Source: a virus. From it: a stretch of DNA of 64,000 nucleotides. Each line of letters begins with the position of its first letter. Positions within the stretch are counted from its first letter, which is position 1. The position numbers and the translations under genes were made by a program. Under the pieces are notes generated by a model, which was not told the origin of the DNA, made no database searches, and saw nothing but the letters and a program-made list of their open reading frames with translations. The DNA is taken from IMG/VR virus record IMGVR_UViG_3300047994_000162, positions 1 to 64,000 of that record. One strand, given 5' to 3'. This document shows, piece by piece, positions 1 to 64,000 of this stretch.

Positions 1-120
1 TGACAGCGCTCCCCGAGTTGCCGGCTGCCACCGTCGTGTGGGTCGACAATTGCGCGGGCCTGACAGCGCTCCCCGAGTTGCCGGCTGCCACCGTCGTGAG
101 GGTCGACAATTGCGCGGGCC
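1..120. repeat. 60-bp tandem repeat (2 copies)
   Basis: Bases 1-60 and 61-120 are identical except for position 39 (t) versus 99 (a), which changes one codon (Trp to Arg). A third unit begins at 121 but diverges after about 7 bases. The array probably continues to the left of the window. Confidence 0.95.
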
Positions 121-338
121 TGACAGCTGGAAAGGATTCGCGCGGCTACCAATTCTTCGGCCTTAAAATCCGCGGCCAATGGCGGGTTATCGCTGGATGC
201 CGCAATCTTTCGATAAACGATGCACTTGAGCATTGGGGGCCTGGCGGGTCGAGCGACCGCCCAGAATGCCTCGCATTTGTCAAAAAGATCGCCGCTGCCG
301 CATCCGAGTCCGATCGCCATCTGGCGAGCCACCTGTGA
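1..338 (+). CDS. LRR-like repeat protein, C-terminal part
   Basis: The gene is already open at the window edge and is read in the frame beginning at base 3. The first 40 residues are two 20-residue units of the form LTALPELPAATVVxVDNCAG, resembling short leucine-rich repeats. They are followed by a non-repeat tail of about 70 residues with a GQWRVIAGCRNLSI segment. LRR proteins usually mediate protein binding; the partner is unknown here. The units are encoded by a 60-bp tandem repeat with a single mismatch, which suggests recent duplication. The start lies outside the window. Confidence 0.6.
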   Translation, partial: TALPELPAATVVWVDNCAGLTALPELPAATVVRVDNCAGLTAGKDSRGYQFFGLKIRGQWRVIAGCRNLSINDALEHWGPGGSSDRPECLAFVKKIAAAASESDRHLASHL

Positions 339-340
339 CG

Positions 341-595
341 ATGCCGACGCCAGAGGCCGAGGAAATCATCAAGGCCGCGTGGGCTGATGCTCACGCCGGC
401 ATTGATGCGCTGGCGGTGGTGCAGCGGCATGCTCCGCGGATCGACGCGCTGTTGCTCCGCAAGATCAGCGACATGGAGTTTTCGTGGCGGAATGCCCTGC
501 GACTCGAGCGGGCGGCCCGGGCCGAGGCCGAACGGCAAGCCGGCATCTATCTGCAAGAACTCAACTCCATCACCACCGGAAGGGACGACACATGA
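341..595 (+). CDS. hypothetical protein (84 aa)
   Basis: A small, largely helical, acidic protein (PTPEAEEIIKAAWADAHAGI...) with no motif I recognise. I chose the ATG at 341 because it follows the previous stop by two bases, whereas an in-frame ATG at 233 would overlap that gene widely. Its stop overlaps the ATG of the next gene (ATGA at 592-595), so translation is probably coupled. Confidence 0.6.
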   Translation: MPTPEAEEIIKAAWADAHAGIDALAVVQRHAPRIDALLLRKISDMEFSWRNALRLERAARAEAERQAGIYLQELNSITTGRDDT

Positions 596-957
596 AATCG
601 TATTCAATCGTCGGCCAGCAGCACCAGCCGAACAGCAATCAAATCCTCGCGGCGCTGGACCCCGGGGAAACCGTCACGCTCGTGCGCGAGCCCACCAACA
701 AATTCGACAAGAATGCCATCGCCGTTTATGTCGGCGGGTCCAAGGTCGGATATATCCCGTCAAAACAGAACGCCGCGCTGGCACAATTCATCGACCAGAC
801 TGGCAAGCAATGGGCCGAGCCGCTGCGCGTCGATGTCCCCGTCAAGCCCAAGAAGGGTGCCCGCGTCGATGACGCCACGGTGACGGTCCACAGCCGCACG
901 ATCGAGGCCAAATTCGTCCTATCGCCGAACAGCAATTATCCGATGGTTGAGGTCTAA
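592..957 (+). CDS. HIRAN-domain protein
   Basis: A 121-residue protein. Residues 1-60 (MKSYSIVGQQHQPNSN..., then LVREPTNKFDKNAIAVYVGGSKVGYIPSK) match the HIRAN pattern of an initial strand, the E/RPxNxxDxNAI core and a GYI/VP motif. HIRAN domains bind 3' single-stranded DNA ends in eukaryotic helicase-like factors and occur as stand-alone proteins in phages and bacteria. A role in recombination or repair at DNA ends fits the nearby ERF and exonuclease genes. The domain call is firm; the function is inferred. Confidence 0.8.
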   Translation: MKSYSIVGQQHQPNSNQILAALDPGETVTLVREPTNKFDKNAIAVYVGGSKVGYIPSKQNAALAQFIDQTGKQWAEPLRVDVPVKPKKGARVDDATVTVHSRTIEAKFVLSPNSNYPMVEV

Positions 958-982
958 GCCATGGGCGAGATTGGGGTGATCT

Positions 983-1035
983 ATCGAATCATGCTTATCC
1001 GGTTAACGCACACAAACGCTGAGACCTACTAGATG
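983..1035. repeat. dispersed repeat, copy A (inverted relative to B and C)
   Basis: Contains CATGCTTATCCGGTT (990-1004) and CACACAAACGCTGA (1009-1022), ending in CTAG just before the ATG of the methyltransferase-like gene at 1033. With copy B it forms imperfect inverted repeats flanking that gene; copy C lies upstream of a second methyltransferase gene near 39.8 kb. A 23-codon reading frame (961-1032) runs through this copy but is probably not a gene. Confidence 0.8.
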
Positions 1036-1737
1036 TTGACGGTTTCGCCACAGCAAATAATTGAAGCTTCGCAGCAAGCCATAGTGGCCGCGCTCTATGT
1101 CAAGAGCGACGGCTGCTATTCCGCGCTGCCCGGCGTTGAGCCTTGGGATGAGGCACGCGATGCCCGGCTTTACGACGGCCCGTGGCCGGTCGTTGCGCAT
1201 CCGCCGTGTCAGCGTTGGTGGAAAATGTGGTTTGGTCAACCGCTTACCGTCAAACGCACGGGGCAGAGGAAAGCCAAAGGCGACGATGACGGCTGTTTTG
1301 CTGCCGCGCTGGCCTCTGTACGGCGCTGCGGCGGCATCCTGGAGCATCCTTGGGGAAGCCATGCTTGGGCGCACTTCAGACTGAACAAGCCTGCGAGGGC
1401 TGGCGGCTGGATTGCGGCCGATTCTGAGGGCGGTTGGACGTGTTGCGTTGAGCAGGGACGATACGGTCATTATGCGCGCAAGCCCACGTTGCTGCTCGCC
1501 TATCGCTGCGATCTGCCCGAATTGGATTGGGGTATTGGCAAGTCGCGTCTCGACCCGGCAGTGATTGAACGCATGGGGATTGAGCGGGCGAAGCGGCTTG
1601 GCGAGGTCGGCTCTAGAGGCGGCGGCACCGATAGTGCGCCGCGCATCGGCACGCCGCAGCCGTTTCGCGACTTGCTCATCAGCATCGCCCGCACCGCGCG
1701 GCCTACAGGTAGGAATCATGAAAACCACAACATCTAG
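1033..1737 (+). CDS. PPCQ-motif DNA methyltransferase-like protein
   Basis: A 234-residue protein of a family common in alphaproteobacterial phages. It has VVAHPPCQRWWKM (about residues 52-64), GGILEHPWGSHAW (about 99-111), GGWTCCVEQGRYGH and a C-terminal TPQPFRDLLISIAR. The PPCQ recalls motif IV of C5-cytosine methyltransferases, but the FxGxGG SAM-binding motif is not obvious, so catalysis is uncertain. It is flanked by inverted copies of a dispersed repeat and followed by a GIY-YIG endonuclease gene, suggesting a cassette. The start is the first ATG after the upstream CTAG. Confidence 0.6.
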   Translation: MLTVSPQQIIEASQQAIVAALYVKSDGCYSALPGVEPWDEARDARLYDGPWPVVAHPPCQRWWKMWFGQPLTVKRTGQRKAKGDDDGCFAAALASVRRCGGILEHPWGSHAWAHFRLNKPARAGGWIAADSEGGWTCCVEQGRYGHYARKPTLLLAYRCDLPELDWGIGKSRLDPAVIERMGIERAKRLGEVGSRGGGTDSAPRIGTPQPFRDLLISIARTARPTGRNHENHNI

Positions 1738-1776
1738 GGCCGTGTGTCCAAACCGGATAAGCATGTATCGAATCAT
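1731..1776. repeat. dispersed repeat, copy B
   Basis: Contains CATCTAG (1731-1737), GTGTGT (1742-1747) and AACCGGATAAGCATG (1751-1765), in the same orientation as copy C near 39.8 kb and inverted relative to copy A. Its last ATG is the start codon of the GIY-YIG gene; its TAG is the stop of the preceding gene. Confidence 0.8.
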
Positions 1777-2314
1777 CTGTGCTGGCAACGGCCGATTTTA
1801 CATAGGATCGTCGTGTTGCTTTGGACCTCGCAAAAGCACGCATCTTTACCAGCTTCGCAAGGGCAACCATCACAGCGTCCAGTTGCAGCGGGCTTTCAAA
1901 AAGCACGGCGAATCATCTCTGATCTTTGAGGTTTTGGAAGCCGGAATCCCGGTCTCCGATCTGCTGGAACGCGAAACGTCCTACATCGCTCGATTGAAGC
2001 CGCATTTTAACGGAAGCCTTGTATCGGCCACCCGCCGAGGTTCGAAACAGTCCGACGCTTGCAAGGCAAAGGTCAGCGCCGCGAACCTCGGCCGAAAGGC
2101 TTCTGATCGCGAGCGCGCTCTTAAAATCCTAGTTCTGGTGGGGAATCGACGCTCGGCTAATAAGCAAAATCGACGCAAGGTCACGCCAGAAATCAGGGCG
2201 GACATTGATCGGCTGGCCGCTGGCGGCATGGGGTCGTATCGCATCGCGAAGTCCGTCGGCCTCAGCAAAAAGACGATAATCAACGTCCGGCATCGAAGGC
2301 ACAATTATGGCTGA
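1763..2314 (+). CDS. GIY-YIG homing endonuclease
   Basis: The 183-residue product opens with MYRIICAGNGRFYIGSS, a GIY-YIG catalytic half-motif (FYIG), followed by R...H and E residues at the usual spacing (THLYQLRKGNHHSVQLQRAFKKHG; LLERETSYI). The C-terminus (SYRIAKSVGLSKKTIINVRHRR) is a helix-turn-helix typical of homing endonucleases. I used ATG 1763; an in-frame GTG at 1742 is possible. It sits directly behind the PPCQ methyltransferase-like gene and shares a leader with the small gene at 39870. Confidence 0.85.
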   Translation: MYRIICAGNGRFYIGSSCCFGPRKSTHLYQLRKGNHHSVQLQRAFKKHGESSLIFEVLEAGIPVSDLLERETSYIARLKPHFNGSLVSATRRGSKQSDACKAKVSAANLGRKASDRERALKILVLVGNRRSANKQNRRKVTPEIRADIDRLAAGGMGSYRIAKSVGLSKKTIINVRHRRHNYG

Positions 2315-2326
2315 AAGCCCACTCTG

Positions 2327-3307
2327 ATGTTCATCTACGACTTTGGAAAACGCCGTGAGAATCCTTGCCTCGATTGCGACGATCGAGGTCACTGCACGAT
2401 GAACTGTTCACCCCCGATGGAGACGAAACCGATGGCCGAACCCGCAAAAGACCTCGTTGTGAAAGACCGCATCCGCGTCCCGGCCGGACAAGCCCGCCGG
2501 CCAGGCAAGACGCCCGAAAATTTTCTCGCCGTCATCATGGCGGCAGCCACCGACCCGCGATGCGATGTCCAGAAAATGCAGGCATTGCTCGTGATGCAGC
2601 GCGAGGTCGAGGACCGAGAATCGCAGAAAGAGTTCAACCGCAATTTCATCCTGTTGCAGGAGGAACTTCCGGCGATCGCTCGCGACGGCAAGATCGAGAT
2701 TTTCGCGAAGGATGCCACCGGCGCCCGCCCGGCTGTCGGCCGCGCCCAGCAATCGACGCCCTACGCCACATTCAACAATATCATGAAGACGATCAAGCCG
2801 CTGCTTATCCGCTACGGCTTTGCGCTGTCGTTTTCGACCGAGCCGGTGGGCGAGCGATTGCTGGTCAAGGGATTGCTGGAGGGCCATGGCCACGCCCGGA
2901 CGACATCTTTCCCGCTCCCGGCCGAGACGTCAGGCTCCAAGAACAACGTGCAGGGCTGGGGATCGTCGATGTCCTACGGCAAGCGATACGCGACGATCGC
3001 GCTGCTCAATATCATCAGCGACGCAAAAGAGGACGTCGATGCCGACGGCCATGGCGGCAATTTCGAGCGCGCCAAGGGCGGCGGCTTTGCCGAAGTGCCG
3101 GCCAAGCAAAAGCCGGTCAGCCCGGCCCAGCGCGACGATCTGATCCAGCGCATCACGGACGCCAAGATCACGGAAAGCCAATTCTGCACCCGCTACGGCG
3201 TTCTCCAGATCGGGTTGCTACCGGCTGAACTCTACGACGCGGCGGTGAAGTCGATCGAGGATCACGTCGAGGCCGCACGCGAGCAAAGGGCACAGCGCCG
3301 TGGGTAA
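2327..3307 (+). CDS. erf: ERF-family single-strand annealing protein
   Basis: The ERF core spans roughly residues 65-235, with STPYATFNNIMKTIKPLLIRYG and the GWGSSMSYGKRY motif (210-221). ERF proteins anneal complementary single strands during phage recombination. The C-terminal 80 residues are a charged helical tail. Residues 13-27 form a Cys cluster (CxxC, then C and C) unusual for ERF; internal Mets near residues 31 and 36 are alternative starts that would exclude it. It overlaps the YqaJ exonuclease gene by 8 bases, the expected annealase/exonuclease pairing. Confidence 0.88.
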   Translation: MFIYDFGKRRENPCLDCDDRGHCTMNCSPPMETKPMAEPAKDLVVKDRIRVPAGQARRPGKTPENFLAVIMAAATDPRCDVQKMQALLVMQREVEDRESQKEFNRNFILLQEELPAIARDGKIEIFAKDATGARPAVGRAQQSTPYATFNNIMKTIKPLLIRYGFALSFSTEPVGERLLVKGLLEGHGHARTTSFPLPAETSGSKNNVQGWGSSMSYGKRYATIALLNIISDAKEDVDADGHGGNFERAKGGGFAEVPAKQKPVSPAQRDDLIQRITDAKITESQFCTRYGVLQIGLLPAELYDAAVKSIEDHVEAAREQRAQRRG

Positions 3308-3971
3308 GGCTGCCAAGAAAGCCTCGGCGCCCGCGCGATCGCTGGAGATCGTCGATGTCGAACAGGGCAAACCCGAATGGTTCGACGCCCGCAAAGGCAT
3401 CCCCAGCGCGTCCAATTTCGCGACCATCATGGCGCAGGGCAACGACGGCCCGGCGTTGACACGGACCCAATATCTCTACCGCCTGGCCGGCGAGATCATC
3501 ACCGGCCGTCCGGCCGAGGAAACGTTCAAATCGCGCGCGATGGAGCGTGGCAAGGAAATGGAGCCCGAGGCGATCGCCGACTACGAGCGTCGCAAGAAAA
3601 CCACGGTCCAGCGCATCGGGCTGGCGATCAATTTCACCGGCCTCAAGCGATGCTGTGCCAGCCCTGACGGGCTGGTCGGTTTCGACGGCGGGCTCGAAAC
3701 CAAGACCATGCGACCGGACCTGATGATTCCGCTGCTGATGCGCGGCGCCGCCATGCAATCCGAGCACCGCGCGCAAGTGTTCGGCAACATGATGGTGCTG
3801 GAGCGGGACTGGTGGGATTTCAAAATCTATTATCCCAACATGCCGGATTTCACAGTCCGGGTCGGGCGCGACGAAGCATATATAAAAATGCTGCACGGCC
3901 AGATCGAGATCTTCAACCACGAACTCGGCAATCTCGTTAAAAAGCTACGCGCTATGGGAGCGGGCCAGTGA
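3300..3971 (+). CDS. YqaJ/RecB-family viral exonuclease
   Basis: A 223-residue protein from a GTG start overlapping the erf stop. The N-terminal EWFDARKGIPSASNFATIM, the FKSRAMERGKEMEPEA acidic helix, and the SPDGLVG...LETKTM catalytic stretch match the YqaJ nuclease fold (PD-(D/E)xK). These enzymes resect double-stranded DNA 5'-3' and load the annealing protein. The ERF partner immediately upstream supports a recombination module. Length is normal for the family. Confidence 0.88.
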   Translation: MGKAAKKASAPARSLEIVDVEQGKPEWFDARKGIPSASNFATIMAQGNDGPALTRTQYLYRLAGEIITGRPAEETFKSRAMERGKEMEPEAIADYERRKKTTVQRIGLAINFTGLKRCCASPDGLVGFDGGLETKTMRPDLMIPLLMRGAAMQSEHRAQVFGNMMVLERDWWDFKIYYPNMPDFTVRVGRDEAYIKMLHGQIEIFNHELGNLVKKLRAMGAGQ

Positions 3972-4444
3972 CTCGACGCCGGGCCAAGAACGGTGTCCCG
4001 CTGCGCTGGATTGTCGCCCACGTTTCTCACACGGGCGAGACTTGCCTGATCTGGCCTTTCGGATATGCCGGAAAGGGCTACGCGAGCGCTGTCTGGGTTG
4101 ATGGCGCGCCAATTCTGGCCTGCCGATATATGTGCCAGGCGGCGCACGGTGCCCCACCGAGCGATCAACATCACGCCGCGCATTCCTGCCGAAACGGCCA
4201 AAATGGATGCATTCATCCAGGGCACTTGCGTTGGGCTACGCCAGCGGAAAACGAGGCCGACAAGATCATGCACGGCACCAAGATAATCGGCACCGCGCAG
4301 CGCGGGGCAAAACTTGATGACGAAAAGGTCCGATCTATTCGGGCGGCAAGTGGAACACAGCAGGCGATCGCCGATCGATTCGGTGTCAGCCGTAATGCCG
4401 TCAGACAGGTTTTAAATGGCGATACGTGGAGCCATGTCCAGTGA
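3968..4444 (+). CDS. HNH endonuclease with C-terminal HTH
   Basis: The 158-residue protein has CLIWPFGYAGKGYASA, then the core AHSCRNGQNGCIHPGHLRWAT followed by NEADKIMHG, the HNH_3 arrangement with paired zinc-binding Cys. The C-terminus (TQQAIADRFGVSRNAVRQVL) is a helix-turn-helix like those that specify target sites in homing endonucleases. GTG start at 3968 and stop at 4444 overlap both neighbours, so it is wedged into the operon. A homing or packaging-associated nuclease is possible; homing seems likelier. Confidence 0.85.
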   Translation: MTRRRAKNGVPLRWIVAHVSHTGETCLIWPFGYAGKGYASAVWVDGAPILACRYMCQAAHGAPPSDQHHAAHSCRNGQNGCIHPGHLRWATPAENEADKIMHGTKIIGTAQRGAKLDDEKVRSIRAASGTQQAIADRFGVSRNAVRQVLNGDTWSHVQ

Positions 4445-4977
4445 CCAAAAAACCCCGCCCTTTTCGCGCACGCCCGATCGCCTGTGTCTGGAACGGCGAG
4501 CATCTGATCCCGCTGCCGCGTTTCATGAACCTGTGCCGGCAGATGTTCGAGGTCCACGAAGAATATCCGCTGATGATCGTCGAGGAACGATCGCAAGCCA
4601 GCCACAACCACTATTTCGCAGCCGTCAAAGAGGCGTTCGACAATCTGGCCGAGGAATACAAGAACGGCTACCCGACGCCGGAACACCTCCGCGCCGATGC
4701 GCTGGTGCAGGCTGGATTCTGCACCGAGACGACGTATGCGGTCGCGGATGCCACAGAGGCCCGCAAGCTGGCGACGTCGTTGCGCCGCATGAGTCCGCTT
4801 TCGATTATCCGCGTCCGTGGCGATGTCGTGAAGCATTTCGAGCCCGAATCCCAATCGCGGCCGGCGATGAAGAAAGAGCGGTTCGAAGCGTCCAAAGCGG
4901 CCGTGCTGGAGATCGTCTCAGCCATGGCACGCACCACCCCGGCCGAACTCAAAAAGAACGCGGGGAAATCAGCATGA
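4441..4977 (+). CDS. conserved phage protein of unknown function
   Basis: The 178-residue product (GTG start overlapping the HNH stop) resembles a family I recognise from alphaproteobacterial phages: a WNGEHLIPLPRF opening, EERSQASHNHYFAAVKEAF, and a C-terminal SRPAMKKERFEASKAAVLEIVSAMA helix. No enzymatic motif is visible. Its position among recombination genes suggests a role in DNA metabolism, but I know of no demonstrated function. Confidence 0.75.
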   Translation: MTKKPRPFRARPIACVWNGEHLIPLPRFMNLCRQMFEVHEEYPLMIVEERSQASHNHYFAAVKEAFDNLAEEYKNGYPTPEHLRADALVQAGFCTETTYAVADATEARKLATSLRRMSPLSIIRVRGDVVKHFEPESQSRPAMKKERFEASKAAVLEIVSAMARTTPAELKKNAGKSA

Positions 4978-5327
4978 GCGCCGACCTGTTCAATTGGAAA
5001 CCACCCGCTGGCTATCCGGCCCGCCCGGGCTTCAAGGAGGCCACCACTAGCCGGGACGCGGCCGAGAAAGTCGTCCCGATCGCCAAGGGGCTCCGCGACA
5101 ACGTGCTGGTGGTGCTGCGCGCCGTCTGGCCGGAAGGGCTGACTGCCGACGAGGTCGCCGCCAAGGTCCACAAAAAGGAATTTTCGATACGGCCGCGCCT
5201 CAGCGAATTGCGGGCGATGCGCGCGATCGAGCCGCGCACCGTCAAGGGCGTGGTCGAGCGCCGGCCGAATGAAAGCGCCTCCGACGCCATCGTGTGGGTG
5301 GCAAAACGATCCTACGGAGAGTGGTGA
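4974..5327 (+). CDS. winged-helix DNA-binding protein
   Basis: The 117-residue protein contains VLVVLRAVWPEGLTADEVAAKVHKKEFSIRPRLSELRAMRAI, a recognisable winged-helix core with a recognition helix in IRPRLSELRAM, followed by a wing-like ERRPNESASDAIVWV. Phage proteins of this sort often accompany replication genes. Start ATG 4974 overlaps the upstream stop (ATGA). Confidence 0.7.
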   Translation: MSADLFNWKPPAGYPARPGFKEATTSRDAAEKVVPIAKGLRDNVLVVLRAVWPEGLTADEVAAKVHKKEFSIRPRLSELRAMRAIEPRTVKGVVERRPNESASDAIVWVAKRSYGEW

Positions 5328-5662
5328 TGGCGCTGCGTCTGTTCACGGTCGAAGAAAAGATATCGGCGCTGCACGTTGAACTGGTCGAGGCCCGGCGTGT
5401 CGATCGGCCGCCCGGCTCGGCTGCCCAGCGCCACTACGATATTCTCAAGGCGATCGCCGCGGATCTTCGTGCGCGTGAGGGTGCCAGCCGTATCGCCGCC
5501 ATTGACGACCTCGAGGCCGCGATCGCGCGCGTCCAGAAAACCCGCACGGCCGGGGTCGGATACGACGAAGGGCAACTGATCGCCCTCGCCGGCACGCTGA
5601 TGAACAAGTGGCCCGGCATCCGCCAGGCGCTGGAGCAATTCGCACAGGAGAGCGCGACATGA
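5327..5662 (+). CDS. hypothetical helical protein (111 aa)
   Basis: A helical protein beginning MALRLFTVEEKISALHVELVEARRV, starting in a TGATG overlap with the previous gene. No domain recognised. Its last codons overlap the start of the J-domain gene, consistent with a co-translated operon. Confidence 0.65.
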   Translation: MALRLFTVEEKISALHVELVEARRVDRPPGSAAQRHYDILKAIAADLRAREGASRIAAIDDLEAAIARVQKTRTAGVGYDEGQLIALAGTLMNKWPGIRQALEQFAQESAT

Positions 5663-6339
5663 AGTCGACTACCCAAGCATTCCCGCTGCTGTGGCCCGAT
5701 GGCTGGCCCAAGACGCCGGCGGCCGAACGTGGCGAAGGCAAGCAATTCGTAACGGTCGGCCGGAAAGCCGGCCAGACGTGGAAATCGTCGTCGCCCGTCA
5801 CGTTCGATCGCGCGCGCCAGCTGCTTTGCGAGGAACTGGACCGCCTGGGCGCCACCAATGTCACGATATCGACGAACGTCCCGCTGCGCGCCGACGGGAT
5901 GCCGTCCGGCAACGCCGCCGACCGTATCTATCAGGAGCCCGGCATCGCCCTCTACTTCATGCTCAAGGGCCGCGCGATGGTGATGGCGCAAGATGCCTAC
6001 AAGCCGATCGCGGCGAACATGCGGTCGCTGGGGCTGGCCGTCGAGGCGATGCGGTCACTGGAGCGCCACGGCGGCGGCACCATGATGAACAAGGCATTCG
6101 ACGGCTTTCTGGCCCTGCCGGCGCCGGCCGGATCAAAGCCGAAGCGGCCGTGGTGGACGGTGCTGCGATATTCCGAAAATCCCGAGGACCGCGATCTTTT
6201 GTCGGTTGCCGAGGTCAACGCCCGGTTCAACACGCTGGCGAAGAAACTCCATCCTGATGCCGGCGGCGATGCCGACGAAATGGCCGAGTTGAACGCCGCG
6301 CGGCAGGAAGCGATTACGGAGCTTGGAGGCGAATCGTGA
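5659..6339 (+). CDS. J-domain-containing protein
   Basis: A 226-residue protein whose C-terminal 60 residues (SVAEVNARFNTLAKKLHPDAGGDADEMAELNAARQEA) form a J-domain with the HPD tripeptide that stimulates Hsp70 ATPase activity. The N-terminal 150 residues (FPLLWPDGWPKTP...; VTISTNVPLRADGMP) are a separate domain of unknown function. Such phage proteins may recruit host DnaK to replication complexes; that is inference. It overlaps both neighbours by a few bases. Confidence 0.8.
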   Translation: MKSTTQAFPLLWPDGWPKTPAAERGEGKQFVTVGRKAGQTWKSSSPVTFDRARQLLCEELDRLGATNVTISTNVPLRADGMPSGNAADRIYQEPGIALYFMLKGRAMVMAQDAYKPIAANMRSLGLAVEAMRSLERHGGGTMMNKAFDGFLALPAPAGSKPKRPWWTVLRYSENPEDRDLLSVAEVNARFNTLAKKLHPDAGGDADEMAELNAARQEAITELGGES

Positions 6340-6917
6340 CATTCGACGAGATCATGGCCGTCTATACCGGCAGCAATGCCGATGCGACGCACGCGCTTTA
6401 CGCCACGCTGTCGACATTCCAGCCCCGGGGCTACATCGCCATCAATCTGATCCGGACGTGCAAGGCGTCCGAACGCGCCAAGAAATATCGTGGCAAGCCC
6501 GGACGCGGCGGCCCCAGCTACCGCCAGATGGCCTATGACAAAAAGGACTGGTCGATCGACGAGCTTTGCCGCGCGCTGGTCGCCAATCCGGACGTCATTA
6601 ATTCATGGGGCTGGGGCCGCGACGCCAAGGCGATCGGATTCGAGAACGTCCTTTATGTCGATATCCCGGGCGCCGGTCAGGTCAGCTTTCACACCGAACA
6701 TCGCCGCGACGGGCCCGATTTTTCGGGCCGCTGGGATGGCGCCCGCAATCAAGCACCGCGACGTATTTGCCGATGGACCGAGGCCATCCTGGCCGGCCGG
6801 GAAGTCGAAACACAGGGAGAGCAAGATGCCGTACACACCGGGACCGAAAGAAATGCAGTTGAAGGCCCTCAAGGCGACGGGGCGCCAGAGCCCCAGCAAG
6901 CCGGCCTCGACATCTGA
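6336..6917 (+). CDS. conserved phage protein (193 aa)
   Basis: Residues 1-150 match a phage family I recognise by IAINLIRTCKASERAKKYRG, the AYDKKDWSIDELCR block, and a VLYVDIPGAGQVSFHTEHR motif. Function unknown. The last 40 residues are low-complexity and lie over the start of the next gene (6826), so the true conserved domain ends near residue 155. Confidence 0.7.
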   Translation: MTFDEIMAVYTGSNADATHALYATLSTFQPRGYIAINLIRTCKASERAKKYRGKPGRGGPSYRQMAYDKKDWSIDELCRALVANPDVINSWGWGRDAKAIGFENVLYVDIPGAGQVSFHTEHRRDGPDFSGRWDGARNQAPRRICRWTEAILAGREVETQGEQDAVHTGTERNAVEGPQGDGAPEPQQAGLDI

Positions 6918-6987
6918 TCTCCGCGAGAAAGTCGCCAAGATCAAAGGCAAGCCGCCGAAGGCCAAGAAAGCCGGCAAGCGCCGATGA
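6826..6987 (+). CDS. small basic protein (53 aa)
   Basis: Start ATG 6826 is preceded by AGGGAGAGCAAG, a good ribosome site, and the gene lies in another frame over the 3' end of the previous one. The product is lysine-rich at its end (KVAKIKGKPPKAKKAGKRR) and could bind nucleic acid. Confidence 0.55.
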   Translation: MPYTPGPKEMQLKALKATGRQSPSKPASTSDLREKVAKIKGKPPKAKKAGKRR

Positions 6988-7142
6988 CCGGCCCATCATC
7001 ACCGCGCTGCGATGAATGCGGCGGCGAAGCCGAGGCCCTCGACACTGACGGCACGTTTCTGTGCGAGGGCTGCGCGCTGGAGGCAAATCTGGACCTTGAA
7101 GATTTGCTCGACATGGCTATGCGATTTCAGGACCGCCGCTGA
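6984..7142 (+). CDS. small zinc-ribbon protein (52 aa)
   Basis: A short gene in an ATGA overlap with its upstream neighbour and a TGATG overlap with the next. The product contains CDECGG and CEGC, two CxxC knuckles about 20 residues apart, with an acidic LEDLLDMAM tail. It looks like a single zinc ribbon. Confidence 0.6.
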   Translation: MTGPSSPRCDECGGEAEALDTDGTFLCEGCALEANLDLEDLLDMAMRFQDRR

Positions 7143-7666
7143 TGCCGAAACTTTACCGCCCGCATATCCCGCTGGCCGTCCGCGCGAAGGTGGCCGAGCG
7201 CCAATTGCGCGGCCTGATCCATTTACCGCCCAGCGCCATCATCGCTCCGGACACCAGCTTGAAGATCCGACTCGAGTCGTTGCTGATCGGCATTGCTCGC
7301 ATGCTCGACTGCGACGTTTCCGAATTGCGGCTCGATCACGATCCCGCGCTGGGCGCCAGGCCGCGCACCGGCGAGGGCAAGCAAACCATCTACGACCCGC
7401 CGGCTAACGACCCCGCGCATCTGTTCTACAGGCCGCACGGCGCCGAATATGTCGGCAGTCACCTCATCAAGACCAACGTGCGCGGCGACAACGGCCAGCA
7501 CCCCGACCGGGTGCTTATCAAAAAACAGCGTCGGCTCGAGCGTGGGCCCAAGCCGCGTCGCGGGCCACCGATCAGGTCGGCTGGCTTTGCTTCCAAAGGC
7601 GGCGCCAAACTTAGAGGCGGAAAAGTGAAGTGGGCAAAGCGCCCGTTCCCGAAGCGTCCCCGATGA
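7142..7666 (+). CDS. conserved phage protein (174 aa)
   Basis: The central IYDPPANDPAHLFYRPHGAEYVGSHLIK and RGDNGQHPDRVLIKKQRR blocks are familiar from rhizobial phages but of unknown function. The C-terminus is strongly basic. Starts in a TGATG overlap. His-rich positions could bind metal, but no HNH or other nuclease motif is complete. Confidence 0.65.
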   Translation: MPKLYRPHIPLAVRAKVAERQLRGLIHLPPSAIIAPDTSLKIRLESLLIGIARMLDCDVSELRLDHDPALGARPRTGEGKQTIYDPPANDPAHLFYRPHGAEYVGSHLIKTNVRGDNGQHPDRVLIKKQRRLERGPKPRRGPPIRSAGFASKGGAKLRGGKVKWAKRPFPKRPR

Positions 7667-7935
7667 AACTGCGCCAGCGCTTCGTGATGCACGCCCGCAT
7701 CCAAGGCGGGGCGCTCTACGGCTACAACATCATCGACGAGGCCGACCGGGTCGTCGGGCACAAATCGATCCACATCAATAAGAAAACCGCGCCCTGGAAG
7801 GAAACCGCCACCTACACGCTGGGCGATCTGGAGTTCACGAACGCCGCCGATTTCCGCAAAGCCTACGAGGCAAAGATCATCACCGACAAGCGCGACGCCG
7901 AATGGGACGCCGCCGCACCAAAGGAGAAACCATGA
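7663..7935 (+). CDS. hypothetical protein (90 aa)
   Basis: ATG 7663 overlaps the previous stop (ATGA). The product is mixed alpha/beta (MHARIQGGALYGYNIIDEADRVVGHKSIHINKK) with no motif I recognise. The tight overlaps on both sides support it being real. Confidence 0.6.
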   Translation: MKLRQRFVMHARIQGGALYGYNIIDEADRVVGHKSIHINKKTAPWKETATYTLGDLEFTNAADFRKAYEAKIITDKRDAEWDAAAPKEKP

Positions 7936-8615
7936 CGCCGATCGACTATATCGACGCAGCCCGCGTGCCGAAAACGCTCAAGCCGCAGGAATTTGGCCTA
8001 TGGAAAATCGAGCGCATCCGGGCCGGCGGCCAGAAACTCAGTCCGACCGAAATGGCGATGCACCAGATCATGGTCGGATATCCCGATTATACGCTGTTGC
8101 GCCGCGTCACGATGGCTAGCATCCACATGGGCGGCGAGATCGTCATGGAGGACGGCATCGTCGAACTGTCGAAACATCTGCCGATCTGGATTGCCGCGCG
8201 CGGGCTGGTGCTGATCACCGGGCTGGGGCTGGGATGCGTGGTGCGCGGCCTGTTGGTGAACCCTCGAGTCGACCACGTCACGGTCATCGAGATCGATCAG
8301 GGCATCATCGACGCCGTCGGGCCCGAGTTCGATGGCAACCCGCGCGTGACGATCTATCAGGACGACGCGCTGAAATGGGACGCTGGCGATCGCCGGTTCG
8401 ATTTCGCTTGGCACGATCTATGGTGCGAGGGCGAAGGCCTCCACCTTATGCACGCCGAGCTTTTCATTCGCCATCGCAAGAACGTCGGCCAACAGGGCGC
8501 CTGGGCGTTCCCGCGCGACTTCGCAAAACTATACGGCCGCAAGCAATTCCCGCTGCTGGGTGCCCCAAAACAACCGAGGAATCTGGTCCGTGAAAAAGCG
8601 ACATCCGAACTTTAA
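7932..8615 (+). CDS. spermidine-synthase-like SAM-dependent protein
   Basis: A 227-residue protein with a Rossmann core: VLITGLGLGCVVRGLL (GxGxG-type glycine loop), VTVIEIDQGIIDAVGPEF (acidic residue ending strand 2) and VTIYQDDALKW (motif III), as in spermidine synthases and related class I methyltransferases. The preceding IVELSKHLPIWIAARG resembles the family's N-terminal strand. It may be a methyltransferase or aminopropyltransferase homologue; the substrate is unknown. It starts in an ATGA overlap, so it belongs to the early operon. Confidence 0.7.
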   Translation: MTPIDYIDAARVPKTLKPQEFGLWKIERIRAGGQKLSPTEMAMHQIMVGYPDYTLLRRVTMASIHMGGEIVMEDGIVELSKHLPIWIAARGLVLITGLGLGCVVRGLLVNPRVDHVTVIEIDQGIIDAVGPEFDGNPRVTIYQDDALKWDAGDRRFDFAWHDLWCEGEGLHLMHAELFIRHRKNVGQQGAWAFPRDFAKLYGRKQFPLLGAPKQPRNLVREKATSEL

Positions 8616-8748
8616 GGGCGGCCGGATCATCGAGCCGCGCGGATACGCGCTGGTCTATGTCGGCAAGGGACATCATCTGGCAGACATTGCTGGAACCATT
8701 CGCCCGATACGCGATCCAGATGTCGGCCGCGTGGCCGCAGCGCGATAA
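8590..8748 (+). pseudogene. HNH endonuclease N-terminal remnant
   Basis: From GTG 8590 the frame reads KKRHPNFKGGRIIEPRGYALVYVGKGHHLADIAG, closely resembling the start of phage HNH proteins (GYVLVYVxxHPxADxxGYxxEHR). It then runs into unrelated residues and stops before any HNH motif. It looks like the 5' end of a homing endonuclease gene left after deletion. The region 8749-8860 holds nothing else I can name. Confidence 0.5.
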
Positions 8749-8860
8749 TTCGGTTTTCTACGGCTGTAAGCGACCGGGCGCGCATCAGATCACCTATGGC
8801 GATTTTCGCCGGGCGGCGTCGGTATTTCTAGCGCCGTCCACCAACCACGAAGGAGGCCCA

Positions 8861-9049
8861 ATGCCCTACCGCGTTCCACCCGGCTGGATTCTGATGCCGG
8901 AAAAGCCGACGCCCGAAATGTTGGCCGAGGGATGCAAACGCGCCCTCAGCACGTCGGTGCTGATGGACGACACCCGGTTCGCTTGCGAAATGGCCGTCTG
9001 GGAAGGTTTCGTCGCCAAACGCCCGGAACCGCCGAATGAAACCAGCTAA
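8861..9049 (+). CDS. hypothetical protein (62 aa)
   Basis: A small protein starting MPYRVPPGWILMPEKPTPEML, with AAGGAGG (8849-8855) ideally placed upstream of ATG 8861. It is the last plus-strand gene before the hairpin, the parS-like site and the IS insertion. No function recognised. Confidence 0.65.
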   Translation: MPYRVPPGWILMPEKPTPEMLAEGCKRALSTSVLMDDTRFACEMAVWEGFVAKRPEPPNETS

Positions 9050-9128
9050 AGGCCAGCGTCCCGCCAGCCGGGCCGCCCAGGGCGCGTTATTCCGGCCCGA
9101 GCGCGGGAAAGGCCCATCGGAAACGACA

Positions 9129-9159
9129 CAGGCCCTGGCGGGCGTCCCGCTGGGGCCTG
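9129..9159 (+). terminator. strong hairpin at the end of the early operon
   Basis: AGGCCC (9130-9135) pairs with GGGCCT (9153-9158) and GCGGG (9138-9142) with CCCGC (9146-9150), with two G-T pairs between and a 3-base loop. There is no clear T-run, so it may need Rho or act as a barrier between convergent operons. Confidence 0.5.
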
Positions 9160-9173
9160 TTTCACGTGAAACG
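9158..9173. other. parS-like palindrome, site 1
   Basis: TGTTTCACGTGAAACG contains the perfect 14-bp palindrome GTTTCACGTGAAAC and differs from the classical chromosomal parS consensus (TGTTTCACGTGAAACA) at one end base. It lies between convergent operons. An identical 16-mer is at 38321. It should be bindable by a chromosomal-type ParB. Confidence 0.75.
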
Positions 9174-9188
9174 CCGGGCGGTACATCC

Positions 9189-9196
9189 GCGCCTCG
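9189..9196. repeat. 8-bp target-site duplication, left
   Basis: GCGCCTCG directly outside the left terminal inverted repeat; repeated exactly at 11620-11627 on the other side. Confidence 0.9.
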
Positions 9197-9241
9197 GGTA
9201 GTGGGTCAGTTTGAAAAATGACCCTGAAAGATTTCGCTTGG

Positions 9242-10045
9242 TTAACGCGGTGCGGCTTTGAGTTCCGGGATGAATTTCTTGAGCGCACCGTACAACACGC
9301 CCGAAGATGTACCCTCATCTTTAGCTGGCGTGAATCCTTGCGAGAGGTACCATTTCCAAAGCTTGGTATTGGGGCCGCCCTCACTATCCAGCATCAATCC
9401 CCACGAGGCGATATCCAGATTGCCATAGACCCGCCGGGCGGCATCAACGATCAGTGATTCCCCTATCCCCCTCGGAGCGCTGTCGCATCGGCCCATGAAG
9501 ACGATGAGGCAGATGGCGGGGCTATAACGGGTCTCTGATTGGGGTGGCGTACCGTAGTGCTTCACGAGCATGGCGTAATCGACATCCTCGCCGAACGTCT
9601 CTTCAACGGCCTCCAGGTACGGCTTATGACCGTCGCTGGTTAGCTGGACACGATTGGCCAGTCTGCCCTTCAGATCGGCGACAAACTCAACAGCGGCGTT
9701 CGTGCTGCGGTCAGCGAGAAGCCAGCTAACAAGAAGCTTGGTATCCGCGCAGATCGCGGTCCACGTCCAGACGTCGCCAGCCCTTTCGGGGGCGGCCTTA
9801 GCTTTCTCGACGTTGCCAGCCTTGGCGTAAACGAAGCTCCAGATTTCATCCATCTGGACGCGCTTGCACGGCAGATTTCGAAGCGCCTTGTCCTGATAGG
9901 CGGCGCAGGCGTGACCGGCCTCAACTAGCAATTTAGCGACGGTATTTTTGCTGCATCCGGTCAGGCGGGTGACGGCCCGAAGCGACTGCCCCTCACAAAG
10001 AAGGTGCAGGATTTGGGCGCGCGTTTTTCGATCCAGCCTGTTCAT
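9242..10045 (-). CDS. chimeric IS1-family transposase / GNAT fragment
   Basis: Residues 1-179 are an IS1-family transposase: N-terminal HTH (AVTRLTGCSKNTVAKLL), D66 in QMDEIWSFV and D138 in TSDGH. After ETRYSPAIC the sequence changes abruptly; the expected catalytic glutamate region is absent. Residues 180-267 instead resemble the C-terminal half of a GNAT acetyltransferase: RGIGESLIVDAARRVY (CoA-binding motif A) and WKWYLSQGFTPA. Neither half is complete, so neither activity is expected. A deletion joining a transposase to a passenger gene explains it best; an assembly error is the alternative. The start is the conserved MNRLDRKTRA of the family. Confidence 0.75.
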   Translation of the reverse strand: MNRLDRKTRAQILHLLCEGQSLRAVTRLTGCSKNTVAKLLVEAGHACAAYQDKALRNLPCKRVQMDEIWSFVYAKAGNVEKAKAAPERAGDVWTWTAICADTKLLVSWLLADRSTNAAVEFVADLKGRLANRVQLTSDGHKPYLEAVEETFGEDVDYAMLVKHYGTPPQSETRYSPAICLIVFMGRCDSAPRGIGESLIVDAARRVYGNLDIASWGLMLDSEGGPNTKLWKWYLSQGFTPAKDEGTSSGVLYGALKKFIPELKAAPR

Positions 10046-10065
10046 GGCTGGAACTATACTAACCC

Positions 10066-10088
10066 TTATGCTTGAGTTTCAAGCATAA
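10066..10088. promoter_or_regulatory. perfect 10-bp inverted repeat (operator-like)
   Basis: TTATGCTTGA - gtt - TCAAGCATAA, 20 bases upstream of the transposase start on the minus strand. The AT-rich perfect dyad could be an operator or a weak intrinsic terminator for the passenger operon. Confidence 0.55.
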
Positions 10089-10096
10089 AAGGTCAG

Positions 10097-10294
10097 TTAC
10101 GGGGCGTCGACGAGAACCAATCGGCCGTCGACCTCGACAATCTTCTGCGGTCGGCCACGACCAAACTCCCGACGTTCTTCCGTCGGTTCATGCTCAGAGG
10201 CGCTTCCGGAACGCGTTTCACGGTGAGAGGCGGGATGCTGCCGTTCCTTCGAGTCGGCACGGACAGAACCGCTTCGATTGGCATTAGTGATCAT
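10097..10294 (-). CDS. small basic protein (65 aa)
   Basis: ATG 10294 overlaps the stop of the Ntn-hydrolase-like gene, suggesting coupling. The product is hydrophilic and ends GRGRPQKIVEVDGRLVLVDAP; the GRGRP resembles an AT-hook. No family recognised. Confidence 0.45.
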   Translation of the reverse strand: MITNANRSGSVRADSKERQHPASHRETRSGSASEHEPTEERREFGRGRPQKIVEVDGRLVLVDAP

Positions 10295-11315
10295 CGGCAA
10301 ACCCTATGTAATGGTGGGTCAAGTCAGGTTCATTCAGTTGTCTGTAGCCCTTGTCCTTCGTGATTACGCCAATGTGTGTACGTCCGCCGACTGTTGCCAC
10401 GCCACGCGCAAACCTCGATTTACCAGCCTGCAAAAGTATCAGGTACGAGACGAAGTTAACAGCTTCTTGCAGCGGTAAAACCGAATACGGAACTCCTAGC
10501 CTGAAAGTTTGCCACGGCAGCGTTACCGAAATATCACCCGGTAGCGTCGTATCAACGCCCTCCGGCATCTTTTGGTTCAGTGCTTTCAGGATATCGTCCA
10601 CGATCTTGAGCGCCGCTTGGTTCATTTGAACCTGGTACGCCTTAATTGCCTCTGTTGCGGCTTTTTCAATCTGCTTGCGGAGCTCTGTGTCGTATCCACG
10701 AATCACGCGCTCGACGGCATCCGATTGCGCGTTCCAGATGAGACTTGATTTTCCAGAGGCAAACTCCTCTTTTGCGGTGCCCTGCTTCACGCGCACGCGA
10801 TACGCGACCGGAAATTTATCATTTTGACCAAAGCCCCCGATCAAGAACTCTGGTCCTTCGCGCGCGGACTCTGGCATGTCTGAGTCTCTGTAGTGCTCAT
10901 CATATTCGGCGCGCATGAACTCCAAAAAGCCTTCCGCGACTTCCTTGACCGTTCTTGGCTGTTTTTTGCTCTTGCCCGGTACCTTTGGCTTGCCGTGATA
11001 TTCAGCCGCAAGACTTGAAATGATCCTTTTATTCAGGCTTGCGGCCCCGGCCGTCACTGCCGCGACATTGCAGTATTTGCTGCACAACGGAAACATCTTC
11101 GTCACGCCGCCCCATGCGTCGGTGACAATATGCTGAAGCTCTCCGAAGTCGAATTTGGTGGTCGCCTTCCCGTCGGCATCAAACGCGATGTTGCCGTCGG
11201 CATCTTTCTCCATGCCCGCCACAAATGGATCTAAGTAATAGTCACCACTGCTCGCGGTGCTATCACAACCAAGTATGAGCGCTTCACTCGTCACCAATCC
11301 GACGTTAATCGTCAT
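10284..11315 (-). CDS. Ntn-hydrolase (proteasome-like) protein
   Basis: I take the start at 11315 (MTINVGLVTSEALILGCDSTASSG); the reading frame stays open further upstream but without coding character. T2 after the initiator Met, the LGCDSxxS strand and AAVTAGAASLNKRI resemble the N-terminal nucleophile fold of proteasome beta-subunits and related 20S-like bacterial proteins. The product (343 aa) is longer than a classical subunit, with a lysine-rich insertion (KPKVPGKSKKQPRTVKEV). Bacterial homologues occur beside small KGG proteins, as here. It is cargo of the IS1-like element; substrate unknown. The fold is an inference from the N-terminus. Confidence 0.6.
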   Translation of the reverse strand: MTINVGLVTSEALILGCDSTASSGDYYLDPFVAGMEKDADGNIAFDADGKATTKFDFGELQHIVTDAWGGVTKMFPLCSKYCNVAAVTAGAASLNKRIISSLAAEYHGKPKVPGKSKKQPRTVKEVAEGFLEFMRAEYDEHYRDSDMPESAREGPEFLIGGFGQNDKFPVAYRVRVKQGTAKEEFASGKSSLIWNAQSDAVERVIRGYDTELRKQIEKAATEAIKAYQVQMNQAALKIVDDILKALNQKMPEGVDTTLPGDISVTLPWQTFRLGVPYSVLPLQEAVNFVSYLILLQAGKSRFARGVATVGGRTHIGVITKDKGYRQLNEPDLTHHYIGFADDH

Positions 11316-11547
11316 CGTCTGATTTGTTCGCCCACCGCACTTCCGCTGCTCGGCGCGCGATATCGCGGCGCTGGTCAGCGGTAAGTTTTGCCGCGCGGGC
11401 GACACCCCCCTTGAGACCGCCCTTTCTGGCAAATTCCTTTGCCGGGCTACTGAGGGGAACCGTATCAGGTGCCGCGCCGGTTGCAATATCAACGATTGCC
11501 TTCGCAAGTTGATTGGGGTCGCGGGGGCGCTTTGGGACCTTGGGCAT
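11305..11547 (-). CDS. KGG-type small basic protein (80 aa)
   Basis: The core AKEFARKGGLKGGVARAAKLTADQRRDIARRAAEVRW is typical of small bacterial proteins often labelled histone- or RNA-binding-like. It overlaps the start of the Ntn-hydrolase-like gene by 11 bases, so the two are probably co-translated. Function unproven. Confidence 0.65.
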   Translation of the reverse strand: MPKVPKRPRDPNQLAKAIVDIATGAAPDTVPLSSPAKEFARKGGLKGGVARAAKLTADQRRDIARRAAEVRWANKSDDDD

Positions 11548-11619
11548 AGTGGCAATATAAGCCTGATTTGCCCGTCGGGCAGATGATTTTCTGTGCCTTA
11601 TTCAAACTGACCCACTACC

Positions 11620-11627
11620 GCGCCTCG
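11620..11627. repeat. 8-bp target-site duplication, right
   Basis: GCGCCTCG immediately after the right terminal inverted repeat, identical to 9189-9196. Confidence 0.9.
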
Positions 11628-11652
11628 ACGCCTGCGACATTTTATTGCGCGA

Positions 11653-12027
11653 TCAGCTTATGATGGTCAAGTTCTCGGCGGCCGCTCGTGGCGACTCCCG
11701 CTTGATCCCGGTGCGGTGGATGCGGGCACGAATCGCCAGCGCCCGAATTACTAGAATCAAATCAATGGCGACAATCGTCATCATTTCGCATGGCCACGGC
11801 TGCCAGTTTTTGGTGTCCGCATAGCTGACCGACCAGAGGAACGCCCACGCCAGAAGGGCGTAAGCGATTCGCCGCATGAAGCGGATGGACGCCGGATCCT
11901 CGCCGTCCTCGGCCTCCCATTGCGTCGATTGCATCACATAGACCGATACGAAAAAGCCAAACATCGCCAAGACGGTATGAAGCAATCTTAGGTCCGTTCC
12001 TTCCAGCGCGCGGTCGACGTACTGCAT
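11653..12027 (-). CDS. membrane protein, putative holin-associated
   Basis: The 124-residue product has three hydrophobic segments (TVLAMFGFFVSVYVM; IAYALLAWAFLWSVSYA; MMTIVAIDLILVIRALAI) and a basic C-terminus. It is the last gene of the lysis/tail operon before the IS element, next to another membrane protein. A holin or accessory lysis role is likely from context only. Confidence 0.55.
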   Translation of the reverse strand: MQYVDRALEGTDLRLLHTVLAMFGFFVSVYVMQSTQWEAEDGEDPASIRFMRRIAYALLAWAFLWSVSYADTKNWQPWPCEMMTIVAIDLILVIRALAIRARIHRTGIKRESPRAAAENLTIIS

Positions 12028-12029
12028 GG

Positions 12030-12332
12030 TCAGGGTGCCTTATTGCTGTTGAAGGGCCGCCACGATTTGGCGGCCTCGACGATCCCTTGGCAGATCGCCA
12101 TGCCGGCCAGCCCAACTATGAAAGCCCCGGCACCGCCACTTGTTCCGATGTAGTGGCCGATCGGCTCGCTTAAATAGTTAGCCGTCAAGGAACCTACCAC
12201 CATGGAACCGATGATGGAAACAGGGTCGGAGCGCTTAAACACAAAAGCGTTGACCACGCCGCCGGCCAAGCCGGCCACCAAATCGGGCATCTTGACTCCG
12301 ATCTGAACCAGAAACCCCGGATCGTCAGGCAT
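12030..12332 (-). CDS. putative holin (100 aa)
   Basis: A small hydrophobic protein with glycine-rich membrane segments (LVAGLAGGVVNAFVF; VSIIGSMVVGSLTANYL; GAGAFIVGLAGMAICQGI) and a short basic tail. This layout matches phage holins near lysis genes. It lies two bases upstream of the next membrane gene; both follow the outer-membrane protein gene and its terminator. Confidence 0.6.
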   Translation of the reverse strand: MPDDPGFLVQIGVKMPDLVAGLAGGVVNAFVFKRSDPVSIIGSMVVGSLTANYLSEPIGHYIGTSGGAGAFIVGLAGMAICQGIVEAAKSWRPFNSNKAP

Positions 12333-12364
12333 TTGCGCGTCCCCAGCCCGGGCACGATTCGAAA

Positions 12365-12406
12365 CAGTGCGGCCCGGTGCAATCTATATCGCACCGGGCC
12401 GCGCTG
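12365..12406 (-). terminator. 16-bp hairpin after the outer-membrane protein gene
   Basis: CAGTGCGGCCCGGTGC (12365-12380) pairs with GCACCGGGCCGCGCTG (12391-12406), one G-T pair, 10-base loop. No long T-run. It separates the outer-membrane protein gene from the holin genes, and could act on either strand. Confidence 0.65.
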
Positions 12407-12430
12407 CACACCCCGCCTTGCGGCGGCCTG

Positions 12431-13102
12431 TTAGTAATTGAACTTGTAGTTGATGCCGGTCAGAATCAGGTTCTCCGAATTAAGCTGGAGATTGCCGTTC
12501 CGCGAGGGGCCGTAATTCACATACATGTACTTCACATCGAGGAACATCTTCGACGAGATATCGAAGGTCGCGCCCGCGCCGGTCGCCCAGCCGCTTGCGA
12601 ACTGACGCTCGACCGCGCCCACCAGTACATAAGGCGAGATCAGGCTCTTTTGCAGAGTCGACGGAATGGTGATCGGCGCGCTGTCGTTGCCCAGAATGCC
12701 AGACAGGTTTCCGCCCACCTTGGCGATCTGGTACGAGAATAGACCGTTCTCGTTGCCGCTGACGCCATTGACGGTCGCCTTGGTCGAAATCTGACCGCCG
12801 ACCGCGACTTCACCGCCGAAGAACCAGTTGCCCTTGGCGTATTGATAGCCGGCCACCGCCATCGGAATGCCGCCGCCCGCAAACACCGATCCGTTCACGC
12901 CGTTCCCGACGATATCGGCGTTGGACCCGACGCCGCCGATTGCCGCGCCGAGATAGAAACCAGTGCAGGAGGTCGGCGTGCAGGGATTGGACGGCACCGA
13001 ATAGACTGGAGCTTTGACGGCCATGTCGGCCGCGCCCGCAGGACTGGCGATCAAAAAAGCCGCGGCCAATGACGCGACGGCGAAGATTGCAGATTTCCTC
13101 AT
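12431..13102 (-). CDS. outer-membrane beta-barrel protein (Omp25/Omp31-like)
   Basis: The 223-residue precursor starts MRKSAIFAVASLAAAFLIASPAGAA, a clear Sec signal peptide. The mature part begins ADMAVKAPVYS, as in rhizobial outer-membrane proteins, and has alternating strands ending in FNY, the usual C-terminal aromatic signal of barrels. Phage-borne barrels (Lom-like) may alter the lysogen surface or exclude superinfection. A ribosome site AGGGGAATCATC precedes ATG 13102. Downstream hairpin at 12365 suggests a separately terminated moron gene. Confidence 0.8.
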   Translation of the reverse strand: MRKSAIFAVASLAAAFLIASPAGAADMAVKAPVYSVPSNPCTPTSCTGFYLGAAIGGVGSNADIVGNGVNGSVFAGGGIPMAVAGYQYAKGNWFFGGEVAVGGQISTKATVNGVSGNENGLFSYQIAKVGGNLSGILGNDSAPITIPSTLQKSLISPYVLVGAVERQFASGWATGAGATFDISSKMFLDVKYMYVNYGPSRNGNLQLNSENLILTGINYKFNY

Positions 13103-13175
13103 GATGATTCCCCTGGGGTTGATGAGAGCCGGCAAGGTACGCCGTCCCGGGGTCGCCGGCAGGCTGAATGCTGTG

Positions 13176-13209
13176 CAGCCGGCCAGATTATCCCCGGCTG
13201 TGTGCTTTT
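13176..13209 (+). terminator. hairpin followed by a T-run (plus strand)
   Basis: CAGCCGG (13176-13182) pairs with CCGGCTG (13194-13200), followed by TGTGCTTTTT. It points along the plus strand, opposite to the genes around it, so it may block antisense transcription or be incidental. Confidence 0.3.
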
Positions 13210-13213
13210 TGCA

Positions 13214-13568
13214 TCAGACGGCCAGCGGACGGTCCAGCGGCACCGGCACGATCGCGCTGAGGACCAGCAGGAGGTCACGCGGGTCCACACAATGGACCGG
13301 CGCCGTCAGCGGCGAATGGCTGGGGAACCAGTCGGCTTTTCGCAGCGCGGCCGTCTGGGCATCCGTCGCCGGCAGATCGAGGAATAATTCGTCGGCCGGC
13401 TTGGCGCCATCGTAGCATGCCGCCGTCCATATGCTGGCCGATCCAGAGCTTGCCGTCCAGCGACACCGCCTCGACATGGCTGGGAATGATCGGCATCGAG
13501 GTGCCCTCGCGCAACTCGATTGCACCGGACTCGAGGCCGCCGCCCTGCACAAAGCGCAACCGAATCAT
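13214..13568 (-). pseudogene. decayed papain-like amidase (NlpC/P60-type) gene
   Basis: The gene starts MIRLRFVQGGGLESGAIELRE at 13568 and is read to about 13405. The homologous sequence then continues in another frame (YDGAKPADELFLDLPATDAQTAA...), ending VDPRDLLLVLSAIVPVPLDRPLAV at 13214. Family members I recall have a catalytic Cys segment (WFCSEL) before this end; here only DWFPSHSPLTAPVHCVDPRD remains, so the middle seems deleted as well as frameshifted. Its place before the endolysin genes suggests a former lysis or tail-associated peptidase. Confidence 0.55.
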
Positions 13569-13876
13569 TTCTTGGCGTCCATGAACGCGATCGCTTTTTC
13601 GGCCAGCGGCAGGAGCGCGACCAGATCGGGCCACGTGGCCGTCACCTTGGGCAACACGTCCTTGATGATCGGCATCGCCTCGTCGACCAGCGGCTTGACC
13701 TGATCGTAGATCGGGACCGCCTTCTCGACGATCGGCGCCAGCTTTTGCAATTCCGGCTCCAGCGCCTTCGCTGCCGCGATCAACCGGCCGGCACCCGGCA
13801 ATTTCGCGTCGAGTTCGTCAATGAGCTCGGCGGGCACTTGCGCCAGGCCGAGCCCGATTCGGACCAGAATGTTCAT
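13565..13876 (-). CDS. hypothetical helical protein in lysis region (103 aa)
   Basis: A helical, alanine/leucine-rich protein (LVRIGLGLAQVPAELIDELDAKLPGAG...) ending AIAFMDAKK. It overlaps the neighbouring genes by ATGA-type junctions. No signal peptide or lipobox is evident, so a spanin role is not supported. Confidence 0.6.
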   Translation of the reverse strand: MNILVRIGLGLAQVPAELIDELDAKLPGAGRLIAAAKALEPELQKLAPIVEKAVPIYDQVKPLVDEAMPIIKDVLPKVTATWPDLVALLPLAEKAIAFMDAKK

Positions 13877-14331
13877 CAGGCTGCTTTCGGGATTTGAGCG
13901 GGACTCGCGACCACCGCACCGGACGTCGCCGGGTTGGCGGCCATTTCAGGATTGACGACACCAGCCGAGCCGATCTCTTTGCTGGCGGCGGCGTTCAAAA
14001 TAACCACCTTGGCATCGACGTTGCCGGCTTTCGCGGCTGCGAAAATCTTGTCCATCATGGCACCGAAGCCGGACGAGTTGACGCCCACCTTTGCTAGCCA
14101 CACGGCCAAGATCGGGAAAACAATGTACCAGATGCTCGCGAACGCGCCGATGAAATCCTGCGTCGCCTGATACATGACGTGGACTTTGGAAATGATGAGC
14201 GCGGCCTGATCGGGCGACAACGTGCCGAGCACAACCGCCACGCTCAACGCGCCGGTGGCGTTCGACCCCAGATATCGAAGACCGGCAGCGACCTTGTTGG
14301 AGGTGTCCGTAGGCGCGGGCGCGGGTGCCAT
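13876..14331 (-). CDS. membrane protein, putative holin
   Basis: I start it at ATG 14331 (MAPAPAPTDTSNK), which has AACAGGGAG at good distance. The product has membrane segments around GALSVAVVLGTLS and IGAFASIWYIVFPILAVWLAKVGV, then an alanine-rich cytoplasmic tail. Similar rhizobial phage proteins next to endolysins are labelled holin. It follows the endolysin and the 66-residue gene in one operon. Confidence 0.6.
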   Translation of the reverse strand: MAPAPAPTDTSNKVAAGLRYLGSNATGALSVAVVLGTLSPDQAALIISKVHVMYQATQDFIGAFASIWYIVFPILAVWLAKVGVNSSGFGAMMDKIFAAAKAGNVDAKVVILNAAASKEIGSAGVVNPEMAANPATSGAVVASPAQIPKAA

Positions 14332-14371
14332 GATGCTCTCCCTGTTGCGATCGCCGGCACCATACGACGAT

Positions 14372-14572
14372 TCACTCCGGGAAAATAGACTCGATAAGCC
14401 CGGCGAACTTAGCCCCATCATCTTGCAGCTTTCGAAGACCGGTTTCCTCCTGCCTGATCGCCAGTTCGGGACGCTCGGCGCCCTCGTTGATGCGGAATGC
14501 GTTGAACATTCCCTTGATGGCGTCCGCCTGGGCTTCCTTGAGTGCCGAAAGCGCTTCTTGTTTGTTTATCAT
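14372..14572 (-). CDS. small helical protein (66 aa)
   Basis: A charged, probably coiled-coil protein (MINKQEALSALKEAQADAIKGMF...LAIRQEETGLRKLQDD). It starts one base into the endolysin stop, so is co-translated with it. Function unknown; possibly a lysis regulator by position. Confidence 0.65.
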   Translation of the reverse strand: MINKQEALSALKEAQADAIKGMFNAFRINEGAERPELAIRQEETGLRKLQDDGAKFAGLIESIFPE

Positions 14573-15402
14573 CAGACCGGCTCCTTAGACTTCGCCAGCG
14601 CCTCGCGAAGCGCTGCGATGGTTTTCTCGCCGGCCACGCCATCGACCTCGAGGCCGTAATCGTCTTGGAACGCCTCGACCGCCAGCTTGGTTTGCCGGCC
14701 ATAGCTGCCGTCGACATCAAGCGGCGGATCGCGGCCGAGATCGTTAAGCGTCTGCTGAATCCACTTGGCGTCGGCATCGGGCTGTGCCGCAAAGCCGGAC
14801 GCGATAGGCGGTGCCGGCACATAGGGCACGGCCGCCAGCGCCAGGGTAGGGTCCAGTTCGACCATGCGGCGCGCCACCGGGATGATGCCCAGCTGCGGGT
14901 CCATGTGGTCAGGGTTGAATTTGCCGTCATCGTCGTACTTGCCGACGGTCTGGATGTTTGTCCCGCCCCAGAGATAGGGCGAGTGCATGTGATGGAAATC
15001 GCGATAGCCGAAACCGTTGAAAAGCTCGCCGTAATAGCAGATCAGCGGCCACGTCCAATTGTCGGCTCCGACCTTGTCCAGCCCATTGAGCCGGTACGCC
15101 GCGATTGCGGCCGACTTCCAGTCTTTGAAGGGACCGTTGTGCGGAATCCATTTCGAGGTGCTGTGCAGCGGCCAGCCCTGCGCGGGATTGAGGTTGAAAT
15201 TCGACGAAGCCTCTCGTTCGAACGATGGCCCGATGAACGCGACTGGGACGCCATCGGCGGCCGTGACCTCAAGATATAGAGACTTGTGGGTCAGCAACTT
15301 GGTGGCGACCTGATCGACGAGGCTTTTGTGATCCTCGCGCACCACCATCACGGCCAGCAATCCAGTATATTCTCGGGTCAGGGCCGTGATCGGGTGTTCC
15401 AT
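14572..15402 (-). CDS. endolysin with peptidoglycan-binding domain
   Basis: The catalytic part (about 1-190) carries FEREASSNFNLNP, whose glutamate is the likely acid residue, and FNGFGYRDFHHMHSPYLWGGTN, close to the GWGYR...SPYLWSFSN signature of a phage/alphaproteobacterial lysozyme family. Residues 205-270 are a PG_binding_1 domain (IQQTLNDLGRDPPLDVDGSYGRQTKLAVEAFQDDYGL). No signal peptide, so export needs a holin, and several candidates lie downstream. Confidence 0.82.
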   Translation of the reverse strand: MEHPITALTREYTGLLAVMVVREDHKSLVDQVATKLLTHKSLYLEVTAADGVPVAFIGPSFEREASSNFNLNPAQGWPLHSTSKWIPHNGPFKDWKSAAIAAYRLNGLDKVGADNWTWPLICYYGELFNGFGYRDFHHMHSPYLWGGTNIQTVGKYDDDGKFNPDHMDPQLGIIPVARRMVELDPTLALAAVPYVPAPPIASGFAAQPDADAKWIQQTLNDLGRDPPLDVDGSYGRQTKLAVEAFQDDYGLEVDGVAGEKTIAALREALAKSKEPV

Positions 15403-15412
15403 GGTGCCTCCG

Positions 15413-17170
15413 TCAGTACCGGAATTTGACCGTCATCATGTCGTCGCCAGAGTCGAGCCAATTTTGGCCATAAGACCAATACTGGTTATCGATCATCGAC
15501 GCCACCATTGTTCCTCCGAAGGGTGGCGGCGTGCATCGCGCCGTCCGAGTCGCGGCGAAAACCATCTGGGCACTCGATGGCGCGAAAATTTCCTGATTCA
15601 TGTTTCCGATGAACCCGGTTGAGTCGGCCGAATACGGGACATTCCCGGACGGCCCGGAATCGCCGCACGTCTGTGTCGACGCCGTGGCGCCCCACCCCAC
15701 GCTGATCTGATAGGATGTGTTTTGCGTCGGCTGCGGCGTCGCGATGTTGAACATGTCACGGTGGTTGACCGCCATATCGACGACGACGCGGTCGCCAGAG
15801 ACGTAGCCCGCAAGAATGGTGGCCGACAGCCCGGAATTGCTGCCGACAAAATTCCACGACCCGCTCATAAACCAACAATTCGGGCCAGCCTGCGAGAAGG
15901 ATCCGCACAGTTGCGCGCCCGCCGGGCTGGTCGGGAGGGAGCCCGGGATCAGGGCGCCGGAGCCGTTCTGCGAATTGCCGATCATCTGGTAAATCACCGG
16001 CTGGAACCCGGGCGGGAAGGTCACCTTCATCAGGCCGTCGATGCGATTGTCGCTGTTCCAAATTCCGCACTGCCGATTGAATCCGGACGAAAAATCGCAC
16101 TCAATCGAGCCGGCCGTCGCCGAGATCATGAAGTCGCCGACCATCTTGCAGCCGTTCGCAGCGCACGAGATGTCGTCGGCGTGCGTGGGATCGCGTCGGA
16201 TCATCACAGCCGCGCCGTTGACCCGCACGCCCTGAAACAGCCCGTCGGCCACCGGCGGCGCGCCATTGACCCACGCGGCCGAGCCCAGCACCGGAACGGC
16301 ACCGTTGCAGCCGACATAGACGCGATGGATCGTGCCAGGGAGCCAGCTCGAGTCGAGGTTCAACGTCAGCCCGATCGGGTCGCTCGGCCCGGACGTGAAT
16401 TGCTGAGGCTGGAACGATGCCCCGCCTTGGCACAGGGTGGGCACCATCGTGCCTCGATAGGGCGCGTAGTCGATGAAACTGGCGAGCGAGTCCTGATAAA
16501 GCTCCGCGACGCCGTGGACGTTCGTCAGCCGGCCGCCGCCCGGAATGCCGGGAGCCGTCAGCGTCGATACCACCGGAGGCGGTGGTGGCGGCGGCGATGA
16601 TGCGGGCAAATACTCCACCATGATCACCCCGTAGGCGGCTATCGTACTCGAAACCGGACCGATCATGACGGCCTGATTCCACGACGGCCCCGAAGGGTTC
16701 GCCGGGTTGTAGTAGGTCGTCACCGGGCTGGAATACTTCGCGGCTTGTCCGTTAGAGCCCGCCGGGAATTGCTGGCCGACCAACGGGACTTCTCCGGCTT
16801 GCATCGAGATCAGTGCGGTGTCGCACAGCACGTTGGCGCTGCCGGCCGGCATCGTCAGCCCGGACACACCCTTGCAGGTTTCCTCGATCGGCGGCGCCTT
16901 GCACGTCGATGCGGACAATTGCGAGCAAACCATGACGTGGGAGAATACGGTCTGGACCGCGTGCGGTGCCCCGTAGGTGACGCGCAGCGCTTGGATTGCG
17001 ACCGGTAGCGCCGGCATCGCTTGGCGCATTTCCTCGCCTGGGCCGCAGCAATCCGAGTCCTTGGTCCATGCCGCGTTTGAGTAAAGCGTTTGCCATGTCT
17101 GGGCCGAGGCCGGCCCAGCGATCAGGCATCCGGCCAGCAGCATCGCCGCGGCGATCCGAAGATGTCTCAT
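15413..17170 (-). CDS. exported fibre-like protein with signal peptide (585 aa)
   Basis: The N-terminus MRHLRIAAAMLLAGCLIAGPASAQT is a signal peptide; LLAGC could also serve as a lipobox. The mature protein is Ser/Gly/Pro-rich with a run of seven prolines near residue 195 and several Cys pairs (SDCCGPGEEM; CAANGC), ending MTVKFRY. It lies among fibre and baseplate genes, so a host-surface adhesin or fibre-associated protein is plausible, but I recognise no family. Preceded by AACAGGGAAAATCAC. Confidence 0.65.
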   Translation of the reverse strand: MRHLRIAAAMLLAGCLIAGPASAQTWQTLYSNAAWTKDSDCCGPGEEMRQAMPALPVAIQALRVTYGAPHAVQTVFSHVMVCSQLSASTCKAPPIEETCKGVSGLTMPAGSANVLCDTALISMQAGEVPLVGQQFPAGSNGQAAKYSSPVTTYYNPANPSGPSWNQAVMIGPVSSTIAAYGVIMVEYLPASSPPPPPPPVVSTLTAPGIPGGGRLTNVHGVAELYQDSLASFIDYAPYRGTMVPTLCQGGASFQPQQFTSGPSDPIGLTLNLDSSWLPGTIHRVYVGCNGAVPVLGSAAWVNGAPPVADGLFQGVRVNGAAVMIRRDPTHADDISCAANGCKMVGDFMISATAGSIECDFSSGFNRQCGIWNSDNRIDGLMKVTFPPGFQPVIYQMIGNSQNGSGALIPGSLPTSPAGAQLCGSFSQAGPNCWFMSGSWNFVGSNSGLSATILAGYVSGDRVVVDMAVNHRDMFNIATPQPTQNTSYQISVGWGATASTQTCGDSGPSGNVPYSADSTGFIGNMNQEIFAPSSAQMVFAATRTARCTPPPFGGTMVASMIDNQYWSYGQNWLDSGDDMMTVKFRY

Positions 17171-17186
17171 GTGATTTTCCCTGTTG

Positions 17187-17221
17187 AAAAAGAAAGGCCG
17201 GCACCAATGCCGGTGCCGGCC
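17187..17221 (-). terminator. intrinsic terminator between fibre genes
   Basis: On the minus strand GGCCGGCACC pairs with GGTGCCGGCC (10 bp, short loop; 17196-17221) and is followed by TTTCTTTTT (17187-17195). It would end transcripts arriving from the baseplate/fibre operon. Confidence 0.8.
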
Positions 17222-17250
17222 AGGAACTTCGCTCGATACGCTGCGGTTGT

Positions 17251-18261
17251 CTACAATCCGTAGCGTTCCTCGATGAGGATGGACCCGCTGGCTCCGGCGT
17301 TTCCATTGACCGGATTGCCGCTGCTTTTGGCGCCACCGGGGCCAACCTGATAGCCGTAGCTGGCTGCAAGCGGCGCCGGGACAAAGAACTCGACGTATTC
17401 ACCAGCGCCGCCGCCGCCCGACGCCACGTTCGGTCCGCCGGTAACGCCGCCGGCGCCAGCGCCAGTGTTCGGGGCCGCTGGGCCGCCATCTGTCGATTGC
17501 GAACCAAAGCCGGCGCCACCATAGGGCCCATTACCGCCCGAACCGCCCACCGCATTGCCGGGGCCGCTGGCCGCACCTTCGGTGCCCGCCGCGCCTTTCA
17601 CGCGAAGGATTTCTGTGCCGGTCCCGGTTGTGCCGCCGGTGCCACCAAGGCCCGGATTGCCGATGCCGCCAGCGACACCAATCGAGGGCGATCCGCCGTT
17701 GGCGGTCGTCGATCCGAAGAACGACTGGCCGCCAGCAATGCCCGGGTTGGTCCCGCCAGTTCCGCCGCTTCCAGCCCCACCGCCCATCATTCTGATTCGC
17801 AACGAGGTGGCGCACTGCGGCGGCGTGTAGGTTCCGCTCGTCCCGTTTAGAAGCGAGGTAAACGTTGACGCTTGGCTGCCGTTGCCGGACGCGATAACGA
17901 ACTCGGTGCCGTCGTAGATCAGGACCGACTCTTGCGCGGTTCGTAATTCGCATCCCGTCAGCGCCCCGATGCCGCCTGGGGCCGGCTTTTTGATGGCGAT
18001 CGGACCCAACGTGCCACCGCTGTCAAGCGTGATCTTCAGTGTGGACGCGCCGTTGTTGATGCCATTCGGCAAGAGGCGGATCGGCACGCCGAGCAAATCA
18101 TTGAGCGCGACGACGTTGTGGACCGGCACCAGCAGCGAGGTCGATGTGCCGCCGGCCGTCCCGACCCACGTCGACGATGCATTGAGTTGCGCCAACGCGG
18201 GCGCGATGAAAATGGTCGACAGAAGCGCGATGGCGGCGCCGACAGATCGGAAAAATTTCAT
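17251..18261 (-). CDS. glycine-rich fibre protein with signal peptide
   Basis: Start ATG 18261 gives MKFFRSVGAAIALLSTIFIAPALAQL, a Sec signal peptide. Residues 150-300 are a Gly-rich array (GGGAGSGGTGGTNPGIAGG...) ending GGAKSSGNPVNGNAGASGSILIEERYGL, the pattern of phage receptor-binding Gly-rich domains (polyglycine helix sandwiches). A similar array is in the 1168-residue protein at 32223. Export signals on phage fibre proteins are unusual. An intrinsic terminator follows. Confidence 0.7.
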   Translation of the reverse strand: MKFFRSVGAAIALLSTIFIAPALAQLNASSTWVGTAGGTSTSLLVPVHNVVALNDLLGVPIRLLPNGINNGASTLKITLDSGGTLGPIAIKKPAPGGIGALTGCELRTAQESVLIYDGTEFVIASGNGSQASTFTSLLNGTSGTYTPPQCATSLRIRMMGGGAGSGGTGGTNPGIAGGQSFFGSTTANGGSPSIGVAGGIGNPGLGGTGGTTGTGTEILRVKGAAGTEGAASGPGNAVGGSGGNGPYGGAGFGSQSTDGGPAAPNTGAGAGGVTGGPNVASGGGGAGEYVEFFVPAPLAASYGYQVGPGGAKSSGNPVNGNAGASGSILIEERYGL

Positions 18262-18272
18262 GTGTTCCCTCA

Positions 18273-18911
18273 TCAAGATTTTGATACGCCCCAGAGATTA
18301 GAGCCGTAATACGTGAATGTCACCGTCATGCGGTTGACGTTGCAGATCGTCTCGTTGAGGCCCGCGATGGTCTGCCCGCCAGGCGCCAGTACCGTCAGCG
18401 GGAATTGCTGAAAATTACCGACGAGATCTTGATATTCGTAAGTCTGGCCTGCGCTGGCGTTCGATGGCAGCACGGTCGACGAAGCGCCGACGCCCGAGGT
18501 TCGATTGAGACCAATGCTGCCGTTCGCATCCGCGGTCGTGGTGTTGAACGCGCCGCTCGCGGTGACGGTGCGGTTCGGCGAAACGGTGATCTGTTGCACC
18601 ATCGAGGCCATCTGGCCCGCGGTCAGCAAGTTGGCGACCAAGTCGCCAGCCAGCCAGGACAGCGCGTTGGTGTTTTCCTGCGCGCGGATGATGGTGGTAA
18701 AATTGTCGCCGCTGATCGCCGTGCAATAGACGATCTCGGTCAGCAGGCCCGTGGCCGCATCATTCAGCGTGGCGGAAAATTGCTGGTTGCCGGCGGGGTT
18801 CGGAAATTCGGCGCCGGTCCCGGACGAGACCGACAGCGACGTCGCCGTGTTGTTGATCGGCGCCGACAGCGTCGTTGAGGCATTGTTCGCAAAGATGAAA
18901 AGATTTGCCAT
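18273..18911 (-). CDS. tail fibre/structural protein (212 aa)
   Basis: A Thr/Ser/Asn-rich beta protein (MANLFIFANNASTTLSAPINNTATSLSVSSGTG...) with FSATLNDAATGLLTEIVYCTAISGDNFTTIIRAQENT, a fold common in phage tail proteins near baseplates. It lies between fibre and baseplate genes. Confidence 0.65.
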   Translation of the reverse strand: MANLFIFANNASTTLSAPINNTATSLSVSSGTGAEFPNPAGNQQFSATLNDAATGLLTEIVYCTAISGDNFTTIIRAQENTNALSWLAGDLVANLLTAGQMASMVQQITVSPNRTVTASGAFNTTTADANGSIGLNRTSGVGASSTVLPSNASAGQTYEYQDLVGNFQQFPLTVLAPGGQTIAGLNETICNVNRMTVTFTYYGSNLWGVSKS

Positions 18912-19691
18912 TTAGCTCCCCGGAACCGTGATCATGAACTGGAATTGGAACGGAAGCTGCAGAACCCCGGCCTCGATGGCTTCCTTTAACACGGATTCGT
19001 TCGGGACGGGATCGGGGCCATTCTCGAATTGGGTCAGCAGGCCATTGTACGGGATTCCCGGCTGATTGAACCCGATCCGGTTATACATGGCACCGCCGGT
19101 GATCTTTCGCGTGCCCAACGCCAGCCGGATGCTCACTTGCCCGTTTTCGCCGAACGTGATGCTGATCTGATAGGTGTTGTCGATGTTTGGCGCGCTGCCG
19201 TTGTCGCCGATTAGAAAGCGCATGATGCGGCGCTTCAACCAGCGCACGTTGAATCGATTGCCGTCGCCCTTGTAGAAATTCCACGTCGCGATGCGCTTGA
19301 AGATGTCGTCGGTCGTCGCGGCCACATCGCTGGGCCCGATGATCTGGATTTTATCGAACGGCCAAGTGTTGTACGCGAAGGTGTTGTAGGGGCCGTTGGC
19401 GCGGAATTTTCCGCTCGACAGCGTCGGCCGGATGAAGCCGTAAATGCCGGCCATGACCCAATCCAGCAACATGCCGGTGATGGCAGGATTCGTATAGGCG
19501 GCAAGCGGGACAGTCGCGAACCACGTCACATAGCCTTGCACGAACCCATTATAGGCGTCGACGAACGCCTGCAGATCGTCGTCGTCGGCATATTGCTCAT
19601 AGAGATACGCCGGGATGGTTTCCGTCAGCGTCGTCGGGCCCGACGGCGGAAATGTTCCGGATTGCGGCGTGGGTGGGAATTGCGGTGCCAT
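18912..19691 (-). CDS. baseplate/tail protein, GpI-like position (259 aa)
   Basis: Directly downstream of the J-like gene, as P2 gene I follows J. It contains LLDWVMAGIYGFIRPTLSSGKF and FGENGQVSIRLALGTRKITGGAMYNRIG, resembling phage tail proteins of the DUF2612 sort. Likely part of the baseplate, connecting fibres. Confidence 0.6.
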   Translation of the reverse strand: MAPQFPPTPQSGTFPPSGPTTLTETIPAYLYEQYADDDDLQAFVDAYNGFVQGYVTWFATVPLAAYTNPAITGMLLDWVMAGIYGFIRPTLSSGKFRANGPYNTFAYNTWPFDKIQIIGPSDVAATTDDIFKRIATWNFYKGDGNRFNVRWLKRRIMRFLIGDNGSAPNIDNTYQISITFGENGQVSIRLALGTRKITGGAMYNRIGFNQPGIPYNGLLTQFENGPDPVPNESVLKEAIEAGVLQLPFQFQFMITVPGS

Positions 19692-19692
19692 A

Positions 19693-21153
19693 TCAGGCCT
19701 GCTCGACGGTCATGCCGCCAGTCGTCGCCTCGAAATAGCTCTCCGGATCTCCGAACACCAGCTTGGTTCCGGACTGCGGCGGGGTCACGACGCCGTTGAT
19801 GATCACCGTAAAATCGATGACGGAAATCTGGGCTGGCTGGAGAATGCCCGCCAGCGACGCGGTGAAGGTTTCCTCAGCAACCAGCAAGTTAAGCGGCTGG
19901 CCCGCCTGAATCGTGTTGATGTACGCCGCCAGCGCCGGGGCGGCGGCTTGCGCGACCGATGCCTGGGCGACAAAATTCGGCTCCGAAGTATTCCAGACCA
20001 CGACCAGCGTCACGATCTGTTGCGGCGGAATGACGAACGGGACCGTGTAGATGTCCGGGAAATCGATGATGTTCGGGGTCTCGTTCCTGAAATTCGGCGT
20101 CACGACACCGCCGCCGGTATAGGGCGGGAAACCGACCGTGTTGATGCCGGTCGAAAGCGTCTTTTCGTCGATCACGGTCGCGGTCAGATTGATGCCATCG
20201 ATTGGCAGCATACCCTCGGCGCCATTGATCTGGAAAACTTGCCCGGTCTGGTAGCCATGATTTTTGTCCAGCGTCACCACGCCAGGATTCGCTTGGGTGA
20301 TGTTGGTGACGTTGAGGCTGGAGCCGACCAGCGTCGAGATATCGAAAAGCGCGTCGTAGATGGCGCCGGCGACCTGATAGGGATCGCCGCCGCCGACGAT
20401 CACCGACCAGCCGCCGCCGGCCTGCTGGAGGACCGAGATCAAGCGTTGCTGGACGCCCGGCACCAACCCGAGCAGGGTTTTTAGCATGGTCGGCATGCCT
20501 TGCGAGATCGCTTGGCCGCCTTGAACCACGCGGGCTCGGTATTGCTCGGGCGTCTCGGCCGCCGCGCTGGTGATACCGGCCAGCGCGTTCGAGCATGTGA
20601 TCGCATAAGGCGCTGGCACCGAGGTGATGACCGCGTCTACCGACCCGGGCGCGACCGGCCAGACGCCGGGCGTCGGCGAAATGCAGAAAAGCGACACATT
20701 GCCATCGGTGTCCGAAACGCCGCCATCCTGCACGATGTACTGATAGACGCCGTCGCCGACCGTGAAGCCGATCGGAATGACATAGCCAGCTTGCACAGCA
20801 TCGGTGACGGTGTTCGTCACGTTGAACTGGACCGTCACGCTGGTATTGGTCGGCGGCGCCGGGGCGGCGCCTGGCCCGAGGTAAATCTGGCCCAACTGAT
20901 TCAGCACGAACTCGTTGGAACCGTAAGGCGAAATCGAATTGATGGCCTCGATGCGCGCGGTGTCGCAAACCGTCATACCGCCCACGTCGGTCGACGACGT
21001 GTCCTCGATCAGCGAAAGCGGCAAGTTGGCGGTATAGCCCGGCACCTGTGCGGTGACGGCCGCGATCAGATTGGCGAGTAACGTTGCCGGCGGCGTCGGC
21101 TGGGCGCCGGCCGCGGTGACGATCACCGGGATGTCGAAGTCGGTATTGCTCAT
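19693..21153 (-). CDS. baseplate wedge protein, J/gp47-like
   Basis: A 486-residue protein with features of the Baseplate_J family: ALAGITSAAAETPEQYRARVVQGGQAISQGMPTMLKTLLGLVPGVQQRLISVLQQAGG, the conserved block where J proteins carry E...R and the following beta domain (VIVGGGDP). A C-terminal helix-strand repeat (LVAEETFTASLAGILQPAQISVIDFTVIING) precedes the end. Orthologues form the baseplate wedge with W/gp25 and I. Confidence 0.82.
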   Translation of the reverse strand: MSNTDFDIPVIVTAAGAQPTPPATLLANLIAAVTAQVPGYTANLPLSLIEDTSSTDVGGMTVCDTARIEAINSISPYGSNEFVLNQLGQIYLGPGAAPAPPTNTSVTVQFNVTNTVTDAVQAGYVIPIGFTVGDGVYQYIVQDGGVSDTDGNVSLFCISPTPGVWPVAPGSVDAVITSVPAPYAITCSNALAGITSAAAETPEQYRARVVQGGQAISQGMPTMLKTLLGLVPGVQQRLISVLQQAGGGWSVIVGGGDPYQVAGAIYDALFDISTLVGSSLNVTNITQANPGVVTLDKNHGYQTGQVFQINGAEGMLPIDGINLTATVIDEKTLSTGINTVGFPPYTGGGVVTPNFRNETPNIIDFPDIYTVPFVIPPQQIVTLVVVWNTSEPNFVAQASVAQAAAPALAAYINTIQAGQPLNLLVAEETFTASLAGILQPAQISVIDFTVIINGVVTPPQSGTKLVFGDPESYFEATTGGMTVEQA

Positions 21154-21178
21154 TTCGCCCTCGCGGCCATGATATCGG

Positions 21179-21535
21179 TCATTCCGGCACCTGCACAGTC
21201 ACCGAGGCGGGCGTGCCCTCCAGCAGCAACGCGTTGATGTTGTAGGTCGGCTGGTCGGCGGCCGGATCCTTCGAAAGCGTCAGGCTGGCAAAGAACTGTG
21301 CGAATTGGCTTTGCGTGCGCTGCACATAATAATCGGGCGCGATCTGTTGCATGATCGATTGCTCGGCCGGGAGCCCGAAGTCGGCATAAAACGGCGATTC
21401 CCCGAGATTGCCTTGCAGCACTTGCGCCAGTGCCGTGACGTAGACCCACGAATTGCTGCCGGTGATCGGGTCGGTTTCGACCACCACCCATTTCTTGGTC
21501 CCGTCCGGGTTCGTGATTCGGCCGTAGGTTCGCAT
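21179..21535 (-). CDS. baseplate W/gp25-like protein
   Basis: 118 residues with LAQVLQGNLGESPFYADFGLPAEQSIMQQ, similar to the gp25/W fold (...GNxGYxxDxG...), directly upstream of the J-like gene in the transcription direction. Short size and position fit the wedge initiator of contractile tails. Confidence 0.65.
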   Translation of the reverse strand: MRTYGRITNPDGTKKWVVVETDPITGSNSWVYVTALAQVLQGNLGESPFYADFGLPAEQSIMQQIAPDYYVQRTQSQFAQFFASLTLSKDPAADQPTYNINALLLEGTPASVTVQVPE

Positions 21536-21538
21536 CGG

Positions 21539-22264
21539 CTATGTCCCTGGCGTCGGTGCGGAGGTCGGCTGGCCGCTGGCCGCCGAGGTGTGCTTGTGGG
21601 TGGTGAGCCCGATCTGATCGGCCCCGCCAACGCCTGCGATCACATTCCCGGTCGTCTTGACGTCGCCCGCATAGGTGTCGGTGCCGTCCGGTGCCGTGAT
21701 GTTGCCGCTGAGGCCGAGGCCGCCATTGATTACCACGTTTCCGTTGATGACGAGCGGGACGCCGGCCGGGAGATCGAGTTGGGCCTTTGTGGCGAGCAAT
21801 TGCAGCTTGATGCGCGATTGCGAGTCCCGGAGGATCGCGCCGTCGGGCCCATAGATCACCACCGCGTTCGGATCGTCGGCGGCCGACCATTCAGCGCTGC
21901 CCAGCGCAATGAACGCCAGATTTGACAGGTTAGGCCGCGGGCTGAGATCGGCTTTGCCGCCGCCGAGGCCCGACATGCCGCCCAGATAGGCGTCGGCCGA
22001 GATCACCATGCCCTTGCAGCCCTTCTGGATCGGGTAGCGGACATATTCGAACGCCATCACCGGCACAGTGATCTGGGGCAGCGTGAACGGGATATTCGTC
22101 AGTTCGAAATTGACCGTCACGATGCCGCTGCTGACGACCTTGGCGACCGAGCATGGCAGGCTGTTCCCCAGCAGATCGAGCGCGCTGCGGATTTTGCGAT
22201 TCGCGAATTGCTCCAGCGTTCGCGCGATCGGGGTTTTTTGAGCATTGCTGCCGCTGCTGGTCAC
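21539..22264 (-). CDS. baseplate spike (gpV/Gp138-like)
   Basis: From a GTG overlapping the preceding stop (GTGA, 22261-22264). The protein (241 aa) begins with an OB-like segment (CSVAKVVSSGIVTVNFELTN...VRYPIQKGCKGMVISAD) and ends in repeats of short strands (INGNVVINGGLGLSGNITAPDGTDTYAGDVKTTGNVIAG) plus HKHTSAASGQPTSAP, typical of spike proteins whose His residues bind iron at the tip. Confidence 0.75.
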   Translation of the reverse strand: MTSSGSNAQKTPIARTLEQFANRKIRSALDLLGNSLPCSVAKVVSSGIVTVNFELTNIPFTLPQITVPVMAFEYVRYPIQKGCKGMVISADAYLGGMSGLGGGKADLSPRPNLSNLAFIALGSAEWSAADDPNAVVIYGPDGAILRDSQSRIKLQLLATKAQLDLPAGVPLVINGNVVINGGLGLSGNITAPDGTDTYAGDVKTTGNVIAGVGGADQIGLTTHKHTSAASGQPTSAPTPGT

Positions 22265-23298
22265 GCGCCCACCACCTTGTTCGGAGCACCCTCGAAAACC
22301 GTCACCCATGCCTCGGCCGATGGTGCCCGGAAGTCGCCGACGTGCCGCATGCTGATCACGCGAAAGCCGCCCTGAAAAGTGGCTTTTTGGTTAATCAGCG
22401 ACGAGTTTGCCTGCGCGGTGTTCGTGATGACGGTTTTCGGAAGCGTCAGCTTGCGGCCGACCGACAGATCGCCGCGCATGACGGTCTTGAACGAAATGTT
22501 GGGCGACTCAATCCACGTCAGCTGCCCGATCAGGTCTTGGAACGCGATATCGACCGTCGGCGAGGAATTGCTGTTCTGGGTGCCGTCGAAAACCTCGATC
22601 GTGGTGCCGACCGGAACAATGCTGATGCCCGAATATCCTGGCGTCTTGATGGCCGCCAGGCTGATCGATCGCGCCACCTGAGAAATCTGCTCGAGCGTCG
22701 AATATCGGCCTGCCGGTGTATCGCCGGCGGGCCGCACGATGTCGTTGCTGATCGCGACGTTGACGGTGAAGCCCGGAAACCCGGCTTGCAAGGCGGCCTT
22801 GAGCGCATCGCCCAGCGGCTGGCCGCCCTGCCAATTCAACGTGAGGTTTCGAGGCTTTGCCAGCGACCCGACGCCCGGAGGATTCGATCCCATCGCGGGG
22901 CCGGGCGAGATCACAAAATCGAGCGTCTGGATCGGTCCCTGCCAATTGCCGAAGCACTGGAAAATGTTGCCGCTGACCAGCAGGCCGGCTTGCGCCGGGT
23001 TTGCCAACGGCAGACCCTTTTGCATGCCGCCATAGATCGCAATGTTCTTTCCGGTCAGATCGTTGGCCTGCGCGACCTCCGCGACGCTGACGCCCCACAC
23101 GCGGGCGCCCGAATAGCCCTGGCTGGTCGCGGCATCGATCACCGGAATGTCGAGTTCGACGTTCCATGCAGCCGGCAGCGTCTTGCCGTTGACGAAGCTG
23201 GTATAGGTCGCGCCGCCCAGAATTGCGGACGAAAAGCCCGGCGGCGTGATTACGTTGCCGCTCGCCGGATCGGTGACGACGATGCGGTAGTAGCGCAT
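22261..23298 (-). CDS. baseplate hub protein (gp27/D-like)
   Basis: A 345-residue protein upstream of the spike gene. It has strand-rich domains, a NLTLNWQGGQPLGDALKAALQAGFPGFTVNVAISND segment and TTIEVFDGT, resembling phage hub proteins that hold the spike. The order hub-spike-wedge-J is that of contractile baseplates. Confidence rests mainly on this order. Confidence 0.65.
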   Translation of the reverse strand: MRYYRIVVTDPASGNVITPPGFSSAILGGATYTSFVNGKTLPAAWNVELDIPVIDAATSQGYSGARVWGVSVAEVAQANDLTGKNIAIYGGMQKGLPLANPAQAGLLVSGNIFQCFGNWQGPIQTLDFVISPGPAMGSNPPGVGSLAKPRNLTLNWQGGQPLGDALKAALQAGFPGFTVNVAISNDIVRPAGDTPAGRYSTLEQISQVARSISLAAIKTPGYSGISIVPVGTTIEVFDGTQNSNSSPTVDIAFQDLIGQLTWIESPNISFKTVMRGDLSVGRKLTLPKTVITNTAQANSSLINQKATFQGGFRVISMRHVGDFRAPSAEAWVTVFEGAPNKVVGA

Positions 23299-23805
23299 TC
23301 ACCACACCTCAAACTGCTGGGATGCTTGCCGGAACACCAGCCGGCTCGTGAACGCGACATCGGAAATGTTCGGGACGCCGCCGATTAAATTGATGTCCTG
23401 GCTGGCGCTTCCGAACACCGATGCGGCGCCGGGGTCGGTCGCGATCGCATAGCTGAACGACGACGGCCCGGTGATGTAAGCCTCGATCAGCCCGTTGTAG
23501 GTGTCCGGCGCGCATCCCGAGACATTCAACGAAACCGTGCTGGCGATTCGCAGGCCATGCGGCACCAGCGTCGTCGCGGTGACGCGGCCATTCGCCCAAA
23601 CCAGATCGACGATCGAAAAACCGGTCGGCGATCCCACGACAGCGCCATACCAGATCGGCGTCCCATCGACGGCCGACAAATTCAAATAATAGCGGCGGCC
23701 GAACAGGAGCCACGGCACCGTCGCGTTGTAGGTCTGGCCGTCGAGCACCGGCTGGAATTGATACGGCGCGGCCGTCGATGGCGCGAAATTGTAATAGGTG
23801 GTCAT
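23299..23805 (-). CDS. tail protein (DUF6983-like)
   Basis: Start ATG 23805 (MTTYYNFAPSTAAPYQFQPVLDGQTY...). The FQPVLDGQTYNATVPWLLFGRRYYLNLSAVDGTPIWYGAVVGSP segment resembles a family of small phage tail/baseplate proteins. It overlaps the next gene upstream by four bases. Confidence 0.6.
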   Translation of the reverse strand: MTTYYNFAPSTAAPYQFQPVLDGQTYNATVPWLLFGRRYYLNLSAVDGTPIWYGAVVGSPTGFSIVDLVWANGRVTATTLVPHGLRIASTVSLNVSGCAPDTYNGLIEAYITGPSSFSYAIATDPGAASVFGSASQDINLIGGVPNISDVAFTSRLVFRQASQQFEVW

Positions 23806-24542
23806 TGCCCCAATCCTAGCGACGGCGCTGCGGTCTGAATGCCGGCCGGGCCCGAGGCGGCCGGAATGGTGCCAACCGCGCCAAGGCTGGGCGGCAATCC
23901 GGTCGTCGGCGCCAGGCCAGACCATGTCGGCGCGCCCGCGATTGGCGTGCCGGCGGTGATCTGGCTCATGAGGTTATTCTGGGATTGGACGGCATCCTGC
24001 AGAGTCAGCAGCGGTTGCTCGAAATCCCACTGGTAGGTGTTCTGGGCCTGATTGCTGTTGCCGCTGGACGTGTCGGTGATGTCGAGCAACAGGCAATTCG
24101 TATAAAAGAACGATGGCGTCGCCACCGTGAACGTCCCTCCGGATGCGGTGTGAGCCTCGACCGCCGCCTCCAGCGCCGTCATCGTCGCCAGCTTGACCGC
24201 GAAGCCGCCCTCGTCTTTTGCCGGGCAGATCATCTTCATGGAAATGCCGCGCGGCTGCTTGATGCGCGCGTTGGCGGCCACTGCCTGATTCGCGAAGGGG
24301 ATTTTCGCATACTGGTTGCTGGCGAGCTTCGATCCGGCCAGCGGGACAAAGTGGGCGAAAAAATCGTCGAAATCGACCGGGTCGCCGCCACTGAGGATTC
24401 CCTGTACGAACGACAGCGCCTGCGTAATCAGGATGATCGGCAGCATCCCGCCCGGGATGCTGCCCGCGATGCCGCCCGTGAAAATGATCGGGCTGAGTTC
24501 GAAGCTCATCTGGTAGGCCAGGCGGCCGGGTGATTGTCCCAT
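23802..24542 (-). CDS. tail protein between tape measure and hub (246 aa)
   Basis: A 246-residue protein downstream of the tape measure. Contains ANARIKQPRGISMKMICPAKDEGGFAVKLATMTALEAAVEAHTASGGTFTVATPSFFYTNCLLLDITD, a block I associate with tail proteins that join tube to hub. The C-terminal 60 residues are Pro/Gly/Ala-rich and probably flexible. Confidence 0.6.
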   Translation of the reverse strand: MGQSPGRLAYQMSFELSPIIFTGGIAGSIPGGMLPIILITQALSFVQGILSGGDPVDFDDFFAHFVPLAGSKLASNQYAKIPFANQAVAANARIKQPRGISMKMICPAKDEGGFAVKLATMTALEAAVEAHTASGGTFTVATPSFFYTNCLLLDITDTSSGNSNQAQNTYQWDFEQPLLTLQDAVQSQNNLMSQITAGTPIAGAPTWSGLAPTTGLPPSLGAVGTIPAASGPAGIQTAAPSLGLGQ

Positions 24543-24546
24543 GGGC

Positions 24547-26235
24547 TCAATTCTTCAGCGCATTGGTGGAAATGATGGCATTGCCGCCGGTGTTGTTCTC
24601 GATCTGCACCTTCATGCCCTGAGTGCCGTTGATATACTTTTGGCCCTCGGGTTTCAGCGTCGCCGGATTGTCGCCCGATCGCGCAAACACATTACCCGCT
24701 CCGGTCCCCTGATTGTAGGCCGCCAGCACCTCGGTGACGTTGCCGTGGTATTTCTTGGCATAGGCGGCGAGGATCTTCCGCGCCGCGGCCTCGTTGCCGG
24801 CCTTATTCCAAAGCGACGCCGGGTCGATTCCGAACTCCTGCGCGGTGCTGGGCTTGATCTGATATCGACCGACGGCGCCCCAGGGATTCGCTTTTCCGTC
24901 GGTGCCGCCCTCCCGCTTTTCCACCATCGCTAGAAGCTGATCTTGCGAAAGTGAGTTGGCGTTGCCGAACAGTATGTGGCCAAGCTGGCCCAGCGCCGTC
25001 GTGGTGCCGTTGGCGCGATCGCGACGCATTTCGCCGGCTGTCTGGCGACCCTCGCCGTGGATTTTCGACCACCTTGCGCGATCGCGAACGCCTTTGCCGC
25101 CGAGATCCTCGCCCTTGCCAAAATAGGTCGCCACCCCGCCGATCGCCGCAGCGATTCGGCCGATGCCATTGACGAAATCCCTGATGTTCTTTTGAAACTC
25201 CTCGGTGCCGATGTAGGTGGCGAATTTTTCCAGCGCGACGTCGATCTTGCCGACCCACTGCTCAAGCGGGCCGCCTTTCTCGAACATCGTCGTGGCAATC
25301 TTTTCGACCGACTCCGATAGCTTGGACAGCCCAGGCGCCAGATTGACCAGCCCCTTGACGAAAATCGTGTTGATGTCCTTGCCGGCGTTGTCCAACTGCG
25401 TCACGAAATTCTGCCATTTTTCGGCGGTGTCGGCTGGAAGATCAAATTGCGCCCGTCGCTGGCCGAACTGGCCGATCATCTTCTCAAGCTCGCCTGGCAC
25501 CCGCAAGCGATTGAGCGTCTCTGGACCCGCGAACTGATCCAGCCGACGGGCTTGTAGGACTTGCGCGTACAGCGCCGGGTTGGTGGTGTCGGCGATCGTT
25601 TTCAATTTTCGCAACAACGCCACGGCCGTGTCGGAGGTATCGCCGCCGATCTCTTTGTCGGTCAGTCCGGCGCCCAGCAGGCCGGTGCGTTTCGTGATGT
25701 CGAACTTGGCGCCCGATACGGCCGACAGGAACGAGTCGGGGTCGACGAATCGACTGAAATTAGTCTTGAACGCCTCTTGCCCGCCGATGCCTGCGCCGAT
25801 GCCGAGCGCTGATCGACGGCTGTTTGCAGCGCCCAGCGCCAGGCGATCGATACCGAACAGCCCGCCGGCACCGATCAGGCCGCCGATCACGCCGGTGACG
25901 CTGGCCCATTTCAGCAATTGTGTGGTCGCGCCGGTGATGTTGCTGGTGAACTCGCGGGTGTCGCGGGCCATCGTTTTCCAGATATCCGACATGCTCCGGG
26001 TGCGCCGATAAGCGGTTTCCTCGGCGCGCTCGCGCAGCTTGGCCTGCACGTTGGCGGCGACCATCTGGTCGACCATCTTTTTGTAGCTGGCTCGACTGCC
26101 ATCAATATCGTTGTTCACCAGCGCCCAGGCGGCCCGAGACGACTTGATGGCGGCGTTGTATTTCTGCATCAGATCGTAGACGGCCTTGAGCCTGCCGTCG
26201 CGGATGTCGATGTCGATGATGCTTTTGACCGCCAC
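24547..26235 (-). CDS. tape measure protein with lytic transglycosylase domain
   Basis: 562 residues: an N-terminal helical region (1-110), hydrophobic stretch LLKWASVTGVIGGLIGAGGLFGI near residue 110, helical middle, and a C-terminal SLT-like domain (about 435-530: LLAMVEKREGGTDGKANPWGAVGRYQIKP...AAYNQGTG). The E of VEKREGG is the likely catalytic acid. This links tape-measure and cell-wall-opening roles. The protein is short for a tape measure, implying a short tail, unless another length determinant exists. Confidence 0.78.
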   Translation of the reverse strand: MAVKSIIDIDIRDGRLKAVYDLMQKYNAAIKSSRAAWALVNNDIDGSRASYKKMVDQMVAANVQAKLRERAEETAYRRTRSMSDIWKTMARDTREFTSNITGATTQLLKWASVTGVIGGLIGAGGLFGIDRLALGAANSRRSALGIGAGIGGQEAFKTNFSRFVDPDSFLSAVSGAKFDITKRTGLLGAGLTDKEIGGDTSDTAVALLRKLKTIADTTNPALYAQVLQARRLDQFAGPETLNRLRVPGELEKMIGQFGQRRAQFDLPADTAEKWQNFVTQLDNAGKDINTIFVKGLVNLAPGLSKLSESVEKIATTMFEKGGPLEQWVGKIDVALEKFATYIGTEEFQKNIRDFVNGIGRIAAAIGGVATYFGKGEDLGGKGVRDRARWSKIHGEGRQTAGEMRRDRANGTTTALGQLGHILFGNANSLSQDQLLAMVEKREGGTDGKANPWGAVGRYQIKPSTAQEFGIDPASLWNKAGNEAAARKILAAYAKKYHGNVTEVLAAYNQGTGAGNVFARSGDNPATLKPEGQKYINGTQGMKVQIENNTGGNAIISTNALKN

Positions 26236-26239
26236 CGCG

Positions 26240-26412
26240 CTATGCCCTCCGACCGAACAGCGTCCAGATCAGCAGCCTTTGCCGGAACTCGTGCGCCGAT
26301 GCGTACTCGAAATCTAGCACGGCCTTGATGACTTCCGGGAATCCTATCCCGGCGGCCCAATCTAGACAGGCACCGACCGCGGTTTGCTGTCCACGGTCGC
26401 ATTCGCATGTTC
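26240..26412 (-). CDS. probable -1 frameshift extension of the tail chaperone
   Basis: The -1 frame reads ...ACLDWAAGIGFPEVIKAVLDFEYASAHEFRQRLLIWTLFGRRA and ends five bases before the tape measure start. It has no convincing start of its own and has protein-like character, as expected for the T part of a G/GT pair. A run GCGAAAAG near 26408 is a possible but non-canonical slip site. Confidence 0.45.
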
Positions 26413-27078
26413 GGGCTTTTCGCTCGCAGGCGCAGGGGACTTCGCGCCAGAATTGACGGTCCCGGTCGACGTCCTCAAGAAATTCGACCATTCCGTACAG
26501 GTCAAGGACGTGAGTTGCGCTCCCCAGATGTCGCCAGCCGCGGTCAGCACTCCCTCCCGCTGGGCCCGGTTTAGGGTCGCATAGGCGACAATAAAAAAAG
26601 CGATCGCGTTCTCCACCTCGCGGCGATCTTCCTCCGAAATCACCCCTTGATCGGATGCGACTTGAAGCGGCAACTGGACGTCCCAGCGCCCCTCCTTGCC
26701 GAGTGCGATCACGTTCGTCAGCCGGCGCATTTCCTCGACCAGCCCGCGCTCGATACCGATCTGGTCGCGCTTTGGATCATCGTGCCAGACGCCCTTTTCG
26801 GTCGCGATGTGGCGAAGCACCCGCATGGCGTGGCCGGGTCCGGCCGCGAAGCCAAGCCCCTGCGAAAAGATCGCGTTGTAGGTCTGCCCCAGCACCATGA
26901 AATAGCGGTCGACGACCGCCTCGCCGAGTGGCGTGGAATGGATATACGCGACGATCGGCGTGTCCATGATCGGCTTGCCGGCGTCGTCCAGCACTGGCTT
27001 TCCGGCGTGATCGACGCGCGCGACTTCTTCGTCGGCGTAGATAGGCACAATGAGATTGAGGCGCTTGTCAATTTTCAT
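26362..27078 (-). CDS. tail assembly chaperone
   Basis: The 238-residue protein lies between tube and tape measure, the standard site of phage tail chaperones. It is helical, with YADEEVARVDHAGKPVLDDAGKPIMDTP at the start and a Ser/Pro/Lys-rich tail ending VPV. A -1 frame from about 26410 stays open past this stop to 26240, suggesting a G/GT-type frameshift product. The AACAGGGAACC leader precedes ATG 27078. Confidence 0.65.
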   Translation of the reverse strand: MKIDKRLNLIVPIYADEEVARVDHAGKPVLDDAGKPIMDTPIVAYIHSTPLGEAVVDRYFMVLGQTYNAIFSQGLGFAAGPGHAMRVLRHIATEKGVWHDDPKRDQIGIERGLVEEMRRLTNVIALGKEGRWDVQLPLQVASDQGVISEEDRREVENAIAFFIVAYATLNRAQREGVLTAAGDIWGAQLTSLTCTEWSNFLRTSTGTVNSGAKSPAPASEKPEHANATVDSKPRSVPV

Positions 27079-27205
27079 GGTTTGGTTCCCTGTTCAGAAG
27101 CGACCTGCGCGTTTCGCGCCAGCACGCCAGCGCTGATCCTAGCACGGACTTCTGGTCGCGAGACCGATTCGCGGCTTTCAAGATCGCCTTCCGAAATTGA
27201 TTCAT
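27068..27205 (-). CDS. small basic protein (45 aa)
   Basis: A short gene between tube and chaperone: MNQFRKAILKAANRSRDQKSV... with four Arg near the end. It has its own AACAGGGAG leader and its stop overlaps the chaperone start by 11 bases. No family recognised. Confidence 0.55.
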   Translation of the reverse strand: MNQFRKAILKAANRSRDQKSVLGSALACWRETRRSLLNREPNHEN

Positions 27206-27254
27206 TTTGTCAGCGCTCCCTGTTCGCCGACAAACGTCTATATCACTGATTTTT

Positions 27255-27698
27255 CTAGGAAAAAAGTGAGTTGTTAATTACCCAATACCCGCGGCACGTC
27301 ACCGCGAAGATCGGCGTCGAGCCGTTGAACAGCAATTCGCCCACTGTCTGAATCGACATGTTGTAGAGCGAATAGGGCGTCAAGCCGCTGGTGACGTCTG
27401 GATAGACGGTGCCCGGACCCAGCAGCACCGAGTCCTCCATCTTGGCCTTATAGGCCTCCGCGAGCGCTTGCGTCTTAAGCAACGCAATCACGACGCTGAC
27501 CGGCATATAGGGCTCCGGCGATTGGACGACGCCCGTCATGGTGCCATGCTGGACCGATGCCTCGCCCTCCTTGCGGAGGTTGATGCCGTCCTTGTCGAGG
27601 AACGGGGCCGTGACATTCAGTCCCGGGAAATTCGTCCACGTGACGTTTCCCTTGATCCTGTTCAGCACACCCTGGTCGATTAGTGGGTTTCCGGCCAT
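27255..27698 (-). CDS. tail tube protein
   Basis: The 147-residue product (MAGNPLIDQGVLNRIKGNVTWTNFPGLNVTAPFLDKDGINL...) has the length and the beta-rich pattern of tube proteins and lies directly after the sheath gene. An A/T palindrome (TTTTTCTAGGAAAAA) covers its stop codon and might act as a weak terminator. Confidence 0.75.
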   Translation of the reverse strand: MAGNPLIDQGVLNRIKGNVTWTNFPGLNVTAPFLDKDGINLRKEGEASVQHGTMTGVVQSPEPYMPVSVVIALLKTQALAEAYKAKMEDSVLLGPGTVYPDVTSGLTPYSLYNMSIQTVGELLFNGSTPIFAVTCRGYWVINNSLFS

Positions 27699-27708
27699 CG
27701 ATCAGTCC

Positions 27709-29343
27709 TCACCCGGCAAAGTTGCTCACGGTCACGTTGACCGTGATGTTTTCGAACCCGCGCAGCGGCGTGTAGTCGACCGAAATGCCGTTGTAAGTCC
27801 CGCTTTGATAGTCGTTCGGGTTCTCCGTGGCATAGCTTCCGAACGGGTCGGCATTGATGAGCGTGTTGGCCGCGTAGGTGCCGGCGTCGATCGCCGCCTG
27901 CAAATCCGCCGCCGACAGCGTCGTTTGCTTGATCGGGTTGAGCACCAACCCCACGCCGATGCCGGTCGACATCGTGCTGACCGCCGATTGCTGGAGCGTG
28001 TTGACGCCTGGCTGATCGTAGTCGAGCGGGTTTTGAGGATTGTTCGCACCATCGATCAGCGCCGCGATCATGTTCCGCTGCAAATTGATCTGGGTGTAGT
28101 CGACCGAATACCAATACTTGAACGGATTCCCGTCCAGCATCTTGCCGCCCAAAACGAGGGTGCCAGAGATCCCGCCGGCCGCGCCGGTGCCGATCAAGTT
28201 CACGTTCGCGGCCAGCAGCGTGTTGATGAGCGCGGCATTGCCCTGCGTCGGGAACGGCGTGACGCCAAACACGAAAGCATTGTTGAGAGGCGTGACCTTG
28301 TTGTTCGAGTTCGGCGCGTAATTCAGCGTGACGCGGAACTCCGATGCCAAGCTGAACTCGGTCGACGGAATGCCGCCCGAGGAATACTGGCTCTGCTGGA
28401 GCGTGCCCAGCTGAGTGTCGACGCCCGGGCTCGATGCCAGATTATAGACCAGCGTGTCGCCGGCGGTGCCTGGCTGGGCCTGATACGTGCCGTTGTAGCC
28501 GCTCGGCAGATTGCCTTGCAGGCTGAAGTACTGGCCGGGCTGGACGCCATGGTTGGTGGTCGTCAGCGCGCTCACGACGCCGGCATTCCATGAAATCGAC
28601 GTCAATTCGTTCGCTGGCCACGCGCCATAGGCCGGGGCCTCGATCATCAGCACCACGCACTTCATCACGCTGCTGTAAAGCTGATAGGTCGCCAGCGTCG
28701 TCGTGACGAAGAAATAGGTCTTGGCGTTGGTGGCGTTGAAGTTGCCCAGCATCGTCAGGAACGACGCGACGCCATCCCAGAAGCGCGGGACGAGATAGCT
28801 GTAGAAAACATTCGGATTCGCGGTGATCCATGCCGCCAGGAACGCGACGCCATCGACCGCGTTGCCGGGGCCCATTTCGAGGACGCTGACTGCCTGGGCG
28901 GTGCCTTGCGCGAAGAACGTCGTGGCCTGCGCGACGAGCTCGGTGACGTCCTCGGGCGTATAGACGCCGGGGACCGTGTTCGTGCCGGGGCTTTGCGCCA
29001 GCGGATAATTGAAAGTCGTCGGGCTGGTGATGCTGGCAACAACGCTGCCGTTGTAGCCGGCCGGGCTTGCGCCCGCGATCGTCATGGGAACGGTATCGCC
29101 AACCGTGAAGTCGTGCGGGGCCGCAGCCGTGACGGACGCAATGCCACCAGCCCATGAAATCGACGAGATCGCCTCGGCGCCGGTCAAAAGCGGCGTCAGA
29201 TCGGACATCTGGGTCAGCAGCGAGATCGTGCCAGGCGACGTGATGGTGGCGCCCTGCGAAAGCAGCGCGCCTTGTTTCTGCAATGTCGACGGAATCGGTG
29301 CCGACTGAATGCTGACGGTGACGTTGACAATCGGGTTCGACAT
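27709..29343 (-). CDS. contractile tail sheath protein (DUF3383-like)
   Basis: A 544-residue protein opening SNPIVNVTVSIQSAPIPSTLQKQGALLSQGAT, with YTPEDVTELVAQATTFFAQGTAQAVSVLEMGPGN and TPFPTQGNAALINTLLAANVNLIGTGAAGGIS, the DUF3383 sheath pattern seen in many myoviruses. Two BIG-like beta inserts (SSISWAGGIASVTAAAPHDFTVGDTVPM; ISWNAGVVSALTTTNHGVQPGQYFSL) probably decorate the surface. It establishes the contractile tail. Confidence 0.85.
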   Translation of the reverse strand: MSNPIVNVTVSIQSAPIPSTLQKQGALLSQGATITSPGTISLLTQMSDLTPLLTGAEAISSISWAGGIASVTAAAPHDFTVGDTVPMTIAGASPAGYNGSVVASITSPTTFNYPLAQSPGTNTVPGVYTPEDVTELVAQATTFFAQGTAQAVSVLEMGPGNAVDGVAFLAAWITANPNVFYSYLVPRFWDGVASFLTMLGNFNATNAKTYFFVTTTLATYQLYSSVMKCVVLMIEAPAYGAWPANELTSISWNAGVVSALTTTNHGVQPGQYFSLQGNLPSGYNGTYQAQPGTAGDTLVYNLASSPGVDTQLGTLQQSQYSSGGIPSTEFSLASEFRVTLNYAPNSNNKVTPLNNAFVFGVTPFPTQGNAALINTLLAANVNLIGTGAAGGISGTLVLGGKMLDGNPFKYWYSVDYTQINLQRNMIAALIDGANNPQNPLDYDQPGVNTLQQSAVSTMSTGIGVGLVLNPIKQTTLSAADLQAAIDAGTYAANTLINADPFGSYATENPNDYQSGTYNGISVDYTPLRGFENITVNVTVSNFAG

Positions 29344-29369
29344 GGCGCGTCCCTTTTAAGCCGCGGGCT

Positions 29370-30056
29370 TTACGCCGGCAATTCTTCCCACTGGAACGTG
29401 CCGAGGAATCCGGCGGCGGGACCGGCAGCGTTGGCGCCGATCGCGACGTAGCCGCCGGGCGGAATGACGAGGTCGTCGTCGACATCGGCATCGAAATTGA
29501 CGTTGTTGGTCGATGCGACGCCAGCGGCGAGCCAACGATCCCAAACCGGGGTGCCGACCAGCGTGCAGGCCGCATCGAGCTTTGCCTGCGATGCCGGCGC
29601 AACGACCGATCCGCTGGCGGCAGCCGCGCCGACGTAGCCGCTGACAATGCCGGTGACCGGGGTGGTGTGCGCCGTGATACCACCAGCCGCCCAGCCGGTG
29701 ATCAGGCCGATTGCGAGTTCGGCGGCCGGCGCGACGATGATGACGCCCGAGACTTTCTTGAGCACCAGATTGACGGTCGATGCCGCCGGATTGCTGAGGC
29801 AAAGGCCGGTGTAGGTGGTGGCCAGCGCGGCCGACAGCGCGGCGCCCGCCGCGTTCGATCCACGGAAATTCGAGCCGGCCTGGGCGGCGGTAACCACGGC
29901 GCCTTGCGCGTTCAAGATCGCGGGCGTGCCGTATACGGACCAGTATCGCTTGCCGTGGCGTTGGGAGGTTGAAAGGTCAGCCTGCGAACCGAGCGCGCCG
30001 CCACCGAGGGCTTTGCTGAATTTCTGTGCGAAAAAACCAAGCGGCGGCTGGCCCAT
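29370..30056 (-). CDS. structural protein upstream of the sheath (228 aa)
   Basis: Ala/Gly-rich, beta-strand-rich protein (MGQPPLGFFAQKFSKALGG...DDDLVIPPGGYVAIGANAAGPAAGFLGTFQWEEL). The end resembles virion decoration proteins, and the gene at 40112 ends similarly (DGDNIIIPATAVTGIG). A GGAGG ribosome site precedes ATG 30056. Role unknown. Confidence 0.6.
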   Translation of the reverse strand: MGQPPLGFFAQKFSKALGGGALGSQADLSTSQRHGKRYWSVYGTPAILNAQGAVVTAAQAGSNFRGSNAAGAALSAALATTYTGLCLSNPAASTVNLVLKKVSGVIIVAPAAELAIGLITGWAAGGITAHTTPVTGIVSGYVGAAAASGSVVAPASQAKLDAACTLVGTPVWDRWLAAGVASTNNVNFDADVDDDLVIPPGGYVAIGANAAGPAAGFLGTFQWEELPA

Positions 30057-30225
30057 GGGAAAACCTCCTCAGGTTTGACCTTGCGGTCGACCGGCGGGGT
30101 GCCGGTCATCTGTCCCGATTCAGTCTCTACATCAAAATTCCGGGTCTTGCACTAGCGATCAACAGCCACGGCAGATGTCCGGCGGCGCCGGCGGATAGGG
30201 CAGTAGATCTTCGATCTGGCTCTGA

Positions 30226-30468
30226 TTAGCGGGGAAAGTGCATCAGGCCACCCCCGGCGCCTAACAGGCAGGAGATTAGCGCGAAGATGATATACACAGC
30301 CATGATGGCGACGACCGCCCACAGCACAATGTTGATGATCTGGCCGACGATCGGGATGCCGATCAGCCCCGTCAGGAACGGGACCAGAAGCCGGATGATG
30401 GCGACGATTGCGCACACGATGATAAGCCACACGCAAAGCTGCTCGATCCATCCCAGCGAAAAGCACAT
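30226..30468 (-). CDS. small membrane protein (80 aa)
   Basis: I start at MCFSLGWIEQLCVWLI (30468), where GGA lies eight bases upstream; an in-frame ATG at 30483 is possible. At least two hydrophobic helices (WIEQLCVWLIIVCAIVAIIRLLVPFL; IINIVLWAVVAIMAVYIIFALI). Common in alphaproteobacterial phage structural regions; function unknown. Confidence 0.65.
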   Translation of the reverse strand: MCFSLGWIEQLCVWLIIVCAIVAIIRLLVPFLTGLIGIPIVGQIINIVLWAVVAIMAVYIIFALISCLLGAGGGLMHFPR

Positions 30469-30525
30469 GGCGAAATCCTTCATTGATTGAACCGAGGCAA
30501 TTCCGTGGCGACCGGATTGTTCCGG

Positions 30526-30882
30526 TCAGTCCTGTGTCTCGATTTGGAAGCCGTCGTCGGTGTCGGCCAGGCCGGCCGGGATCAGCGGCATCGCGATGAT
30601 ATCGCTGCGGCCGTGCCAGCTATCGGGGCAGAACTGAATCAGTCCATCGGTGATGATGTAGTGGCACTTCCGAGTCTGGCGCTCGCCGAGGCCAAGCCCG
30701 CTCGAGTCGACGCCGCCGGTCCAATGCACGTAGCCCTGATCGAAGCTCGGCTGGAATGTCGGCCGCGCAACATCGGCGTTGAACGTCCAGCTATCCGGCA
30801 GCGGGTGCATCATTTCGCATGCCGGGCACCAATGAAAGTAGCGGCCAGCGCCACGCCGCAAGATCGGGCTGACCTGATTCAT
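30526..30882 (-). CDS. DUF6527-like protein
   Basis: 118 residues with FHWCPACEMMHPL, W-FNADVARPTFQPSF, CHYIITDGLIQFCPDSWHGRSDIIAMP: the C-x2-C-x2-H and C...H pattern of DUF6527, a metal-binding family in phages. Start overlaps the upstream stop (ATGA). Confidence 0.7.
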   Translation of the reverse strand: MNQVSPILRRGAGRYFHWCPACEMMHPLPDSWTFNADVARPTFQPSFDQGYVHWTGGVDSSGLGLGERQTRKCHYIITDGLIQFCPDSWHGRSDIIAMPLIPAGLADTDDGFQIETQD

Positions 30883-31931
30883 TCAGTGATGACCTCCGGC
30901 TCTGGCGGATTGATCGGCTTGCCAGCCAAATACATCTGCGGGACAGCCGTCTTGATGACCTGAGTCGCGACCTTTCGCATTGTACCTTGAAGGTATGAAA
31001 TCTCGAAATCGATCGTCTTCTTGATAGCCAGCGTCCGCATTTCGGATTGCGTCCGTTTCTCGTCGCGCGGCACCGGCATATTCATCAGGCCGATCACCCC
31101 GGTGTCGCTGCTGTAGCGATAAACGGCGTCGATGAAATCCATCACCATCTGATTCCGCGCACCGAACAGCGTGATCCGCACCGTGTCGGTGACAAGCTGG
31201 GTGTGGCTGGACGAATCCGAAGCGATCGTCGGAGCCGACGCCAGCGCGCGCGTCGCATCCGGGTTGACGTGCACAGCCCCGAACGGCGGTCGTTCATTGT
31301 CTGGCACCGCGAACGACGGGAATAGCTGCGGTAGCGGACCCCAAAACGCCCAGGGCGGCCGGTAGCCGGCGATCTGGAGCCACGCCGGCAAACTGTTCGA
31401 CACCACCAGATCGGACGAAAATTGGGTGATGTCGTCGACAACTTGCGTCGCCATGTCCGGATACAGCGCGAAGCCGGCATAATGCCAGAGGCCGGCCTGG
31501 CGGTAGCGCATCGACGAGCTCGAAAAGCCGAATTTGAAACCGTCGAACTCCGCAATCCACATGGTGTCGGGCGCGACTTCGTTTAGTTCCTGCACTTCCT
31601 TGTTGGTGGTGAACACGACCCGATTCGCGGCGTAATTCTCGGTTTCCTCTTGCCGGAAATCCGTCGTGTAATGCAGCGAGCATTTCGCGATGAACGCGCA
31701 ATCCTCCATTTCCTCGTCGGAGAGCTGGGGCGCGGTGATCAGACCGTTCGGCTGGAAAGGCTTTTGCTTCAAAAGTGGAGCCGCTACCCAGAACACGAAT
31801 CTGTCGAGCGGCAGCACCACGCGGCCGTAGAGCTTGAACTTGATTTGCTGATTCAGTGAGACTTGCGCGAGGCCGGCCTGTAGATCGCCCGCCATCGGCG
31901 TCGCGCTGTCGAAAAGCTCCGAGGCTTCCAT
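30879..31931 (-). CDS. tail/neck structural protein (350 aa)
   Basis: A 350-residue beta-rich protein (YGRVVLPLDRFVFWVAAPLL; DITQFSSDLVVSNSLPAWLQIAGY; VRITLFGARNQMVMDFIDAVYRYS). The last stretch reads like tail-completion proteins that act on tube ends, but I cannot assign it firmly. It is coupled to the DUF6527-like gene downstream. Confidence 0.55.
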   Translation of the reverse strand: MEASELFDSATPMAGDLQAGLAQVSLNQQIKFKLYGRVVLPLDRFVFWVAAPLLKQKPFQPNGLITAPQLSDEEMEDCAFIAKCSLHYTTDFRQEETENYAANRVVFTTNKEVQELNEVAPDTMWIAEFDGFKFGFSSSSMRYRQAGLWHYAGFALYPDMATQVVDDITQFSSDLVVSNSLPAWLQIAGYRPPWAFWGPLPQLFPSFAVPDNERPPFGAVHVNPDATRALASAPTIASDSSSHTQLVTDTVRITLFGARNQMVMDFIDAVYRYSSDTGVIGLMNMPVPRDEKRTQSEMRTLAIKKTIDFEISYLQGTMRKVATQVIKTAVPQMYLAGKPINPPEPEVITE

Positions 31932-31932
31932 G

Positions 31933-32226
31933 TCACATCACCAGTTCTGAGGCCTTCACGAAGAAACAGGTATCGCGCGACGTCGCGATGACGTTCCCGG
32001 TGCCTTGCCATTTATAGGTCCATTGCCCCGGCTCGCTGGGCAAGAACTCCGAATTGTAGGCGCCGACGCCGGTGCGCGAGATCAGGTTCGACGGGATTTC
32101 GGTGACATTGCCGTCCGGGTCCATGACGAACAGCGCCACAGTAATGGGGTCGGCCGGCTCGTTGAGCGCGGTGTTGTAGAACACCACGTTCAACTGGATC
32201 AGCGTCTCGACTTGATAGGTGTTCAT
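31933..32226 (-). CDS. small structural protein (97 aa)
   Basis: Beta-rich (MNTYQVETLIQLNVVFYNTALNEPADPITVALFVMDPDGNVTE...WTYKWQGTGNVIATSRDTCFFVKAS), resembling Ig-like phage accessory proteins. It starts in an ATGA overlap with the end of the giant fibre gene, suggesting they work together. Confidence 0.6.
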   Translation of the reverse strand: MNTYQVETLIQLNVVFYNTALNEPADPITVALFVMDPDGNVTEIPSNLISRTGVGAYNSEFLPSEPGQWTYKWQGTGNVIATSRDTCFFVKASELVM

Positions 32227-35200
32227 GGCGGCAAACCGATGTCGAACGCGGTTGCGAGATACACGGCGTAATCGCTGGCGATCGCGCCTGACGGTACAAG
32301 GAAAATGAACGGACCCCAAGCGCCGCCGATGTCGCCCAGCATCACGCCGCCCGATCGCTCGGGCCGAGGATGCGGCGGCCAGAACAGCGACGGCTCCCAT
32401 CCCATCGGGAACGGGATGATCGGCATCGCCTCGGTGCCATCCTCCCCACGCGCCAGCGCGCCAGATCGCTCCGAGCGCAGATGCGGTGGCTGCCATGGCT
32501 GGACATTCCATCCGAACGGGAATCGCACCTGAAACGACGAGACGAGCTCGTAGCCGCGATCCAGCGGCGTCCGGACACGCCGGGCCTTGTTCATCGGCAG
32601 GGTGGCGTCCCAGCCCCACGTATGGCCGGGGAACGGGACGAACAGATCGTTGCGCTCGAATGCCAGTTTGTTGCGCTGGCGGGGCCCAACGGGGCGCTCT
32701 GGCGGCTCAAAGCCCCATACGACGCGCCGCGCGATCGGAATAAATGTCTCGCCAAGCTGGATCGACTTGACCCGGCGGCGCGGGAAAAGCGTCTCGGGAT
32801 GATCGTAGCCAAACGGGACATAGCGGGGCAGCGGCAGAAATGAGGGTTCTTGCTCGAGCGCAGGCCCGAAGCGGCGGTAGCGCATCAATTCCGTGGTGTC
32901 GATCGACCACGCCGCGGCATCGATCGGCGCCGGCAGGATCTCGACCAGCGATGTCGCTTGCAAGAATGACGGCCGCTGGCGACGCACGATATTGCCAGGC
33001 GTCGAGTCCCAACCCCAGAACGGCCGCGGGACCGGGGCCTCGATACCGGAATCGCCGGCGTCGACTAGCCGCGGCCGGCGCCGCAACAGCGTCTGCGGGA
33101 CCATGTCAAACCGATTCAGGATGGCGAAGAACGGCGCTTCCGAGCCGTCCAGCCCGCGCATCAACGCGCCTGCGATCTGGCGCCGCGGCCATTGGAGCGG
33201 CGGTGGCGGCATGATTTCCCACCCGATGAACGACGGCGGACGGATGATCGGCAACTGATGCCCTTCGTCGCCTCGCGCGATCGCGCCAGATCGCTTTTCG
33301 GGCACCGGATGCGGCGGTTGGGGCATCTGAATCGGCCAGCCGAACGGAATAAACCGCCGCAGGAAATCGGCCGTGCCATCGTCGCCACGCATGATCGCGC
33401 CGGCCCGGCGCTCCGGGGTCGGATGGTTTGGCTGTGGCGGCTGGATCGGGAATGCGAACGGAAAGAACCGAATCATGCCGGCATAGTTGCCGTCGTCGCC
33501 CCGCATGGTGCCGGCGGCGCGCTGATTCGGCAGCCGAATGAGTCGCGCTGGAGGCTGAGGCGATTGGATTTCCCAACCAGCCGGATAGAACGGCACCAAC
33601 GCCGGCTGATCGTTCGAATCGGCGTCGTCGCCGCCGATCAGCGCGGAATATCGCTGCGCGACGCGCGGATTCGTGGGCGGATGGACGCTCTGGATTTCCC
33701 AGCCGGCGTTTTGCCAGTTGATGAAAGCCGCTTCGTTGCCCTCGTCACCGCGCATCGTCGCCGCTGCTTTGACGTTCTGCTTTGCGATATTTCCGGTGTT
33801 GGGATTCGGCGGCTGGAACGGCTGGATTTCCCAGCCTTGTGCGAATGCCGCGCCAGGCGGGATGAAATTGAACGGCGCCTGCGTACCTGAATCACCGGCC
33901 ATGATGGCGCCAGCACGCAAATTCGGACGCTGACTCGTCGCCCGGATGTCGCGGTCGTTCCGATTGAGTTCGAACAGCGCCGTCGAAATAAGCTGTTGAT
34001 AAGTGACGACGATCAGACCGTTCGCGCCTGTGCCGCCGCCGTTGGCCGTGGTCGCGCCGCTCCCGCAGCCGCCGCCGCCGCCGCCGAACAGGCCGCCGTT
34101 CCCTCCCTTGCCGCCCTGGCCGGTCGCGTTGTTGCCGCCGCCGCCGCCGCCACCGCCGCCTGACCCGAACAGTCCAAGATACTCGACGCCGTTGCCACCG
34201 TTGCCGGCACTACCGCCGCCGGATACGGACGAGCCGCCACCGGCGCCGCCGCCGCCGCCGTTGGTGCCGTTGGTGCCCGCGCCACCGATCGAGCTTGACC
34301 CGAACGCGCCGCCCGCGCCGGACCCAGTCCCGCCGAAATTGTTTCCGCCCGCGCCACCGACACCGCTATTTGGACCATCGGCACCGACCGTGCCGCCACC
34401 CGAGCCGCCGCCGCCGCCGCCGGACCAATTACCGCCGGAGCCACGCCCCCCGCCGCCGGCCGCGCCGACACCGTTCGGTCCACCGGCGCCACCGCCGCCG
34501 CCGCCCGCCGCAGACGTCGGGCCTACGTTGCCGCCATTGCCAGCGCCGCCCGCGAAACCGGTCCCGTTGACGACCGTGCCGCCAGCGCCGGCCGACCCGG
34601 AGCCGCCACCGATTCCGGGGCCGCCGCCATTGGCCTGCACGGAGTTGTTACCGGTGCCGCTGGTGCCGTTGAAGAACGATGCCGTGCCTCCGGTCCCGCT
34701 CCCGCCGCTGCCGGTTCCAGCCGCGCCTCCGGTGCCGACCTGAAACGGCAAATTCTGCCCCGACGACGCCGTGATGTTCGTCGCTTTTGCATAGGCACCG
34801 CCACCGCCGCTGAAACCCGACGTCCCCGAGGCACCAGCCACAGCGCCAGCACCACCGCCGCCTGCGCCGATCGCCTCCGCGCTGTTGCTGGCCACGTTGA
34901 AATCGGTCGGCACCGGAAAGATCGCGCCGGACTGGAGAAAATAGATCGTCGGATTCGACGTAGGCAGGAACGAGATTACGATCAGGCCCTGCTTGCCGAC
35001 AGCGCCCGTCGTCAGGCCGGCGCCGCCGCCCGCGCCATAGTTACCGCCCTGGCCTCCCGTCGTGATGCCGCCGCCGCCACCGCCGCCAGACCCGGCCGCG
35101 CCACCGTTGTTCGCGTTCGTGGTCGCCTCGGTCCCGGCACCGCCGGTCCCGCCGGTCCCCGTTCCGATTCCGGCGCCGCCCGCGCCGCCGATCCCAGCAT

Positions 35201-35729
35201 CGCCAGACCCGCCCGCGCCGCCCAGAGAGACGCCACCATTGGACCCGGCGTTGCCGTTGCCATTCGGCCCAGCCGCGCCGCCACCGCCCCCAGGGTTGCC
35301 GTTGCCGACGCTGCCGCCATTGCCGCCCGAGAATCCGAACGACCCCGATCCAGTCCAGAATCCGTTGCCGGCCGCGCCGGTGCCAGTTCCGCCCGGACCG
35401 CCGGTGCCTCCGGTCGTGGTCGCTGGCGCGCCGCCGCCGCGGGCGCCGCAAGCCTGGCCGGTCGTGGGGAAGGCAACGGAATTGAACCACGAGTCGCCGC
35501 CAGCGGCACCGATCGCGCCGGCCGCACCGACGCTGAAATTGTACGCCGTGTTTGGCGCCAGCGTCAGAAAGCTACGGCTGAATCCACCACCAGCGCCGGC
35601 ACCGCCGAGTGCATCGCCACCAGAGCCGGCACCCCAGCAATCGACCTGCACGGCGCCGGTCGTCGTCGGAATGTTGTTCGGGCTGGTCCAGATGCCAGCG
35701 CCGGTGGTGGTGAGAAAGATCTGCGGCAC
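32223..35729 (-). CDS. giant glycine-rich fibre with C-terminal 45-55-residue repeats
   Basis: 1168 residues in two parts. About residues 1-600: a beta start (MPQIFLTTTGAGIWTSPNNI) then long Gly-rich arrays (GGSGG, GGAGG), like receptor-recognising Gly-rich phage adhesins. Residues 610-1168: some ten diverged units built on RxGAIMRGDDG...PFGWxIQPPQPPHPxPE, separated by 45-55 residues. The units are rich in Pro, Trp and Arg; I know no Pfam family for them. A shaft or virion-binding function is inferred. It starts 93 bases before the end of the previous operon's overlapping intergenic space. Confidence 0.7.
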   Translation of the reverse strand: MPQIFLTTTGAGIWTSPNNIPTTTGAVQVDCWGAGSGGDALGGAGAGGGFSRSFLTLAPNTAYNFSVGAAGAIGAAGGDSWFNSVAFPTTGQACGARGGGAPATTTGGTGGPGGTGTGAAGNGFWTGSGSFGFSGGNGGSVGNGNPGGGGGAAGPNGNGNAGSNGGVSLGGAGGSGDAGIGGAGGAGIGTGTGGTGGAGTEATTNANNGGAAGSGGGGGGGITTGGQGGNYGAGGGAGLTTGAVGKQGLIVISFLPTSNPTIYFLQSGAIFPVPTDFNVASNSAEAIGAGGGGAGAVAGASGTSGFSGGGGAYAKATNITASSGQNLPFQVGTGGAAGTGSGGSGTGGTASFFNGTSGTGNNSVQANGGGPGIGGGSGSAGAGGTVVNGTGFAGGAGNGGNVGPTSAAGGGGGGAGGPNGVGAAGGGGRGSGGNWSGGGGGGSGGGTVGADGPNSGVGGAGGNNFGGTGSGAGGAFGSSSIGGAGTNGTNGGGGGAGGGSSVSGGGSAGNGGNGVEYLGLFGSGGGGGGGGGNNATGQGGKGGNGGLFGGGGGGCGSGATTANGGGTGANGLIVVTYQQLISTALFELNRNDRDIRATSQRPNLRAGAIMAGDSGTQAPFNFIPPGAAFAQGWEIQPFQPPNPNTGNIAKQNVKAAATMRGDEGNEAAFINWQNAGWEIQSVHPPTNPRVAQRYSALIGGDDADSNDQPALVPFYPAGWEIQSPQPPARLIRLPNQRAAGTMRGDDGNYAGMIRFFPFAFPIQPPQPNHPTPERRAGAIMRGDDGTADFLRRFIPFGWPIQMPQPPHPVPEKRSGAIARGDEGHQLPIIRPPSFIGWEIMPPPPLQWPRRQIAGALMRGLDGSEAPFFAILNRFDMVPQTLLRRRPRLVDAGDSGIEAPVPRPFWGWDSTPGNIVRRQRPSFLQATSLVEILPAPIDAAAWSIDTTELMRYRRFGPALEQEPSFLPLPRYVPFGYDHPETLFPRRRVKSIQLGETFIPIARRVVWGFEPPERPVGPRQRNKLAFERNDLFVPFPGHTWGWDATLPMNKARRVRTPLDRGYELVSSFQVRFPFGWNVQPWQPPHLRSERSGALARGEDGTEAMPIIPFPMGWEPSLFWPPHPRPERSGGVMLGDIGGAWGPFIFLVPSGAIASDYAVYLATAFDIGLPP

Positions 35730-35762
35730 TACCCCGGCGCTCCGTCATCCTGATGGCGGCGG

Positions 35763-35978
35763 CTACGAGGATTCCTCGTGCTCGCCGCACCAGTCTAACA
35801 CGGGATGAGTGTTCGGATAGAATTGCCTGACGACGTCTTTGCCCCTGTCGCGGATCACGACAAGTTGGGGCGGAAAGCGCCTGCAAAACAGGTCGTTAGG
35901 ATTCCGCTTATCGAAATGACGGCAAGACCCGCAGGCCGCCGTTCCTATTCGGCCGGCGCCGGCTGGCTCGTTTTCCAT
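35763..35978 (-). CDS. small Cys-rich protein, WCGE type (71 aa)
   Basis: CGSCRHFDKRNPNDLFCRRFPP...PVLDWCGEHEESS: two Cys at CxxC, a third Cys and the terminal WCGE make a probable four-Cys zinc site. The 62-residue protein at 41124 has the same layout. It overlaps the end of the glycosyltransferase gene by 34 bases. Confidence 0.65.
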   Translation of the reverse strand: MENEPAGAGRIGTAACGSCRHFDKRNPNDLFCRRFPPQLVVIRDRGKDVVRQFYPNTHPVLDWCGEHEESS

Positions 35979-38308
35979 TGCTCAAGTTCCTCTGCGATGG
36001 TGTCGGTGACATCGGACCAGATATGCGGCTGATTGAAGTTGCGTTGCCGGAACACCCGGGTGGACGGATACCAAGGGCTTGCCTCGTTCCATGAAGCGCC
36101 AGGCCGCCAACACATGAAATGCCAGGAACAGGCATCGCGCTGGCACATCAGCCACACCGGCTTGCCCATGGCGCCAGCCAGATGCGCGATCGCGGTGTCG
36201 ACGGTGATCACGAGGTCAAGGCATTCGATCAGCGCTGCCGTCTCTCCCCATGAGGGGCGCGCCGGCAGCACGTCCTTGAACACGCTGGCGGGTAAATACT
36301 TGTCGATTTGCGACCGTTCCGGCCCTACTTGCAGCCCGACCGCCAGCATATCGAGGTCAAGGCAACGGCTGATGATCGGCGTCAGTTCGTTGAAATGCAT
36401 CGATTTTCGCATGCCGTACTCTTTCATCCAGATGCCCTCCCGGATGCCGGACGACCAGCAGATGCCGACCGTGCGGGTGTTCTTCGGCAGCTTGGCGCGC
36501 ATGTTCGACACCAAGATCGGGTCCGCTTTTAGATACGGCCCGGCCCACGGCACCGAATCAATGTCGGTCCCAAGCACCGCCGGCAGGCTTCCGATCGGAA
36601 TGTGGTAGTCGAACGGCATGATGCCGAGCGCGCCCGGATAATCCTTCGCCTTGGGGACGACCTCAATCCACGGCATGCTGGAGCGCATCAGGTCGACGAG
36701 TTCGTCGGCGCATTCGTAGCGCACCTGATATCCGCGCTCGGTCAGCATCGTCAGATATCGGACCATGCACAGGTTATCTCCAGCGCCGGCCTCATAATGG
36801 ACGTGGATGATCACCTTGCTGCCGTCGTCTTTGATCGGCGGTTCGCCTTTCCAGCGCGGCAGCGTGAACCGAATCATCGGCAAGAACATCGCCGGATTGC
36901 TGCGCTGGTGTTCACGATGCTCGTGTTCGATCCAGCCCTCGGCGTAGCGGCCGATCGAATGCAGGGCCAGCGACTTGTTCCAATGCGCGGTGGCGGGATC
37001 GCGGCACCCCAGCGCGATCGCGCGGTCGAACAGCACGATGGCTTCCTCGTGTTCATGCTCGCGGTAGGCCACCATCGCCAGGCAATGAATGGCGTCGGCC
37101 TCCCGATCGGTCCCCATGACCTTGCCGCATACCTCGCGGACCTTGTCATAGTCGGCCGTATCCAGCGCGATCGTCGCGCGATCGAGCAGGGCCTCCGGGT
37201 CCATCGGATCGAGCGAAAGCTGTTCCTCGTAGGCGGCGGACGCCTTTTCGGCATTGTTCATTTCGTGGTGGATGCCGCCCAGCAACTTCCACGCCGTCGC
37301 ATAGGTGGGCGAAATCTGGGTCGCCCGCTTGGCCTCAAGGAGGGCGCTGTCCAGATTTCCCATCGGCATGAAGCACTTTGTGCATAGCTCCAGCCGATAG
37401 TCGGTCGCCAGCGGATCGGCCATCAGGGCCTCGCGATACCAGTCCGCCGCGGCGCCGAGGCGTTGCCTAGCCAAGGCCATCTTTGCATAAAATGCACACG
37501 CCTCCCCATGCGCGACTCGAGCGGCCCCGCTGATCGGTGGCGTCGTGATGCCCAAGATCAACCGGTAAAGTTGTTCTGCCGATACCGCATCGTCGGCCTC
37601 TACGTGCGTGCGGGCACGCTCTACCAGCGTCGTCAGATCAGCATCGACCCGTTTTCGGGCCGGCGCGACATTCAGCCACCCGGTCTGATACGAGCAAAAA
37701 GCCATATCGGCACCGCACAACATCATGTGCCGCGCCACGATCAGGCCCTTCCCGCCGACCTCGGCGCGCTGGTCGCCATCGAGTGTCGCGGGCGAATCAT
37801 CGATCACCACCAGCGTCTCGGGCCGGATCATCGGCATGGACGCCATGAGCTCGGCGTGATGGTGGATCGCGCTGGGCAGCGGATCCCATGACGTGAAATC
37901 GAACGAGTCCAGATACAGCAAATGGACCGTAAGACCGACGATGTGATGCCCGACCTCTCCCTTGGCGAGCAGCTTGAGATACACGATGCTATCGCAGCAT
38001 GCGACCGTTGTGGCGCTGCCGACGTTCTTTCCGGCCTCGGCGACGGCCGCAGGGTCGATATCGACCGAATAAACGTGGCTGCCGGGATGCGATGCGGCGT
38101 AGCGATCGAACAGGACGGTGCTGCATCCGTCGCCCTGCCATGATTCCTCGATCGCGGGGTCGCGGCGCGAGCATCCAGTCTCGACGATTGTCACCGGGCC
38201 GTCGAAGCGGTCCAGATGCTCGAACATCTTGACGAAAGTATCGGCGCGGCCGATCAGATGCGGGCGTGCCTCGGCGTCAAACCACGCCCAGAAGGTGTCG
38301 CTTTTCAT
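35945..38308 (-). CDS. methyltransferase-TPR-glycosyltransferase (GT9-like) fusion
   Basis: 787 residues from ATG 38308. N-terminal ~1-175: Rossmann methyltransferase-like (TIVETGCSRRD; HVYSVDIDPAAVAEA; LLYLDSFDFTSWD). Middle ~215-440: TPR repeats (ATAWKLLGGIHHEMNNAEKASAAYEEQLSLDP). C-terminal ~500-760: GT9-like glycosyltransferase (VIIHVHYEAGAGDNLCMVRYL; TVDTAIAHLAGAMGKPVWLMCQRDACSWHFM). GT9 enzymes transfer heptoses in LPS; TPR-GT fusions glycosylate varied acceptors. It may modify host LPS or virion proteins. A parS-like palindrome lies in its leader. Confidence 0.8.
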   Translation of the reverse strand: MKSDTFWAWFDAEARPHLIGRADTFVKMFEHLDRFDGPVTIVETGCSRRDPAIEESWQGDGCSTVLFDRYAASHPGSHVYSVDIDPAAVAEAGKNVGSATTVACCDSIVYLKLLAKGEVGHHIVGLTVHLLYLDSFDFTSWDPLPSAIHHHAELMASMPMIRPETLVVIDDSPATLDGDQRAEVGGKGLIVARHMMLCGADMAFCSYQTGWLNVAPARKRVDADLTTLVERARTHVEADDAVSAEQLYRLILGITTPPISGAARVAHGEACAFYAKMALARQRLGAAADWYREALMADPLATDYRLELCTKCFMPMGNLDSALLEAKRATQISPTYATAWKLLGGIHHEMNNAEKASAAYEEQLSLDPMDPEALLDRATIALDTADYDKVREVCGKVMGTDREADAIHCLAMVAYREHEHEEAIVLFDRAIALGCRDPATAHWNKSLALHSIGRYAEGWIEHEHREHQRSNPAMFLPMIRFTLPRWKGEPPIKDDGSKVIIHVHYEAGAGDNLCMVRYLTMLTERGYQVRYECADELVDLMRSSMPWIEVVPKAKDYPGALGIMPFDYHIPIGSLPAVLGTDIDSVPWAGPYLKADPILVSNMRAKLPKNTRTVGICWSSGIREGIWMKEYGMRKSMHFNELTPIISRCLDLDMLAVGLQVGPERSQIDKYLPASVFKDVLPARPSWGETAALIECLDLVITVDTAIAHLAGAMGKPVWLMCQRDACSWHFMCWRPGASWNEASPWYPSTRVFRQRNFNQPHIWSDVTDTIAEELEQWKTSQPAPAE

Positions 38309-38320
38309 AGATTTGCTCCC

Positions 38321-38336
38321 TGTTTCACGTGAAACG
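38321..38336. other. parS-like palindrome, site 2
   Basis: TGTTTCACGTGAAACG, identical to the 16-mer at 9158-9173. It sits 12 bases upstream of the start codon of the glycosyltransferase fusion and overlaps that gene's AACAGGGA leader, so a bound ParB would be expected to impede transcription or initiation there. Confidence 0.75.
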
Positions 38337-38337
38337 A

Positions 38338-38847
38338 TCAGATATTCGAGCCGCCGAGGGGGTCGGCGACGGTGTCGGTCTTGGCGACGGCCTCCAGCCG
38401 ATGGCCGCAGTTCGGGCACGCCACCCATTGCGGCTCGACGTCGCGCTGGCAATTGGCGCATTTCGGCGCCGGGGCCTTTTCCTTTTCCTTCGGATGCAAC
38501 CGGGTGCGTTCCTCGCCGACATAGCCGTCGTCGTAGAACCGGACCTGCCGGGTGCCGGCGCAGCGGTGACACGCGGAATCGCCGCCCTGGCTACCGACGC
38601 CAGCGCAATCCGGGCACGGCCCCATGCGCCAATGCTGCCACGGCGCACCATCCTTCAAGGCCGTGAGCGTGTGATCGAATCCGAGCGCCGGGCTGTGCTT
38701 GTTGCATCCGAAATCGGCTTTCGTCGGGATGCCGATCTCGTGACAAGAGCCCTCGCCATCGGGCGCCCGGTAAAGATCGATCTCGGTCCCGTCGCTGTAG
38801 CGGGTAACGCTGGCGATCAGCCAATGGCTGCAATCCGAGCAATTCAT
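38338..38847 (-). CDS. multi-zinc-ribbon protein (169 aa)
   Basis: Start ATG 38847 (MNCSDCSHWLIAS). It has CxxC at 3-6, CPDCAG and CHRCAG as a DnaJ-like pair, and CANCQRD with CPNCGH at the end: three probable zinc sites. The KEKEKAPAPK linker separates the last ribbon. Lies between the glycosyltransferase and a 90-residue gene; function unknown. Confidence 0.65.
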   Translation of the reverse strand: MNCSDCSHWLIASVTRYSDGTEIDLYRAPDGEGSCHEIGIPTKADFGCNKHSPALGFDHTLTALKDGAPWQHWRMGPCPDCAGVGSQGGDSACHRCAGTRQVRFYDDGYVGEERTRLHPKEKEKAPAPKCANCQRDVEPQWVACPNCGHRLEAVAKTDTVADPLGGSNI

Positions 38848-39116
38848 GCCGAGGCCCTCATCTGGTCGGCGCGATCGCGCAACCACGCCACGATGCGATC
38901 GACGATCCCGGGCTGAGGCGCCGGATGCGGAATGTACCGGGTGGTGTAGTCGTCGCTGGCGATCGAAAGCTCCATGAGCTCGATCGGCCGGAAATGTGTC
39001 ATGTCCGGATTGTCGCTCGAATGGAGGAATTGCCAGTTCATGTCGGCGCGGACAACCGCCTGCGCGACGATGCCCGTTCTGGGGTCGCGCATCATCAACA
39101 ATAGTGCTGTTTTCAT
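38844..39116 (-). CDS. hypothetical protein (90 aa)
   Basis: Starts MKTALLLMMRDPRTGIVAQAVVRADMNW with an AACAGGGAG leader; stop overlaps the zinc-ribbon gene's ATG. No domain recognised. Confidence 0.6.
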   Translation of the reverse strand: MKTALLLMMRDPRTGIVAQAVVRADMNWQFLHSSDNPDMTHFRPIELMELSIASDDYTTRYIPHPAPQPGIVDRIVAWLRDRADQMRASA

Positions 39117-39168
39117 CGGTGGGCTCCCTGTTCGCGGGAGCGACGATAGGGGAAATAAATGCCCAACG

Positions 39169-39453
39169 CTAGTAACAGCGCCAGGCGCCGATCTGGAGCC
39201 GTTGCTGGAGGCGGGCGATTTCCTCCTGCCGCTCGGCCTCTTGTTCGAACGGCCGGCACGGCTTGCCGGCGCATTCGAGGCAAATCAGCTTCATGCAGCC
39301 GCGGCAGATATCGACGAACTCCATCATGCGCTTGACGCTTGGAAATTCAGACATGGATTGGCAATGGGAACATACGCTAGAATGTACTTCGGTGACGATC
39401 CCGTCGCATTTGTACATTCCAACACTACCGGGGGAAAAACGTTGCAGCTTCAT
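39169..39453 (-). CDS. zinc-ribbon phage protein (94 aa)
   Basis: Matches a recurring rhizobial phage family: PGSVGMYKCDGIVTEVHSSVCSHCQ, MMEFVDICRGCMKLICLECAGKPCRPFEQ, then a coiled tail. Two CxxC pairs form probable zinc sites. I keep the ATG at 39453 because the residues before MYKCDG also look conserved. The gene's 5' end overlaps the truncated methyltransferase gene. Confidence 0.65.
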   Translation of the reverse strand: MKLQRFSPGSVGMYKCDGIVTEVHSSVCSHCQSMSEFPSVKRMMEFVDICRGCMKLICLECAGKPCRPFEQEAERQEEIARLQQRLQIGAWRCY

Positions 39454-39823
39454 CCACCCTACCTCGCCGGGCTTTTCGATGGTGAAGGATACGTATCACT
39501 GGCTTACGTTGCAAGACGGCGCCAGAAAACCGACCCAACCATAGCAATTCGCAGCATGCGGTGTCACGCGCTTCGCCATACGGCGGATTACAGAACACTG
39601 AATGGGCTTCCCACGGTAGCGAGCAGCCGTCTTGCGGCAGGTGATAGAACAGCGCCGCGTCGGTCGGGTTGTCGGGTTCAGTGCAGGGGTCGAGCCCAAT
39701 ACCGCCGAGCAAATTGCGAATTGGTTCCAGCACATAAGCAGGCGTCAGCATCGCTTGCCGCGCATGGTGATCGGGGCGTCGGCGCTTGGCGTTGTCGAAA
39801 CGATGTGAAGCAACTACGGGCAT
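39425..39823 (-). CDS. truncated phage N6-adenine DNA methyltransferase
   Basis: The 132-residue product has the phage adenine methyltransferase core: TPAYVLEPIRNLLGGIGLDPCTEPDNPT and the catalytic CNPPYGEA (about residues 80-87). After GEARD the family pattern stops, and the remaining 45 residues look like non-coding read-through of an inserted LAGLIDADG sequence on the other strand. The enzyme should therefore be inactive. Its start lies next to dispersed repeat copy C. Confidence 0.65.
   Translation of the reverse strand: MPVVASHRFDNAKRRRPDHHARQAMLTPAYVLEPIRNLLGGIGLDPCTEPDNPTDAALFYHLPQDGCSLPWEAHSVFCNPPYGEARDTACCELLWLGRFSGAVLQRKPVIRILHHRKARRGRVDEAATFFPR
39445..39558 (+). pseudogene. LAGLIDADG homing endonuclease remnant
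   Basis: The plus-strand frame reads LHPPYLAGLFDGEGYVSLAYVARRRQKT... which matches the first LAGLIDADG helix (LAGxxDGEGY). It has no proper start or second half. It lies exactly where the adenine methyltransferase on the other strand loses its homology, just after the NPPY motif, so it marks a homing insertion followed by deletion. Confidence 0.55.
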
Positions 39824-39880
39824 CTAGATATAGCGCCTTTCAGCGTTTGTGTGTTGGAACCGGATAAGCATGATTGATTT
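39821..39880. repeat. dispersed repeat, copy C
   Basis: CATCTAG (39821-39827), CAGCGTTT (39841-39848), GTGTGTT, AACCGGATAAGCATG (39858-39872). Same orientation as copy B at 1731. It sits between the divergent starts of the truncated adenine methyltransferase and the 81-residue gene, so may hold a bidirectional promoter. Confidence 0.8.
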
Positions 39881-40115
39881 GTCGATAAAGTTTCTCGGGA
39901 CTGTCGGCGGTCTCGGCCAACGAACCAAGCAAGGCGACTGGGATATGCGCCTCGAGGTATTCGAAAGACTGAGAGTCATCAACCAACGTGGTGGCCAGAG
40001 AAAGCCAGTCTTATTGCCAGAGCGTGCTCCGGTCGGCCTCAAGCCAAAAACAGCTTACTCGCCGAAAGAACTAAAGGACCGAATGGCCGCCGTGAGAGCG
40101 GCCAAACTGCCTTAG
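39870..40115 (+). CDS. hypothetical protein sharing a leader with the GIY-YIG gene (81 aa)
   Basis: A plus-strand gene inside a minus-strand region, starting at the ATG of repeat copy C. The product (MIDLSIKFLGTVGG...LKPKTAYSPKELKDRMAAVRAAKLP) is basic, with a C-terminal end like those of homing endonuclease tails. No catalytic motif is seen. It may be a fragment of a mobile gene. Confidence 0.4.
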   Translation: MIDLSIKFLGTVGGLGQRTKQGDWDMRLEVFERLRVINQRGGQRKPVLLPERAPVGLKPKTAYSPKELKDRMAAVRAAKLP

Positions 40116-40663
40116 CGTTCGATGAACGAAATGTTGCCGATGCCGGTGGCGGTGAAGTTCGACGACAAGGCGCGGAGGCCGATGCCGGTGACGGCGGTCG
40201 CCGGGATGATGATGTTGTCGCCGTCGTCGAGGGCGCGCCAGCGGTAAGAACCGCGTTGGTTGATCGCCCAGGATTTCAGCGAAAGGCCAAAGCCGGCGGT
40301 CGTGTAGGTCAGTTCGGCGAGCGCGTTGTTGGCGAACTGTGCCAGCGGGCTCGAGTCCGCGATGTCGAGAAGGTTGGGGACAACCGCGGTGGCGGTCAGG
40401 ATGGCGGTGGCGCCGAAGCGGCTCAAATCCCACTGGACCTGACAATCGGTGGACGACAGCGCACCGGTCTGACCGAACTCGGCTTCATAGACCTGCATGC
40501 GGCGGGTGCCGGTGGACCAGAGCGCGCCCGCGGTCTTGAACGCGGTCGACAAGGTGCCCTGCAAGAGCGGCGCTTCGTAGTTGGCGAAACAGGTCATCGG
40601 ATCGATGAAGGCCGAAGCGGCGAGTAGCGCGGCGATCTTGCCGAACTTTGCAGAGTGAATCAT
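40112..40663 (-). CDS. virion structural protein (183 aa)
   Basis: I start at ATG 40663 (MIHSAKFGKIAALLAASAFID); an upstream in-frame ATG at 40711 is possible. Residues 2-20 are hydrophobic and may be a signal or membrane-proximal segment. The rest is beta-rich (QVQWDLSRFGATAILTATAVVPNLLDIAD...) and ends IIIPATAVTGIGLRALSSNFTATGIGNISFIER, similar in style to the protein at 29370. Confidence 0.6.
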   Translation of the reverse strand: MIHSAKFGKIAALLAASAFIDPMTCFANYEAPLLQGTLSTAFKTAGALWSTGTRRMQVYEAEFGQTGALSSTDCQVQWDLSRFGATAILTATAVVPNLLDIADSSPLAQFANNALAELTYTTAGFGLSLKSWAINQRGSYRWRALDDGDNIIIPATAVTGIGLRALSSNFTATGIGNISFIER

Positions 40664-40739
40664 CGCGGGAGCCCCCATCTGGTCGGACAGCGTTTCTGTC
40701 TGCCCGATCATTTACCGCGAATCGTCTCGCGGCACAAGT

Positions 40740-41120
40740 TTAGCTGGAGCGCTTGCCCTTGCCGCCCTTGGTCGGCGCTGGCACCGGCGCGTCGCCGGGG
40801 CCGATATACTCCCAGCCGGCCTTCGACAAATGCGCTGGCTCCCACGCCAAGCGATTGCCGTGCCCCGGCTTTGTCGGGCCCCACGCGCTTTCGGCCGCAT
40901 GCCAGATCATCGCCATCTGAGGGTGCCCGCCAGGCGGCTGCATGATGTGGCTGGTGCCGTCCTTGGTGCCAGAAGGTGGGTTGCAATTCTTGGTCCCGTT
41001 GGCGCCGGCCGGAAGATCTGGCGCGGCCGTATGAGCAATGTAGCCCATTCCCGGCACGAACTGATGATGGATGCGCTTCTGATGCGCGGTCGCACGATTG
41101 ACGAGCGGAGATCCTGCCAT
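40740..41120 (-). CDS. hypothetical protein in head-tail region (126 aa)
   Basis: Gly/Pro/His-rich protein (GTKNCNPPSGTKDGTSHIMQPPGGHPQMAMIWHAAESAWG...) ending in a Lys/Gly tail. No family recognised. Lies downstream of the WCGE-type small gene. Confidence 0.55.
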   Translation of the reverse strand: MAGSPLVNRATAHQKRIHHQFVPGMGYIAHTAAPDLPAGANGTKNCNPPSGTKDGTSHIMQPPGGHPQMAMIWHAAESAWGPTKPGHGNRLAWEPAHLSKAGWEYIGPGDAPVPAPTKGGKGKRSS

Positions 41121-41123
41121 GGC

Positions 41124-41312
41124 CTACTTCCCGTAATACTCGCCGCACCATTCGGCCGCATCGACCGGCGGCCAATGTCCGGTATCGCTCGGCGGCCCGC
41201 GCTTGCAAAGCCCCTCTTTCGCGGAGCCCATGCGCGCCGTCTCGGTCTGTTTCTGGGCATCGGTCAGCGTCGCGAAGAATTGGCACCCGGCGCAGGATCT
41301 CGAAATTCTCAT
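41124..41312 (-). CDS. small Cys-rich protein, WCGE type (62 aa)
   Basis: CAGCQFF...GLCKRGPPS...AAEWCGEYYGK: same CxxC-x-F, single Cys and final WCGE layout as the protein at 35763, so the two are probably paralogues. Starts in an ATGA overlap with the next gene upstream. Confidence 0.65.
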   Translation of the reverse strand: MRISRSCAGCQFFATLTDAQKQTETARMGSAKEGLCKRGPPSDTGHWPPVDAAEWCGEYYGK

Positions 41313-41809
41313 CTAACCCACGCCTTGAAGCTGGCCTGATAGAGGCCGGTGTCGATGAATGACGGCCGCGGCGATCGCGTCTTGTTGAAGCCGCTCTTGA
41401 ACCGGCTGCTTTTGCCCGCCTGGGCGGCGGCCGTCGGTATACCGGGGACGCCCAGCGAATCAAGCTCGCGACCGGACAGCATTTGCTTGAAGCCATCCTC
41501 GATCTGGGACGCGACGGTGCCCATGACGTCCAGATTGGCCGGGCCGCCCATCAGGAAGGTTTCGAGCGAGCCGCTGACCGAGTTCGCGAAATCGTCCGCG
41601 ATCTTGGCCTGATGGAGTTCGTAATAAATCTCCATGACGTGGTAGCGGTTTTCCAGCCAGCCCGCGACGTCGCCGGTGGTGGTGTTGCCATATTTGGCAG
41701 CCTGCGATTTGTGCGGCCATGGCCGGCGCCCCGCCTTGCGGACCTTCTTCGGCGCACTCGGCGGTTCGACATACGGGATATCGATGACGCCAAGGTGCAG
41801 CGTCGGCAT
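41309..41809 (-). CDS. tail/neck morphogenesis protein (166 aa)
   Basis: Conserved phage pattern: HVMEIYYELHQAKIADDFANSVSGSLETFLMG near the middle and GRELDSLGVPGIPTAAAQAGKSSRFKSG...RPSFIDTGLYQASFKAWV at the end. The latter recalls head-tail connector or tail-terminator proteins. Located between head and tail genes. Confidence 0.6.
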   Translation of the reverse strand: MPTLHLGVIDIPYVEPPSAPKKVRKAGRRPWPHKSQAAKYGNTTTGDVAGWLENRYHVMEIYYELHQAKIADDFANSVSGSLETFLMGGPANLDVMGTVASQIEDGFKQMLSGRELDSLGVPGIPTAAAQAGKSSRFKSGFNKTRSPRPSFIDTGLYQASFKAWVR

Positions 41810-41817
41810 ATCGGCCC

Positions 41818-42234
41818 CTATTGATAGTCGAAATTGACGTTGTAGTTGGCCGCCGTCGGCGACGTATTGTCATTGTCGGCGATTCCGGTCACGACGCAAA
41901 AGCCCAGCCCGAGCTTGAACTTTACGCCCAGCGGGATCGCGGGGTTCGATAGGCCGCCATTCGCGGCCGTCGCGGCGGCCGGGATCACGATCACCTTGAT
42001 GGGCGTATCCGTCCCACAGGTCGGCGCGGTCGCCTTGTCGTAGAACTTCAGATAGGCGGGCGCCGCATTGATGCCGGACACCTGTATCGAAAACACCCCA
42101 TGAGCGCCGGCCGCCACCAGCGTCGAATTGTTCGTGTTGGCGGCGATCAGATGATACGGCGTCGTCACCGCCTGGGCGCGCGCGGCCGCGGGAGCGAAGA
42201 TCAAGGCCAGCAGGATGAGCGCGATCGCCTTCAT
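41818..42234 (-). CDS. exported or virion-surface protein with signal peptide (138 aa)
   Basis: MKAIALILLALIFAPAAARAQA is a typical Sec signal peptide with an ARA cleavage site. The mature part is a beta-sandwich-like protein with two Cys (APTCGTDTP; LGFCVVTG) ending FDYQ. It overlaps the next upstream gene by four bases. A signal peptide on a gene inside the structural operon is notable. Confidence 0.65.
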   Translation of the reverse strand: MKAIALILLALIFAPAAARAQAVTTPYHLIAANTNNSTLVAAGAHGVFSIQVSGINAAPAYLKFYDKATAPTCGTDTPIKVIVIPAAATAANGGLSNPAIPLGVKFKLGLGFCVVTGIADNDNTSPTAANYNVNFDYQ

Positions 42235-42587
42235 TTCTCGACTCCATCATTGGACTTTTTGCCGCGCCCCGTCGTGGTGGGCACCTCGACCGACGGCCGC
42301 TGCGGATCATCAGACTTCGGCGGCGCCGGCACCTCCAGAATGCCCGATGTCTCGACGTTCTTCAATTCGGCCGTGTGGATCGACATCAGGCCGAACGGCA
42401 TCGGATCCTCGGCCGAGCCGTCGATCGCGCCGAACGCCCGCATGTGCTCCAGCAGGCCCTCGATACCGTCGGCGTCGCCCATCACGCGCAGCTGCTCGCC
42501 GGGCCGCACAAATACCGGCGTCTGGACCAGCGTGGCGCGGATCTCCCGGGATTGCTGGGTGCCGTTGTAAATCCAGAAATCGGTCAT
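42231..42587 (-). CDS. structural accessory protein (118 aa)
   Basis: ATG 42587 overlaps the previous stop (ATGA), preferred over ATGs further upstream. MTDFWIYNGTQQSREIRATLVQTPVFVRPGEQLRVMG suggests a beta-rich virion protein; the tail is Pro/Lys-rich and likely disordered. Confidence 0.6.
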   Translation of the reverse strand: MTDFWIYNGTQQSREIRATLVQTPVFVRPGEQLRVMGDADGIEGLLEHMRAFGAIDGSAEDPMPFGLMSIHTAELKNVETSGILEVPAPPKSDDPQRPSVEVPTTTGRGKKSNDGVEK

Positions 42588-43084
42588 CAGGAAATTCCCC
42601 ATGTTGACGGCCCGTAGCTCTGAGCCCACCCCAGATATTGGCGGCCGTACGGCGTCTTGAGATTTTGGATGTTCGCCAGCGTGAAGTTCTTCGCGGCATC
42701 CTGCACCACAAGGCTGACCGACGTCGACTCGTCGGCGCTGGCCTGCACGATGCCCGATACAAACCCGGTGATATTCAACTGTTTCCGCAGCTTGGCGAAA
42801 TACTTGCTGCCGTTCTGATCGGGCGCGTAGTTGATGAGATTGTCGGCCGCCAGATTATAGACCGCCTCCGAATAGATCGAAAATCCGCCGCTGTTAAGCT
42901 CGACCTGTGCGGCATCGAACTGCGGAATGCAAACCACCCTCAGCGCCGGATTGACCAGCGCCAGGGCGTTCGCGAACGCATACCCGATGAAAGGCGACGT
43001 CACCGGCAAAGCCGATGCCGGCACCTTCATCACGTTCTTGATGAAATTCTGGAAGCCGGCGAGGGTCGGCTGCGGGGCCGTCAT
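42587..43084 (-). CDS. structural protein (165 aa)
   Basis: GFQNFIKNVMKVPASALPVTSPFIGYAFANALALVNPALRVV is reminiscent of neck/head-completion proteins near the major capsid gene. No firm family. Ends STWGIS. Confidence 0.6.
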   Translation of the reverse strand: MTAPQPTLAGFQNFIKNVMKVPASALPVTSPFIGYAFANALALVNPALRVVCIPQFDAAQVELNSGGFSIYSEAVYNLAADNLINYAPDQNGSKYFAKLRKQLNITGFVSGIVQASADESTSVSLVVQDAAKNFTLANIQNLKTPYGRQYLGWAQSYGPSTWGIS

Positions 43085-43102
43085 TCGCGTGCCTCCCGGC
43101 GG

Positions 43103-43699
43103 TTAGCGCTTCCGTGCGGACTTGTTGCGGGCGGCCGGCTTGCCGGAACGAGGGCCGGTCTTGCCCTCGGGGACGATCTCGAAACCCTCGGCGATCGTCT
43201 TTTCGCCCGCCTCGGATTGTTCAAGCTGCTCGAACGCTACCGTGGTGCTGTCCGACGGTTCGGCAGGGATGCCTTGTTCCATAAACTGTTGCTGGACGGT
43301 CTGCTGGACCAGATCATTCGACGCCACCGCGGACTTGGCGCGCCGATCGCGGCCTTCCTCGATCTGGACGCCGTTGTTGTGATTCTGGATCGCGCGCATC
43401 ACGTCCGCCGGCACCGGGCTATCGACGTTGAACACGTAGTTGATTTTCTTGCGCGGAAGCCGACCGACCTCCTTGGCCGCGATGATGCCGTAGGGCTCAA
43501 GCTGGTCGACGATATCCTGCACCTGTGTGAGGTGGAAATCGCGCGAGCCGATCATGGCCTGGCGGCCCGGCTGAATGTCTTGCTGTTTGGCGGGCTGGAA
43601 GCGACGCATCACTTCGTCCTCGCCCTTTTTGTTGTAGTCGAGCCGATAGCAGATGATCTGCACCTGTTTCGTCGGGTTGGCGATGTAGAGCGCGGTCAT
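43103..43699 (-). CDS. head-associated protein (198 aa)
   Basis: Starts MTALYIANPTKQVQIICYRLDY...; basic, with QQDIQPGRQAMIGSRDFHLTQVQDIVDQLEPYG in the middle and a disordered Lys/Arg-rich end (PRSGKPAARNKSARKR). Located after the capsid terminator. Confidence 0.6.
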   Translation of the reverse strand: MTALYIANPTKQVQIICYRLDYNKKGEDEVMRRFQPAKQQDIQPGRQAMIGSRDFHLTQVQDIVDQLEPYGIIAAKEVGRLPRKKINYVFNVDSPVPADVMRAIQNHNNGVQIEEGRDRRAKSAVASNDLVQQTVQQQFMEQGIPAEPSDSTTVAFEQLEQSEAGEKTIAEGFEIVPEGKTGPRSGKPAARNKSARKR

Positions 43700-43748
43700 G
43701 GTTCTGGTTCTCCCCGTTGCGGTGCCGGCAATCTACGCCGAACACCAC

Positions 43749-43780
43749 AAAAGAAAAAGGGCCGGGATTTCTCCCAGCCC
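43749..43780 (-). terminator. intrinsic terminator after the major capsid gene
   Basis: On the minus strand GGGCTGGGA pairs with TCCCGGCCC (one U-G) around a GAAA loop, followed by TTTTTCTTTT. Positions 43759-43780 are the hairpin. Lies 28 bases after the capsid stop, so capsid transcripts probably end here with some read-through. Confidence 0.85.
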
Positions 43781-43807
43781 CTCCAGATGGACGCAAGCGC
43801 CCGGGAT

Positions 43808-44827
43808 TTACTGATACGGCATCGAGATCAAGCGGAGCGCCTGATAGCGCGGCGCCCAGCCGGACGAAATGCGCCATTCCTGCAGGAAGTCGGTAGCGCC
43901 GCCGGCGAGCGGGCTGATGATCTCGCGCGGGGCCGCCATGTCGCAATACTGCGTCAGACAGACTTTCGCGCCCGGCATGATCTTGGCGAACTCGTTGGTG
44001 TTGACGGGCTGCTGGCCGGCCGGCTTGTCGACTTCGGGCATCGCGATGATGACCGCGTCGGTGCCATTCGCGCCGGCACCGATCAGGGTGTCGTCGTAGG
44101 CCCAGACCAGCGTGTCGCCGTTCGCCATCAAGATCTCCTTGACGGTGCCGGAGGTCGATGCGGTGCCGGCGCCGATGCGCTGATACTGCACAAGCTGGAC
44201 GACGTTGTACTCGAACAAGCCGAGCGTGCGCTGGGGCCCCAAGATTGTGAACTTCTTGCCGAGGCCCAACTGATAGGTGCCGGTTTTGATGTTCAAGACT
44301 TGCTGCGCCAGGAAGAACGCCATCTGGCCGTTGTCGTAGGTGGTCGCGGTCGTGTTGCCGTAGGTGTCGGCCGGCAGATTGAGCGCGATCGCGTTGGGCG
44401 CATTCAGGATGCCCTCGCCGTTCTGCGGGTTCATACCGAAGATCGCGGCATCGCGGGCAAGCTGGAAGTTCGCCTGACGGCCGCCGAGCCGATAGGCCTC
44501 CGGGACCGCAAAGCCCCAGCGCGCGCCAGCCGCGACATCGTGATGATTGTACTGGTTCCGGACCTGCAACAGGTAGGTCGGAGCCGAGATCATCGTCGCC
44601 TGAATGTCGACGCTGGGCAGTTCCTGCGATCCCGCCTGGCTTGCCGCCATCTTGGTCCGCAGATTGAGTTGCTTCATGTACACCAGCAAGTCGTCCTCGC
44701 TGAGGCGCACCCGAAGCTGGCCGTCCGCGAACAGGTCGACGAAGCCGGATGCCTGGCTGTACTGGACGAGGAACTCCGGTTCGATGAAAGACGGGTTCAA
44801 CGTCACGTAGGCGTGGGCCTGAATCAT
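43808..44827 (-). CDS. major capsid protein (DUF2184-like)
   Basis: 339 residues, with QLRVRLSEDDLLVYMKQLNLRTKMAASQAGSQELPSVDI near residue 45 and GARWGFAVPEAYRLGGRQANFQLARDAAIFGMNPQNGEGILN, the DUF2184 capsid family pattern. Location between a 300-residue head protein and neck genes, and a strong terminator just after, agree with a highly expressed capsid gene. Confidence 0.8.
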   Translation of the reverse strand: MIQAHAYVTLNPSFIEPEFLVQYSQASGFVDLFADGQLRVRLSEDDLLVYMKQLNLRTKMAASQAGSQELPSVDIQATMISAPTYLLQVRNQYNHHDVAAGARWGFAVPEAYRLGGRQANFQLARDAAIFGMNPQNGEGILNAPNAIALNLPADTYGNTTATTYDNGQMAFFLAQQVLNIKTGTYQLGLGKKFTILGPQRTLGLFEYNVVQLVQYQRIGAGTASTSGTVKEILMANGDTLVWAYDDTLIGAGANGTDAVIIAMPEVDKPAGQQPVNTNEFAKIMPGAKVCLTQYCDMAAPREIISPLAGGATDFLQEWRISSGWAPRYQALRLISMPYQ

Positions 44828-44869
44828 GGGTCTTGGCTCCTATCGGCCGTTCGTGGGTTGCTCGGCGCC

Positions 44870-45772
44870 TTAGCCGTTCGGGTTGAGGGCGATGACGGCG
44901 CAAGCGCCGTTGTAATTCCAAGTGGCTTGCTCGCCGATCGGATTGTAGCTGACGGTTTCGCAGTTGGCGCTCTGCACGTCCAGCACTTCGACGGCCAACG
45001 CGGCCGATGCAGCGCCGCCGACAGTCAGCGATCCGCCAGTGATGGCGGAAGCGCCGAGGCCGGCCGGAGCAAGGAACTGGACGTTCGTCCCATTGACCAG
45101 CGTGGACGTGAACGTGCCATTGAGGCTCGCGAAGGCGCCGGTGCCGGTCAGCGAGGCCAGCGTGATCGAGTCGCCAGCGTCGAAGGTCTGGGGCGCCGCC
45201 ATCGTCAACGAGACAAGGCCGGTGGTGTTGTTGTAGGTGCCGCTGGAGATCGTCTGGGCGCCCAGGAACGGGACCAGCATTTGGTTCGTGAAATCCCACG
45301 AGACCTGCGGGAGAACCGACGAGCCGCGCAAGCTGACCAGCGACGGGTCGCACGCCACCGCGATGCGGGCCAGCGAGCCCAACGGATACCAGTTTACGTG
45401 CATGCCGCTGGCGGCAAGCGGAACCGGCGATTGCGGGGTGGTGACCATCGCGTAGGCTTCATCGAACACCGAGAAACCGACCAGTTTCAGCGAGCCGGTC
45501 AACCCGGTGGCACGGCCGACCAAAGGCCCCAGCGTGTAGCTCGGCGCGCCGCCCGGGTTAATCATCGAGCCACCCGGCACGTTCGCATAGACGCCCACGC
45601 CTCCCCACATCGGGAGCGTTTCGTTGTTGGACAGGATGCCGGCGCGCAAGCGATAGCGCGTCGAAGGATCTGCGTACGCGGTGCCCTGACGGAGGCCGGT
45701 CGACGTGGCGTTGAACAGCCCGGCGTTGCCGCTCATCTGGCCGTAAGGATTGTAGGGGATCGTGGCGACCAT
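44870..45772 (-). CDS. head structural/decoration protein (300 aa)
   Basis: Beta-rich protein beginning MVATIPYNPYGQMSGNAGLFNATSTG, in the position where DUF2184-type phages have a second head protein before the capsid gene. An inserted Ig-like domain (TGLVSLTMAAPQTFDAGDSITLASLTGTG...) lies at 180-260. Strong ribosome site TTTAGGAGACGG. Confidence 0.65.
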   Translation of the reverse strand: MVATIPYNPYGQMSGNAGLFNATSTGLRQGTAYADPSTRYRLRAGILSNNETLPMWGGVGVYANVPGGSMINPGGAPSYTLGPLVGRATGLTGSLKLVGFSVFDEAYAMVTTPQSPVPLAASGMHVNWYPLGSLARIAVACDPSLVSLRGSSVLPQVSWDFTNQMLVPFLGAQTISSGTYNNTTGLVSLTMAAPQTFDAGDSITLASLTGTGAFASLNGTFTSTLVNGTNVQFLAPAGLGASAITGGSLTVGGAASAALAVEVLDVQSANCETVSYNPIGEQATWNYNGACAVIALNPNG

Positions 45773-45828
45773 TTGAGCCGTCTCCTAAAGGGGTTGAGGC
45801 GATTTCCCTGTTTCGCTTCGGTGGCGGC

Positions 45829-47763
45829 TTACTTGCCGAGGTTCTGGTGCAAGAACGTGCCGGTCCCGCGAAGCTGGGTCGCCCCAGCCATCGGGTCCAT
45901 CCACGTGCGCGGCTGGCCGAAGAACTCGCGGATGGTATGACCATCGCGCTTGCGCTCGACTTCCCGCAGGCGGCCATCCGGGACATTGACCGGGTTGCGC
46001 GCCGTTTCCTTGGCCTCGCGATACACCTGATCGCGGACGATGCCGAAGCTGGCGTCATCAGCGAACGCGGTCGCGACATCGGCCGGCTTCCACGTCGGGC
46101 TGTGCTCCTTGAGCATGCGGACGCATCGGCGCTCATACAGGCCGGGCGTCTCGCCCTGCAACGGCCGCGGCGCGTTCATGCCGAAATCGGCGAACACTTC
46201 GTCGGCGCGAGCCTGGCAATCGGTCAGAGCGTGATAATCCGCATCGTTCATGTCCTTGGGGATCATGCCACGGACCTCGTCCAACTTCTTGCGGATATCG
46301 ATCGAGTCGGCCTTGGCCTTTTCCTCGGCGTCCTTTTTATCTTTTTCTTCTTTTTCTTTTTTCTCGGTTTCCTCGGCGTCTTTCTTGGCCTTGTCGGCCG
46401 CCAGCTGCTCGGGGTCGCCCTTCTCGCGCTTTTCCTTTTCCTCGGCATCGCGGCGCGACTTGGAATCCATTTCCATGGAGTCCATCCGCTTCGCCAGCGA
46501 ACCGACCGAGTCAGCGATCGCCTTCACGCTGTCGACAACGGTGGAAAGCAATTTGCCGGCGTCGGCGTCCTTGCGCTCCTTGTCTTCGTTGTCCTTTTTC
46601 TCTTTTTCCTCAGCGTCCTTTTTGGCCTTTTCCTCGGCGTCGGCTTTCGCCTTTTCCTCGGCGTCCTTGCGGGCCGCTTCTTCCGCGTCCTGTTTGGCCT
46701 TTAGTTCCGCCTCGGTCATCGCTGAGTCCTCTCGTGATTCGGATCGAATGCCTGACGGCCCTTCGCCTTTGTCCCATACGCCCAATTCACACAGGGCGAT
46801 ATGATCTACTAGACTTGGGTCGCCCTCGAACAGAACCTTTTGCTTCGAACCGTCTCGTAGATGCAGCGTCATCTTTCGATTGACGCTCCAGTCCGCGAAA
46901 TTCACTCCGGGCGAAGTCGAAAGGTCCCCCTCTGCCATCATGCGGGCGACGTCATCGACGTAAATCTTGACGACAGCCCACACCTCGTCCCCAGCGATAT
47001 ACGGCAAAAACGTGGTCCCCACAACACGATCAGTAAACTCGTCGCTGGTCAGCAGCGCGGTCTTGGGGTGTTTGAAGATCACAGGCAGCCCGTTGCATCG
47101 CTGCAAGAACTCGTCGTTTAGGTAGATTTGCGCGGGCCTGTGGACAAATTCCTCGCCCTTGGTCCGGAACGCCACATCGGTGCCAGTGATGCGAATCGCG
47201 AACAGCCACATGTTCTCGTATCGCTGCGGCGAGATCAGCCGGCCGTCGGCGATCGCTCGGGCGACGCCCAATTCGTTCAAAGTGATTCGGTCGAGCGCGA
47301 TCTGGCATCCGGGATGGATCGGCTGCGGCGGTGCATTCAGCGGCGCCCAGGCATAGCCATCATGCTCGTCGTTGATGACCGGCGTGAACTCATCGTCGAC
47401 CCGCAACAGATACGTCGTGAAATCGACCGTCGGCAGCAACGCCACCGGCTGGGGCGGGACATCGACGATGGGAACAACCGGCGCGCCCTCCGAAACAGGG
47501 AGAATCGGGGACGCGCCGATGCCCGCCACGCCCTTGGGCGCGGAGCCTTTTGTTCTGGTGTGGAAAACTAGCAGGCCATCCGGGAGAAACCCGATCTCCT
47601 CGCGGCACTCCCGCTTGGCGCAATCCTCGGCTGATTCGCCTTCCTCGCGACCGCCGCCCGGGAAATCCCAGCAGTCGCCGCAATCGGGTGCGTCGATGCG
47701 TCGCTTGAGAAACAGCGCATTGCCGGTCGACGCTACGATCAGAATGCCCGCGGCCTTGTTCAT
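45829..47763 (-). CDS. Nudix - prohead protease (DUF2213-like) - scaffold fusion
   Basis: 644 residues from ATG 47763 (ATGA overlap). Residues 1-145: Nudix hydrolase; G37, E43, R51-E52 and E55-E56 fit the Nudix box with the required spacing. About 165-370: DUF2213-like head-maturation protease ([27 protein letters not shown]). About 375-500: Lys/Glu-rich coiled repeats ([18 protein letters not shown]), a scaffold-like region. The rest ([16 protein letters not shown]...) is a helical C-terminal domain. Protease plus scaffold is common; a Nudix domain fused in front is not. Confidence 0.78.
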
Positions 47764-47963
47764 TTCGGACTTTTGGACCCCGCCCCGCCCGCGTCGCACG
47801 CGGCCCTCATCTGATCGACACTGTCGCACATCGCCTGCACGGCGTCACCCCGGGCCTTGCTGTAGGCGATCGCCTCGGCTTGCTTGGGCGGTTTGCCGGC
47901 GTTGATCTCGGTCGCGATATTCGCGCTGACCGCCTGGCGCGAGGATCCAGATTGCAACGGCAT
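47760..47963 (-). CDS. small conserved phage protein (67 aa)
   Basis: [39 protein letters not shown] matches a widespread phage/bacterial family near head genes. Function unknown. Coupled to the Nudix fusion by ATGA. Confidence 0.7.
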
Positions 47964-47969
47964 TCCGCA

Positions 47970-48629
47970 TCACTCCTTGAGCATCGCCCCGAGGCCAGCT
48001 TTATCGAAGGCCGCGAAAACGTCGTCAAGCCACGCCCCGACATAGCCGCGCTGGACGCGGGATTGCTTCGGGTCGGTCGCGAACTTGGCGAATGGCGTAC
48101 CCAGCCGATCGAGCGCCTCATATGACGATTGGTCCATGTTCGGTATCTCGATCGAGTTGCCGCCGGTGGCGACGAACGAGGCGTCCGGGCTGGTCTTGTT
48201 CTGGACGTGGATCACCTTGGCGCCGGCAAAGCCGGATATCACGTTGTCGACCTCGCGGCTGGACGCGACGTTCGGGCCGACGACATGCACCACCACCAGC
48301 CGCAAGACGCCGTTGCGGACGTCCTCCATCAGCTTGATGCGATCGAACGCCTTCATGATCGGGGTCAGCAGGCCAGCCCGGCAATCGACGACCGTCACGG
48401 CATCGCTGCCGGCGGCATCGACCAGCTTCATTTGCCCCGGGACAGTGTCGACATTCAGGGACTCGGTGTCCGGAAAGAACCGGCGCAGCGCAGCGTCGCC
48501 GTTTTCGGTGTCGAACGATCGGATGGCGGCCCCGCGTTTGGCCGCATAGTCGAGGATGGCGCGCGAGACGGTGGTTTTGCCGACGCCGCCCTTATCGGCG
48601 CCGACGATTACGATCAGTGGTGAGGTCAT
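47970..48629 (-). CDS. ParA/MinD-like ATPase
   Basis: 219 residues. Deviant Walker A KGGVGKTT (13-20) with both characteristic lysines, VVDCRAGLL (Walker B-like, near 80) and a VVHVVGPN strand place it in the ParA/MinD family. It lacks an N-terminal HTH. ParA proteins segregate DNA or cargo with a ParB-like partner. Located oddly among head genes, between the minor head protein and the protease; its leader is AACAGGGAG. Together with two parS-like sites it is the main evidence for a segregation system, though head or maturation roles are possible. Confidence 0.78.
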   Translation of the reverse strand: MTSPLIVIVGADKGGVGKTTVSRAILDYAAKRGAAIRSFDTENGDAALRRFFPDTESLNVDTVPGQMKLVDAAGSDAVTVVDCRAGLLTPIMKAFDRIKLMEDVRNGVLRLVVVHVVGPNVASSREVDNVISGFAGAKVIHVQNKTSPDASFVATGGNSIEIPNMDQSSYEALDRLGTPFAKFATDPKQSRVQRGYVGAWLDDVFAAFDKAGLGAMLKE

Positions 48630-48661
48630 GGCTGTGGCTCCCTGTTGAATCAGCGGAACCT

Positions 48662-49819
48662 CTATACCACGGATTTCCCCAGCCGGCGGCGATCGAGATC
48701 ATTCGCCTGGCGCTGGAGGCGATCCAGCCGGCGCCGCATGGCCTCGTAGCCCACGGCCGCCTCCGGGACAGGCCCAGCATCGTCCGTGCGCGCGCCTTGG
48801 ATCTCGAACAGCGCGCAATGGCCGTTGAAATTGATCGATCCCTCGACCGCCGTGCATTGATTGGCGCGTGGATCGAGCCCGGGCTGGAACATGCTGCATC
48901 GCACGCATCGCGTGACCTTGCCGGGCCACCACGTCAGATATTTGGCGTCCCGCTGGGTGGCGCGATCGTCAGCCGCATCCGTGCGCGCCGTGATATCGCC
49001 GCCCGCGATCTTGGCCCGCACCGCGGCCAGCATGTCGCGACCCTTGACGGTCAGCATCGCCTCCGGGAGGTCGCGAATGTTGTAAATCCAGATCATGTAG
49101 CATCGGCAGAACGGCTCCTGGCCGGGCGCGCTGATCTCGTCGTAATAGCCGACGGCCGCCCGCTTCACGAGGCCGGCGCGGTGTGCCCAGCTATCTCGGA
49201 TCAGATAGATTTTGTCGTCCCGCTCCTTGTGATCCTCGCGGTAATCGTAGCCGGCCTGCCGATAGTTCGAGCGCCAGCGTCCAGCGATCGCGCCGCCGTC
49301 GGCCGCTACAATCTCGGAAATCGTCGACACCAGCTTGTGGCCCTGATCGATCAGCACGCGCCGTTCCTCGAACGGGAGCGATGCCAGCGATTTGCGGACG
49401 TTCTTTTTGACCTCGGACTTCTTTTCGGCCGACACACCGCCCGGATGAATCGATGTCGACCAGCCCTCAAACCGCGCCAGCGTCTTGTCGATCGCCTCGG
49501 CGCGTTTCAGCTTGATGAGGTTCGCGGACGCGATGATGCGGCGGTCCAGTTCGGAGCGCAGCGCCGGCTTGATGTTCTCCAGCGTATAGCGCGCCACGCC
49601 GGGATTGTATTTCAGCACCCCGCCCTGATCGACCATCTTTTTGTAAATCGCCGCCAGCCCCTCGTTGAGTTGCTGTTCCAGCGATGCCGGCGATACCAGC
49701 GACGTCTCGGCGGCCAGCCGCAACTCGCGCTTCCACCGTTCGATGCGCTCCATCGAATCGAAGCCATGGTCGACGATGTCGGCGATCGCCTCGGCCAGCA
49801 CGTCGCTAAAGGATTTCAT
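48662..49819 (-). CDS. head morphogenesis protein (SPP1 gp7/Mu F-like)
   Basis: 385 residues from ATG 49819. The helical N-terminal half and the later WAHRAGLVKRAAVGYYDEISAPGQEPFCRCYMIWIYNIRDLP, with CVRCSMFQ...CTAVEG as a Cys set, resemble Phage_Mu_F minor head proteins, which sit inside the portal vertex. It follows the portal gene. The C-terminal CVRC...C...C could bind zinc. Confidence 0.75.
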   Translation of the reverse strand: MKSFSDVLAEAIADIVDHGFDSMERIERWKRELRLAAETSLVSPASLEQQLNEGLAAIYKKMVDQGGVLKYNPGVARYTLENIKPALRSELDRRIIASANLIKLKRAEAIDKTLARFEGWSTSIHPGGVSAEKKSEVKKNVRKSLASLPFEERRVLIDQGHKLVSTISEIVAADGGAIAGRWRSNYRQAGYDYREDHKERDDKIYLIRDSWAHRAGLVKRAAVGYYDEISAPGQEPFCRCYMIWIYNIRDLPEAMLTVKGRDMLAAVRAKIAGGDITARTDAADDRATQRDAKYLTWWPGKVTRCVRCSMFQPGLDPRANQCTAVEGSINFNGHCALFEIQGARTDDAGPVPEAAVGYEAMRRRLDRLQRQANDLDRRRLGKSVV

Positions 49820-49983
49820 TTTTGGCCCGGGGAGCTGATGTTGAACGCCTCGTAGGCGCGCTGCTGGCGGATATGAACAGGATGGCCCGGCACCTTGAGC
49901 TCGCGGCCGAACAGCATCATCACCACGTCCCAATAGCTGAGTTCGGCGACCGTCGACAGGTCGGGTTTCAACGACAGCTTCAT
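49816..49983 (-). CDS. small protein between portal and head genes (55 aa)
   Basis: MKLSLKPDLSTVAELSYWDVVMMLFGRELKVPGHPVHIRQQ..., start at 49983, stop overlapping the next ATG by four bases. Too small for confident naming. Real by coupling. Confidence 0.6.
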   Translation of the reverse strand: MKLSLKPDLSTVAELSYWDVVMMLFGRELKVPGHPVHIRQQRAYEAFNISSPGQK

Positions 49984-49993
49984 GGCGTCCCCG

Positions 49994-51556
49994 TTAATTC
50001 GTGTGCGCGTGGCCGTTCAATTTCCCGTTCGCCTTGGCGCCCAAGATCGGGCTTTTCTCCATCATGTGCACCAGATCGAGCAACTCGGTGTCGTCCATCT
50101 TTCGCATCCGGCGCCGCCGCGCGGTGGCGGTGTCCGCCTTGGCGAGGTTCGGCTTGGGCTCGGCCGGCTCGCCTGGCGTCATCATCGGCTGGGGCGGCTC
50201 GTAGGTCGCGATCGCCTCGATGTCGAGGTTGAGCGGGCTTTGGAACATCATCTTGTTCTCGTTGATGTTGTCCTGTGCCCACGACATCAGCGTCGCCTTG
50301 TTTTCCGGGTCCATCATGGGCCCGAAGATCTCGACGGCCTCCAGAATGGCCTCCAGCTTGACCTTGTCGGTTTCGACCTTGTCGCTATCGGGCTCGGTCA
50401 GCAGCGACGGCCATTGCGGGTTGAACGAGTTTTGCCATTTGTAGAACGCCTGATCGTAGGTCATGGCGGCGTATTCCGGGACGTCGGCCTTGAGGCTTTC
50501 GAAGAACTCCGGGTTCCACGCGCGGCGCATCACGATGTTGTCCATGAAGCGGTAGGCCGGGCTAAGCTGGCGCCGGGTGCGATCGACCCAGCGCGCGACT
50601 TTCTTGGCGTCCTCGGTGCCCTCGCCGAAGCCTTCGACGAACGTCTCGTCTTTCAGAACCACCGCCGGCATGTCGCCCGCGATCGCGATGTTGTCGAGGA
50701 TATCGTTGCGCGCCATGCCGAACGCCTTGTCGATGTTCTGCATGTTGAGGGTTTCGATCTTTTCGTCCGGCCCGATCGAGATCACGTTCCCGTTGGTGGC
50801 CTCCTTGACGAACAGCCGCTTGAGGCCGGCGCTGGCCTGCATGATCGCGTCGATGATGGCGCCCGCGGTCTTGAGCGTCGCGATGAACACGCCGGCTTTC
50901 TTGACCACCAGATCGTCGGTGACCATCGTCTGAATGTAGGATTTCAGCGGAAAGAGGGCGCGCTGGAAAACAGACCGGCCGACGAACCCGAATGCCGATG
51001 CCGTGTAAGCGATATAGACCGGACGCTCGTGCATCAGCGTCACGGTGCGGCTGCGGTGGAACGCCTTGCCGCTGACCGCGATCGTGGTGACCTTTTGGAA
51101 GTCGATGGACAGCGGGTCTTGATTCAGCACGATGCTGCCGGCGGTGTTCAGCGGATCATAGACCGAGAACGAAATCTTAAGGTCCGCCAGCTTTTTCCAA
51201 TCGATCGAATCGTTCGGCTCAAGTCCATCGACCATCAGCGCCAGCGTCGCGACCCCGTAGGCCCGCGACACGGAGGCGAAATTCAGGATGATGTCGTCGG
51301 CGCCGATGCGCTCCCATTCATCGCGGAATTGCTTGCTGATGCGTTCCTCGCCAGGCCCCGGGACGGCGATCTCGCGCTCCTGCGATTGCGCCATTTCGAT
51401 CGGGGACTGGACCATCTTGTTGCCCAGCGGATGGTAGAGCCAAATCGTCTTACACAATTCGTAGGACGGCTGATCGCCGGGCATGATTTCGGGAGCCTCA
51501 AGAAGCTCCGTCAGCGTATTGCCGAGCGAACTGCCGTTGACGACGATCGAGCCCAT
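49994..51556 (-). CDS. portal protein (DUF1073-like)
   Basis: 520 residues with the DUF1073 portal pattern: TIWLYHPLGNKMVQSPIEMAQSQEREI, SISFSVYDPLN..., DEKIETLNMQNIDKAFGMARNDILDNIAIAGDMPAVVLKDE. It lies between a small gene after the large terminase and the head morphogenesis protein, the normal portal position. The C-terminus is Arg-rich and helical. Confidence 0.8.
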   Translation of the reverse strand: MGSIVVNGSSLGNTLTELLEAPEIMPGDQPSYELCKTIWLYHPLGNKMVQSPIEMAQSQEREIAVPGPGEERISKQFRDEWERIGADDIILNFASVSRAYGVATLALMVDGLEPNDSIDWKKLADLKISFSVYDPLNTAGSIVLNQDPLSIDFQKVTTIAVSGKAFHRSRTVTLMHERPVYIAYTASAFGFVGRSVFQRALFPLKSYIQTMVTDDLVVKKAGVFIATLKTAGAIIDAIMQASAGLKRLFVKEATNGNVISIGPDEKIETLNMQNIDKAFGMARNDILDNIAIAGDMPAVVLKDETFVEGFGEGTEDAKKVARWVDRTRRQLSPAYRFMDNIVMRRAWNPEFFESLKADVPEYAAMTYDQAFYKWQNSFNPQWPSLLTEPDSDKVETDKVKLEAILEAVEIFGPMMDPENKATLMSWAQDNINENKMMFQSPLNLDIEAIATYEPPQPMMTPGEPAEPKPNLAKADTATARRRRMRKMDDTELLDLVHMMEKSPILGAKANGKLNGHAHTN

Positions 51557-51562
51557 GACCTG

Positions 51563-51910
51563 TTATCCTTTCGGCTGATCGCCGGGCGGCGTCCAATTCG
51601 ACTGCGGCTGGATCAGCGGGGCTTTCTTCATGCCCTCGTCGAACGCCGCTTTGATACTGTTCCGCAGGCTGGCGATCGTCGCCAGATCGCCCTGGAACAC
51701 CTGACCCATGAAGTTGCCCGCCTCGAACGCGATGCTGCACAGCACAACATGCGGCGGGATGCCGGGGCAAGACATCAGCAGGCCGCGCACCAGCACGTGC
51801 ACGGATGGCTGAATCAGCGGCTTGATGCGCGCGAGGGCCTGATCGGCTGCGGTGACTTGGTCGGCCGTCGGCATATTGGCGGGCGCTTGCCCGTTCTTCT
51901 GGTCGGTCAT
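51563..51910 (-). CDS. hypothetical head-region protein (115 aa)
   Basis: Start at ATG 51910 (MTDQKNGQAPAN), preceded by AACAGGGAAAATCC. An in-frame ATG at 51967 has a better GGAGG site and would add 19 basic residues, so the start is open. Contains LMSCPGIPPHVVLCSIAFEAGNFMGQVFQGDLATIASLRN. No family. Confidence 0.55.
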   Translation of the reverse strand: MTDQKNGQAPANMPTADQVTAADQALARIKPLIQPSVHVLVRGLLMSCPGIPPHVVLCSIAFEAGNFMGQVFQGDLATIASLRNSIKAAFDEGMKKAPLIQPQSNWTPPGDQPKG

Positions 51911-52029
51911 GGTGGATTTTCCCTGTTGATGATGGCGCCGCACGCGACGGGGCAGGAACGCTGGCATCAGAGATCCTCCCGATTTGCCGGATGCGACGGC
52001 CGCACCATACGGGAAAGCCGGGCCGGACG

Positions 52030-53379
52030 CTAGAAACCCTCGGAGTTGCCCAGCGCGATCGCGGCGCCATAGGTGGCGCAATCGAGCAAATCGTCCTGAC
52101 GCTTGCGGGCGTCTTTATCGCCGATCTTGAAGCCGACGACCTGTGATCGGAAGTGATTCAGGGTTTTCCCCTTGTAGTTTTTGGTCTTGGTGAACGCCTG
52201 GCGGCTGATCTTGACCAGCCCACGGTAGAAATAGCCCGACACCGAGATCGCGCGTTCGTCCTTGCCCATGGCGGTCAGCTTCGAATCGATCGGGAACACC
52301 CGAAGCCCGCGGTTCTTGGCCTGCTGGAGCAAGATGGTGCCCGACGACTTGTCCTCGATGAAGGCGCCCAGAAAGCCTTTCGACGCCTTGCACTGGATTG
52401 CGGCGTCGGTCCCGATATCGAACACCCCGGGCAACCACGTTTCCAGCATGGCGCCCTCGATCTGGACGACGTCCCAATCCAGAATGACCAGCCGATGCGC
52501 CGGCCCCAGCAGGCCGTTCGCCCCGACCGGGCGGATATTGTTCCGAATCAGCGCCCACCAGACAACGCCGGTGCCGTCATTCAGCGTCCCGGTCTTGGAC
52601 GCCGAATCGATGGTCGCGAAGATTGCCTCGCACCGGAGCGGCCATTCGACCGGGTTGCCATCCTGAAGCATCTTGTCGAGGGCGAAGAATTGGGCGCCGG
52701 ACCAGTCGACGAAGTCGGCCAGATACTCCTGCTGATAGACCAGCGGTTCGTTGTCGCGCTCGAATGCCGCGACCTCGTCAGCCGGCAGGAACGGGTTCGA
52801 TCGGCTGGGCGCGTGGAATTGGACAAAGCCATGCTTCACGTCGTGGCAAATCTCATAAAGGAAGTTCTCGGGGTCGATGCCGGCGGTGTTCGACATCATC
52901 AGCGCGCGGCCACGGTAGTCGACCAGCGTGGGGCGCGCCGATCGCTTCCACCAGTTGATCGTGTTCGGCTTCGTGAACGCCACCTCGTCGCCGATGATCC
53001 GGTGATACTTTCGGGACCGGCCAGCGTTTTCATCCTCCAGCGACCAGAACTCGACGGCGCCGCCGGTGATGGTGCGGATCATGCCCCGCGTCTTGTCCGA
53101 TGATTTCACGATCGGGTGCAACGCCTCCCGGATGACCTGATACGATTCGGACAGTCGCTTGTTCTCGGGCGCGAACCAGCCGACCAGCCGACCATGGCTG
53201 GCATCGTCAATCGCGACGCCCTCGCCCAGGACGTTCTTGCCGAACCGGCGCCCGCACCGCGCGGCCACGAATCGGGTTTGCGACATCAGCCATCGCAGCT
53301 TCGCTTGCGCCTTGTGATACTCGGGCAGCGCGACGGTCGCTCTGGCGTAATTCGGCTGGAGGGGCGAGATCGCGTTCAT
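52030..53379 (-). CDS. terL: terminase large subunit
   Basis: 449 residues. ATPase: Walker A-like ARCGRRFGKNVLGE and Walker B HRIIGDEVAF. Nuclease part: FATIDSASKTGTLNDGTGVVWWALIR, GAFIEDKSSGTILLQQ and RKRQDDLLDCATYG, giving the acidic triad of RNase H-like terminases. In the P-loop Asn replaces the usual Ser/Thr after Lys, which is unusual because that hydroxyl helps hold magnesium. Located after the small-terminase-like gene. Confidence 0.85.
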   Translation of the reverse strand: MNAISPLQPNYARATVALPEYHKAQAKLRWLMSQTRFVAARCGRRFGKNVLGEGVAIDDASHGRLVGWFAPENKRLSESYQVIREALHPIVKSSDKTRGMIRTITGGAVEFWSLEDENAGRSRKYHRIIGDEVAFTKPNTINWWKRSARPTLVDYRGRALMMSNTAGIDPENFLYEICHDVKHGFVQFHAPSRSNPFLPADEVAAFERDNEPLVYQQEYLADFVDWSGAQFFALDKMLQDGNPVEWPLRCEAIFATIDSASKTGTLNDGTGVVWWALIRNNIRPVGANGLLGPAHRLVILDWDVVQIEGAMLETWLPGVFDIGTDAAIQCKASKGFLGAFIEDKSSGTILLQQAKNRGLRVFPIDSKLTAMGKDERAISVSGYFYRGLVKISRQAFTKTKNYKGKTLNHFRSQVVGFKIGDKDARKRQDDLLDCATYGAAIALGNSEGF

Positions 53380-53975
53380 CCGGCAGCCTTAGACGGCATC
53401 GGCACGATTTCGCCGGCAATCACCTTGCGGTCCTCGACGCCATCCTCGGCCGACACGATATCGCCGGGCTGGAATTGTGCCGGCGCATTGATCGGCGCCG
53501 AGAACTCATCCGGCATGCCGCCCGTCACCACGACCTCGTTGACGATCTGCTGGCCGACCATGACGGCCGACAGCTTGGGCGACTCATAGCTGGCGGCACC
53601 CAGCGCGGTGTCTTTCGCCAGCACGGCGTATTCCTTGAACAGCGCGGCATCATAATTCGGGTTTCCATTGACCAGCTTGCCGCTCGTCGGGTCGCGGGTC
53701 CAATTCGGATAAGGCTGGTAGAACGCCGCCAGCCCGGCGAAAAGCCGCGCGAAATCGAACGCGATGTCCTTCATCAGCTTTTGCGGCGTCCGATCTACGA
53801 TCTCCTGCGCGGCCTGTGGCGTCACCATCCCGGTGGCGACCAGACGGTCGGCAGCGGCTTTGCTCTCGGCCGAGATTGCCGCCGCCAGTTCGGCGCGCGC
53901 TTTCGCCTCGCGCTCCAATGTCGCCTTGTTCTTGGAGCCCTTGCGTTTTCCGCCGGTTTTTTTGCCGATCGCCAT
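53376..53975 (-). CDS. putative terminase small subunit (199 aa)
   Basis: Start ATG 53975 (MAIGKKTGGKRKGSKNKAT). The basic N-terminus resembles small-terminase DNA-binding starts, followed by a helical region (AKARAELAAAISAESKAAADRL) and EIVDRTPQKLMKDIAFDFARLFAG. Stop overlaps the terL start. No clear HTH, so the call rests on position and the GSKNKA start. Confidence 0.6.
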   Translation of the reverse strand: MAIGKKTGGKRKGSKNKATLEREAKARAELAAAISAESKAAADRLVATGMVTPQAAQEIVDRTPQKLMKDIAFDFARLFAGLAAFYQPYPNWTRDPTSGKLVNGNPNYDAALFKEYAVLAKDTALGAASYESPKLSAVMVGQQIVNEVVVTGGMPDEFSAPINAPAQFQPGDIVSAEDGVEDRKVIAGEIVPMPSKAAG

Positions 53976-53980
53976 GGGTT

Positions 53981-54205
53981 CTATCTTAGACGGAACCATG
54001 GCGGGGCGGGAAGCGATGCCTTGCGCCGTGCTTGTTCCGCCTGCCTACGGGGCTTGATGCGGGTCTCATAGGATACCTTGCTGGCGACACGACAGTTTTC
54101 GAGGTATTCAAGGCGCTTGCAGGGGTCGCAATAAAGTCGCGGCTTCGTGCGTTTGACGTAGCTGAACGGTCCCTGACATCTGGCGCAAATAGATCGCGTC
54201 GTCAT
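53981..54205 (-). CDS. small zinc-ribbon protein (74 aa)
   Basis: CARCQGPFSYVKRTKPRLYCDPCKRLEYLENC: two CxxC pairs forming a zinc ribbon, then a basic tail. Ends five bases before the terminase small-subunit ATG. Confidence 0.65.
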   Translation of the reverse strand: MTTRSICARCQGPFSYVKRTKPRLYCDPCKRLEYLENCRVASKVSYETRIKPRRQAEQARRKASLPAPPWFRLR

Positions 54206-54294
54206 CGAAGCGCGCTCCCGTTTGAATTACCTAATTCGCCAATGGCTTGCGCTATAAACAAAGCGCCATTTCGCCATGTTTGAATTTGCCCTGA

Positions 54295-54632
54295 TTACGC
54301 GTCCTCAGGAACACGGACCTTGATGTCCAGCCAGGCGAACACGTCGACCTTGCGCTCGCCATCGACGACGGGCTCAAACCCCGCCAGCGGCCAGCCCATG
54401 ACCCGGTGCGTACGCATTTCGGACACGGCATTTCGTTGAGGACGATGCCCGGGACTGTCCCGGTCAATTGGCCGGCGATCTTGAGGGTGCCGCTTTCGAG
54501 GAAATCGTTGACGGTATAGACCGCGTCGAATTGCGGCACCGGCCCGGGGAATGGCGTCCGGCGATCAAGGCCCAGCACCTCGAACTCGACGACGCAGATT
54601 ACCTTTTGGCCCCTTCGATCTATCCCGCTCAT
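54295..54632 (-). pseudogene. conserved phage protein with a frameshift
   Basis: The gene starts MSGIDRRGQKVICVVEFEVLGLDRRTPFPGPVPQFDAVY with an AAAAGGAGAACG ribosome site. Family-like sequence runs to LNEMPCPKCVR; then it continues in another frame (MGWPLAGFEPVVDGERKVDVFAWLD...VPEDA) to the stop at 54295. The first frame itself runs to 54252 with unlikely residues. One indel near 54400-54425 explains it; sequencing error or programmed shift cannot be excluded. Confidence 0.5.
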
Positions 54633-54701
54633 TTCGTTCTCCTTTTAACTGTTTCTTATCGATTGTTCCGCAACGTGGTCTCGAACAACGGAGATCGCCC
54701 C

Positions 54702-54794
54702 ATGTCTTTCCAGCACCGCCTCATTCTCGTGATCGCTTGCACGGCCGCATGCAGCTGGTCGATCGGCTGGGCCGCCTACACGGTCCTGTTTTAG
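54702..54794 (+). CDS. short membrane peptide (30 aa)
   Basis: MSFQHRLILVIACTAACSWSIGWAAYTVLF, one membrane helix, with CGGAGATCGCCCC before ATG 54702. Lone plus-strand gene in a divergent region after the frameshifted gene. Similar short helices are common phage accessory peptides. Confidence 0.45.
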   Translation: MSFQHRLILVIACTAACSWSIGWAAYTVLF

Positions 54795-54818
54795 ATGGGA
54801 ATTATATACTTGAATCCC

Positions 54819-55040
54819 TCAAGCCAAAACCGGCTTGCCGCCCTTGAGGATAATGCCCGGATAGGAATACGCCGCGCAGCCCTCTAGTGTCTTGGCTGCG
54901 TTCTTCACGCCGAATGTATGTGTGCGGCCACCTTGGCCTTCACCTGCCCCGCTGCCCTCGTACTTCCAATTGTCGGCAGTTAGGAAAACAACATCCACAC
55001 GCCAGACGACAACCAATCGATAGCAGCGCAACGTCGTCAC
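54819..55040 (-). CDS. hypothetical protein (73 aa)
   Basis: GTG start at 55040 overlapping the previous stop (GTGA). Contains LTADNWKYEGSGAGEGQGGRTHTFGVKNAAKTLEGCAAYSYPGIILKGGKP. No family known to me. Confidence 0.5.
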   Translation of the reverse strand: MTTLRCYRLVVVWRVDVVFLTADNWKYEGSGAGEGQGGRTHTFGVKNAAKTLEGCAAYSYPGIILKGGKPVLA

Positions 55041-55522
55041 ACTTTCGGTTCTTTTGGAAGTCGCGCCGTGTTCTGGACGGCATCCTGCAGCGATCGATAG
55101 GCGTCCGCCTGGCGCTTCGAAATGAACGGCCGCCCGACCGATGCCGGCGGGGCCGTATCCTGCTTAGGCGGCGGGGCCGGGCGATCAACGCGGGCGTTCC
55201 ACTGATGGCGCTCGATCGCGCCGCAGACCCGAGCCAGCACCGGCTTGCTCCACCACTTCAGCGATCCTTCGGCAAGCTGGCGGTTGATGTTCGAGATCAG
55301 GCTGTCGGGCGCGGCAGACCCGACCATGCGGCCGACCGATGATGCAGACAACGCCGGAAAATGCTCATACAACGCGAACGCAGCATAATAGCGCGCGCGA
55401 GTGATTTTCCGGCGTTGATCCGCGTCCGTGGGGCGGTGGCCACGCGCAACATCGACCGGGTCGGCGCCGGTTTCGTCACAGGCCGCGATGATCGCGACGG
55501 CAATTTCGTCTGCGGATAGCAT
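55037..55522 (-). CDS. helical DNA-binding-like regulator (161 aa)
   Basis: LSADEIAVAIIAACDETGADPVDVARGHRPT...RARYYAAFALYEHFPALSASSVGRMVG looks like helix-turn-helix segments of the kind found in DnaA domain IV or GcrA-like phage regulators. The C-terminus is Pro-rich. Regulatory function is inferred only. Confidence 0.5.
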   Translation of the reverse strand: MLSADEIAVAIIAACDETGADPVDVARGHRPTDADQRRKITRARYYAAFALYEHFPALSASSVGRMVGSAAPDSLISNINRQLAEGSLKWWSKPVLARVCGAIERHQWNARVDRPAPPPKQDTAPPASVGRPFISKRQADAYRSLQDAVQNTARLPKEPKV

Positions 55523-55525
55523 GAT

Positions 55526-55618
55526 TCAGTGGTGCATCAGCACGGCGGCGGCCAATTGAATGGCGCACGCAAGCACCAAGACAAGGCCGATTCCGATCGG
55601 CAAAAGTTTAACTTGCAT
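55526..55618 (-). CDS. short membrane peptide (30 aa)
   Basis: MQVKLLPIGIGLVLVLACAIQLAAAVLMHH: one transmembrane helix. Strong AACAGGGAGAG leader. It lies upstream of the 161-residue regulator. Confidence 0.5.
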   Translation of the reverse strand: MQVKLLPIGIGLVLVLACAIQLAAAVLMHH

Positions 55619-55734
55619 GCGCGACTCTCCCTGTTGTGCGTGCTCAATCTTTTTATAGAAAAAAGTCCCCGCAGGCCACTGGACATTCGCCGATCGACCC
55701 CGGATAAAATCGTCCCCGGCAGGGAGATTTGTTA

Positions 55735-56139
55735 ATGATTTTGAAGATCGGCGATGGTGCGATTCGCAAGCTGTCATCCGCACAGCGTTCCTTCCTGATT
55801 GATCACGTCGACGGCGAGGTCGAACTGACGCCAGCGCGCCGGCATCTGATTCAAGTCCGAAACTCGCTCATGAAGATGAAACTCCTGAGGGGCGCGATCG
55901 CGCACACCATCAGGCCTCGCGGCACGGTGCTCACCGAACATGGCCGGTATGCGGTGGGCGTGATCCTGGGCGATTATGCCGACGGGCTGGTCCGCGCCGG
56001 ATTGCTGGAACAGGAAAACCCACTATGGGTTCTGAAACAACTCAAGGCCCTGGGCGGTTTCCCGGCTGGCCGCCCAGCATCCCAGCCGGCCGAAGAAATG
56101 CCGGAACCGGCCAGTCTTCGCAGTGGACTTCCCGGCTGA
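55735..56139 (+). CDS. winged-helix-like protein (134 aa)
   Basis: AQRSFLIDHVDGEVELTPARRHLIQVRNSLMKMKLLRG...IRPRGTVLTEHGRYAVGVIL reads like a wHTH with a wing. Ribosome site AGGGAGATTTGTTA before ATG 55735. First gene of a plus-strand early-type operon that starts divergently from the 30-residue peptide gene. Confidence 0.55.
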   Translation: MILKIGDGAIRKLSSAQRSFLIDHVDGEVELTPARRHLIQVRNSLMKMKLLRGAIAHTIRPRGTVLTEHGRYAVGVILGDYADGLVRAGLLEQENPLWVLKQLKALGGFPAGRPASQPAEEMPEPASLRSGLPG

Positions 56140-56165
56140 GGCTGCCCGTACTGCTGGGGCGATCT

Positions 56166-56185
56166 GGGGAAATAAATCCCCTTTT
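56166..56185 (+). terminator. short hairpin with T-run
   Basis: GGGGA (56166-56170), loop AATAAA, TCCCC (56177-56181), then TTTT. Only five pairs, so possibly an attenuator in front of the next gene. Confidence 0.45.
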
Positions 56186-56197
56186 CGGGAGGGCACC

Positions 56198-56452
56198 ATG
56201 GAAAAGCTTTACGCCAAAATCCGCTTGATCGATTACGGCCCCTGCGCGTTGAAAGAGCTCAGCGAAATTTACTGCCGCGTGCGCGACGAGACCGGTGAGG
56301 GTGCCAGTACCTTCCATTCAGTCAACATCAAGAATCCTGATGGATATATCGTCGGCCACATTGCTTACAATGGACGGATATTCGCTGGCCCGCTGGGTTT
56401 TTGGACAGCCGCCACCAAATTGCTTTACGAGAATCGCACCGCCGCTGCCTGA
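56198..56452 (+). CDS. hypothetical protein (84 aa)
   Basis: Start ATG 56198 after GGGAGGGCACC. MEKLYAKIRLIDYGPCALKELSEIYCRVRDETGEGASTFHSVNIKN... No family recognised. Confidence 0.6.
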   Translation: MEKLYAKIRLIDYGPCALKELSEIYCRVRDETGEGASTFHSVNIKNPDGYIVGHIAYNGRIFAGPLGFWTAATKLLYENRTAAA

Positions 56453-56529
56453 TCGCGAGTGTTTCGCAGCGCCCCGCGCGTCGGGGCGTCACGAAGCACT
56501 TTTGCTTCGAACAGGGAAAGGCAACACCG

Positions 56530-56904
56530 ATGGCACTCACCGAATCCGATCTGCGGCAATTCACCGGCACCTCGCAATGGTTCCGGCATGGACTGGTCCG
56601 TAGCGTCACCTACACCGAGGGCGTCCAATACATGGCCGAACAAGGCAACGCCTACTGGCTGCTGGACAAGATCGCGACGCTCCAATTCGAACCGAAGATT
56701 CGCGCCGAGGATTTTCAGGTTTGGCGACTGATCGTCGAGGACGGCCACGCCACGTTGACGTGCGACGATGGCGACAAGCTGGGCGTCGGCAAATCCAAGG
56801 CGATCGTGCTGCATTCCGAGGAAATATCATTCACGGATTTCCCGCTCGAAAAGATCGAATTGTGGGTCGAGGGCGGCGTGATCTTGCTGCCTTCCGAGCA
56901 TTGA
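56530..56904 (+). CDS. DUF6876-like protein
   Basis: 124 residues: FTGTSQWFRHGLVRSVTYTEGVQYMAEQGNAYWLLDKIATLQ, FQVWRLIVEDGHATLTCDDGD, and the closing TDFPLEKIELWVEGGVILLPSEH agree with DUF6876 proteins of phages and plasmids. AACAGGGAA leader. Function unknown. Confidence 0.75.
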   Translation: MALTESDLRQFTGTSQWFRHGLVRSVTYTEGVQYMAEQGNAYWLLDKIATLQFEPKIRAEDFQVWRLIVEDGHATLTCDDGDKLGVGKSKAIVLHSEEISFTDFPLEKIELWVEGGVILLPSEH

Positions 56905-56905
56905 T

Positions 56906-57079
56906 ATGAGCCCGAGGGAGCGCGCGGTGCTGATGGCGATCGCCAAGGCGCTGCGCGGCAACCCCGACGACATGGACGCGCTGGCCGCCAGCTATCCGGT
57001 CCCGCCCGGATACGGCCCGCGCAAGATGCCGATCCGGGAGCGAGCCGCGATCCTGCTGAAAATTCTGGCCGATCATTAA
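56906..57079 (+). CDS. small helical protein (57 aa)
   Basis: MSPRERAVLMAIAKALRGNPDDMDALAASYPVPPGYGPRKMP..., directly after the DUF6876-like gene and directly before a terminator. No family. Confidence 0.6.
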   Translation: MSPRERAVLMAIAKALRGNPDDMDALAASYPVPPGYGPRKMPIRERAAILLKILADH

Positions 57080-57103
57080 AGGGGATTTACTTCCCCTTTT
57101 TTC
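57078..57103 (+). terminator. intrinsic terminator
   Basis: AAAGGGGA (57078-57085) pairs with TCCCCTTT (57092-57099), loop TTTACT, followed by TTTC. Begins within the preceding stop codon. Confidence 0.85.
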
Positions 57104-57105
57104 TT

Positions 57106-57145
57106 GTCTTCGGAGTTGCTCTTTGCACCGCTGCGAATAACACAC
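57106..57145 (+). promoter_or_regulatory. repeated bipartite promoter-like element, copy 1
   Basis: GTCTTCGGAGTTGCT, then 17 bases, then TAACACAC, ending 5 bases before ATG 57151. The same two boxes with the same spacing occur at 58405-58444. TTGCTC and TAACAC are 16 bases apart, plausible as -35 and -10. It follows directly on a terminator. Confidence 0.6.
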
Positions 57146-57150
57146 GAGCC

Positions 57151-57453
57151 ATGAAGACACCGAAAAAACAGCACCCCGCTGAGATCGCCGCCGAAGCCCA
57201 GATGATTGTGGCGATCCGCGGAGCCGATCATTTCCTCGCCTCGCTATTCCGCGGCGCCGGCCAATACGACAAGGCCCCAGCCCCGACGGTGCTGGCCGCC
57301 CTGCGCGCCGGCCGAGCCATGGAGGCGGGAGCCCGCGGCACCCAGAAATCCATCATCTACGCGGTCGGCCCGGATGGCCGCGCGACGATGATCACCTACG
57401 CCCTGATCGAAAAACTTGCAGCGCTGGCAACCCAGCAGAAAGGCACAAAATGA
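57151..57453 (+). CDS. hypothetical helical protein (100 aa)
   Basis: MKTPKKQHPAEIAAEAQMIVAIRGADHFLASLFRGAGQYDKAPAPTV... No family. First gene of the unit after the terminator and repeated promoter-like element; overlaps the next start by four bases (ATGA). Confidence 0.6.
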   Translation: MKTPKKQHPAEIAAEAQMIVAIRGADHFLASLFRGAGQYDKAPAPTVLAALRAGRAMEAGARGTQKSIIYAVGPDGRATMITYALIEKLAALATQQKGTK

Positions 57454-58124
57454 ACCTCTCGCCCGCCCAGAAGCTTATGATCGAGTACGGTTTTCCGGCC
57501 GCCCTTTTCGTCGACCAAGCCACGCGCGCAGCCGCGTGGAAGGGCCGGACATTTACGGTCCCGGGCCCCATCTACAAGGCCCCGGCCAAAGCCGAGGACG
57601 CGACGACAAAACAACTGCGCGCCGAATTGGAGGCCGCAGCCGCGAAGAAGAAAGCCGCCAGCCTTGAGCGGTTGCGAGAGTGGAAAATCTTCAATAACCG
57701 CTCTCTCCCGAAGCCAGAATTGAAGCCCCGGGCGATCATGCCCATCACCGAGCAGGAGACCACGACCATGGCAAAGAAAGCAGCAACCACCAAGAAGCCG
57801 GCGGCCAAGAAGGCCGCCGTCAAGCCGGCCCGCAAGGCAGCAGCCGCCAAGTCCGCCCGCACGCCGGTCGGCGAGCGATCGCGCTACGATTGGAAAGGTG
57901 CCGCCGAGAAAGCCGCCGCCGGCTCCATCCCGCCGAAGCCGGATTTCAGCGCGCCGACCCACGCCCGTTTTCTGCCGATCATGGACCAGATCACGGCGGC
58001 ATGCTCGGCCAAGGACTTGAAGGCCCTCAAGGCGATCGAGATCAACGCGATTTCCTCGACCCCGAAAGCCATGGCGCGCTACCGGGATCTCTGCGCCGCC
58101 GCGCTGACCGCCAAGGCCGCCTGA
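57450..58124 (+). CDS. histone H1-like protein with N-terminal extension
   Basis: 224 residues: 1-106 unknown helical part (LSPAQKLMIEYGFPAALFVDQATRAAAWKGRTFTVPGPIYK; long Ala/Lys/Glu helix); 107-140 H1-like KKAATTKKPAAKKAAVKPARKAAA; rest a small helical domain (FLPIMDQITAACSAKDLKALKAIEINAISSTPKAMARYRDL). An internal ATG at 57769 has CAGGAGACC before it, so a short basic form may also be made. Such tails bind DNA non-specifically. Confidence 0.65.
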   Translation: MNLSPAQKLMIEYGFPAALFVDQATRAAAWKGRTFTVPGPIYKAPAKAEDATTKQLRAELEAAAAKKKAASLERLREWKIFNNRSLPKPELKPRAIMPITEQETTTMAKKAATTKKPAAKKAAVKPARKAAAAKSARTPVGERSRYDWKGAAEKAAAGSIPPKPDFSAPTHARFLPIMDQITAACSAKDLKALKAIEINAISSTPKAMARYRDLCAAALTAKAA

Positions 58125-58405
58125 TGGACCTCTATCTCCATCACGGACGGGCGACGCCCGACCAAAAGCTGGACGATTGGGGCCCTTCGGGGCCCCGATT
58201 GCTTGGCGTCAAGGGCATCCACCAAACCTATGGCAACCCCGCCAACGTGTTCTTCGAATCGGCCGCCGCATGCAAAGAGGCCCAGCGGCTTACTGGCTGG
58301 GCGACGTGGGACGACAATGCCCTGACGATGGCATGGCGGGATGATTGCGTGCACGTCACCGGGCCCGAGGGCGAGGCTTTCTATGGCGATTGGGGCCTGA
58401 TGTAG
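58124..58405 (+). CDS. hypothetical protein (93 aa)
   Basis: TGATG overlap with the previous gene. MDLYLHHGRATPDQKLDDWGPSGPRLLGVKGIHQTYGNPANVFFES... ends DDCVHVTGPEGEAFYGDWGLM. Its style recalls small phage proteins of unknown function. Confidence 0.6.
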   Translation: MDLYLHHGRATPDQKLDDWGPSGPRLLGVKGIHQTYGNPANVFFESAAACKEAQRLTGWATWDDNALTMAWRDDCVHVTGPEGEAFYGDWGLM

Positions 58406-58444
58406 TCTTCGAAGTTGCTGCCGGCTGTGTGTTCGCTAACACAC
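58405..58444 (+). promoter_or_regulatory. repeated bipartite promoter-like element, copy 2
   Basis: GTCTTCGAAGTTGCT, 17 bases, TAACACAC; one base different from copy 1 at 57106. Precedes ATG 58478 by 33 bases. Confidence 0.6.
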
Positions 58445-58477
58445 CGACAGCGCAACACCGCGCCATGTAGCCACCAG

Positions 58478-58714
58478 ATGCCGAAGCCAGCCCAAATCAA
58501 CCGCCGCAAAGCTAACACTTTTACGGTCGAATTTGTCACCCTCAATTCGGCGTTCGATGAAGAGCCGCATTTCGAGATCGCGCGCATTCTTCGCGATATC
58601 GCCGACAAGATCACAGTCGGAATTTTCTCGTCACCTATCAGCGCCTCAAACGGCAACAGGGTCGGGAAATTCGAGTGCCGCGACAACAATGGTCTGGCGT
58701 TCGAGCGATTCTAA
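58478..58714 (+). CDS. hypothetical protein (78 aa)
   Basis: FTVEFVTLNSAFDEEPHFEIARILRDIADKITVGIFSSPISASNGNRVGKFE resembles a small phage family without known function. Ends convergently with the PLP-enzyme gene (4-base overlap). Confidence 0.6.
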   Translation: MPKPAQINRRKANTFTVEFVTLNSAFDEEPHFEIARILRDIADKITVGIFSSPISASNGNRVGKFECRDNNGLAFERF

Positions 58715-59406
58715 GCCGGCCCGGTAACATTCCAGAACAGCACGCGGCCCGCCCCATGGCAGGCCTTTGCTATTTCCCACGCCTTTGCATCGTAGTGGCG
58801 ATCGCTGGGGAACGGTACCTCGCCCTTGAACGGTTTGGCGAACGGCAGCGCGGCGATGTGGATTTGCGCGCCCGCGACGTCGGCCGGCGCCAGCTCCCGG
58901 CCGACTTGCACCACATGCCGGCGGGCTTTCGGCCAGGCGGTCGCCAGCGCGCGCGCCAGCACGCCGGACCCGGATGCACACCAGACCTCGTCCGGCTCGA
59001 TCTTGAGGCTGCTGGCGGCCTTGGCGATGGCCGCTATGGCTTCGGGCATGTCGGCGCCGAATGGCATCAGCCGGGCGCCGCTGGCCTCGCAATATGCCTT
59101 GGCGCGGGCTTGAACGACAGTCAGGTATCCGGGGCTGACCATACAGACCCGGGCGCCCAATTCCTTCGCCAGCAGGGCGCGTGGGTGCGGCTCGGCCCGC
59201 TGGGCCACAAAGATCGTCGCCCGCTTGCCAAGGCCCTTGGCGACGGCTGCCAGGGCCGTCTGGGCACCACCTTCGGCCGGGCTGGCATAGACGACCTCAT
59301 CCGCGCCATCGAACAGGGTTCCGAGGAACCGGGCTTTCGTGCCGCCCGGGAACAGATCGTCCCGCACCACCGTGATGCCGTCATGCTCGGATGTTTTCGG
59401 TTTCAC
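58711..59406 (-). CDS. PLP-dependent (TrpB/ACC-deaminase fold) enzyme
   Basis: 231 residues from GTG 59406, overlapping the methyltransferase stop (GTGA). FPGGTKARFLGTLF near the start has the GGxKxR arrangement in which Lys (K24) holds PLP in fold-type II enzymes; EVVYASPAEGGAQTALAAVAKGLG and VWCASGSGVLARAL are further fold-II-like elements. Phage PLP enzymes act in some thymidine hypermodification pathways. Its coupling to a DNA methyltransferase and a ParB-like gene suggests it modifies a DNA base; substrate unknown. Shorter than typical fold-II enzymes (~300 aa). Confidence 0.7.
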   Translation of the reverse strand: MKPKTSEHDGITVVRDDLFPGGTKARFLGTLFDGADEVVYASPAEGGAQTALAAVAKGLGKRATIFVAQRAEPHPRALLAKELGARVCMVSPGYLTVVQARAKAYCEASGARLMPFGADMPEAIAAIAKAASSLKIEPDEVWCASGSGVLARALATAWPKARRHVVQVGRELAPADVAGAQIHIAALPFAKPFKGEVPFPSDRHYDAKAWEIAKACHGAGRVLFWNVTGPA

Positions 59407-60500
59407 AGGATCTTCCCGTAGGCCTCCAGATCGGGCGAGCCAGGCGCCGGGGCTGGCTTTGATCCGGCCGGCGTCGCCGATTCGTCGATGATGGCGGCGA
59501 ACTCGACGGGCCCGATTTCCCGGGTTGCTTTGACCGGGTCGCCCTTGACGAAGATCAGCACGTTTTGGTGGCTTTTGCCCAGCTTGCGGGACGCCTCGAA
59601 CTGCTTTCCGGCGCGCATCGCCAGCGAACCGGCGGCCGTGACCAAGATCGCTTCGTTGTAGAGCCGCATCCCGCATGCCTCGAACGCCATCGCGCAGCGC
59701 CCCGGCAAATTGACGTACAGGCCCTTTTCGTCCCGGACGTCGCCGATCACCCAGCCGGCGAAACGATTGTTCTTTAGCCGCGCGCAGGCAGCCCGGATGA
59801 TCGCCTCCTGGGCGGTGAAGAAATCCTCGGCGCCGAGCGTCGACAGATCGCGCTTGTCCTCGGAATAGACCTCCAGATTCCAATACGGCGGGCACGAAAA
59901 CACGAAATCGAATTGCGCGCCCTTCGGCACCAGCGACTCGATGTTGCGGCTATCACCCTCGATCCATTTCGGGAGCGGGGCTTTGCAGATTTTCAACTGA
60001 GACCGATTCGCCACCAGTTGCTCGGCGCGAAGGTCGATGCCGGTGTAATGCCGCCCCAGATGCGACGCCACGATGCCGCGCACCGAGCCGCCAGCGAACG
60101 GGTCCAAGATGCTGCCGCCCGGCGGACAGAACCAGCGATAGCAAAGCTCGGTCAGCACCGGATCGAATATCGATGTGCCGGTCTGGCCGGCCGACATGCC
60201 ACCATCGATCTCGCCGGCAGCGATCTTTTCCTGCACCCATTGCTGAGTGCCGACGGCGAGGCCACGGCCGCGCGTGTATGCCGTCTTGCCGGTGTTGCCG
60301 CCGCCCTTCTTGGGCGTCGCGTCTGCGGCTTTCTTTTTCTTGCGGTATGGGTCGGTGGTGGTGCGAAGCGCCAGCCCGCCGCGCAGATCCTCGGTGTGGC
60401 CGGCAGTCTTGGTCAGTGTCTTTTTGCCGTTGCCCACCACGTGCTCCCCGCGCATCAAATCCTGCCCGAATGTCCGGGCGTTCGGTTTCTTTTTCCTCAT
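59403..60500 (-). CDS. DNA methyltransferase (gamma-like order, CPPY)
   Basis: 365 residues. Motif I-like SILDPFAGGSVRG (130-142), IDLRAEQLVAN, WIEGDSRNI, and motif IV FVFSCPPYWNLEVYSEDKRDLS (200-220) with CPPY rather than D/N/SPPY. Order I before IV. The N-terminal 75 residues are basic and flexible. Probably transfers to an exocyclic amino group, or acts as part of a base-modification pathway. Starts in an ATGA overlap after the ParB-like gene. Confidence 0.8.
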   Translation of the reverse strand: MRKKKPNARTFGQDLMRGEHVVGNGKKTLTKTAGHTEDLRGGLALRTTTDPYRKKKKAADATPKKGGGNTGKTAYTRGRGLAVGTQQWVQEKIAAGEIDGGMSAGQTGTSIFDPVLTELCYRWFCPPGGSILDPFAGGSVRGIVASHLGRHYTGIDLRAEQLVANRSQLKICKAPLPKWIEGDSRNIESLVPKGAQFDFVFSCPPYWNLEVYSEDKRDLSTLGAEDFFTAQEAIIRAACARLKNNRFAGWVIGDVRDEKGLYVNLPGRCAMAFEACGMRLYNEAILVTAAGSLAMRAGKQFEASRKLGKSHQNVLIFVKGDPVKATREIGPVEFAAIIDESATPAGSKPAPAPGSPDLEAYGKIL

Positions 60501-61165
60501 GCCGTGGCCGCCTTCTTGGCCGCGCGCTTGACCGGGTCGGGCTCCAGCATCGTCTCCGACATCTTGAGCAGATTTTCACCGCGGCCGAGTTCGGATTGAA
60601 TGCCCAGCGCCAGCCAGGCGCGCTTGCGATCTTGCCACCAGCCCTCGCGCGCATTCAGCACCGTGAACGGCGCGATGCCGAAGCGTTCCGCCAGATTGCC
60701 GAGCGTCTGTTCTCGGGCGGCGCCGGCCGCGCCGGCCGATGCGACGAACATCACCAGATCGGATGAATTGAAGCCCGCCAGTTCGAGCGGATATTCCAGT
60801 TGTTTCAATTCGGTCAGGCCCGTCAGTCTCAGGCTTTCGTCCCAACCGCCGAGTTCGAACGATCGATTGTCGGAAAACACCAGCGCCAGCTTTTGCGCGT
60901 CCGTCAGGCCACGGATCACCACGACCGGGACTTCCTCGAGTCCGACGCGCTCCGCGGACAGCGTGGCGCCGTGGCCGGCCAGGATCATATCGGCGTCGTC
61001 GATCAGCACCGGCCGCGTGAATCCGAACTCGCGAATCATGGCCGCGACGGCAACGATCTGGGCCTCGGGGTGTGTCTTGGGATTTTTGGGATGTGGCCGC
61101 AGATCGCGGATTTTTCGCCGCTCGGTCTTGTCCGCAGCGAACGCCAGTTTCGCGCCTTTAGCCAT
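60497..61165 (-). CDS. ParB/sulfiredoxin-fold protein, methyltransferase-associated
   Basis: 222 residues. Residues 15-95: RKIRDLRPHPKNPKTHPEAQIVAVAAMIREFGFTRPVLIDDADMILAGHGATLSAERVGLEEVPVVVI, a ParB N-terminal nuclease/CTPase-like domain (GHGxxxxA). The central HTH and dimer domain of chromosomal ParB are missing, so it is unlikely to bind the parS-like sites itself. C-terminus basic. Such proteins occur with methyltransferase genes in phages. A HNH gene overlaps its start by eight bases. Confidence 0.78.
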   Translation of the reverse strand: MAKGAKLAFAADKTERRKIRDLRPHPKNPKTHPEAQIVAVAAMIREFGFTRPVLIDDADMILAGHGATLSAERVGLEEVPVVVIRGLTDAQKLALVFSDNRSFELGGWDESLRLTGLTELKQLEYPLELAGFNSSDLVMFVASAGAAGAAREQTLGNLAERFGIAPFTVLNAREGWWQDRKRAWLALGIQSELGRGENLLKMSETMLEPDPVKRAAKKAATA

Positions 61166-61658
61166 TCAATCCTCCCCGTTTGCACGGCATATCGACGAAT
61201 CGTCGACCACCTCCGTCTATGCGCCTTATGTAGCGAGATGCGCTGGCCGCGCTGATCCCCAATTGCGCGCCGATGTCTACGAGGAGTTTGGTGCCAGCCA
61301 TCTCCCGGGTAGCGCGAACAACCTCATCGCTTATGACGCAAGAAAGGCGCCCCTTCATGCCGGCATCGATAGCATTGTCCTTTTTCGTGCCCTCGAACAG
61401 ATGCCACGGATTGCAGCACGGCGGATTATCGCATTCGTGACACGAACACATGCCGGCCAGCAAACGTCGACCGAGTCGTTGCTCTAAGGCAAAAATATGA
61501 GATCGAACAACGCGGCGTCCCGAGCCAGCGTTGAATATCCCGTACTCTCCAGTCTTGCCGGCGGTCCAAGGCCAGCACTCATCGGGAGCGCCGATTTGAA
61601 CCTTTTCCCAAAACCGCTCAACCGCGTCTCGTTTTCTCAATGTGGTTGCTCCCCGCAA
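61158..61658 (-). CDS. HNH homing endonuclease
   Basis: 166 residues: CWPWTAGKTGEYGIFNAG, SHIFALEQRLGRRLLAGMCSCHECDNPPCCNPWHLFEGTKKDN, ending in GAQLGISAASASRYIRR, a helix-turn-helix. This is the HNH_3 pattern with several zinc Cys. Located between the ParB-like gene and a chimeric gene. Confidence 0.82.
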   Translation of the reverse strand: MRGATTLRKRDAVERFWEKVQIGAPDECWPWTAGKTGEYGIFNAGSGRRVVRSHIFALEQRLGRRLLAGMCSCHECDNPPCCNPWHLFEGTKKDNAIDAGMKGRLSCVISDEVVRATREMAGTKLLVDIGAQLGISAASASRYIRRIDGGGRRFVDMPCKRGGLNG

Positions 61659-61870
61659 GGAAGGGTTATCATGTTCGGATCGTCAGGTCTGCCGGCAACG
61701 GTCACCACGCCGACAAATCCGCATTTCTTGCATTCGATGCTGTAAGCCCCGCACCGCGGCGCCGGGTACGGCAGATTGTAGGTGCACGTTTTAACGATGG
61801 CGCCGCCGCCTATCCCGCAAAACAAATGCGCGTGCGTGACCTCGCGCTCGATCTCAAGTGCCCTCGTCAT
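61637..61870 (-). CDS. chimera: Dcm N-terminus + small zinc protein
   Basis: From ATG 61870 (AACAGGGAAAAG leader). Residues 1-24 (MTRALEIEREVTHAHLFCGIGGGA) match the start of phage C5-cytosine methyltransferases (HLFCGxGGGA, SAM motif I). The rest (KTCTYNLPYPAPRCGAYSIECKKCGFVGVVTVAGRPDDPNM) is a separate small rhizobial phage protein with CxxC. A deletion has fused the two. The result cannot be a cytosine methyltransferase. Confidence 0.55.
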   Translation of the reverse strand: MTRALEIEREVTHAHLFCGIGGGAIVKTCTYNLPYPAPRCGAYSIECKKCGFVGVVTVAGRPDDPNMITLPCGEQPH

Positions 61871-62249
61871 TCGATCTTTTCCCTGTTGATGGTGGTGCAA
61901 AATGGTGCGGCCGCACGAGTTCTTTCATTCCGTCGACCACCTGAATCGTCCAGCCGATCGATTTCAGGAACGACAACGATGCCGGCGGATATCCGTCAGG
62001 ACCGAGCGTCAGCGGTTGAACGCCGGCCGCCTGATATTCGCGTGCCCGCATCTTGCCAGCAGTTTCGAGGCTGAATTTGCGGGACCGCTCCGCGCGCGCC
62101 GCTTCGGCCGCGGCTTCCTGGGCGGCCACCAGTTCGTTGCGTTTGATCGCATCCGCCAGACGAGCCTTGCGTTCTTCCTCGGCCTGGCGATCGAAAAGAT
62201 CGAAACCCTCGAAATCCCCGTCGCGTGGCTCGTGGAAAGAGCGCGGCAT
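61854..62249 (-). CDS. hypothetical charged protein (131 aa)
   Basis: ATG 62249 overlaps the stop of the previous gene. Long Ala/Glu/Arg helix (LVAAQEAAAEAARAERSRKFSLETAGKMRAREYQAAG) then SFLKSIGWTIQVVDGMKELVRPHHF. No family. Confidence 0.6.
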   Translation of the reverse strand: MPRSFHEPRDGDFEGFDLFDRQAEEERKARLADAIKRNELVAAQEAAAEAARAERSRKFSLETAGKMRAREYQAAGVQPLTLGPDGYPPASLSFLKSIGWTIQVVDGMKELVRPHHFAPPSTGKRSNDEGT

Positions 62250-62872
62250 CAGCGGTCCCTTACAGCATAGGCCCGGGCAAGCTGATATTGATCCATCGTG
62301 CCCTGTGGGTCGGTTTTTGCCAGCCATACGTCGAACGCTGCGCGGACCTCATCGGGACCGTCGCCCATAGAGTCCAGATCGTCCTTGAGGGCGTTCATGA
62401 CCTCTTTCGTGAAAGACCACGGCGCCAAGATCGCCGCCACATATCCGAAGCACAGTCGGCTTGGCTGACCGGCTTTCATACCGTGGTGGCAGGCAAAGCG
62501 GTCCCGATCGATTCCCAGCGTGCAATCGAGGGCTGATTTTTCGGTACCGGCCATTTCGTTCGGCATGGCGCCTGGCCGAAAAGCACAGGTCAGGCAGCAT
62601 TCCGGTATCGGCATAGGTGCATCTTTGCGCCCGGCCGCCGCCAGCAATGCAAGCGCATCGCCCAGCATTTTGCCGTGCCGCGACGGCTTTTCCCGAGAGA
62701 ATTTATCGATGTAGCTGTGGCCGGTCGCGGTGATTTCCAACATCCCGGTGTCGACGCGCTTGGCGTATCCTAGATTGACGAGCACCCGTTCCGGGATGCA
62801 ATCGCGATCCTCGATCGGACCCGAGGCAAGCCACTCCATTGTCAGATTTTCCTCATGGGTCAACGTCGTCAT
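62249..62872 (-). CDS. conserved phage protein with Cys cluster (207 aa)
   Basis: Residues 1-65 look like a winged helix (ENLTMEWLASGPIEDRDCIPERVLVNLGYAKRVD...ITATGHSYI); then CCLTCAFRPG...LDCTLGIDRDRFACHHG, a metal-binding Cys/His cluster found in several phage proteins. Coupled to both neighbours by short overlaps. Confidence 0.65.
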   Translation of the reverse strand: MTTLTHEENLTMEWLASGPIEDRDCIPERVLVNLGYAKRVDTGMLEITATGHSYIDKFSREKPSRHGKMLGDALALLAAAGRKDAPMPIPECCLTCAFRPGAMPNEMAGTEKSALDCTLGIDRDRFACHHGMKAGQPSRLCFGYVAAILAPWSFTKEVMNALKDDLDSMGDGPDEVRAAFDVWLAKTDPQGTMDQYQLARAYAVRDR

Positions 62873-63474
62873 CGGACCTCCTCCACCGGCGCCGACAGCA
62901 TCGCGACTGCCGATCGGTGCATCGTCGCGTAGCCGGCCAGCGATAGCCGGACTTCTTGGACAACCTCCGAATCGTTCGGCGGCCAGCTTTTCACCATCTT
63001 GCCGTCGCGCATGAAACCGTCGGATTGAATGCGCCGGCAGGCGCCCTCGATCGCCCAGGCGGGAAATGGCGCCAGCACGCGCATCACGGAATCGATCCGC
63101 GCCACCGCTTCGTCGTCGCTTTGGCGCATGGAATTGAACCCACCGAACATATCGGCCAGCGCCAGCGCGACCCGATCGCCATCCTGTTGCCCGGCATAGG
63201 GCTGGACGGCCGGCGCAAGCTGGGCGGCGCGCGCTTCGATCACAGCCCGCTCATCGTCGGTCAGCGGCCGGCGCAAGGCTCGGCGCCCGTTGTCCGGTAT
63301 CCACGAACTCCAGACTCGGTCAGGAATTTCCCTGTCCGCCCGTGGGTCGAACGCTACCGGCAGATTCGTCAGATGATAGCTCGTCGTCAGCGCCGGGGCC
63401 GCGATGGCGTAGCCGTGCTGCAACTCCCGAGAACCCGACTTTTGTGTGAGGGCTGGCGCCTTGAGCTTTTGCAT
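62869..63474 (-). CDS. replication-region protein (201 aa)
   Basis: Start ATG 63474 (MQKLKAPALTQKSGS), overlapping the DUF1376-like gene by 155 bases. DNGRRALRRPLTDDERAVIEARAAQLAPAVQPY and RIDSVMRVLAPFPAWAIEGACRRIQSDGF are helical. It is likely involved in replication by its position; I do not recognise a domain. A later start is possible. Confidence 0.6.
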   Translation of the reverse strand: MQKLKAPALTQKSGSRELQHGYAIAAPALTTSYHLTNLPVAFDPRADREIPDRVWSSWIPDNGRRALRRPLTDDERAVIEARAAQLAPAVQPYAGQQDGDRVALALADMFGGFNSMRQSDDEAVARIDSVMRVLAPFPAWAIEGACRRIQSDGFMRDGKMVKSWPPNDSEVVQEVRLSLAGYATMHRSAVAMLSAPVEEVR

Positions 63475-64000
63475 TCGGAGATCCTTCCTTTTCCGCCTTG
63501 TCTGAAAGCCAGTTGTGAAACGCTTGGTCCCAATTCGATTTGCGGGCGACCGCACGGTGGGCGTTCGCACCCGCCCAATTCCGCATGCGCTCGGCAAAGA
63601 AATCCACCCGGCGGCGATCGAACCCGAACTCGGCGCCCTTGGCGTAGTGGGTTTCTTTCGGCACCCAATCGCTAGGCAGCCGCTCGCCCTTGTCGGATTT
63701 GGCTCTTACTTTCTTCTTCACCTGAGACTCATCGATATTGTTTTTTAAGTGAGTAAGAGGCGAATCTGATGCCGGCTGGCGCTGGGCTGGCGCGGCCTTG
63801 GCGGTCGCCAAATCCACATCCTTATTTTTCAATGCCTTAGCGTGACCACCCGCCGCGCCGTTGATTCTGTTTTGAGTCACCGCTTTCATCTGCTTTTCGA
63901 CATCGGCAAGCACGCGTTTCTGGGTGATCTTGCCGTCTTTTTCGATCAGCAGCGCCATGATATCGGGCGCGATCTGGCGCCATTTTGCGACCGACATTTT
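63320..64000 (-). CDS. DUF1376-type replication protein, C-terminal part
   Basis: The gene runs past the right edge of the window on the minus strand; the visible reading frame covers 226 residues. KWRQIAPDIMALLIEKDGKITQKRVLADVEKQMKAVTQNRINGAAGGHAKALKN matches the stretch following the DUF1376 domain of phage replication proteins. Then a linker and a basic segment (KETHYAKGAEFGFDRRRVDFFAERMRNWAGANAHRAVARKSNWDQAFHNWL) like phage/plasmid replication C-termini. The DUF1376 domain itself should lie outside. Confidence 0.7.
   Translation of the reverse strand, partial: KMSVAKWRQIAPDIMALLIEKDGKITQKRVLADVEKQMKAVTQNRINGAAGGHAKALKNKDVDLATAKAAPAQRQPASDSPLTHLKNNIDESQVKKKVRAKSDKGERLPSDWVPKETHYAKGAEFGFDRRRVDFFAERMRNWAGANAHRAVARKSNWDQAFHNWLSDKAEKEGSPNAKAQGASPHTKVGFSGVAARLRHRGPGADDELSSDESAGSVRPTGGQGNS

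Follow-up and report, generated by a model that had tools for sequence, protein, structure and literature searches.

A viral operon that pairs a CPPY-motif transferase with a PLP enzyme, and its sister clade linked to S-adenosylmethionine decarboxylase: candidate cassettes for DNA modification

Introduction

In the thymidine hypermodification of phages M6 and ViI, PLP enzymes help to place amine-bearing groups on DNA. This pathway starts from 5-hydroxymethyl-dU, which is made by a homologue of thymidylate synthase, and its transferases are of other kinds than the one described here. Another described system, CmoA/CmoX/CmoY of phage S-B43, makes 5-carboxymethylcytosine from a Cx-SAM donor (PMC12783734). 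Phages also encode fusions of ParB to methyltransferases (phrog_498), which have been treated as m6A/m4C methyltransferases (PMC6536676, PMC12704722), and genes for DNA modification are known to occur at this locus, between ParB and TerL, in phages (PMC6536676). Phage AdoMet decarboxylases, in turn, are treated as polyamine enzymes (PMC9992855, PMC10407285), and neither "methyltransferase" nor "ParB" appears in the text of PMC9992855. In the literature that we searched, which did not extend to Iyer et al. 2013 on DNA-modification loci, we found no description of a PLP enzyme or of S-adenosylmethionine decarboxylase (SpeD) coupled with ParB and phage DNA modification.

Results

Record IMGVR_UViG_3300047994_000162 is a virus contig of 68,535 bases and is possibly a fragment; the window, which is the whole stretch of DNA that we analyzed, is its first 64,000 nucleotides. 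Three genes lie on the minus strand in the order ParB-like, CPPY methyltransferase, PLP enzyme: a ParB/Srx-like protein of 222 amino acids (60497..61165, from the open reading frame and PHROG profile matches), a CPPY-family SAM-dependent DNA methyltransferase-like enzyme of 365 amino acids (59403..60500, from Pfam and PHROG profiles and motifs), and a fold-type II PLP enzyme of 231 amino acids, of the phrog_7093 type and with a GTG start (58711..59406, from profiles and a model). Both junctions are stop/start overlaps of 4 bp, ATGA between the ParB-like and methyltransferase genes (60497..60500, minus strand) and GTGA between the methyltransferase and PLP genes (59403..59406, minus strand), so the three genes form one operon, as a preliminary description of the window had proposed. 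Directly upstream is a gene for an HNH endonuclease (61158-61658), which overlaps the start of the ParB-like gene by 8 bases.

The three genes come first, and about 5 kb separates them from the next packaging gene, the terminase large subunit (52030..53379, minus strand); the portal gene (49994..51556) is on the same strand as well. Thus, a ParB-like gene and a modification gene lie upstream of the terminase large subunit gene, and the operon is in a ParB-terminase region. The preliminary description noticed no hydroxymethyl-pyrimidine synthase, and we likewise found no member of the thymidylate synthase family (PF00303) in the 68.5-kb record, which may be incomplete. The parallel that it drew with thymidine hypermodification is weak, because the record lacks the thymidylate synthase homologue of that pathway and because the CPPY family, of which the methyltransferase is a member, is a separate one.

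The PLP enzyme

The PLP protein scores 39.6 bits with PF00291 (PALP), for which the cut-off is 35, and it is matched over its full length by phrog_7093 ("threonine dehydratase"; E = 1.8e-55). An AlphaFold model built from an alignment with 34 viral relatives had a pLDDT of 96.8. When the model was compared with the PDB by Foldseek, the nearest structure was D-cysteine desulfhydrase from Salmonella (4d99, E = 4.9e-13), and a homologue of ACC deaminase was also found (1j0a, TMq = 0.78). The predicted structure thus confirms a fold-type II enzyme with the tryptophan-synthase-beta fold, which is the assignment that was made at the outset. Searching the PDB sequences with a profile of the family gave only chance-level matches; the fold and the mapping of residues are based on the model and on a multiple alignment.

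Alignment with E. coli DcyD shows that the PLP protein has kept the Schiff-base lysine of RDD..GGxK, a phosphate loop rich in glycine, and a tyrosine. The lysine is Lys24 (GGTK; codon at 59335..59337, minus strand), which aligns with Lys51 of DcyD, and the tyrosine is in YDAK (residues 205-208; 58783..58794, minus strand), which aligns with the catalytic-Tyr motif VYTGK of DcyD and ACC deaminase. The lysine is kept in all 88 relatives (in one of them the motif reads GSTK, which our search pattern overlooked), Tyr-Asp-x-Lys is kept in 87 of the 88, and G146-S147-G148 of the phosphate loop is invariant.

The protein therefore shares its fold, its active-site lysine and tyrosine, and its phosphate loop with D-cysteine desulfhydrase and ACC deaminase (4d99, 1j0a), but it differs from them in three ways. 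It is shorter (231 amino acids versus about 330); it is viral only and is tied to a DNA transferase; and where these enzymes have a Ser-Asn-(His/Gln) loop (Ser-Asn-His in DcyD, where it binds the carboxylate of the substrate), it has Gly-Gly-Ala-Gln. Because of this replacement, the enzyme may act on something other than a free alpha-amino acid, or the carboxylate may be held in another way. We considered whether the PLP gene might be a host housekeeping gene and rejected this: the family was absent from the 384 other sampled GTDB genomes of the class, and the sole class-wide match was the centre genome's own prophage-type copy. Truncated remnants of the PLP gene in two genomes (L429 and L430) suggest that the cassette decays in old prophages.

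The transferase and the ParB-like protein

The methyltransferase-like protein matches PF01555 at 44.3 bits (cut-off 26.7). It is an amino-methyltransferase-type protein, in which motif I (DPFAGGSVRG, the SAM pocket; 60075..60104, minus strand) precedes motif IV (CPPY, within SCPPYW; 59883..59894, minus strand), in keeping with the earlier label of CPPY-type methyltransferase. Motif IV reads CPPY rather than the (D/N/S)PP(Y/F/W) by which N6-adenine and N4-cytosine methyltransferases are recognized. CPPY was invariant in 67 relatives that we located via the PLP gene, without using the motif; in a wider set it was present in 227 of 230, which is not an independent count, since CPPY was part of the search pattern. 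Among solved structures, its closest relatives are amino-methyltransferases. A partner gene is lacking for many close CPPY relatives, which are followed directly by terminase genes, and this makes ordinary methylation a possible core reaction.

The third protein is ParB-like, as first described, but distant, and it is not a canonical ParB (CTPase) by profile or by its Box-II residue. Its score against PF02195 was 19.3 bits, below the cut-off of 26.3, while phage ParB families match it strongly (phrog_15396, E = 2.9e-50). The arginine of Box II, which is present in most relatives, is an alanine here (GHGA), and in other proteins the change from arginine to alanine abolishes nucleotide binding (PMC12704722). 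The protein also has a C-terminal block, PPFTVLNAREGWWQDRKRAWLALGIQSELGRG, that is common to the ParB-methyltransferase fusions.

Those fusions are of the same CPPY family by their PHROG match (phrog_498), and they likewise have a ParB-like N-terminal partner and lie upstream of terminase genes; their treatment as m6A/m4C methyltransferases (PMC6536676, PMC12704722) differs from our reading below. The CmoA/CmoX/CmoY system resembles the proposed cassette in that it combines a SAM-derived donor with an extra tailoring enzyme, often near ParB. However, CmoX is a homologue of C5-cytosine methyltransferases with an SPPC motif, whereas the transferase studied here is of the amino-methyltransferase type, and the tailoring is done by an amide ligase instead of a PLP enzyme (PMC12783734).

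Pairing, co-evolution, and fusions

The three genes recur together in about 80 viral contigs, as a survey of co-occurrence of the kind suggested in the preliminary description showed. Among the best 80 IMG/VR relatives of the PLP protein, 78 had the transferase beside the PLP gene; the other two (L028 and L043) are on contigs that start about 120 bases before the PLP gene. The order was ParB, transferase, PLP in almost all of the 78, and in L066 and L071 the genes are close by but on opposite strands. The exact spacing between the methyltransferase stop and the PLP start that is seen in the window was also found in 58 of 90 distinct relatives. Distances among the PLP proteins correlate with distances among the transferases (r = 0.84; 0 of 2,000 permutations). 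Samples of GTDB families yielded four further full-length and strong PLP matches beside a transferase (L407 to L410, of which L410 has only a partial transferase match); L404 to L406 were found via transferase loci and are not independent evidence of pairing.

In some viruses the two proteins are fused. Five genomes have the PLP domain inside the transferase itself, after motif I and before CPPY: those of Erythrobacter phages R6L and ZS04 and Pseudanabaena phage Pam4, and two from IMG/VR (L396 and L398). The annotation published for ORF1 of R6L is that of a methylase that has a CcrM-like domain (PMC5463345). Our model of the fused protein from L398 had a mean pLDDT of 70, with a shallow alignment in the PLP insert, and is too uncertain to give a distance from one active site to the other. 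In a genome from the family Rhodobacteraceae (L420), a PLP domain of the Pam4 type is instead C-terminal to the transferase, within a single frame of 1,044 residues. Other arrangements were a PLP gene between the ParB and transferase genes (L400) and, in Mycobacterium phage Vincenzo, a gene that overlaps a ParB-transferase gene and encodes a distant member of the Pfam family, named "carboxylate deaminase". Microcystis phage Mae-JY30 is likewise of the PLP type. The cassette is thus present in isolated phages and not just in metagenomic contigs. We also considered whether the genes might be neighbors by chance, which is rejected by the recurrence in about 80 contigs and by the fusions.

Two features near the fusions were seen in passing. 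The frame from L420 (L420:307-3438, minus strand) comprises the end of a ParB, the CPPY transferase, the PLP domain, and an extra domain at the C terminus that looks, by eye, like an amidoligase (FGVEAEM, LHAHIRV, TVEFRHF); this last domain had no match in Pfam, and the PHROG families matched it at no better than E = 0.075. And in R6L and ZS04 a gene resembling phosphoadenosine phosphosulfate reductase (L083:11371-12414 and L084:1-939, respectively) precedes the fused ParB-transferase-PLP gene by a few genes.

A sister clade linked to SpeD

Two phages, Pseudomonas phage ZRG1 and Croceibacter phage P2559S, have a gene for SpeD that overlaps the end of a transferase gene of the same kind. We surveyed the partners of 394 transferase frames, drawn from both prophages and viral contigs: a PLP gene or domain was adjacent or inserted in 110 (a figure that is inflated, since 80 loci were fetched through PLP), SpeD was the partner in 58, and none had both. 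For 225 frames there was no known partner, and most of these lie directly before terminase genes. A ParB-CPPY transferase is coupled to SpeD at L092:3353-5198, at L091:4380-6021, and at the 58 loci of the survey. The SpeD proteins retain the processing serine (ESH in 58 of 58), and 54 have the full Ser/His/Cys pattern; like other phage AdoMet decarboxylases, they keep both the processing and the catalytic residues.

The SpeD-linked transferases form one clade (support 1.0), which is new here, and their SAM pocket is altered. At the motif I positions G138 and R141, 46 of 47 SpeD-linked representatives have D and F (GGxxR becomes GDxxF). D/F was found in 0 of 43 PLP-linked transferases, all 43 of which have G/R, and 128 of 139 partnerless transferases have G/R as well. 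Because the clade is monophyletic, the pocket changed just once in evolution, and Fisher's test, with its very small P value, overstates the association. The natural reading of these residues, in which Arg141 would bind the carboxylate of SAM, is that the pocket has adapted to decarboxylated SAM, and we predict that SpeD-linked ParB-CPPY transferases use it as their donor.

Discussion

We think it very probable, from comparative sequence analysis, that the cassette modifies DNA and that its PLP partner is a working enzyme. Given the pairing and the fusions, these viruses probably mark their DNA with a group that is chemically more complex than methyl. The preliminary description had proposed DNA base modification by the PLP-methyltransferase pair, and the pairing, the co-evolution, the fusions, and the ParB-terminase locus all favor this part of it; the chemistry that the pair would carry out is a proposal. 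The accompanying suggestion of an amino-acid-derived group on DNA was a reasonable one and is strengthened by the SpeD-linked sister clade, with its chemistry likewise conjectured. From these patterns we infer DNA as the substrate, the nature of the group, the PLP reaction, and the role of ParB.

Our tentative model, to which we give somewhat less than even weight in full, is a ParB-TerL hypermodification in which the CPPY enzyme transfers the arm of SAM and the PLP enzyme tailors it afterwards. Bringing the CPPY enzyme to DNA is probably the task of the ParB-like protein. With its methyltransferase fold, the CPPY enzyme would flip a base and transfer a group from SAM, and the PLP enzyme would work on that same product, either as a subunit or, if fused, as a domain beside the active site of the transferase. 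The transferred group would carry an amine, with which PLP would form a Schiff base. Since PLP chemistry needs an amine, which a methyl group lacks and the arm of SAM has, we propose that the group is more likely the 3-amino-3-carboxypropyl arm than methyl, with release of methylthioadenosine. The PLP enzyme might then decarboxylate the arm or otherwise alter it at the alpha carbon; we know of no fold-type II PLP decarboxylase. In the SpeD clade, SAM would be decarboxylated first and its aminopropyl arm transferred afterwards, with a similar end.

Other explanations deserve consideration. The CPPY enzyme might be an ordinary N6-adenine or N4-cytosine methyltransferase, with a PLP enzyme that supplies a small product (ammonia, pyruvate, or sulfide) or another precursor for a separate DNA modification step. 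We consider this unlikely, although the match to PF01555, the relationship to solved amino-methyltransferases, and the abundance of bare CPPY enzymes would fit the first half of it, and the second half would suit a PLP fold that is nearest to D-cysteine desulfhydrase, which releases sulfide and ammonia: motif IV has a cysteine in place of D/N/S, the altered pocket of the SpeD clade would go unexplained, and the insertion in the transferase and the near-constant pairing suggest a shared substrate and not a diffusible product. A different possibility is that the PLP enzyme alters SAM itself, as SpeD or CmoA do, and that the transferase uses the new donor. SpeD does fill the same slot in the sister clade, never together with PLP, and Cx-SAM is a precedent in phages (PMC12783734). 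However, the SpeD clade changed its SAM pocket, while the pocket residues of PLP-linked transferases are those of partnerless ones, so this reading is quite improbable, and the product is a likelier substrate for the PLP enzyme than SAM is.

Depletion of SAM would be another use for either partner, since both could consume it: PLP (and SpeD) would counter host restriction or BREX, as SAM lyases do, and the transferase would only mark phage DNA. Phage enzymes that degrade SAM are known counter-defence proteins (PMC7877911). But such a function would not need fusion inside one transferase, or strict operon coupling with it, and it would not explain the match between pocket and partner except as an adaptation to donor supply; we regard it as very unlikely. 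We assign the same low standing to a PLP fold that has lost catalysis and serves to recognize DNA. Alpha-class methyltransferases carry their target-recognition domain between motif I and motif IV, which is where the fused PLP domain sits, and the loop for the substrate carboxylate has been lost. On the other hand, the Schiff-base lysine, the tyrosine, and the GSG of the phosphate loop are kept in essentially all members, and the position of the PLP domain varies (inserted, C-terminal, or in a separate gene before or after), neither of which suits a recognition domain.

If transfer of the SAM arm is correct, then a SAM-arm route would be added to the known phage DNA modifications, and a large family of phage "DNA methyltransferases" would be explained. 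An unexpected role would fall to the phage AdoMet decarboxylases, which have until now been interpreted as polyamine genes, and the cassettes would offer enzymes that write amine handles on DNA. A broader and more doubtful generalization is that the CPPY family as a whole consists of DNA (3-amino-3-carboxypropyl/aminopropyl) transferases and not methyltransferases, with the SpeD clade writing 3-aminopropyl bases and the PLP-linked members tailoring the arm on DNA. If this were true, arm transfer by CPPY enzymes would represent DNA modification chemistry of a new class, spread across a haloarchaeal virus and phages of bacteria from many phyla.

Beyond PLP and SpeD, the only further recurring partner that we saw is a small methyltransferase-like gene, in a few loci. 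It encodes 206 to 213 amino acids with an SPPD or SLPD motif, and it overlaps or abuts the end of the CPPY transferase gene (L399:4775-5395, L401:2073-2699, L090:4826-5467, and L194/L196).
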